Positions 1-27,671 of a DNA stretch of 27,671 nt are shown here, piece by piece. The stretch is from a virus, in IMG/VR virus record IMGVR_UViG_3300027899_000055, positions 1-27,671 of that record; one strand, written 5' to 3'. Under the pieces are notes generated by a model. That model had not been told where the DNA came from. It made no database searches and worked only from the letters and a program-made list of their open reading frames with translations. The translations under genes were made by a program, and so were the position numbers. How positions within the stretch are numbered: position 1 is the first letter of the stretch; every line of letters starts with the position of its first letter.

Positions 1-86
1 ACCAAAACGCTTGTGCTTGTTTAAACCATTTGAATATCCTATGTATTACACAGAGGGTTGGTTAAAACAAGCACAAGCGTTTTGGT
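1..86. repeat. 22-bp perfect inverted repeat at the window edge
   Basis: Bases 1-22 are the exact reverse complement of bases 65-86, separated by a 42-base spacer. The inner copy encodes part of the conserved NrdB segment that includes Gln-Ala-Gln-Ala-Phe-Trp, so it is the genuine one. The outer copy lies exactly at the sequence end, where the NrdB N-terminus should continue. That placement suggests a fold-back or assembly artefact at a contig end rather than a biological hairpin, but the sequence alone cannot decide. Confidence 0.8.
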
Positions 87-994
87 TACATACTGAGATT
101 TCTATGCAAGGAGATATAAAGGATTGGAATGAACATCTTCTTCATTCTGAAAGACACGTAGTAGGAAATATTTTATTAGGCTTTGCTCAAACTGAATGTG
201 CTGTTTCTGATTATTGGACAGGAATGGTTTCAAAATGGTTTCCTAAACACGAGATAAAGCAGATGGCACTAATGTTTGGTTCACAGGAAACAATACACGC
301 AACTGCATACTCTTACCTAAATGAAACGTTAGGATTAGATGACTTTGCAGCATTTATGCATGAACCTACTACTTCTGCTAAATTTGAATTTTTACTTGAG
401 ACAAAATCAGAGTATACTCACGAAGATCTATATAAATCATCAGATGCTAGAAAAGACGTTGCTAAATCATTAGCAATATTTTCTGCATTTGCTGAAGGAG
501 TTTCTCTCTATTCATCCTTTGCTGTTTTATACTCATTCCAAATGAGAAATTTACTTAAGGGAATTGGTCAGCAGATGAAATGGTCAGTTAGAGACGAATC
601 TTTGCATTCTAAAATGGGTTGTCAACTATTTAGACACATGTGCGAAGAGTATCCTGAATTGAAAGATACAGTTCAATCAAGTGTCGAAGAGGCTGCAACA
701 TTAATGGTAGACATGGAACTCAATTTTATTGATAAGATTTTTGAAACTGGAGATCTTGCTAATCTAAATGCAGATGATCTAAAGGAGTTTATCAAAAAAA
801 GAGCAAATGAGAAACTAAATGAGCTAGGCTATGAATCGATATTTCAATACGACAAAGAGATGGCAGCTAACTTAGATTGGTTTTATCATCTTACTGGTGG
901 AACTACCCATACTGATTTCTTTGCAATTCGACCGACTGATTATTCAAAAGCAGGCGAGAATGAGAATTGGGATGAAGACGAACTTTTTAGTTAA
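2..994 (+). CDS. nrdB: Ribonucleotide reductase class I beta subunit (NrdB), 5' partial
   Basis: This is the small, radical-generating subunit of aerobic ribonucleotide reductase, which pairs with NrdA to make dNTPs. Counting from the TTG at 11, the di-metal ligand positions are readable: E62 (Asp in E. coli), E93 and H96 in SQETIHATAY with the radical tyrosine Y100, E162 in FAEGVSLY, and E196/H199 in VRDESLH. The E62-E93 spacing of 31 equals the E. coli D84-E115 spacing. The frame is open to the window edge, and there is no good start before the conserved FKPFEYP segment, so the true N-terminus lies upstream. The first residues are doubtful because bases 1-22 are an inverted copy of 65-86. 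The stop lies 20 bases before nrdA, so the two are probably co-transcribed. Confidence 0.95.
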   Translation, partial: PKRLCLFKPFEYPMYYTEGWLKQAQAFWLHTEISMQGDIKDWNEHLLHSERHVVGNILLGFAQTECAVSDYWTGMVSKWFPKHEIKQMALMFGSQETIHATAYSYLNETLGLDDFAAFMHEPTTSAKFEFLLETKSEYTHEDLYKSSDARKDVAKSLAIFSAFAEGVSLYSSFAVLYSFQMRNLLKGIGQQMKWSVRDESLHSKMGCQLFRHMCEEYPELKDTVQSSVEEAATLMVDMELNFIDKIFETGDLANLNADDLKEFIKKRANEKLNELGYESIFQYDKEMAANLDWFYHLTGGTTHTDFFAIRPTDYSKAGENENWDEDELFS

Positions 995-1014
995 TTTACG
1001 AAAATTACAATATA

Positions 1015-2820
1015 ATGGAAGAAAAAGAAATGAATCACGGAGCCGAGTTTAATTGGGAAGTCGGAGTACACTTTCCAGTTTGGGCAAACACAGACGTTTA
1101 TGTAAAAACTGTCTCTAAAGGTTATCTCCTTGCTGGAGAAACACCAAAGGATGCTTATTGGAGAGTATCAACAACTGTTGCAAAACGGTTAAGAAAACCT
1201 GAAATGGCTTCTAAATTCTTTGACTATATCTGGAAAGGATATCTTAACCTAGCAACTCCAGTATTTTCAAATACTGGCACAGAACGTGGCCTTCCTATTT
1301 CATGTTTTGGAATTGATGTAGCCGATTCAATTGCAGATATTGGAGGAAAGAACCTAGAGATGATGCTCCTTGCAAAACACGGCGGAGGCGTAGGTATTGG
1401 AATAAACCAAGTTAGACCAGCTGGCTCTAGAATTTCTCAAAACGGTACATCAGATGGAGTAGTTCCATTTTGTAAAATATATGATTCTTCAGTTCTTGCA
1501 ACAAATCAAGGATCCGTTCGTCGTGGTGCCGCATCTGTCAACCTAGATATTGAACATGGAGACTTTTGGGAATGGTTAGAAATTCGTGAACCTAAAGGCG
1601 ACATAAATAGACAGTGTCTTAACCTACACCAATGCGTAGTTATCTCAGATGACTTTATGCATAAGCTTGACCAAGGAGATAAAGATGCACGTAAGAGATG
1701 GACTGCAGTTCTACGAAAGCGTAAATCTACTGGCGAGCCATATATTATGTATAAAGGTAATATTAATCGTCAAAATCCAGAGGCATACAAGAAGAATGGA
1801 TTAAAAGTATACATGACGAATATCTGTAGTGAAATTACTCTGCATACTGATGAGAATCATTCATTTGTGTGTTGCCTTTCTTCACTAAACCTTGCAAAAT
1901 ATGATGAGTGGAAAGATACTGATCTAATTTACACAGCTACTTGGTTTCTGGATGGAGTACTTGAAGAATTTGTACATCGCGCAAAATACATGCGTGGATT
2001 TGAAAATTCAGTACGATCTGCAGAAAAAGGAAGAGCGCTTGGGCTCGGAGTTCTTGGATGGCATACTTATCTACAAGATAAAAATATCCCATTCGATTCA
2101 CTACCTGCACAATTTGAAACTCGTAAAATATTTTCACAACTTAAGATAGAAAGTGAACGTGCGAGTAGAGATATGGCACGTGAGTATGGTGAACCACTTT
2201 GGTGTGTTGGCACTGGAATGAGAAATACTCACCTACGTGCAATTGCTCCAACTGTTTCTAATTCAAAGTTATCTGGTAATGTTTCTGCAGGTATCGAACC
2301 TTGGGCAGCAAATGTATTTACTGAGCAAACGGCTAAGGGTACATTTATTCGCACTAATCCTACACTTGATCGCGTACTTACAGTAATTGGTCAAAATACA
2401 AAAGATATTTGGGATCAAATCCTATCTGATGGCGGTTCAGTTCAAGGACTTGATGTTATGGATAATTATGTAGTTAAACTTGGAGAAAGTTCAAAGCCGA
2501 TTACTCTTAGTGAATTAAATGACCTCCCTGAGAGTGACCGTGCACTGTATATTCCTATGAAAGATGTGTTCTTAACATTTAAAGAATTAAATCAACTAGA
2601 ATTAGTTCGTCAAGCTGGAATCAGACAACAATATATTGACCAGGCAGTTTCACTTAACCTTGCATTTCCAACTGAGGTCGAACCAAAATTCATAAATCAA
2701 GTACACTTAGAAGCATATACTGCTGGAGTTAAAACTCTCTACTATATGCGAACTGAATCTGTGCTTCGTGGAGATATTGCAGCTAGAGCAATGGTAGACT
2801 GTTTGAGCTGTGATGGCTAA
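1015..2820 (+). CDS. nrdA: Ribonucleotide reductase class I alpha subunit (NrdA)
   Basis: This is the catalytic subunit that reduces ribonucleoside diphosphates using the radical delivered by NrdB. Visible active-site features are C97 in LPISCFG (redox cysteine), the N269-x-C271-x-E273 motif in TNICSEITL (thiyl radical site), C286/C287 before LSSLNL (redox partner), a phosphate-binding-like segment SNSKLSGNVSAGIEP near 415-429, the tyrosine pair Y576-Y577 in GVKTLYYMRT (radical transfer), and a C-terminal C596-x-x-C599 shuttle two residues from the end. At 601 residues it is shorter than E. coli NrdA (about 760) and has no room for an N-terminal ATP-cone, so dATP activity control is probably absent. 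The ATG at 1015 follows an A/T-rich leader with no Shine-Dalgarno. A clear terminator follows at 2845. Confidence 0.96.
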   Translation: MEEKEMNHGAEFNWEVGVHFPVWANTDVYVKTVSKGYLLAGETPKDAYWRVSTTVAKRLRKPEMASKFFDYIWKGYLNLATPVFSNTGTERGLPISCFGIDVADSIADIGGKNLEMMLLAKHGGGVGIGINQVRPAGSRISQNGTSDGVVPFCKIYDSSVLATNQGSVRRGAASVNLDIEHGDFWEWLEIREPKGDINRQCLNLHQCVVISDDFMHKLDQGDKDARKRWTAVLRKRKSTGEPYIMYKGNINRQNPEAYKKNGLKVYMTNICSEITLHTDENHSFVCCLSSLNLAKYDEWKDTDLIYTATWFLDGVLEEFVHRAKYMRGFENSVRSAEKGRALGLGVLGWHTYLQDKNIPFDSLPAQFETRKIFSQLKIESERASRDMAREYGEPLWCVGTGMRNTHLRAIAPTVSNSKLSGNVSAGIEPWAANVFTEQTAKGTFIRTNPTLDRVLTVIGQNTKDIWDQILSDGGSVQGLDVMDNYVVKLGESSKPITLSELNDLPESDRALYIPMKDVFLTFKELNQLELVRQAGIRQQYIDQAVSLNLAFPTEVEPKFINQVHLEAYTAGVKTLYYMRTESVLRGDIAARAMVDCLSCDG

Positions 2821-2844
2821 TACTAACTATATTCACATAATATT

Positions 2845-2875
2845 AAAAGCAGCAAGAGATTGCTGCTTTTTTGTT
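2845..2875 (+). terminator. Rho-independent terminator after nrdA
   Basis: An 11-bp perfect stem (2845-2855 with 2860-2870, core AGCAGCAA/TTGCTGCT) with a GAGA loop runs into a T-rich tract. It lies 25 bases after the nrdA stop and ends the nrd operon. Confidence 0.85.
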
Positions 2876-2877
2876 TA

Positions 2878-2885
2878 GATAAATA
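2878..2885 (+). promoter_or_regulatory. Candidate T4-type late promoter (GATAAATA)
   Basis: The octamer GATAAATA differs at one position from the T4 late promoter TATAAATA. It lies just after the nrdA terminator and 34 bases before the start of a predicted virion-protein gene. The same octamer occurs on the opposite strand 21 bases before the tail sheath start. Function is inferred from position and similarity only. Confidence 0.4.
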
Positions 2886-2919
2886 AGATAAACAGATCTT
2901 AAAATATTAGGTATAAACT

Positions 2920-3405
2920 ATGAGAAAATACATCTCAACTTATTCTAACTTTCTATTCGAACAGGATGTCCCATTTGCTGACCCAAATGCCGCACCTGCT
3001 GGAGCTACTAAAAAAGAAAAACCAATCCATTTTATTTTTTTAGATGATAAGGATGGCTTACGAAAAAAGAAATATCCGGACGGAACTTCTGCAGTTGACT
3101 ATCCTGCGTACTCAGTAAGTTCTGCTGAGATAGAAGACTGGGTAAAAAAGAATATTATTTCAACAAACAAGAATAATCTAACTGATCCTGTTATAGATGT
3201 CCGTAGAAAAAATATAGTTGAGATAGTAAAAGGAAATAAAGTAAATATTGCAGATGACGATATTCCATTCATTGAAAAATTAAAAAATGCAGTATCCACT
3301 GATATTTTTGGTAGGCGTGAACCAGATAGTACTATTATTTTTACTTCAGATGGTCACCCAACGACTACTGATATCCAAGTAACTTTCATAAAATACGATA
3401 AGTAA
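2920..3405 (+). CDS. Unknown protein with capsid-targeting-like N-terminus
   Basis: I do not recognise the family of this 161-residue protein. Its N-terminus, MRKYISTYSNFLFEQ, has the layout of T4 capsid-targeting sequences (short basic and aromatic leader ending Leu/Ile-x-Glu), where the gp21 prohead protease cuts after Glu; here the cut would fall after L-F-E at residue 14. An Ala/Pro-rich stretch follows, then a mixed alpha/beta body from about residue 35. No membrane segment or catalytic motif is obvious. It is the first gene after the nrdA terminator, preceded by a GATAAATA late-promoter-like octamer, and it overlaps the next gene by one base (TAATG). Together these suggest a late, possibly head-internal protein; the targeting role is inference. 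Confidence 0.75.
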   Translation: MRKYISTYSNFLFEQDVPFADPNAAPAGATKKEKPIHFIFLDDKDGLRKKKYPDGTSAVDYPAYSVSSAEIEDWVKKNIISTNKNNLTDPVIDVRRKNIVEIVKGNKVNIADDDIPFIEKLKNAVSTDIFGRREPDSTIIFTSDGHPTTTDIQVTFIKYDK

Positions 3406-4154
3406 TGTTAATGTCATTTCTACAATTTATAAATGAAGAGTATAGTGATTCTTCTAATTTTATCAATGATCTTGCATTAAAATTACTAAAGAAGATCCAG
3501 ACGAACTATCTTGACGAGTCAGATGAGTACTCTTCTTTTTCTGGAATGGAATTTACTACACCATTTACATTTGATCTAAAACTAGATCTACGAAGATCCT
3601 CAAATCCTTCAATTGAGACAGATTCACACTTTAAAGGGTTACCTTGGGAAGAGATCAACTATTCTGAAGATGGATATGCAATCGACGCTAACGCTAGAAC
3701 AAATCCAAATGATTTATTAATTCCAGAGATAAAAATAGTCCTAATTCTTAACCCAAAGGAGGAACCGCACGTATATACTAAGCTTCATGCTAAGTTAATT
3801 GATATCCTAACCCATGAGACGAACCATCTTAATCAGATAGGTATAAACGACACACCAGTTAACAGCTTACCATCAAAAAAGGATGCACGAAACGCTGCAA
3901 AGAAGAGTTTTAAGTACTTTATGCTACCTGATGAGATTGAATCTATGGTAGAAGGCATGTATGCAAGTTCAAAATTTCAAAATGTTCCACTAGATCAAGT
4001 ATTTGATGATTATCTTATACCATTTATCAAATCATCATACGTTTCTAAAGAAGAATATTCAATAGTTATGAATACTTGGGTAAAATATGCACTTTCTAGA
4101 TACCCAGATGCAGTTTTTTCAAAAAAAGTTGAAAAAATAGTGAATTCTATATAA
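3405..4154 (+). CDS. Putative HExxH zinc metallopeptidase, possible internal virion protein
   Basis: This 249-residue protein carries a zincin-type motif, H137-E138-T-N-H141, in IDILTHETNHLNQIG. A later helix, LPDEIESMVEGMY (about 174-186), offers E177, E179 or E183 as a third zinc ligand, as in gluzincins. The N-terminus reads MLMSFLQFINEE and also ends in an Ile-x-Glu site resembling a T4 capsid-targeting sequence, as in the gene just upstream. The first ATG overlaps the upstream stop by one base; a second in-frame ATG at 3411 would give MSFLQFINEE and is equally plausible. There is no Sec signal or membrane helix. It may be a peptidase packaged in the head or used during assembly. The motif is seen directly; substrate and location are inferred. 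Confidence 0.75.
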   Translation: MLMSFLQFINEEYSDSSNFINDLALKLLKKIQTNYLDESDEYSSFSGMEFTTPFTFDLKLDLRRSSNPSIETDSHFKGLPWEEINYSEDGYAIDANARTNPNDLLIPEIKIVLILNPKEEPHVYTKLHAKLIDILTHETNHLNQIGINDTPVNSLPSKKDARNAAKKSFKYFMLPDEIESMVEGMYASSKFQNVPLDQVFDDYLIPFIKSSYVSKEEYSIVMNTWVKYALSRYPDAVFSKKVEKIVNSI

Positions 4155-4173
4155 ACCTTAACTTTCAGCTGAG

Positions 4174-4179
4174 TATAAT
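4174..4179 (+). promoter_or_regulatory. Candidate promoter -10 element (GTATAATA) for the histone-like gene
   Basis: A perfect TATAAT within GTATAATA ends 17 bases before the ATG at 4197. The same GTATAATA at the same distance precedes the dUTPase gene at 10531. No convincing -35 hexamer is seen. Confidence 0.45.
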
Positions 4180-4196
4180 ATATAAAAATTACAAAT

Positions 4197-4475
4197 ATGA
4201 ACCAGTTTGAAAAACTTAAGGAAGAAGTAGCGGCTGCACAAGCTGCCATCTTTGATCCAATCTTTGAAATTATTTCAGCAGCAGATGAAGATGCAACCAA
4301 GTACTATGGAAAAGGCGTACGTAGCGCTGGAAATCGTCTTAAAAAGAAAATGCAGGAAATTAGAAAAGCAATTAAGCACCCTGCAGTTAAATCTCATATG
4401 ACTGAGATTCAAAATAGTGCAAAAGATCTTCGTAACACACTAGTTGAAGAAACTAAGACTACTACTAAAGCATAA
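4197..4475 (+). CDS. Histone H1-like (Hc1-type) DNA-binding protein
   Basis: This 92-residue, Lys/Ala/Glu-rich helical protein resembles bacterial Hc1-like histone proteins: an acidic helical N-terminus (FEKLKEEVAAAQ), then a segment around residues 28-60 of the form ...DATKYYGKG..SAGNRLKKKMQEIRK. That arrangement (acidic residues, Lys, Gly-rich turn, Ala-x-x-Arg-x-x, basic helix) matches the core of Bacteroidota histone H1-like proteins and chlamydial Hc1. It has no cysteine, signal peptide or membrane segment. The gene stands alone between a promoter-like TATAAT and a strong terminator, so it probably has its own expression control. It follows two candidate head-internal proteins, so roles in condensing packaged DNA or in host nucleoid takeover are both possible. 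The family call is by eye; the function is inferred. Confidence 0.75.
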   Translation: MNQFEKLKEEVAAAQAAIFDPIFEIISAADEDATKYYGKGVRSAGNRLKKKMQEIRKAIKHPAVKSHMTEIQNSAKDLRNTLVEETKTTTKA

Positions 4476-4494
4476 TCTACTCTTTATAATATTT

Positions 4495-4522
4495 AAAATG
4501 CCTCTTTTTTGAGGCATTTTTT
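4495..4522 (+). terminator. Rho-independent terminator after the histone-like gene
   Basis: A 10-bp perfect stem (4495-4504 with 4511-4520, core TGCCTC/GAGGCA) has a T6 loop and a following T-run. It isolates the histone-like gene from the SSB gene downstream. Confidence 0.85.
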
Positions 4523-4542
4523 ATTTAAGATAAAACTAATAG

Positions 4543-4548
4543 TATTAT
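4543..4548 (+). promoter_or_regulatory. Candidate promoter -10 element (GTATTATAGCT) upstream of the SSB gene
   Basis: TATTAT lies in GTATTATAGCT, closely matching GTATAATAGCT upstream of the dUTPase gene at 10507. It is just downstream of the preceding terminator and 31 bases before the SSB start, so a promoter is expected here. No clear -35 element is seen. Confidence 0.35.
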
Positions 4549-4579
4549 AGCTAGTACAAGAAACTAAATAAACTACATC

Positions 4580-5578
4580 ATGACAGATTTTTTTGATCTA
4601 CCAGAAGATGCATTCTCAAAAGGAAAAAATGCACCAAAAAGTAAAAAAGTTGATCCGAACATTTATGATCCGGATCCTAACCTACACAATGGCTCGTACA
4701 AGTCAGTAATTCGATTTGTTCCATATGTGTTAGACAAGTCAAAGAGCAAGTATACTAAGTACTCTGCTAAATTTTGGAATGCCTTAACTAAGGAATCCCT
4801 AATTATTGATTGTCCATCAAATGTAGATAAGCCATCTATCCTTTGGACAATTGAATCAGTTCTTCGTGGACTTAAAAAGGAAGAACCTGAACTCGTTGAA
4901 GAGATTGGTAAAAGCTTTTCCAGATGGTACACTCACCATTCACCAGTTTATATCAAAAAGGATCCACAACGTCCTGATCTTGAAGGAACAGTTAAACTAT
5001 TTAAGTTTAGAAATCAAATTGATCAAGTAATCGATCAACAGATGAATCCTGAGGAAATGGATGGACTTGCAACTACTAAAAAAATCAATCCATACCATCT
5101 ACTTGAAGGTAAAGACTTTCTTTGTATTGTTGGAAAGAAGACTAAGGATTTTAGAGATTGGGCAAAATGTAAATTCATGGATGAAGTTACACCATTCATA
5201 TTTAAAATTGGAGAAACTTCAGTTCAAGTTAAGAACGATGAAAAGACAGTAAAATTAGTTACTGAATTCCTTACAAAAAATACCCCATCACTTGATGAGT
5301 ATTTACACCAGGAGTGGACAGAAGAGACTTATCAAAAAGTAGCAGAAGCAGTTCTTGCAGCAATTCCTCAGCGAAATATTCTTGAGCTTATCCTTGATAA
5401 GAGCAAAGACAGCAAAATGAATGAATTAATTCGTGCTAGATTAAAACCTACCAAATCAAATAATCCAGTTGCTTCAAATAGTGAACCGCTAGATTATGGA
5501 ATGGCAGCAGCAAGTTCTGCTCCAGAACCTACTAGTAATTCATCAGATGAATACGACGATCTTTTCAAAGACCTATAA
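4580..5578 (+). CDS. 32: Single-stranded DNA-binding protein, T4 gp32-like
   Basis: This binds ssDNA at the replication fork and recruits replication and recombination proteins. The 332-residue protein has the gp32 layout: a short N-terminal segment (DLPEDAFSK), a core with the pattern SVIRFVPYVLD...KYSAKFWNALTKE (about 42-73) and SPVYIKKDPQRPDLEGTVKLFKF (about 125-147), a Ser/Ala-rich linker, and an acidic tail ending DEYDDLFKDL, as in T4 where this tail contacts partner proteins. The zinc-binding His/Cys set of T4 gp32 (H64, C77, C87, C90) is not visible, so this version probably lacks zinc. It starts a four-gene run (SSB, unknown, RNase H, GroES). The start is preceded by an A/T-rich leader without Shine-Dalgarno. 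Confidence 0.88.
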   Translation: MTDFFDLPEDAFSKGKNAPKSKKVDPNIYDPDPNLHNGSYKSVIRFVPYVLDKSKSKYTKYSAKFWNALTKESLIIDCPSNVDKPSILWTIESVLRGLKKEEPELVEEIGKSFSRWYTHHSPVYIKKDPQRPDLEGTVKLFKFRNQIDQVIDQQMNPEEMDGLATTKKINPYHLLEGKDFLCIVGKKTKDFRDWAKCKFMDEVTPFIFKIGETSVQVKNDEKTVKLVTEFLTKNTPSLDEYLHQEWTEETYQKVAEAVLAAIPQRNILELILDKSKDSKMNELIRARLKPTKSNNPVASNSEPLDYGMAAASSAPEPTSNSSDEYDDLFKDL

Positions 5579-5593
5579 AAAAAATAAAAAACG

Positions 5594-5890
5594 ATGAAAA
5601 CAGAATTAGAAGAAACTACTCAAGTTGAAAAACAGGAAACTCCTGAATCTGATGCTCCAGCAAATGTACTATTTGGAACAATTGGATATAATGACACTAC
5701 TGCATACGAGTCATTTATACAAACAATGAATCTAAACCAAGCAGTTTTTGTACTTATCGCATCTGCCAATTTTGCTCAAGCAAAAGGCTCATTTAATTTA
5801 CTAGAATCAGAAGTACTCTCTACTGCAATTCGAACAATCCGTAAGAATTCTGCATCAGAAACTGCTCCTGAGTCTGAAAAACCAGAGTAA
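5594..5890 (+). CDS. Unknown small protein between SSB and RNase H
   Basis: This 98-residue protein is not recognised. Residues 1-22 are acidic and disordered-looking (Glu/Thr/Pro-rich). Residues 25-85 look like a compact folded unit with a hydrophobic helix (NQAVFVLIASANFAQAKG) and a second helix (LLESEVLSTAIRTIRK). The C-terminus is again acidic and Pro-rich. It has no cysteine or signal peptide. It lies 15 bases after the SSB stop and one base before the RNase H start, so it is in the same operon and probably serves replication. Its small size and helix content would fit a subunit or adaptor, but nothing in the sequence proves this. Confidence 0.7.
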   Translation: MKTELEETTQVEKQETPESDAPANVLFGTIGYNDTTAYESFIQTMNLNQAVFVLIASANFAQAKGSFNLLESEVLSTAIRTIRKNSASETAPESEKPE

Positions 5891-5891
5891 T

Positions 5892-7028
5892 ATGGATCTT
5901 ATCATTGACGGAAATGCCTTTATTAATGTAGCAATTAGCGTTACTAAGTCTCTTGCTGAAAAGGATAAAAGGACTGGCGAGGCATATTATGTTAATGATA
6001 TTCTACAGGACTCAGCAGTTTTGAAAGAACATGTTAGAGTTTCATTTAGAAATTTCTGTTTTACTTATCTTAGCTCACTTATTGCACCTATCGGGTCTTC
6101 ACTCGATAGCGTGCATATTGTTTTTGACTCTAAAAGCTGGAGAAAAGAGTATACTTCAAGTTTCTTTGAAAGCTCAACATTTACAACTACATCTGCTCCA
6201 CTAGAATTTAAGTATAAAGGAAATAGAAAGTATGACGATCACCAATATCTCTTCTTTGACTATTTTCAACAAATACTTATCCCAGCATTAGCTGCCAATT
6301 GCGGAGTTAACTGTTATCGCTTTAAATCTACTGAAGGTGATGATATTATTGCGCATCTTTGCGAAATATTAGATAATGACCTATTAATCTATTCAGTTGA
6401 TCAGGATTTAAAACAATTAGTTGGCTCTCTAAATAAGAATATTCTTCTAATTGTTCCTAAGCAGATGAGTAAGACAAAAAAGGTCTTTATTCCAGATACG
6501 ATTATTCCAGAAAAAGCAGAAGACGAACTAGACAGCTTCTTTTCACTAAATGAGGCGCATATTTCCGGATCAACAGTAGATAAAATAATCAAAAATCTTC
6601 TTAATAAAGATTATGCTAAGTTTGTAGTTGACCCAGTTGATGAAATTCTTACAAAGATCCTATTAGGAGATAAATCTGATAACATTCCAAAGATTACGAA
6701 TATTACTCCAACTAAGGCACGGAAAATTATTGCTTCACTACTTGAAGAGTTTGGAGATAGTCTACTTTCTTTACTTGATTCGCTAGATGATACATTTATT
6801 GCATCATTTATTAATCAAGTATGTCTTGCAAATAAAGTTACCGACCAGGATAAACTAGATGAAATCAGAGAGCACTTGCTATTCAATATTAAGATAATAC
6901 GTCTAGCTACTAATGTGTTCCCAAAGGATATCCAAGATACCCTAGTACAGTTCTTTGCTGACTATTCAGTAGTACCTTTTAAATCTAAGGAATTTACCAA
7001 TCTAAAAAATAATCAATACACACTATGA
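5892..7028 (+). CDS. rnh: RNase H / 5'-3' exonuclease of the FEN family (T4 Rnh-like)
   Basis: This enzyme removes RNA primers and 5' flaps from lagging-strand fragments. The 378-residue protein shows the FEN-family metal-binding acids in order: D6 in LIIDGN, D79 in HIVFDSKSWRKE, the basic YKGNRK at 108-113, E148/D150/D151 in STEGDDIIAHL, D170/D172 in YSVDQDLKQLV, and D260/D263 in ILLGDKSDNIP, which leads the helix-hairpin-helix DNA-binding region (NITPTKARKIIASLLEEFG). It is somewhat longer than T4 RNase H (305 residues); an insert-like segment lies around 190-235. It starts one base after the preceding stop and overlaps groES by four bases (ATGA), so it is translationally coupled. The family call is firm; Rnh rather than host-type FEN is chosen from the T4-like context. 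Confidence 0.92.
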   Translation: MDLIIDGNAFINVAISVTKSLAEKDKRTGEAYYVNDILQDSAVLKEHVRVSFRNFCFTYLSSLIAPIGSSLDSVHIVFDSKSWRKEYTSSFFESSTFTTTSAPLEFKYKGNRKYDDHQYLFFDYFQQILIPALAANCGVNCYRFKSTEGDDIIAHLCEILDNDLLIYSVDQDLKQLVGSLNKNILLIVPKQMSKTKKVFIPDTIIPEKAEDELDSFFSLNEAHISGSTVDKIIKNLLNKDYAKFVVDPVDEILTKILLGDKSDNIPKITNITPTKARKIIASLLEEFGDSLLSLLDSLDDTFIASFINQVCLANKVTDQDKLDEIREHLLFNIKIIRLATNVFPKDIQDTLVQFFADYSVVPFKSKEFTNLKNNQYTL

Positions 7029-7324
7029 AACCATTGTACGAAAGAATCTTAGTCAAGCCTAAGCAGAAAGAAGTTAGAACCAAGACTGGGATTATGCTAC
7101 CTGAAAAAGCAGTAAAACGTCCAAATATTGGAACTGTTGTTGCTTGTGGAGGCGGTAGTGTAAATAACCCAATGTTAGTTAAGCCAGGAGATATCATCCT
7201 ATGTAATCGATTTGCTGGAACAGATATTGGGTATCTTGGAGAAAAACATTACATCATTCTTTCAAATGAAGTCATTGCCATCTTAGACGATGAAACTGAA
7301 GTTAATCTTGACGAATTCGAATAA
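7025..7324 (+). CDS. groES: Co-chaperonin GroES
   Basis: This is the heptameric lid protein that works with a GroEL chaperonin to fold proteins, in T4-type phages chiefly the major capsid protein. The 99-residue length and sequence fit GroES: an N-terminal MKPLYERILVKPK strand, a mobile loop around 15-30 including TKTGIMLPE that should contact GroEL, NIGTVVACGGG at 34-44, and VKPGDIILCNRFAGTDI at 52-68. The similarity to true GroES is stronger than that of T4 gp31, which replaces GroES with little sequence likeness. No GroEL is encoded here, so it presumably partners with the host chaperonin. It overlaps the RNase H gene by four bases and ends before a strong terminator. Symbol 31 would be the functional analogue. 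Confidence 0.93.
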   Translation: MKPLYERILVKPKQKEVRTKTGIMLPEKAVKRPNIGTVVACGGGSVNNPMLVKPGDIILCNRFAGTDIGYLGEKHYIILSNEVIAILDDETEVNLDEFE

Positions 7325-7345
7325 TCTACCAAAAACAACTACAAA

Positions 7346-7377
7346 AAAAAAGGAGAAGCATTTGCTTCTCCTTTTTT
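7346..7377. terminator. Bidirectional terminator between groES and the tail sheath gene
   Basis: A 15-bp perfect stem (7346-7360 with 7363-7377, core GGAGAAGCA/TGCTTCTCC) is flanked by an A-run on the left and a T-run on the right. It can act as an intrinsic terminator in both directions. It lies between the convergent groES (+) and sheath (-) stops. Confidence 0.88.
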
Positions 7378-7395
7378 GTTTTATTAGAAATCTAC

Positions 7396-10300
7396 TTAGA
7401 AACTTGGAATAAATCCAGTAGTTTCAGAGCTTAATTGACCTCCAACTCTAGTGATTGTAATTCTATTGATAAACTTATGGATTCCTCTTGGGAAATCTAC
7501 TCGGATATCGATAATTGCAGTGTTTGCACTAATTACCTCATTTGTGTTGTTTGAAGTATCAAAGATGATTTCATAAGAAGATAATCCTCTTGCTGAAACT
7601 ACTGCATCTAGGTAGTTTTGAACAATCGTCTTAACTCTAAGTCTAGTGATCTCATCATTAAAATCAAAAAGGAAGTTGAAAAGAATCTTTTCAATATCTC
7701 TTTCGATAGTCGACAAGTTATCTCTAACGTGTGCATTATTTAGTGCAGAATTAATACGTTGGTATGCAGTATTGTTTGAAAACAATAAGATTCCAAATCC
7801 TCTACGCTTAACGATTAAGTTGTGTCCAACTGGCTCTAAATAATCTCTGTCCTCTTGAGTTAAGTCATACTCGATTCCAACTACTTCAGGATCATTGATT
7901 GCTCCACGTTTTCCTCCAGCTACAATTAAGAATGGTGTTCCGTTTTTGAATTTTCTAACATATAGGTTAGAGATATATCCAGAAGGTGGAACTGAAATAT
8001 TCTTACTTCCACTTCTAACAATTAGATTAGGAAAAGAGTAGTGAGCATAAGATGACAATGGAACTCCATTAACGTCCTCCTCTGCAAACTTAAACAAGTA
8101 GCTAGGATTTAGTGAAAGATCTCCACCTTGTGAAATATACTCAGCAGATACTAGTTTATTAGTAGTATTAATAAAGCTAGGGTCAACTGATTTCTCAAAT
8201 TGCTGAATAGAAGGTGAATTTACGATTGCCATAGCTTGTCCGTGTAGTGCAGCAATTTTAGCTAGGTGATATTTAGAAGATCCTGAAATTGTACCAGCAT
8301 AACTATCTACTACATATCTAAAATCTACTAATTCTCCAGTAGCAAGAGCTTGAGGAATAGAGGTATCAGTAAAAAGATAGTTTAATATTCCAGAAGTTCC
8401 TTCAAGACGATCTGCTGTTCCGTTAGGAAGTGCACTATCCTTAATCTTAAATCCTTTGATATATTGTCCCTTAAGAGTATTTGCAAAGTTATAGATTCCT
8501 TTGTATACTTGTAAAGTATTTCCAGTAACGTCTAGGCCAAGAACTTCTTCTACACTTGGAGACATGGTAGTCACAGTATACTCTAATCTAGATGGACTTA
8601 CACTAGTATCTATTCTTGAAGTTATTGAGATAATCTTTAGGAGACGATCACGACCAGCTGAAGTTCTTGCCTTAATATACTGGTTAACTTTGATGAACTC
8701 ATCAACTAGTGCACGGTTAGCAGTATCAATTCCAAGAATCAACTTGTTCGGCTGCTGCACTTGATAGTCTACAAAATCAGTAGTCAAGTCAAACGTATGT
8801 TTGAAATCTGCACCAGAAGAAAGAGCAACTTTCATATAGCCATTACTATCAGTTCCAGTATAGAATCCATTATTATTTCCCCAATCGTCTTGATTCAATA
8901 GAGTAGTGTCCATGTACAACAAAACTTTAATATATGGAATATCAACTGGCGTTGCACCAGCTGAAGTTACCACAAAATTATCAACAAACTTAAGATAGAA
9001 TGTATTTGTTCCGTCAGTAACTTCATCGCCAGTTTTTAAGAATCCACCAGTATATGCACGGTATATCTTACTTCCAGCAAGTGCAGCAATATAATTTGTT
9101 TCAAGTGTTGGAATAACTTCATAACACTCTCCTTGAGCAACTGGGACTGTTCCAAAATTATCTTGATATCCATTAAAGAAAGATGTTTCAGTAAGATCCT
9201 TATCTCTTGGACTTCCCTGAATAAGAAAAATCAATTCAGCATCTGCTGGTTTACTATAACTTAGTGTATTAATTAGCGGAGTCCAATCAACTACGGTTAC
9301 TCCATCTGTATCATATCCACCATCATCTGCTCTATAAATATCAAGAGAATTAAGTTCGTCATATCCATGACCTACAATATCTACACGATGTGTAGTTACA
9401 TCCTGATCAGTAAAAGTAGACTCAGATAAATCCATTAAGTCAAGTTTTTCAACATCAAGTGAACATAGAATACCAGTAGTTGGAAATGATCTATTTACTA
9501 ATCTATCAATTGAAACAGTTAATCCTCGTTGATCTTTAAAATCAGGAATCAAGCAACCAACTGTTCTATTAATAACTTTAACTTCTCTAAGTGCAAAAAA
9601 GTCAGCAGACTTTTCTGATTTTAAACCAGACTCATCAAAGAATTGTTTGTAGATAGGGTCCTTTGCAAGTTTTAAATAATTAGACCATTCACCATTAAGT
9701 ATGATTACCTCTACAAAATAATCTGAGATAAAATCATCTCTATGAAGAAATACTGGAAATTCAACATCTGTTCCTCCAATAGTTGAATACCACTCTCTTG
9801 CAGTTACATCAAATCCTCTAACATCAGCTTTTCTTACCCAAGTAGTAACATTATTGTTTCCTAAGTTAGCAAATGATAAGATTTTATTTGCAGCAATAGT
9901 TGCTTGACCAAATCCTCCAGGATTAGTTACAAAATCGTCACCTAGAGCTAAATTCTTAGCACGATTTAATTGAGCTGAATCAGCAAACCATAATCTACGA
10001 CGATTGAAGAATTCAACAATCGGATAATCCATAGGTAACGATAAATCGTTATTTGATGATGCTTCAGTATTAAATGTGGTGAAAAATGATTTGTCAGTAT
10101 TCAAAGTAGGATCCGTTTCTGAATCCAATGGAATAACGTTAAGTGCAAACACTGGACCCTCTCTAAGAGCCACTTCAATTGTTCTATGAAAGAAACTTCC
10201 AGCTTTTTCTAGTTTTGGATCAATTTCTCCGTATACTGCTCTAAGCGTTCTAACATCATTTATTAATACAACAGTGTTGAACGGACCAACTCGGCTAGAC

Positions 10301-10416
10301 CCTACAATAAGTCTTCCTGTAGTAAGAGGTAATACTACGTTTTCGCTCTGGTCAATCTCGACTGTGTAAACTCCACTTGACTTATAATTGTTCAAGTTGA
10401 TCCTTTGTTCGGCCAT
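7396..10416 (-). CDS. 18: Contractile tail sheath protein (T4 gp18-like)
   Basis: This protein polymerises around the tail tube and contracts during DNA injection. The 1006-residue protein begins with a sheath-like N-terminal region (SSGVYTVEIDQSENV, then LPLTTGRLIVGSSRVGPFN and ALREGPVFALNVIP before residue 100). It ends with the conserved sheath C-terminal domain: an Arg-rich helix (DEITRLRVKTIVQNYLDAVV) and the strand-rich SANTAIIDIRVDFPRGIHKFINRITI. Sheath proteins such as T4 gp18 (659 residues) carry variable inserted outer domains between these parts; here the middle (about 110-800) is unusually large. It is the only gene on its strand between 1 and 22 kb, with a candidate late promoter upstream and a two-way terminator at its end. 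The start has no Shine-Dalgarno. Confidence 0.9.
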   Translation of the reverse strand: MAEQRINLNNYKSSGVYTVEIDQSENVVLPLTTGRLIVGSSRVGPFNTVVLINDVRTLRAVYGEIDPKLEKAGSFFHRTIEVALREGPVFALNVIPLDSETDPTLNTDKSFFTTFNTEASSNNDLSLPMDYPIVEFFNRRRLWFADSAQLNRAKNLALGDDFVTNPGGFGQATIAANKILSFANLGNNNVTTWVRKADVRGFDVTAREWYSTIGGTDVEFPVFLHRDDFISDYFVEVIILNGEWSNYLKLAKDPIYKQFFDESGLKSEKSADFFALREVKVINRTVGCLIPDFKDQRGLTVSIDRLVNRSFPTTGILCSLDVEKLDLMDLSESTFTDQDVTTHRVDIVGHGYDELNSLDIYRADDGGYDTDGVTVVDWTPLINTLSYSKPADAELIFLIQGSPRDKDLTETSFFNGYQDNFGTVPVAQGECYEVIPTLETNYIAALAGSKIYRAYTGGFLKTGDEVTDGTNTFYLKFVDNFVVTSAGATPVDIPYIKVLLYMDTTLLNQDDWGNNNGFYTGTDSNGYMKVALSSGADFKHTFDLTTDFVDYQVQQPNKLILGIDTANRALVDEFIKVNQYIKARTSAGRDRLLKIISITSRIDTSVSPSRLEYTVTTMSPSVEEVLGLDVTGNTLQVYKGIYNFANTLKGQYIKGFKIKDSALPNGTADRLEGTSGILNYLFTDTSIPQALATGELVDFRYVVDSYAGTISGSSKYHLAKIAALHGQAMAIVNSPSIQQFEKSVDPSFINTTNKLVSAEYISQGGDLSLNPSYLFKFAEEDVNGVPLSSYAHYSFPNLIVRSGSKNISVPPSGYISNLYVRKFKNGTPFLIVAGGKRGAINDPEVVGIEYDLTQEDRDYLEPVGHNLIVKRRGFGILLFSNNTAYQRINSALNNAHVRDNLSTIERDIEKILFNFLFDFNDEITRLRVKTIVQNYLDAVVSARGLSSYEIIFDTSNNTNEVISANTAIIDIRVDFPRGIHKFINRITITRVGGQLSSETTGFIPSF

Positions 10417-10437
10417 TTCTATACAGATATTTTTAAT

Positions 10438-10445
10438 TATTTATC
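10438..10445 (-). promoter_or_regulatory. Candidate T4-type late promoter (GATAAATA) for the sheath gene
   Basis: On the minus strand the octamer GATAAATA ends 21 bases before the sheath ATG. It is identical to the octamer at 2878 and one base off the T4 late consensus TATAAATA. A late structural gene is where such a site is expected. Confidence 0.45.
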
Positions 10446-10502
10446 CACCAAGACTCGAATAATTCTAAAAAAAGTACAAAAATAAAGATCCTCGGCAATA
10501 AG

Positions 10503-10520
10503 TTAAGTATAATAGCTTAA
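10503..10520 (+). promoter_or_regulatory. Candidate promoter (TATAAT) inside a small inverted repeat, for the replication operon
   Basis: TATAAT at 10508-10513 lies in GTATAATAGCT and ends 17 bases before the dUTPase ATG, the same motif and distance as at 4174. It is flanked by a 5-bp inverted repeat, TTAAG (10503-10507) and CTTAA (10516-10520), which could be chance or a small operator. It is the only intergenic site that could serve the whole run of + strand replication genes. Confidence 0.42.
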
Positions 10521-10530
10521 ACAGCATAAC

Positions 10531-10998
10531 ATGGCCAACATCGATAATTCGTGTTCTGACTTACCAATTGAGGAGTTATACTCAAAAAGTTCAGATACAC
10601 TAGGAGACATTATGTCCCTACAGAAAGACACTCAAGAGAATGTCTACCATTTTAATTTCTCAGAAATGACCATACGGGATGTCATGAATTTCTGGCATGT
10701 AAATACACATGCCCTAATTGACGAAATCCATGAGGCAACTGATGCTCTTGGTGGAATTAAAGACGGCAGTGGTAACGCTGTTTGGAAGTATTGGAAGAAA
10801 GACTTTAGCAAGTATGAGAATATGAAATTCTCAGATCTTTCTGAAAGTGACCAGATTGAAGCTAAGTTTGAAGTAATTGACATGCTACACTTCTTTATGA
10901 ATTATGCAATCTCTATTGGAATGACTCCTCAAGAGATGTATAACATGTACATGTCTAAAAATAAAGAAAATCGTGATCGTCAACTTCGTGATTATTAA
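10531..10998 (+). CDS. Dimeric all-alpha dUTPase / dCTPase-type NTP pyrophosphatase
   Basis: This enzyme hydrolyses dUTP (and, in T4 gp56, dCTP) to the monophosphate and pyrophosphate, keeping uracil out of DNA and supplying dUMP for dTMP synthesis. The 155-residue all-helical protein shows the magnesium-binding acids of this superfamily: E65-x-x-E68 in LIDEIHEATDAL and E114-x-x-D117 in KFEVIDMLHFFMNYAISIG. A conserved C-terminal segment, MYMSKNKENRDRQ (139-151), binds substrate in dimeric dUTPases. A tryptophan-containing middle (WKYWKKDF) is also typical. It opens the long replication operon and follows a TATAAT promoter-like element. Whether it also accepts dCTP, which would imply modified cytosine in the phage DNA, cannot be told from the sequence. 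Confidence 0.85.
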   Translation: MANIDNSCSDLPIEELYSKSSDTLGDIMSLQKDTQENVYHFNFSEMTIRDVMNFWHVNTHALIDEIHEATDALGGIKDGSGNAVWKYWKKDFSKYENMKFSDLSESDQIEAKFEVIDMLHFFMNYAISIGMTPQEMYNMYMSKNKENRDRQLRDY

Positions 10999-11013
10999 AA
11001 TATAATATCTCAT

Positions 11014-11241
11014 ATGAATACCAATCAATCCGGTGGAGGACTTCCTCCAAATGTTAACCTAGCAGATGCTCCATATATTGAATGTGAAAAGTGTCAATGT
11101 CTAGTGTTTGATGAAAAAATAATGATTAAGAAAATCTCTAAATTTATGACAGGCGGAACACAAGATTCAATTGTTCCTCTACCTGTTATCAGTTGCTCAG
11201 ATTGTGGACACATTAACGAAATGTTTAAACCGAAAGTATGA
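11014..11241 (+). CDS. Small zinc-ribbon-like protein
   Basis: This 75-residue protein has two cysteine pairs, C24-x-x-C27 (with an extra C29) and C61-x-x-C64 followed by Gly-His, separated by a strand-rich stretch. This is the spacing of a zinc ribbon. Residues 1-18 are Gly/Pro/Asn-rich and probably disordered. It lies between the dUTPase and the polymerase fragment and overlaps the latter's start by four bases (ATGA), so the two are translationally coupled. A DNA- or protein-binding accessory of replication is a reasonable guess; no family-specific motif fixes the role. Confidence 0.72.
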   Translation: MNTNQSGGGLPPNVNLADAPYIECEKCQCLVFDEKIMIKKISKFMTGGTQDSIVPLPVISCSDCGHINEMFKPKV

Positions 11242-12671
11242 TAATTGGATCTGAAATTCTTGATGAAAATGTTTTAACAATTTCATATTACAATAGTGAT
11301 GGAAAAATCGATTTCATTAAAAAGAGATTAGTTGACCACGAACTATTCAATTGGGTAGAGTCAACAACTCCGACAAATACCAAAAATTGGGATAATAAGT
11401 ACGTTAAGAAGAGTAAATCTATTGGTAAATACATCAATCAGTTTAGAATTCAGGAGTTAATCCAAGAAAAATTAACTGCTGCTGAACTCGATGCAATTTA
11501 CAGTTTCGATAATCTACCTAAGAAAACCTATCTAGATATCGAGATCAAGCTAATAGACGACTCATTTCCAGATCCTGAAAGAGCAAGAATGCCAGTTGGC
11601 CTAATTTCTTTCTGTAATGAGGATAACATTACCTACATTCTCTCAATCTTTAATTCAGAAGAGCAACCCGATGGATTATCTGCTGACGATATTGTACGAA
11701 TGGAAAAGGAGGTTAACGAGTATTTTAGAAAAACCGTTCCACTTAGTCCTCAAGACAAATGGTTATTTGAGCAAGAATTTAAAATAAAGTATAAATTTTT
11801 TAAGACAGAGGAAGAGTTACTCGAGTTTTATTTCCATAATCTAGTTCCAAAGTTTTCTTTTGTTACTGGTTGGAATGTAACGGATTTCGACTGGAAATAT
11901 CTAATGAATCGCTCTAAGAATGTTAAAGTCGATTCTACTGCAAAACTTCCATCTACTTCACTAATATCAAAAAATAGAATTCCAGCACATCTTGGAGTTC
12001 TCGATTATATGCAAGTTTTTGAAAAATTAAAACCATATAAAGTGGTTGAAAATTACAAGCTTGACTATATTGCTGGAATTGTACTCGGAGTAGCTAAATT
12101 AAAACATCCGTATCCTACATTCCTTTCATTTCAGAAGGATACTTATCTCTTTACTCTCTATAACGTAGTCGACGTTATTCTTGTTAAATTGATTGAAGAT
12201 AAACTTTCACTACTTGATGTTGCTTACTCCATTGCAAACGTTGCACAGGTTGAAGTAAACAAAGTATTTAGTCCAGTGTATATTGCTGAGATCTTAATGT
12301 GCCGTGAATTCCTAAATAAGGGACAACGTATGATGAAACTCCCTTGGGGAGAACAAAATACTGAAGATGGTACTTATGAAGGAGCCTATGTTAAGAAGCC
12401 GATTCCCGGCCACTATAATTATATTGCTTGCTACGATTTCTCGTCAATGTATCCAAATATTCAGATCCAGTTCAATATCTCACCGGACACATATCTTGGA
12501 AAGATAGGTAAAGTTAAAGTAAAGGGCAATGAGATTCATACAAAGAATGATACTTACTTTTCTAATGATTCAGATTCAGTTGCTCGAACTATCTTAACTA
12601 GATTATATGATGAGCGTATCAAGACTCAAGGAGAGATCAAAACTTTAAAAAATACAAAGAAGAATGGCTAA
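11238..12671 (+). CDS. 43: DNA polymerase family B, N-terminal part only (exonuclease and palm motif A)
   Basis: This is the N-terminal portion of a T4 gp43-type replicative polymerase. The proofreading exonuclease is complete: Exo I D100-x-E102 in TYLDIEIK, Exo II N213/D218 in TGWNVTDFD, Exo III Y308-x3-D312 in YNVVD. Palm motif A is present at D400 in CYDFSSMYPN. The frame ends at residue 477, about where T4 gp43 (898 residues) enters the fingers domain. Fingers motif B (Lys...Asn-Ser-x-Tyr-Gly), catalytic motif C (Asp-Thr-Asp) and the thumb are missing. The next reading frame starts eight bases before this stop and is unrelated, and no other gene in the window supplies the missing part. 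The protein alone cannot be a working polymerase; it must pair with a second subunit encoded elsewhere or act only as an exonuclease. It overlaps its upstream neighbour by four bases. Confidence 0.92.
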   Translation: MIIGSEILDENVLTISYYNSDGKIDFIKKRLVDHELFNWVESTTPTNTKNWDNKYVKKSKSIGKYINQFRIQELIQEKLTAAELDAIYSFDNLPKKTYLDIEIKLIDDSFPDPERARMPVGLISFCNEDNITYILSIFNSEEQPDGLSADDIVRMEKEVNEYFRKTVPLSPQDKWLFEQEFKIKYKFFKTEEELLEFYFHNLVPKFSFVTGWNVTDFDWKYLMNRSKNVKVDSTAKLPSTSLISKNRIPAHLGVLDYMQVFEKLKPYKVVENYKLDYIAGIVLGVAKLKHPYPTFLSFQKDTYLFTLYNVVDVILVKLIEDKLSLLDVAYSIANVAQVEVNKVFSPVYIAEILMCREFLNKGQRMMKLPWGEQNTEDGTYEGAYVKKPIPGHYNYIACYDFSSMYPNIQIQFNISPDTYLGKIGKVKVKGNEIHTKNDTYFSNDSDSVARTILTRLYDERIKTQGEIKTLKNTKKNG

Positions 12672-12957
12672 GCCAATATTTATTGTAGGGTTTCCAATCT
12701 CTGCAAATCCAGAGGCAATACAAAGAACCTACCTAGATCTTAATGAAAAACTAGGTGATGATTATCATATATTAACGTACCGAACTTCTAAAATTGAGGA
12801 TGTTGCGTTTAATGTTCTTAATGCAGAGAATGCAAGTGATATTGAACTATCTGAACTATTTGAAACAACTAGAGAGCAAATCACTCAACTACTTAATGAG
12901 ATTGCTCTTCTTGAATTAACACAAGTTGAAAATATATTACCTAAAAATAACCCGTAA
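12664..12957 (+). CDS. Unknown small protein directly after the polymerase fragment
   Basis: This 97-residue protein is not recognised. It begins with a hydrophobic strand (PIFIVGFP) followed by a helix (NPEAIQRTYLDLNEKLG) and a second strand (YHILTYR), suggesting a small alpha/beta fold. The C-terminal third is an acidic helix (TTREQITQLLNEIALLELTQVE) that may form a coiled coil. Its ATG overlaps the polymerase stop by eight bases, so translation is probably coupled. It contains none of the missing polymerase motifs, so it is not the second polymerase half, but its position makes it a candidate partner. Confidence 0.72.
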   Translation: MAKPIFIVGFPISANPEAIQRTYLDLNEKLGDDYHILTYRTSKIEDVAFNVLNAENASDIELSELFETTREQITQLLNEIALLELTQVENILPKNNP

Positions 12958-12960
12958 ACT

Positions 12961-13239
12961 ATGGAAACATCTGAAAAATTTATCAATTGGCTAGAAGGAT
13001 ACCTCGATGCATGTAAAAACAAATTAACTATCCCACAAGTCAAAGAGATCAGAAAAAAAATAACTGAGTATCATGTGGCTCGTGAATCTGAGCTATTGCC
13101 TCTTTGGGATTCAACCTATCCTGGGGCAGTTTCTTTAAAAGGTGCATATAATTCTTTTAATAATACTGCAGTTAATGAAGAATATCTTAAAGAAATTGAA
13201 AGAAATAGCAAAGCTTCCACTATGGAAGAACTTTCCTAA
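12961..13239 (+). CDS. Unknown small helical protein
   Basis: This 92-residue protein is not recognised. Most of it is predicted helical: an N-terminal amphipathic stretch (FINWLEGYLDACKNKL) followed by a Lys/Glu-rich helix (IPQVKEIRKKITEYHVARE). The C-terminal part is polar. Small proteins with a similar FINWL-GYLDA opening are common in T4-like phages, which I recall only in a general way. It sits 3 bases after the preceding stop and 16 bases before the next start, inside the replication operon. Confidence 0.68.
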   Translation: METSEKFINWLEGYLDACKNKLTIPQVKEIRKKITEYHVARESELLPLWDSTYPGAVSLKGAYNSFNNTAVNEEYLKEIERNSKASTMEELS

Positions 13240-13255
13240 AAAAAATATAATCGAA

Positions 13256-13870
13256 ATGAATACTGAAAAGTTAATCTCACTAAAAGAAAATTTTACCGGT
13301 CAGAAATTTCAGTGGGTTAAAACCGACCGTCCTGAACTTTTGGGAAAAGTTGTTAAGTGTAGAGATATTGAACCTACTAATGATGGTAGATTTATTGCAA
13401 TATTTGATGACCAGTCCAAGGTAGATACTACCAAACTGAATCTAAATCTCATAATGATTCATGGAGATATGCCGCCTTTGTCTAAAGAAGAGGTAGAGTC
13501 AATCAATAAGCCTAGAGGAACTAAGGCTCCTTCGCCAGCTGCACCTGCCAGGACAGAACAGCCATTTATTGCAGGTGGACAACCTTCTGTAAATACTTCT
13601 GCGAATAAACCAAACATGTTTGAAATGTTTAATACTGAGGAAACTAAACTTGGATTAACGATCAACGTAAAGTTACCTGATCGTAAATTGCTAAAGCTAA
13701 TGTATTCTAGTGCAGAGGACAAAGATAAATTCCTTTCTCAACTTGCTGAATATTTACAAACTATGATTAACAAGCAAGTTATAAAAGATTCAGTTAGTGC
13801 TATTCTTGAACCCAACCAAGTTCCAGAAAAACCTAAGAAATCAACTATAAATCTAAAGGAAGTACAATGA
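13256..13870 (+). CDS. Unknown two-domain protein with Pro/Ala-rich linker
   Basis: This 204-residue protein is not recognised. Residues 1-70 look like a small beta-rich domain (KFQWVKTDRPELLGKVVKCRDI...GRFIAIFDDQSKVD). Residues 84-120 are a Pro/Ala/Ser/Asn-rich linker. Residues 121-185 form a second domain with two strands (LGLTINVKLPDRKLLKLMY) and a helix (DKDKFLSQLAEYLQTMINK). The frame is open back to 13142, but that part overlaps the previous gene out of frame; the ATG at 13256 follows an A/T-rich leader and starts a plausible protein, so I chose it. It overlaps the next gene by four bases. Two domains on a flexible linker would suit a scaffold between replication proteins, which is inference. 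Confidence 0.72.
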   Translation: MNTEKLISLKENFTGQKFQWVKTDRPELLGKVVKCRDIEPTNDGRFIAIFDDQSKVDTTKLNLNLIMIHGDMPPLSKEEVESINKPRGTKAPSPAAPARTEQPFIAGGQPSVNTSANKPNMFEMFNTEETKLGLTINVKLPDRKLLKLMYSSAEDKDKFLSQLAEYLQTMINKQVIKDSVSAILEPNQVPEKPKKSTINLKEVQ

Positions 13871-14427
13871 ACTTAGATATCTCAAAATTTAATAAAAAAG
13901 AGGAGTATACTGATGGAAAATATTCAGTGTACTCCTTTTCTGGAGAAAACCGTAATTTTCGTAGAATTGTGTGTGCTGCTGAATCAATATGTATTCTTCC
14001 ATTTGATTTAACTGATAAGAATAACATCAGAAATATCTACTTATCAAAATACAAAGATTATCTTACTAATAAGTTTGATCATACTTGCATCACTGATACT
14101 TTTAATAAAGATGAATTCGATTCATATTATGCAGCAATCGAAGACTGCTTGAAACATGATATGGGTATTCAAAATATCGATGTAAACGATACCTATTATC
14201 TAGGTAAAATCAAACATAGTGTTCCTTTTAGCAAAGAGTACAGGTGTTATGGAGTTAACTTAACAAAATACTGCAGCGATCCTTCTGGGTATACTAATCC
14301 AGTTCAACACCCTGATCCAAAATCAATTATTGAAAAAATAAAATTCAATAAGTTAATCAAAGGAGATATTTCAGATTCTCTTTCCCTTTCATGTTCACTT
14401 CTATTACTTTCTTATTTTTCAGAGTAA
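13867..14427 (+). CDS. Unknown protein, possibly a catalytically degenerate Nudix-fold protein
   Basis: This 186-residue protein is not firmly recognised. Its middle has the rhythm of a Nudix domain: strands near 30-46 (FRRIVCAAESICILPFDL), then a helix ending in HDMGI (residues about 157-161 of the pattern AAIEDCLKHDMGI) followed by a loop and strands (TYYLGKIKHS, YRCYGVNLT), where Nudix proteins have REUxEExGU and then YLG-type strands. The metal-binding Nudix residues are not conserved (Asp-Cys...His-Asp in place of Arg-Glu...Glu-Glu), so if the fold is right the enzyme is probably inactive. It has several cysteines without a clear metal-site spacing. It overlaps the preceding gene by four bases and is followed by a 46-base gap before uvsX. 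The fold suggestion is weak. Confidence 0.65.
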   Translation: MNLDISKFNKKEEYTDGKYSVYSFSGENRNFRRIVCAAESICILPFDLTDKNNIRNIYLSKYKDYLTNKFDHTCITDTFNKDEFDSYYAAIEDCLKHDMGIQNIDVNDTYYLGKIKHSVPFSKEYRCYGVNLTKYCSDPSGYTNPVQHPDPKSIIEKIKFNKLIKGDISDSLSLSCSLLLLSYFSE

Positions 14428-14473
14428 GAACTTACCTACCGATTTAAGTAAAAAACAATAAAAATATAGTATT

Positions 14474-15679
14474 ATGGCAGAACCTAAAGATGCGCTTGCT
14501 GCGTTTAACAAGTTTAACGACCTACTTGAAAAAAAGGTAAAGTCTAAAATAACACTAATGGGATTCTCAGATATTGATGAGTATATCCCAACTGGAAATT
14601 ATCTTCTAAATGCACAAATGTCGGGTTCAGTATTTGGAGGATATCCAAATACTAGAAGTATTGGTATTGCTGGAGATTCTGGTGCTGGTAAAACCTTCTT
14701 ATGTTTAAATGCTGTTCGTGAATTACAAAAAAAGGATTACTTTGTTTTCTACATTGACACTGAAGGCGCAATCGATCGATCTGATTACACAAAGTTTGGA
14801 GTTGACCTAGCAAAGCTAAAATATCTACGTATGGGTCTAATTAGTGATGTTAAATTCTTTATTAATGACTTTATTGAAACTATGAGAGAAAATCCAGGAC
14901 TAAAACCTGCGATTTTTGTAGATTCAGTAGGTATGCTTGATACAGATAAGAGCAAGCGAGATATGGATGCTGGTAAAAATGCATCAGATATGGGTCTTCG
15001 TTCAAAAGAGATGAGATCGCTATTTAAGTCATTTACTCTTGAGCTTTCAAATCTAAAAGTTCCATTCATATTCACAAACCATACATATGCATCGATGGAT
15101 CAGTATACTCCAAAAGGTATGTCTGGCGGTGGAGGTCCTGAATTCTCAGCATCTATTATCTTAATGTTAAGTAAGGGAACTCTTCGAGATGAATCTAAAA
15201 CTACTACTGGAATTATTGTTCGATCTAAAACTAGAAAAAATCGTTTAGCGAAGCCTATCGATATTGAATTCCATATCTCTTTTCATAAGGGAATGAATCC
15301 ATTCGTAGGTCTTGAACAGTTCGTAAGTTGGGAAAATTGCGGAGTTGGCCGTGGTAAAAAATTAACTGAGAAAGAATTCTCTAAATTTAAACCAACTGAA
15401 CAAGCAGATTGTTCTAAGTTTGAAGTAGGTGGAGAAACTTTCTACTATATGCCAGGAAAACTTGCTAAAAACTATATTAGCCGGCATAATGGAGATGAGA
15501 TTCCAGTAAAAGAATTCTTTACTGATCGATTATTTACAAATGATGTGCTCTTAGAACTTGATGAAAAGGTAATCCAGCCAACTTTTAAGTTTCCAGAAAC
15601 ACAAGAAGGTATTTCGATGTTAGAAACAGATGAGCTTGAAAATTTAAACGGTGAAGATGACTCTGAACCTACGCTCTGA
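14474..15679 (+). CDS. uvsX: UvsX, RecA-family recombinase
   Basis: This ATP-dependent strand-exchange protein forms filaments on ssDNA and drives recombination-dependent replication and repair. The 401-residue protein (T4 UvsX is 391) shows Walker A G67-DSGAGKT at 67-74, the catalytic glutamate E97 in FYIDTEGA, and Walker B AIFVDSVGML around 146-155. A glycine-rich loop L2-like segment, GMSGGGGPEFSAS, lies in the second half, followed by a strand-rich RecA core end. Walker A here is the canonical RecA form rather than the divergent T4 UvsX form. It is preceded by a 46-base A/T-rich gap without Shine-Dalgarno, and its end overlaps the next gene by 23 bases. Helicase, gp46 and gp47 follow downstream. 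Confidence 0.95.
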   Translation: MAEPKDALAAFNKFNDLLEKKVKSKITLMGFSDIDEYIPTGNYLLNAQMSGSVFGGYPNTRSIGIAGDSGAGKTFLCLNAVRELQKKDYFVFYIDTEGAIDRSDYTKFGVDLAKLKYLRMGLISDVKFFINDFIETMRENPGLKPAIFVDSVGMLDTDKSKRDMDAGKNASDMGLRSKEMRSLFKSFTLELSNLKVPFIFTNHTYASMDQYTPKGMSGGGGPEFSASIILMLSKGTLRDESKTTTGIIVRSKTRKNRLAKPIDIEFHISFHKGMNPFVGLEQFVSWENCGVGRGKKLTEKEFSKFKPTEQADCSKFEVGGETFYYMPGKLAKNYISRHNGDEIPVKEFFTDRLFTNDVLLELDEKVIQPTFKFPETQEGISMLETDELENLNGEDDSEPTL

Positions 15680-15992
15680 TCTTCAGATAAAATACTACCT
15701 TGGACTTTATAACGAAGAGGACTTGCATGATGATTCAGCAGTCCTCTTTGATATATTACAATACCTATTAAAGGTAATTCAAGTAAAGCAAAAAAAACTA
15801 GATTTTGAAAATCTTAAGTTTTCTTCAAAGTCTCTAAAATATGTGTTTGGAGATAAGATAAATGATGAAACCTTTAAGACAAATCTTGTTAAAAGAATAA
15901 AGAGTCTAATCGCCGATGAATATTTACAGGTGGATGGTGACTCTCTCAAAATAACTCAAAAAGGAATAACTAATTTTTATATAATCCAATGA
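15657..15992 (+). CDS. Unknown small protein, winged-helix-like C-terminus
   Basis: This protein of 111 residues lies between uvsX and the helicase gene. A GTG two codons upstream (15651) is possible, but the ATG at 15657 is preferred. Its C-terminal half (KTNLVKRIKSLIADEYLQVDGDSLKITQKGITNFYI) reads like a winged-helix module: a helix, a short linker, a two-strand wing, and a closing Thr-x-Lys-Gly segment. The N-terminal half is helical (EEDLHDDSAVLFDILQYLLKVIQVKQKK). It overlaps the uvsX end by 23 bases and the helicase start by four bases. Its place between recombinase and helicase makes a mediator or loader role (in T4: UvsY, gp59) worth considering, without sequence proof. Confidence 0.72.
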   Translation: MTLNLRSDLQIKYYLGLYNEEDLHDDSAVLFDILQYLLKVIQVKQKKLDFENLKFSSKSLKYVFGDKINDETFKTNLVKRIKSLIADEYLQVDGDSLKITQKGITNFYIIQ

Positions 15993-17467
15993 TTGATTTT
16001 ACCGAAAATATCGACTCTCTCGAAAAGATGGTTTGGAACTTTATCTTACACCCAGATAATGAACAAAACGATCTTAAGCCTAAGAGCCATGAATCACTAC
16101 AGAGAGAAGAGTTAATATTAATGGTAAAGCCTAGTTATTTCAATGAGGACGCTAGACAAGAAGCATTTAAACTTGCAATAAAGTTTTTTAGAGAATACGA
16201 AAAAATACCAAATAGAAAAGAACTTCGAAGCTATTTAGAATTAACTAATGCAATTGTAGATGATGACGAATTTGACGACTTATATGCATTCAATTTACGT
16301 GAATACAATTATGACTATCTATACAAATACGTTCGTTCTTTCATACTTCTTAGAAATCTTAACCTTACTGTCTTTGATCTTTTAACATATCTAAAGACTA
16401 CTTCAATTGACCCTGAAAATATCGATAAGATTTCTGAAAAGGTAAGAAATGATATTAGCAGTAAACTTGCAATTAATTTTTCTAGTGGAGACTCTGGACT
16501 AAATTTCTTTGATTCAGAATCGCATATCCAACTTGCAAAAACTGGAAATCCTACTGGATTTACTTTCTTTGACAAAGCACTAGGTGGAGGTTGGAATCCA
16601 AAATCTTTAGTAGTATTTTCAGGAAGACCTAAGGTTGGAAAATCAATGGTTCTTGGAAATATTGCAGCTCGATCCTTCATAATTGGAAATGTTACTGGCT
16701 TAGTAACAGTTGAACTTCCAGAAAGGCAATATATGAAGCGAATAGGCTCAAATATTCTAAATATTCGATCTGACGATTACTCTGGAATTACAGATTCATC
16801 TAAAGCTAAGATAATCTCTACCAAGATTGCAGAGTTAAAGGCTTCTGGTAATATTAAAGGAGAGTTATACGTAAAGGACTTTCCAACTGGAAGTGTTACT
16901 GCAATTGATATAGAAAATTACTTTCTTCGATTAGAGAATAAGATCAATAGAAAATTTAAAGTAATCGTTGTCGACTACCTAAATCTTCTACGTCCAATTA
17001 AAGATCAAAATGGACTATATGAAAAAATCAAAGCAATTTCCGAAGAATTACGCGGTGTTGCTATGCGAAATGAATGGTGCATAATTAGTGCAACCCAAGT
17101 TAGACGAGAAGACGTCGATAATTTCGATCTAGGTATGGAGTCAGTTGCTGAATCCTTTGGACTAATTCATACAGTTGATTCACTATTTGGGTTAATGAGA
17201 AATCCATTAGACGGTAGAATGAAAATTAAAGTAATTGCAAATCGTGATAATGGTTACGAAGAAAGCTACAAATTCTATACAATGCATAAAGATTACTTTA
17301 GACTAACTGAGGAAGTTGGAATAGGTAGTGAATTCTATAGTGATGATGAAGAAGTTAATAGAATGGAAGATCAGTTAAGAACAGAATACTCTGAAATATC
17401 TTCTAGCGGATCACCAAAAGAAAAATCAATAGATGAAGATTACGATGCCCTTTTTAATTCAATATAA
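15989..17467 (+). CDS. 41: Replicative DNA helicase, DnaB family (T4 gp41-like)
   Basis: This is the hexameric 5'-3' helicase of the replication fork. The 492-residue protein has a helical N-terminal domain (1-150), a linker, and a RecA-like motor: Walker A G212-RPKVGKS-219 following GGGWNPKSLVVFS, the arginine/Glu-rich VTVELPERQYMKRIG around 240 (motif 1a), Walker B FKVIVVDYLNLL near 328-339, the sensor segment WCIISATQVRRE, and a late arginine-containing strand (KIKVIANRDNGYEE). This order matches DnaB/gp41. The C-terminal tail is acidic and ends in DEDYDALFNSI, much like the SSB tail (DEYDDLFKDL), suggesting a shared partner-binding motif. It overlaps the upstream gene by four bases. Confidence 0.93.
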   Translation: MIDFTENIDSLEKMVWNFILHPDNEQNDLKPKSHESLQREELILMVKPSYFNEDARQEAFKLAIKFFREYEKIPNRKELRSYLELTNAIVDDDEFDDLYAFNLREYNYDYLYKYVRSFILLRNLNLTVFDLLTYLKTTSIDPENIDKISEKVRNDISSKLAINFSSGDSGLNFFDSESHIQLAKTGNPTGFTFFDKALGGGWNPKSLVVFSGRPKVGKSMVLGNIAARSFIIGNVTGLVTVELPERQYMKRIGSNILNIRSDDYSGITDSSKAKIISTKIAELKASGNIKGELYVKDFPTGSVTAIDIENYFLRLENKINRKFKVIVVDYLNLLRPIKDQNGLYEKIKAISEELRGVAMRNEWCIISATQVRREDVDNFDLGMESVAESFGLIHTVDSLFGLMRNPLDGRMKIKVIANRDNGYEESYKFYTMHKDYFRLTEEVGIGSEFYSDDEEVNRMEDQLRTEYSEISSSGSPKEKSIDEDYDALFNSI

Positions 17468-17482
17468 AATAATCAAGTATGG

Positions 17483-18097
17483 ATGAACCTAGACGAATAC
17501 GACGAAATTGATGGAGAAGAAGAACTCCCATTTCAAGAAGATAACATAGATGAAATTATCGATGAGTCTGAAGAGATTGTTGCCGATCCTGAAGTAATCA
17601 GAGAAGATAAAATATTCAACAACAAGTATAACACTGGTGATGGGTTAGATGATTCTCTTGAATATTCTTATTCTAAGAAAATATCAGTATCTTCTGAATA
17701 CTCTGAAAACTATCTTAAAGATATCTATGAATACGAAGATGCACTAGAGTCAAAGTTTATACTAGATACTATTTTTAACTTTATAGAGCAAGATCAAGAA
17801 CTTTCGGATATACTTAAAAAGTCTTCTCCTACTCCATATATCACAAAATCAAAATTTTCAAAAGATGATGTCAACATTATCTTCAACAAAATAAATGAAA
17901 ATCTTGAAATACAGTCAGCCTCAACCATTTTTTATAGTCCAATTTATATCCTAGAAGTAATCTCTTCTGTTTCATCAATTGAGTATAAAAAGTTATTTGA
18001 TATGTTCGATACAGATATTCAGGAGATGTTATTAACTGAATTAAATAAGAAATATAAATTTCTTGATGTTAAACTAAATAAAAAACGCATTCACTAA
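17483..18097 (+). CDS. Unknown acidic protein between helicase and gp47
   Basis: This 204-residue protein is not recognised. Residues 1-75 are strongly acidic and probably disordered (EIDGEEELPFQEDNIDEIID). Residues 85-200 are rich in predicted helices (ALESKFILDTIFNFIEQDQELSDILKK, then SPIYILEVISSVSSIEYKKLFDMFDTDIQEMLLTELNKKY), ending in a basic tail (KLNKKRIH). An ATG four bases upstream (17479) is in another frame. It begins 15 bases after the helicase and overlaps the next gene by one base (TAATG). Its size and place near the helicase resemble the setting of T4 gp59 (217 residues), the helicase loader, but the sequence gives no direct evidence of homology. Confidence 0.7.
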   Translation: MNLDEYDEIDGEEELPFQEDNIDEIIDESEEIVADPEVIREDKIFNNKYNTGDGLDDSLEYSYSKKISVSSEYSENYLKDIYEYEDALESKFILDTIFNFIEQDQELSDILKKSSPTPYITKSKFSKDDVNIIFNKINENLEIQSASTIFYSPIYILEVISSVSSIEYKKLFDMFDTDIQEMLLTELNKKYKFLDVKLNKKRIH

Positions 18098-18324
18098 TGA
18101 CTTTTATCAAATTAACACATATCACAGGTTCAGACTATATTAATCTTGACCATATTTACCGAATTGTTGAAACTGCGGTCGACGAGATTACAATATACGA
18201 CGCAAATTCAATCTTGCCGATTTCATATACTTTTGCAAGTGCACAAGAGCAAATAGAGGTTCTTGCAAAATTTGAAAGTATCGTAGGGATAATTGATATT
18301 GATAAGCTTGCAGACCAACGATGA
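18097..18324 (+). CDS. Unknown small protein upstream of gp47
   Basis: This 75-residue protein is not firmly recognised. It begins with a compact strand pattern (MTFIKLTHITGSDYINLDHIYRIVE) resembling the short FlbD-like proteins that open with I-K-L-T and then I-N-x-x-x-I; the likeness is slight. A second strand and a helix (YTFASAQEQIEVLAKFESIV) complete a possible small alpha/beta fold. It has no cysteine or signal. It overlaps the preceding stop by one base and the gp47 start by four bases, so it is expressed as part of the recombination operon. Confidence 0.7.
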   Translation: MTFIKLTHITGSDYINLDHIYRIVETAVDEITIYDANSILPISYTFASAQEQIEVLAKFESIVGIIDIDKLADQR

Positions 18325-19430
18325 ATCTAGAAAATATTCGCAAAATATTTGTTCTTGGAGATCTACACTTAGGCGTTAGAAATAACTCTAAAGACTGGTC
18401 AGATATTCAGAGCGAATTCTTGTTAGACTTCTTTCTAAAAAAAGTAGATGAGGACGGTTTTGATCCAAAAAGAGATATACTTGTTCAACTTGGCGATTGG
18501 AATCACGTTCGAGAATCTACAAATACTCGAATCTATAAAATATCTCTAAAGATAGCCGAGACATTTTCAAAGAAATTTAAAAGAGGCGTATTTGTTATTC
18601 TTGGAAACCATGATGTTTATTATAAGGATCGAACAGATACTCACTCGCTTGAGGGATTTACCCTAATGTATCCAAATTTTCATGTTTTTGAAAGTGCTGA
18701 GATATTAAAGATTAACTCAACAAAGTTTCTTATGCTTCCTTGGATAGAGGACGTGCGAGTATTAAAAGAAACAGCAAATGTGTATAACTCAGCAGACTAT
18801 GTCTTTTGTCATGCCGATGTAAAAGGATTTAACCTAAATAGAGTAACCACACTAGAACACGGATTCGATTACGCAGATCTAGCTAATTTTAAGCGCGTTT
18901 ACTCTGGACATATCCACATTCGCCAGGATAAAAACAATGTATTATATGTAGGAACACCTTACGAAATGGATCGAGGAGACCGTGGTAACTCTAAAGGCTT
19001 CTATGTTTTAGAACTAGATAACACTAGTTTAACTGAAAAATTTATTGAAAATACCGTTTCTCCAAAGCATGTAAAATTCGATATTCTAAGTATACTTAAT
19101 ACCACTTCTCTAGAGATCAATGAGTTGTTCAAGAATAACTTTGTCGATATTTCTATTGAATCAAGTTTTTCTTCTAGATTTCCAATTGCTAGGTTCACTG
19201 AGTTAGTCAAAGACTTTGGACACAGACGTCTTGAATTTATTTCATATTCAACTGATCTAGTTAAATCCAAGAGCGATATTGAAATAGACTCAAATTACGA
19301 ATATAATCTATTTAATATACTTGAAGATAGACTCACTGAGATGAATATTGTGAAATACAAATCTGATCAAATCTTCAGCAAGTTTAAAGAAATATATGAT
19401 TCTTTACGAAATTCAAAACAATACGAATAA
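18321..19430 (+). CDS. 47: Recombination endonuclease subunit, SbcD/Mre11 family (T4 gp47-like)
   Basis: This is the nuclease half of the gp46/gp47 complex, which resects DNA ends for UvsX-driven recombination. The 369-residue protein carries the five metallophosphoesterase motifs in order: D14-L-H16 in VLGDLHLGVR, G58-D59-W, G95-N-H97-D98, C163-H164-A-D166, and G196-H197-I-H199 in VYSGHIHI. A capping domain follows to about residue 230, and the remaining C-terminal 130 residues are mixed alpha/beta, as expected for the gp46-binding region. It overlaps the upstream gene by four bases and the gp46 gene by one base (TAATG), the coupling usual for this pair. Confidence 0.94.
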   Translation: MNLENIRKIFVLGDLHLGVRNNSKDWSDIQSEFLLDFFLKKVDEDGFDPKRDILVQLGDWNHVRESTNTRIYKISLKIAETFSKKFKRGVFVILGNHDVYYKDRTDTHSLEGFTLMYPNFHVFESAEILKINSTKFLMLPWIEDVRVLKETANVYNSADYVFCHADVKGFNLNRVTTLEHGFDYADLANFKRVYSGHIHIRQDKNNVLYVGTPYEMDRGDRGNSKGFYVLELDNTSLTEKFIENTVSPKHVKFDILSILNTTSLEINELFKNNFVDISIESSFSSRFPIARFTELVKDFGHRRLEFISYSTDLVKSKSDIEIDSNYEYNLFNILEDRLTEMNIVKYKSDQIFSKFKEIYDSLRNSKQYE

Positions 19431-21103
19431 TGAAACTAGTTGAGTGGTCATATAAAAATATTCTATCTTACGGAAATCTATTACAGACTTTCAAGTTTGA
19501 TGATACTCCTCAATTAATTCTAGTTGAGGGTGAAAACGGTGCAGGTAAATCTTCAATCAAAGAATCACTAACTGTTTCAATTTATGGGAGATCTGCTATT
19601 CGAAAAATGAAAGATATTCCAAACTGGATTAATAAGAATGCATATACGAATGTCAAGTTTCTTACTAATTCTGGTGACTTCGTTGAGATCGATCGAGGAA
19701 TCGAGCCTAACTTTAGTGATATTAAAATAAATGGATCTACCTTTAATCTACCAGACAAGAGAAAAGTTGACGAGTTTGTCGAGGATGAATTAGTAAAGAT
19801 TCCGTTTCCAGTCTTTTGTAATACAATTAGTCTATCCTTTGATGACTTTAAGTCGTTTGTAAACTTAACACAAGCAGACAAGCGAAAAATTGTTGATCGT
19901 ATTTTTGGAATTGACATATTAAGTGATATGCGAGCAGTAGTTAAAGAAGATCTTAAACTAAATCGTAAAGAGCTAGATATAATTAATTCACAAATTGCAA
20001 AAAACGCATCAACTTTACAAAATTCTCTAGACCAACTAGATATTCTAAGAGATCGACTAAGTAAAAAGAAAGAAGAGGAATCTGATACACTAAAGGAGAC
20101 TATTACCAAAAAGACTTCTGAACTAGACACGATCAAAGAAAAGTATACTTCATTTACTCAAAGAATCTCGGATTCTCAAGGAAAACTAAACGAGCTCCGT
20201 GATGAAATTAGTAAAACTCGAGCTTCTACTCATGATCTTGGTGAAAAGCTTGCACTGTATCAACGAAATCGCTGTCCACACTGTCTAAATGATCTAACTA
20301 CTGACTCTTCTACTAAAACTAAGGGGGCAATTGAGAATAAGAAGAAGATACTTGATGAAAAACTTCCAAGTCTTCAAACATCATTTAACGCTCTTAATTC
20401 AGAACTATTAAAGATAACCGAAGATCAAAATACTTCTAAATCTGATTATTATCAAGTAAAGGCAGAACTAGATCAATTTACAATCCAGTTAAAGAAAATG
20501 CTAGCTTCACTAGAGTCAGACGAAACTGAGTCAGTTCAAGCAATTATTGATTCTATTCAATTGGAAATAGGTAAAGACAAGGAGAGTGCATCAACTCGAG
20601 AGCAGTCAGTTGACCTGTTCAGTACACTTGATGATCTCTTATCTGATAATGGAATTAAGAAGACCCTAATCGATAAAATTATACCTACTCTAAATCATAG
20701 AATCAACGAGATTGCAAATGAACTAGAATTCAAATTTTCATTTGAATTTGATAATGATTTTAATCCAATAATTAGCTACCTAGGAATGCAGATTTCTGCA
20801 GAGAGCCTCTCGTCAGGTCAGCGTAAACTAATGAACCTAATTGTTCTTCTTGCATTTATCGAAATAATTAAAATGAAACACAGTCAAATGAACGTAATGT
20901 TTCTTGATGAAATATTTAGTTCTCTTGATAAAAATAATGTTTTTCGGGCACTTGAGATAATCAAAAGGTATTCAGTAAAGTATAATATGACAATATTTGT
21001 TGTATCGCATGAGGCCCTACCTGAAGAATTCTTTAATGCTAGAATTATAGTCGAGTCGACTAACCACTTCTCCGAAATGAAAATAATCACTACCCAAAAC
21101 TAA
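19430..21103 (+). CDS. 46: Recombination endonuclease subunit, SbcC/Rad50 family (T4 gp46-like)
   Basis: This is the SMC-like ATPase partner of gp47. The 557-residue protein has Walker A G34-ENGAGKS-41, the long coiled-coil arms (about 165-280 and 300-400) interrupted by a zinc hook C282-P-H-C285, the ABC signature LSSGQRKLMNL at 460-470, and Walker B MNVMFLDEIFSSLD ending at residue 500. The D-loop and switch histidine follow (VVSHEAL). The length is close to T4 gp46 (560). ATP-driven opening and hook-mediated dimerisation should control gp47 access to DNA ends. It starts at the gp47 stop (one-base overlap) and ends one base before the glycosyltransferase gene. Confidence 0.95.
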   Translation: MKLVEWSYKNILSYGNLLQTFKFDDTPQLILVEGENGAGKSSIKESLTVSIYGRSAIRKMKDIPNWINKNAYTNVKFLTNSGDFVEIDRGIEPNFSDIKINGSTFNLPDKRKVDEFVEDELVKIPFPVFCNTISLSFDDFKSFVNLTQADKRKIVDRIFGIDILSDMRAVVKEDLKLNRKELDIINSQIAKNASTLQNSLDQLDILRDRLSKKKEEESDTLKETITKKTSELDTIKEKYTSFTQRISDSQGKLNELRDEISKTRASTHDLGEKLALYQRNRCPHCLNDLTTDSSTKTKGAIENKKKILDEKLPSLQTSFNALNSELLKITEDQNTSKSDYYQVKAELDQFTIQLKKMLASLESDETESVQAIIDSIQLEIGKDKESASTREQSVDLFSTLDDLLSDNGIKKTLIDKIIPTLNHRINEIANELEFKFSFEFDNDFNPIISYLGMQISAESLSSGQRKLMNLIVLLAFIEIIKMKHSQMNVMFLDEIFSSLDKNNVFRALEIIKRYSVKYNMTIFVVSHEALPEEFFNARIIVESTNHFSEMKIITTQN

Positions 21104-21104
21104 T

Positions 21105-22172
21105 ATGAAAATCTGCCTAACTATGATCGTTAAAAACGAGAGCAAAATAATCTCTCGTCTAATTGATAGCGTACTTCCAATTATCGATTCTTGGTGTATT
21201 GTCGATACTGGAAGTACTGATGATACTATTGAAATTATAAAGAGTAAGTTGTCACATCTCCCTGGAGAAGTTGTTAGTTCTCCTTGGGTAAACTTTGGGT
21301 ATAATCGATCCCAAGTAGTAGAATTATCTAGAAAATGGGGCGATTGGTCACTTACTCTAGATGCAGACATGATCCTAGTAGATAATGGATTTAATAAAAG
21401 TGAACTAGACTCAACGGTTGCTGGATACTATCTATTTCAGAAATCTCCTTCAATCAGTTATTCAAATATGCGATTTCTAAATACTAAGTTTACTTGGAAA
21501 TCTATTGGTGTTACTCACGAATATTATTCAGTTGCTGAACCTAACTCAGATCTTAAAACAATCTATTCACTTGAGATAAATGATATCGGTGATGGCGGTG
21601 CCAAGGCCGATAAGTTTGAAAGAGATATTCGTCTACTTGTTGATGATCTTAAAGTTGATCCAAATAACTCTAGATCACATTTCTATCTAGCAGAGTCTTA
21701 TTACAATACACAACAGTTTGCTCTTGCTAGAAAATATTATAGATCATGTGTTGACTTGACTACTTGGGATCAGGAAAGATTCTTTGCTAAATATAAAATA
21801 GGTCTTGCCTCAATCGCTCTTGTGGAGTCAGATGAAGTTATCTCAGCAGATCTCATGCTTGCTTGGCTAGATCGTCCTCTTCGAGCTGAACCTATCTTCA
21901 GATTAGCTCAATATTTCAAAAGCAAAAATTGGGAAAAAGCTTACGCCCTGCTAAAATTATGTGTAAGTATACCCTATCCACATGGTGAAGCTCTATTTGT
22001 ATTTCCAGATAATTATGGGGCTCATCCGCTAGACGAATTATCACTTGCTTCATGGTACACTGGAAGATTTCATGAGTTTGAAAGCTGCATACTTTCTCTT
22101 AAGACCTATCCAGAATACTACGAAAAACATAAAGATCGTCTTGAAAGCAATCTAAAGTATCTTAAAAAATAA
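21105..22172 (+). CDS. Family 2-like glycosyltransferase with TPR-like repeats
   Basis: This protein is predicted to transfer a sugar from a nucleotide donor to an unknown acceptor. The 355-residue protein opens with the GT-A signature of family 2 enzymes: MKICLTMIVKNES at 1-13, V33-DTGSTDDT at 33-41, and the metal-binding D86-A-D88 in LTLDADMI. After about residue 160 it becomes helical, with a TPR-like motif (SRSHFYLAESYYNTQQFALARKYYRSCVDL, about 189-218) and further helical pairs. There is no signal peptide or membrane helix, so it acts in the cytoplasm. It follows gp46 by one base, but its 3' end overlaps the convergent adhesin gene by 11 bases, with no terminator between. Possible acceptors are virion fibres, DNA bases or host surface molecules; the sequence does not decide. 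Confidence 0.85.
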   Translation: MKICLTMIVKNESKIISRLIDSVLPIIDSWCIVDTGSTDDTIEIIKSKLSHLPGEVVSSPWVNFGYNRSQVVELSRKWGDWSLTLDADMILVDNGFNKSELDSTVAGYYLFQKSPSISYSNMRFLNTKFTWKSIGVTHEYYSVAEPNSDLKTIYSLEINDIGDGGAKADKFERDIRLLVDDLKVDPNNSRSHFYLAESYYNTQQFALARKYYRSCVDLTTWDQERFFAKYKIGLASIALVESDEVISADLMLAWLDRPLRAEPIFRLAQYFKSKNWEKAYALLKLCVSIPYPHGEALFVFPDNYGAHPLDELSLASWYTGRFHEFESCILSLKTYPEYYEKHKDRLESNLKYLKK

Positions 22173-22536
22173 AAGAATAGGCAACTGTCCCTGGTCGAGT
22201 ACCGACATTCCAGTTTAATGTTTCAGCTCCTACTGGAGTAGTACTAACTGTGCCTCCAAATGTCCAGATAGTTTGGCCACTGTTTTGCGATGAATCAATT
22301 CGCGTACCGTTTACATAAATCAGAGATTGTGTCGCACCTGGATCTAGCGTCCAGATAGCCCTAGTTGCTGCACCAGATGATATTATTGTAGGTCTTGCGG
22401 TAGTCGCTAAACCTCCTGTGATGCTTACCGCTGCTCTAGTTCGATATGCAACAAGTTCTTGTAGTGTAATGTTAAATGTTCCTGCGGTAGAACATATTAA
22501 GTTATTGCAATCCCAACCAGCTGTTCCTGTAAAAGT
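22162..22536 (-). other. C-terminal module shared by both solenoid proteins (copy in the 680-residue protein)
   Basis: Residues 557-680 align by eye with the last 121 residues of the upstream neighbour (24208-24573). Shared points are TFTGT-x-GW-x-C, L-x-C-S, ITLQ, A-x-W-x-L, ATQS-x-x-YV, IDSS, TIW-(T/S)-F and a final SF-x-F. The module may be a receptor-binding, capping or trimerisation domain; the role is inferred from its position at the end of both proteins. Confidence 0.7.
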
Positions 22537-24204
22537 TGTTGCTCCATTGAGAGTCAAAATACTTGCAATTGTCAATACCTGATTTAACGTGATAGTTACG
22601 CCTACTGACGTTGTGACATTTCCCCAGGTCATGCCACTAGTTGCCATTATTATATTTGCCGCTGGGAATAATGTTCCACTTGTTGCATTAACTGTACCGC
22701 CGCCTGCAGTGTATGTAATATTTGATCCATTTCCAGCTTTTGTTAAAGAAGTTATCGTATGAGTTTGGCCAGTATTTGGCGAAATTACCAAGTTGTTGCT
22801 TATCGAGCCTGCTGTCCAATTGCCAGTGTAATAAAATACAACGGTTGCTGTTCCAAATAGACCACCACCCTGTAGAGATGTACCTGCGATAAGCATTCTA
22901 CTACCATTGGAAGTATTTACCGTGAGATTCCCACCACCACTATTATTTGTTGTACCGCTTACGTGAAAATCTGAGGTAAGTGTCCAAGTAGAAGCATATC
23001 TACAGTCTACACTATGCCATATAATAAATTTGGTAATACTTGGACTTGTATTAAATGTGTTGTTTGTTCTTGCCCATACTGTACCTGTGGAAAGAGGTGT
23101 AGGTCCTCCATTCGTATCTAAATAAGTTACAGTGGTACTAAATATATCAGCAAATGTACCGCCCAGACCAGTAACGGTTAATTGACATCCAGGGAATGGA
23201 TTCATTGTAAGAGTTATACCAATCATTTGATTACCACTATTTATAGTGCAATTTTGTGAGCCATCAAATATAATTGATAAGTTTATGGAGGTAATTGTTG
23301 CAACGGTTCCTCGCATTCTAACTACACTTCCGCCGTTGTGTACCCACGTAACACCAAACGAACTAAATTGAGAAAAAACCCCGGTACAAATAAGGTCGTC
23401 ATTTGTTGTAATCGTACTATTCGGAGTGCTAATTGCCGGACTTTGCACGTTTCTCCATATAGCCCCATTTGAAGTTATTGTTGTAGTATATATGGTTAGA
23501 TTAACTAAACTAACGTCTCCAGCAGTTCTTACAAGAGTTCCACCAAATTTATAAAGTGAACCTGTGTAACTACCGGTCGCATTAAAAACTACATTATTTT
23601 CAGTATTTATAGTATTGTTTAATGTAGCAGCGCCTACTGAAATAAAATTAAGAGTAGCAGTCCCTGCTAAAGCGTTACCTCCGGCATGAGTAAAATTACC
23701 TTCTATAAATAAGTTATCCCCGTTTCCGGCAGAAGTTCTATTTATTCTAAATACAAAATTACCATTGGTTCCTACAAAATTAAGTATATTTGTATCTCTA
23801 ACCAGTGTAATCGTAATCGTTACTCCGCCTAAAGCAGTATTCATAATCAGGTTAGGGATCCTAAAACCAGTTAAAATATCAAAGGTTGAATTAGCAGCAA
23901 TAGTGAAACTTCCGGCACCAGTTATCTGAGCGGTAACCATGCCTGCGCCAACTGTTACGTTGCCCCAAACTTGTAGAGCGTTTGTCATAGCTAGATTTCC
24001 AGAAAAGCTTGTTAGATTAATACTTTTACAAAGAGCTGCAGAAGTTACGGTAGCTGTACCTGCACCCGAATTAGAAGTAAAAAATACATCATCTGTCGCA
24101 TTTGGAACAGCTACAATTCCTGTTGTTCCTGTTGGAGTATCACTCCAATTTGTGTTGCTATTCCAATTACCTGTGCCGCCAGGTCTCCAATATCTTAGTG
24201 CCAT
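22162..24204 (-). CDS. Beta-solenoid tail fibre or adhesin protein (680 residues)
   Basis: This is a predicted virion surface protein for host binding. The 680 residues are dominated by Gly, Thr, Asn, Ser and Val in short alternating strands and turns, as in parallel beta-helices. The N-terminus (RYWRPGGTGNWNSNTNW, then ATDDVFFTSNSG around 37-48) has the Trp/Gly pattern seen at the start of many phage and bacterial surface proteins. Residues 557-680 form a C-terminal module (TFTGTAGWDCNNLICS...ATQSLIYVNGTRIDSSQ...TIWTFGG) shared with the neighbouring large protein. It has no signal peptide or membrane anchor. It starts three bases after that neighbour's stop, so they form one minus-strand unit. 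Its 3' end overlaps the glycosyltransferase gene by 11 bases. Receptor and position in the virion are unknown. Confidence 0.8.
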   Translation of the reverse strand: MALRYWRPGGTGNWNSNTNWSDTPTGTTGIVAVPNATDDVFFTSNSGAGTATVTSAALCKSINLTSFSGNLAMTNALQVWGNVTVGAGMVTAQITGAGSFTIAANSTFDILTGFRIPNLIMNTALGGVTITITLVRDTNILNFVGTNGNFVFRINRTSAGNGDNLFIEGNFTHAGGNALAGTATLNFISVGAATLNNTINTENNVVFNATGSYTGSLYKFGGTLVRTAGDVSLVNLTIYTTTITSNGAIWRNVQSPAISTPNSTITTNDDLICTGVFSQFSSFGVTWVHNGGSVVRMRGTVATITSINLSIIFDGSQNCTINSGNQMIGITLTMNPFPGCQLTVTGLGGTFADIFSTTVTYLDTNGGPTPLSTGTVWARTNNTFNTSPSITKFIIWHSVDCRYASTWTLTSDFHVSGTTNNSGGGNLTVNTSNGSRMLIAGTSLQGGGLFGTATVVFYYTGNWTAGSISNNLVISPNTGQTHTITSLTKAGNGSNITYTAGGGTVNATSGTLFPAANIIMATSGMTWGNVTTSVGVTITLNQVLTIASILTLNGATTFTGTAGWDCNNLICSTAGTFNITLQELVAYRTRAAVSITGGLATTARPTIISSGAATRAIWTLDPGATQSLIYVNGTRIDSSQNSGQTIWTFGGTVSTTPVGAETLNWNVGTRPGTVAYSFIF

Positions 24205-24207
24205 ACC

Positions 24208-27200
24208 TTAACAGACAAATGTAAATGATTTTGTTAACTGCGGAGATCCTGCTCCCCAGTTTATAGTTGACGCATCTATCCCATTAGTTCCTCCCTGAAA
24301 ACTCCAGATTGTCATGCCTTCTGAACTGTCGATTGCAATTGCGCTTACATAAACCATAGATTGTGTTGCAGGAGTATTAGTTAGATTCCATTTAGCTAAA
24401 ACATATGGCGCTGTCAAATCACTAGATCTCATAAGTATTCTTAGTGCATTTGTTCCCAACATAATTACATTAGTTGTAGTAGTATATGTAATTGCTTGCT
24501 GTAGTGTAATAATAGAAGAAGGAGCAGAACACGTAAGAGTTCCACACGTCCAGCCTGATGTTCCTGTAAATGTCGCGTTACCCGATAACGCAAGTGTCCC
24601 TGTTATAGAGAGCGGAGAAGTTATTGCAATATTTCCACTGACTGGTACCGTCATATTAAAGAAGTTTTCGCCATTTGTATCAAATATAGTCGAAGTTGTT
24701 CCTGAAACAATGAGTGTTGATGTACCCCCATTTAATGTAACTGCTGAGTTAATAGTGACAGTTGTTCCTGAAACTACTGTCAAGGTAATTGCTCCCATGT
24801 TTAGTGTTCCGGACGTTGCTATAAAAGTTCTTGTAGCTAACCCCCATGTGATATTTGAGGTTAACGTAACTGCGCCAGCGGTATCAATGATTACATTATT
24901 GTTAAGAGCAGATGCAGATCCGCCCCAATTTCCTGTGCCAGTGAATCTTATAGTCGATGTACCAGAAACACCACCAGATGTCTGATTATTAGTAAGATTA
25001 CCTCGTACATTAAAATTAAATAAACCATTAATAATTAATGATGAACCTGATGCAGCTGTGCCTAATGTAACATTATTGAAATTAGATGCAGATGATAATG
25101 TTAATATGGAATTATATGCCATAGATAAATTATTCCAAACAGTATTTAGTAAATCTAGAGTGAATAGATTACCTAAAGGAATGCTTAATGTTGATCCAGT
25201 AGTAGTCAGAGTACCTACATTTGTATATTTTAGAGTTTTTGTATTTCCAAAAATAACCGTTGTTCCAATTACTATTGTACCACTTGGAGAATCAAATTCA
25301 AGATCAATTCCTATTGCACCAGTTGAAGAATGCGACCATGTTCCAGAACCGTTCATTTTAAGTTTGGCAGTTCCAGATAGCAATGCAGAATTTCCATGTG
25401 TTAGATTTCTTGTAATGTTTACAAGAAATCCTACACCATTTATAGCGTGAACGCTTCCGCCAAGACCGCTTGGAATAACTAAATCTCTGACAGTCGCGCT
25501 GCTTTCTAAAGTAAGTGTACTGTTCAAACCAATATTGAGATCGTTCCATACAAAACTGCCTGCGTTGAGTGTTGATGTTCCCTGAATATAATAATAACCA
25601 GTTGCTGTAAATGTACCAGCCGACGTACACAATGTTCGTTTACCTCCGCCAACAACAATATTGGTTGCGGTAATTGCACCGGTTGGGCTGTCTATAATTA
25701 CATCAATTTGATAATTGCCAATCGTGCCAGCTCCTCCACTCCAGGTACCGGTACCATTTAAAATTATAGTTGTAGTACCAGTAAGAAAACAATAAGTAGT
25801 TCCAATTGATAATGATCCACCTACATAAAGATTGTACAATCCATTTATTGTACAATTACCATATGTTGCTGTTCCGTTTGCTATAAGATTTCCACTAATC
25901 GTAGTATTTTGAGTTAATGTTATTGTGTAATAAATACCGGAACTATTAGCTGCAGCAATTGTAAGATTATTTAGAGTTGCTGAGCCCATAGTTAATGTAC
26001 AATTTCCAACAGTTAATGTACCAGTATGTGTAAATGTACCTAATACTCTAAAGGTTTTATTGTCTTGGCCAAAAGTTCCAACCAGAGAAAATACCCAGTT
26101 TACTGCTGAATATGTTCCAGTAATATCTAGATTTATACAAACATATGAATTCCCAGTAATTGTTCCGGTTCCAGCCAAGATTATTTTAGATGTACCACTA
26201 ATATTGTTATAAGAAGCTTGCCCTACAAATAGATTTCCTGAAACATATAAATGTCCAGGACCATTTAAGATCCCTTGACCATACAAGGCTAAGCCGAAAT
26301 TTCCTGTACTAAATGTTCCATTAATATATAGGTCGGCCGAAAGTACTACTGTATATCCAGAGTTTCCACCGCCGCTGTCTGGGCGTATTGATAAATTATT
26401 CCATACACTAGCTCCCAGAGTTAATGTAGAGTTAGTAAGAAATAATGTGGAACTAGTAACTGTAAATACTCCACCAACGTTAGTATATGTCAATGTTTTG
26501 CCATTGCCAAAACATACTGACCCGGAAACTGTAAAGTTTCCTGTTTTATCGATGGTTAAGTTATTTCCAACTTGTCCTAGACCTGACCATATTGTTGTAG
26601 AAGAACCTAATAAAGTTATATTGCTAGTTCCCTGCACATTGTTAGTCATCGTCAAGTTCTGGTTTACATTTAATGGACCACCGTTGATATTTTGTGCAGT
26701 AGCAAATGTACTAGCTGATGTGAATGAACCATTCACAGTTAAATTGTCATTTATTGTAACTGTAGTTACCGCGTTTGCAGGATTAGCTATTATTACTGAT
26801 GTTGGCCATGGAATACTGTTTGATGTAATATTTGCGGATGCCGTTATTCTTAAATCAGACGATCCAGTAAATGCAATACCTGATGTAATAGTAAGAGTAC
26901 CTCCATTGATACCTAGTTGATTTGCTAGATTTAATGTTCCTGCGGTTAGTGTAAAAGTACTGAGAGAGCAGTTAAGTCCTACTGTAGTAGTTGTAGCAGT
27001 ATTGACCACAATAGGAAAGAAATGCGTTCCGGTAATAGTTCCAGTGCCGTTCATTTCAACAACTACTGAACCGGAAAATGTTCCATTTTGGGTTAAATTT
27101 CCACCAACATACATTCGTCCAGCGCCTGACCAGGTATTGGTTCCGTTTGGAGTAATAAAACTGCCTGTTAAATATAAATCAGTAGGCACTGATAAGGCAC

Positions 27201-27671
27201 CAAACGCCGCCATTGTTAAGTTATTAATAGTTTGACCTCCTAAACTCAATACAGTACCTGAAAAGGTTATTGTTGAGCCTGTTGCAGAAATTGTCCCAGC
27301 TGTCCTTACAAATGATCCCGTTACGCCAACCGATCCTGTAATTGTTCTGGTAAATCCTGGAGAATTAATAGTTAAACCGTTTATGTAACCGGTTCCGCTC
27401 CATGTACCTGCACCTGTAAACACAAATGCGGTTGTTCCGGTTTGCTGTCCAGCAACACTGCAGTCTCCAGTTACATAAACTGTGCTTCCATTTATCGTAA
27501 CATTTAAACCAGGATTAGTCCAGGTAGAAACATAAAAATCGCCTGTGATTGTTATTGTTCCACCGCTGGCACCTGTGTCATACCTAAACGGTCTGTCCCA
27601 TGGTTTACCATTAGTTGTTATTGTAAGCAAAGGGTAGGCGATAGCGGTTAATCCGCCAACGCCAGTAATAT
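24208..27671 (-). CDS. Large repetitive beta-solenoid tail fibre or adhesin, 5' partial
   Basis: This is a predicted surface fibre of more than 1150 residues. The frame stays open to the window edge; the first start-like codon (TTG at 27630) is not used as a start because in-frame coding sequence precedes it (...ITGVGGLTAIAYPLL). The sequence is a series of strands separated by Gly/Asn turns. Similar blocks recur, each with a G-T-(T/S)-x-I-x-(L/F)-x-G-(T/S)-G-(T/N)-W-like core, an I-D-S-P-(T/S)-G segment, a TYTNVG-like strand and a V-W-N-(N/D)-L-(S/N)-I segment. The core of the last blocks falls near 26590, 26165, 25745, 25335 and 24930, a period of about 135-142 residues. The C-terminal 121 residues match the end of the downstream protein. 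It probably forms a long shaft with a distal module. Confidence 0.8.
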   Translation of the reverse strand, partial: ITGVGGLTAIAYPLLTITTNGKPWDRPFRYDTGASGGTITITGDFYVSTWTNPGLNVTINGSTVYVTGDCSVAGQQTGTTAFVFTGAGTWSGTGYINGLTINSPGFTRTITGSVGVTGSFVRTAGTISATGSTITFSGTVLSLGGQTINNLTMAAFGALSVPTDLYLTGSFITPNGTNTWSGAGRMYVGGNLTQNGTFSGSVVVEMNGTGTITGTHFFPIVVNTATTTTVGLNCSLSTFTLTAGTLNLANQLGINGGTLTITSGIAFTGSSDLRITASANITSNSIPWPTSVIIANPANAVTTVTINDNLTVNGSFTSASTFATAQNINGGPLNVNQNLTMTNNVQGTSNITLLGSSTTIWSGLGQVGNNLTIDKTGNFTVSGSVCFGNGKTLTYTNVGGVFTVTSSTLFLTNSTLTLGASVWNNLSIRPDSGGGNSGYTVVLSADLYINGTFSTGNFGLALYGQGILNGPGHLYVSGNLFVGQASYNNISGTSKIILAGTGTITGNSYVCINLDITGTYSAVNWVFSLVGTFGQDNKTFRVLGTFTHTGTLTVGNCTLTMGSATLNNLTIAAANSSGIYYTITLTQNTTISGNLIANGTATYGNCTINGLYNLYVGGSLSIGTTYCFLTGTTTIILNGTGTWSGGAGTIGNYQIDVIIDSPTGAITATNIVVGGGKRTLCTSAGTFTATGYYYIQGTSTLNAGSFVWNDLNIGLNSTLTLESSATVRDLVIPSGLGGSVHAINGVGFLVNITRNLTHGNSALLSGTAKLKMNGSGTWSHSSTGAIGIDLEFDSPSGTIVIGTTVIFGNTKTLKYTNVGTLTTTGSTLSIPLGNLFTLDLLNTVWNNLSMAYNSILTLSSASNFNNVTLGTAASGSSLIINGLFNFNVRGNLTNNQTSGGVSGTSTIRFTGTGNWGGSASALNNNVIIDTAGAVTLTSNITWGLATRTFIATSGTLNMGAITLTVVSGTTVTINSAVTLNGGTSTLIVSGTTSTIFDTNGENFFNMTVPVSGNIAITSPLSITGTLALSGNATFTGTSGWTCGTLTCSAPSSIITLQQAITYTTTTNVIMLGTNALRILMRSSDLTAPYVLAKWNLTNTPATQSMVYVSAIAIDSSEGMTIWSFQGGTNGIDASTINWGAGSPQLTKSFTFVC
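24573..26640 (-). repeat. Five tandem protein-level repeats of about 135-142 residues
   Basis: Within the large solenoid protein, G-T-G-x-W-type cores recur near 26590, 26165, 25745, 25335 and 24930, with intervals of roughly 425, 420, 410 and 405 bases. Related but less regular units lie further upstream (near 27040, 27140 and 27410). The repeats are visible at protein level; nucleotide identity between units is low, so they are old or fast-diverging. Boundaries are approximate. Confidence 0.65.

What the first reader, a model, noticed from the sequence alone, without database searches (positions are those of the whole stretch)
11238..12671. Family B DNA polymerase ends at the palm-fingers boundary: a probable split polymerase
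The sequence shows complete exonuclease motifs (D100/E102, N213/D218, Y308/D312) and palm motif A (D400), then a stop at residue 477, near the first fingers helix. Motif B, motif C and the thumb are missing, and no other gene in the window contains them. The following frame overlaps by eight bases and is unrelated, so this does not look like a simple frameshift. Split gp43 genes are known in some Aeromonas T4-like phages, and a separated exonuclease and polymerase were described for Rhodothermus phage RM378. A cut between motif A and the fingers divides the catalytic aspartates between two polypeptides, so the halves must reassemble to work.
Basis: partly seen in the sequence, partly recalled or inferred. 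Interest (0 to 1): 0.75.

Follow-up and report, generated by a model that had tools for sequence, protein, structure and literature searches.

The report
Phage replicase split at fingers tip
The window holds the front half of a virus's DNA-copying enzyme; in all related viruses examined that have enough sequence, the back half is a separate gene, usually 38-67 thousand bases away, so the enzyme almost certainly works as two proteins that must find each other.

Summary
ORF 11238-12671 (477 aa) is the N-terminal half of a T4-type family B DNA polymerase (PolB): N-domain, exonuclease, palm motif A and the first fingers helix. It is not a truncation. All 78 related IMG/VR loci found stop at the same point. 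Large relatives encode the missing half (motif B NSxYG, motif C DTDS, thumb) as a stand-alone gene on the same strand 38-67 kb downstream. Circularly permuted ~271-kb genomes hold exactly one copy of each half. PolA and PolC profiles found nothing in seven such records. Both halves have intact catalytic residues, are under strong purifying selection and diverge in step (Mantel r 0.97). No intein or intron marks the break. The cut lies at the fingers tip (T4 gp43 residues ~493-513), between its two long helices. The same site is broken in Lak and other Mahaphages, PAU, MA9V-1, henriette 12B8 and Aeromonas phage 44RR. One ancient split in the large-phage clade is not rejected; a single origin for all is rejected (AU p 8e-6). 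Best reading: an obligate two-subunit replicase assembled non-covalently. Splits are known; the age, spread and distance are new. The window is a fragment, so its own C-half is not seen.

The parts
11238..12671 (+). PolB N-half: gp43-like N-domain, 3'-5' exonuclease, palm motif A, first fingers helix; stop TAA 12669-12671
   Evidence: (RB69 gp43, E 3e-33, RB69 112-487); AF2 model aligns to RB69 4-499, Z 27.6
11535..11543 (+). Exo I motif D100-I-E102
   Evidence: invariant
11874..11891 (+). Exo II motif N213-D218
   Evidence: invariant
12159..12173 (+). Exo III motif Y308...D312
   Evidence: invariant
12435..12455 (+). Palm motif A DFSSMYP (D400)
12579..12665 (+). First long fingers helix (predicted 448-476, low confidence in the isolated half), where the polypeptide ends

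Best explanation
The ORF is the N-terminal subunit of a replicative family B DNA polymerase that is genetically split at the solvent-exposed tip of the fingers domain. The second subunit (second fingers helix with motif B, palm motif C, thumb) is encoded by a separate gene, which in relatives lies 38-67 kb downstream on the same strand and overlaps a primase-like gene. The two proteins are translated separately and associate without a peptide bond: the two fingers helices pack as an antiparallel pair and the palm forms from both chains, bringing the motif A and motif C aspartates together into one active site. Shown here: the break, its conservation, the complementary gene in relatives, selection on both halves. 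Inferred: physical assembly, activity, and that the window's own genome carries the C-half.
For: All 78 N-half loci end at the same place. The PF00136 C-half was found 38-67 kb downstream on the same strand in 16 large contigs, and in a 254-kb contig of a Bacteroidetes MAG, 38 kb apart. 44 of 45 C-half loci show an in-frame stop shortly upstream; the other is at a contig edge. Four ~271-kb records, permuted relative to each other, hold one N and one C with the same ~43-kb spacing. No PolA or Pol III alpha match in seven of the largest records. The halves tile RB69 gp43: N 4-499, C 546-893. Motifs B and C invariant. dN/dS about 0.05 for both where estimable. Divergence of the halves correlates, Mantel r 0.97. 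Folded alone, each half is confident away from the interface, but the palm/fingers parts have pLDDT mostly <50, as expected if they need the partner. No Rfam intron and no intein sequence at the break. Precedent: the split gp43 of phage 25 copurifies and is active (PMC2988022).
Against: The window is a 27.7-kb fragment, so its own C-half is not seen, and the closest long relative (L043, 85% identity) also ends before reaching it. Low pLDDT in isolated halves may partly reflect shallow alignments (16-19 sequences). No complex could be modelled and I know of no biochemistry for this clade.
Confidence: 0.88

Rival explanations
1. The two halves are rejoined before acting, by RNA trans-splicing or by protein trans-splicing, giving one polypeptide.
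For: Split inteins do occur in PolB of LR756500 and Lak phages, but at motif C; a split PolB with a split intein is reported for phage MIJ3 (PMC6892783), and trans-splicing of N. equitans PolB is known (cited in PMC4104785).
Against: At the fingers break the N-half ends within a few residues of the conserved helix and the C-half starts ~22 residues before motif B, leaving no room for intein halves. No Rfam intron near either end. Spacing and strand vary widely between lineages.
Confidence: 0.05
2. The N-half acts mainly alone, as a stand-alone 3'-5' exonuclease, and the C-half is non-replicative.
For: The N-domain plus exonuclease folds confidently by itself (residues 1-330).
Against: Motif A, palm residues and the first fingers helix are conserved like the exonuclease motifs. 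The C-half keeps motifs B and C invariant. No PolA, PolC or second PolB found in near-complete relatives. The halves co-diverge.
Confidence: 0.06
3. Frameshift, assembly error or decaying pseudogene.
For: A single truncated gene looks like this at first sight.
Against: Same stop in 78 independent contigs from many samples; 32 TAA and 2 TAG among 34 stops checked; strong purifying selection; a dedicated start codon for the C-half tens of kb away.
Confidence: 0.01

Closest known systems
Split gp43 (43A/43B) of Aeromonas phages 44RR and 25
   Same: T4-type PolB broken into two cistrons at the same fingers-tip position (T4 ~510); phage 25 halves copurify and are active (PMC2988022)
   Different: 44RR halves are ~50 bp apart in one operon; here they are 38-67 kb apart. 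Separate origin: one clade of all split forms is rejected, p 8e-6
PolB of Lak phages and other Mahaphages (LR756500/501/502/504, LR745206)
   Same: Same fingers-tip break; large phages; same PolB clade
   Different: Halves often on opposite strands and over 100 kb apart; LR756500 and Lak C-halves are broken again by a split intein at motif C. The split is not mentioned in PMC7162821
Sphingomonas phage PAU (gp105/gp110) and Chryseobacterium phage MA9V-1 (ORF135/ORF138)
   Same: Same break, same clade
   Different: Only 2-3 kb apart with a few genes between; annotated as two separate polymerases (PMC10537231)
MIJ3 / Nanoarchaeum equitans split PolB with split intein
   Same: PolB encoded in two pieces
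   Different: Those pieces carry intein halves; none is present here at the break
Rhodothermus phage RM378 separate exonuclease and polymerase
   Same: PolB functions on two polypeptides
   Different: Here the exonuclease stays with the palm; the cut is in the fingers

Membership tests
T4-type family B DNA polymerase | Exo I-III and palm motif A with catalytic carboxylates | tested here: met
T4-type family B DNA polymerase | Motif B (NSxYG), motif C (DTDS) and thumb encoded by the genome | tested here: inconclusive
   Absent from the window fragment; present as a separate gene in relatives
T4-type family B DNA polymerase | gp43 fold | tested here: met
   N-half model to RB69 gp43 Z 27.6; C-half of a relative Z 21
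Aeromonas-type split gp43 (43A/43B) | Break at the fingers tip | tested here: met
Aeromonas-type split gp43 (43A/43B) | Adjacent cistrons separated by a short untranslated insert or homing endonuclease | tested here: not met
   The next genes in the window are not the C-half; relatives have 38-67 kb between halves
Aeromonas-type split gp43 (43A/43B) | Common origin of the split | tested here: not met
   AU p 8e-6 against all split forms as one clade
Split-intein PolB | Intein N-part at the end of the N-half and C-part at the start of the C-half | tested here: not met
   sequences end and start with fingers helices
Two-subunit polymerase | Physical association and joint activity of the halves | not testable with these tools
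   Needs co-expression or a complex model

The most novel reading that the evidence does not exclude
The replicative polymerase of a broad clade of large phages, reaching some of the largest phages known (Lak and other Mahaphages), became an obligate heterodimer once, early, by a break at the fingers tip, and has stayed so while its halves moved from neighbours to opposite sides and strands of the genome.
Probability: 0.6. Interest if true: 0.72.

Novelty: new variant of a known kind. Interest (0 to 1): 0.62.

Why it matters
A replicative DNA polymerase whose two catalytic aspartates lie on different proteins is rare and usually treated as an accident of mobile elements. Here it appears to be the stable normal state of a large phage group, without intein ligation and with the genes far apart, so the phage must balance two transcripts and assemble the enzyme. 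Recurrence at one spot marks the fingers tip as a natural break point of PolB, directly testable by co-expression and useful for designing split polymerases. It also corrects annotation: each half is currently listed as a whole polymerase.

Tried and rejected
Frameshift or assembly error: rejected by 78 concordant loci. Second complete polymerase elsewhere: PF00136 gives only the two halves in near-complete records, and the PolA and Pol III alpha profiles give nothing. Intron or intein at the break: no Rfam match, no intein sequence. One origin for every split phage PolB: rejected. Common promoter for both genes: a TAAAC-N-GTATAA pattern seen by eye before C-halves occurs twice in the window, not before the N-half operon; not pursued. 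A sliding-clamp identity for the ORF upstream of the C-half in G034, PAU and MA9V-1 found no Pfam or PHROG support, only weak mutual similarity. Literature searches found no description of a split PolB in this clade in the open library; subscription papers are not covered. The AU test of 44RR plus henriette did not finish.

Full report
OBSERVATION. The window is a 27,671-base virus record. ORF 11238-12671 (+) gives 477 aa. Pfam finds the PolB exonuclease domain and only positions 35-144 of the 453-position DNA_pol_B profile. No other PF00136 match lies in the window.

NOT A TRUNCATION. A scan of IMG/VR with this protein gave 78 loci; each stops at the equivalent point, from close (85% identity) to distant (36%) relatives. 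Of 34 stop codons checked, 32 are TAA and 2 TAG.

THE MISSING HALF. PF00136 was searched in 34 of the longer records. Every record gave the N-half, and 17 also gave a match to the rest of the profile. Extracted, these proteins start at an ATG about 22 residues before the motif B core NSxYG in the window's clade and run through YTDTDS and the thumb, 477-572 aa in the main clade. In 16 of the 17 both halves are on the same strand with the C-half 38-67 kb downstream. Record G034 is the exception: its halves are 0.8 kb apart, with one ORF between. Four records of 270.1-271.3 kb are permuted relative to each other, yet all give a spacing of about 43 kb when read as circles (arithmetic), so they are near-complete and hold exactly one of each half. 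A separate scan with the C-half gave 55 loci. In 44 of 45 with upstream DNA an in-frame stop closes the frame before the start, at most 52 codons away; the other lies at a contig edge. A contig in a Bacteroidetes MAG shows the same arrangement, 38 kb apart. The window itself ends before its own C-half could appear; that it has one is inference.

WHERE THE CUT IS. Aligning 27 polymerases puts the break at T4 gp43 residues ~493-513 in most rows, between motif A (D408) and motif B (N561), in the loop joining the two long fingers helices. The N-half model matches RB69 gp43 4-499 (Z 27.6). The C-half of a relative matches RB69 546-893 (Z about 21; sequence profile RB69 558-792). So the two pieces tile the enzyme with only the tip loop missing.

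FUNCTIONAL SIGNS. All catalytic residues are invariant in both halves. dN is 0.03-0.15 while dS is about 0.6 to saturated. Pairwise identities of N and C halves correlate across 21 genomes (Mantel r 0.97, 0 of 2000 permutations). No PolA or Pol III alpha match appears in seven of the largest records. Folded alone, the N-half is confident over residues 1-330, but its palm and fingers part has pLDDT mostly below 50; the C-half's first 50 residues and parts of its palm are likewise poor. This fits parts that need each other, although the alignments are shallow.

WIDER DISTRIBUTION. The same break exists in public phages: PAU gp105/gp110, MA9V-1 ORF135/ORF138, henriette 12B8 (two genes around an ORF with a weak HNH match), 44RR 43/43B, and in all seven Mahaphage-type genomes tested, where the halves can be on opposite strands and over 100 kb apart. 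T4, Klebsiella phage P545, cyanophage Syn30, two marine AG-345 viruses and Flavobacterium phage MaF61 are intact. A maximum-likelihood tree gives a T4/cyanophage group, intact except 44RR and henriette, and a second group of 19 split forms plus MaF61, whose long branch is not placed. Holding the 19 together is not rejected (p 0.56); holding all 21 split forms together is rejected (p 8e-6). So the break arose more than once at one spot, and one old break probably characterises the large-phage clade. Hosts, where stated or inferred, are mostly Bacteroidota (PMC7162821), which is the best guess for the window too.

HOW IT LIKELY WORKS. Two messages, two proteins. The N-half carries proofreading, motif A and one fingers helix; the C-half carries the second fingers helix with motif B, motif C and the thumb. 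They should dock through the palm sheet and the fingers hairpin to rebuild the active site. Precedent: phage 25 gp43A/gp43B copurify and are active (PMC2988022). Ligation is unlikely: no intein or intron at the break. In the main clade the C-half opens an operon and overlaps a primase-like gene, while the N-half sits in a UvsX-gp41-gp47-gp46 block, so expression is presumably co-ordinated in time rather than by one transcript.

KNOWN VERSUS NEW. Split phage PolBs are known for Aeromonas phages, MIJ3 (with a split intein, PMC6892783) and Jug phages, where endonuclease sequences interrupt the gene (PMC12363816). I found no report of a split PolB as the fixed state of this clade; the huge-phage paper does not mention it (PMC7162821), and the MA9V-1 paper lists the halves as two polymerases (PMC10537231). 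This is a new variant of a known kind: older, wider and more distantly separated.

Noticed in passing
L214 (G041:C1:58079-58414 region): A close relative's C-half carries a complete mini-intein directly after the DTDS catalytic motif, in a polymerase already split at the fingers.
   Followed up: partly
L248, L246, L247 (LR756500, Lak-A2, Lak-B6): The C-half is broken again at DTDS by a split intein, with an endonuclease-like ORF between the pieces in LR756500 and Lak-B6, so the enzyme is encoded in three genes.
   Followed up: partly
L123:3365-4129, L185:6024-6839, L182:5684-6559, L248 24-797 of the reverse complement: A ~255-290 aa clamp-like ORF lies just upstream of the C-half in four lineages; weak mutual similarity only, no family match.
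   Followed up: partly
L131:6001-7434, residues 373-478: C-halves of the window's clade extend ~100 aa beyond the end of RB69 gp43, where other members end in a clamp-binding-like LF tail.
   Followed up: no
L117 2164-2922 and L120 2478-3242 (reverse complement), L119 5563-7179: Genes next to the C-half include a PhoH-like ATPase, divergently transcribed, and in G007 a chaperonin-like protein (by eye).
   Followed up: no
window 22162-24204 (-) and 24208-27669 (-): Two very large minus-strand ORFs (680 aa without a PHROG match, and 1153 aa not searched) and a 1006-aa ORF with a weak tail-sheath match at 7396-10416.
   Followed up: no
window 12664-14427: Four conserved ORFs of unknown function between the N-half and UvsX; in G034 this place holds the clamp-like ORF and the C-half.
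   Followed up: partly
window 21105-22172: A glycosyltransferase family 2 gene with TPR-like repeats next to the replication genes.
   Followed up: no
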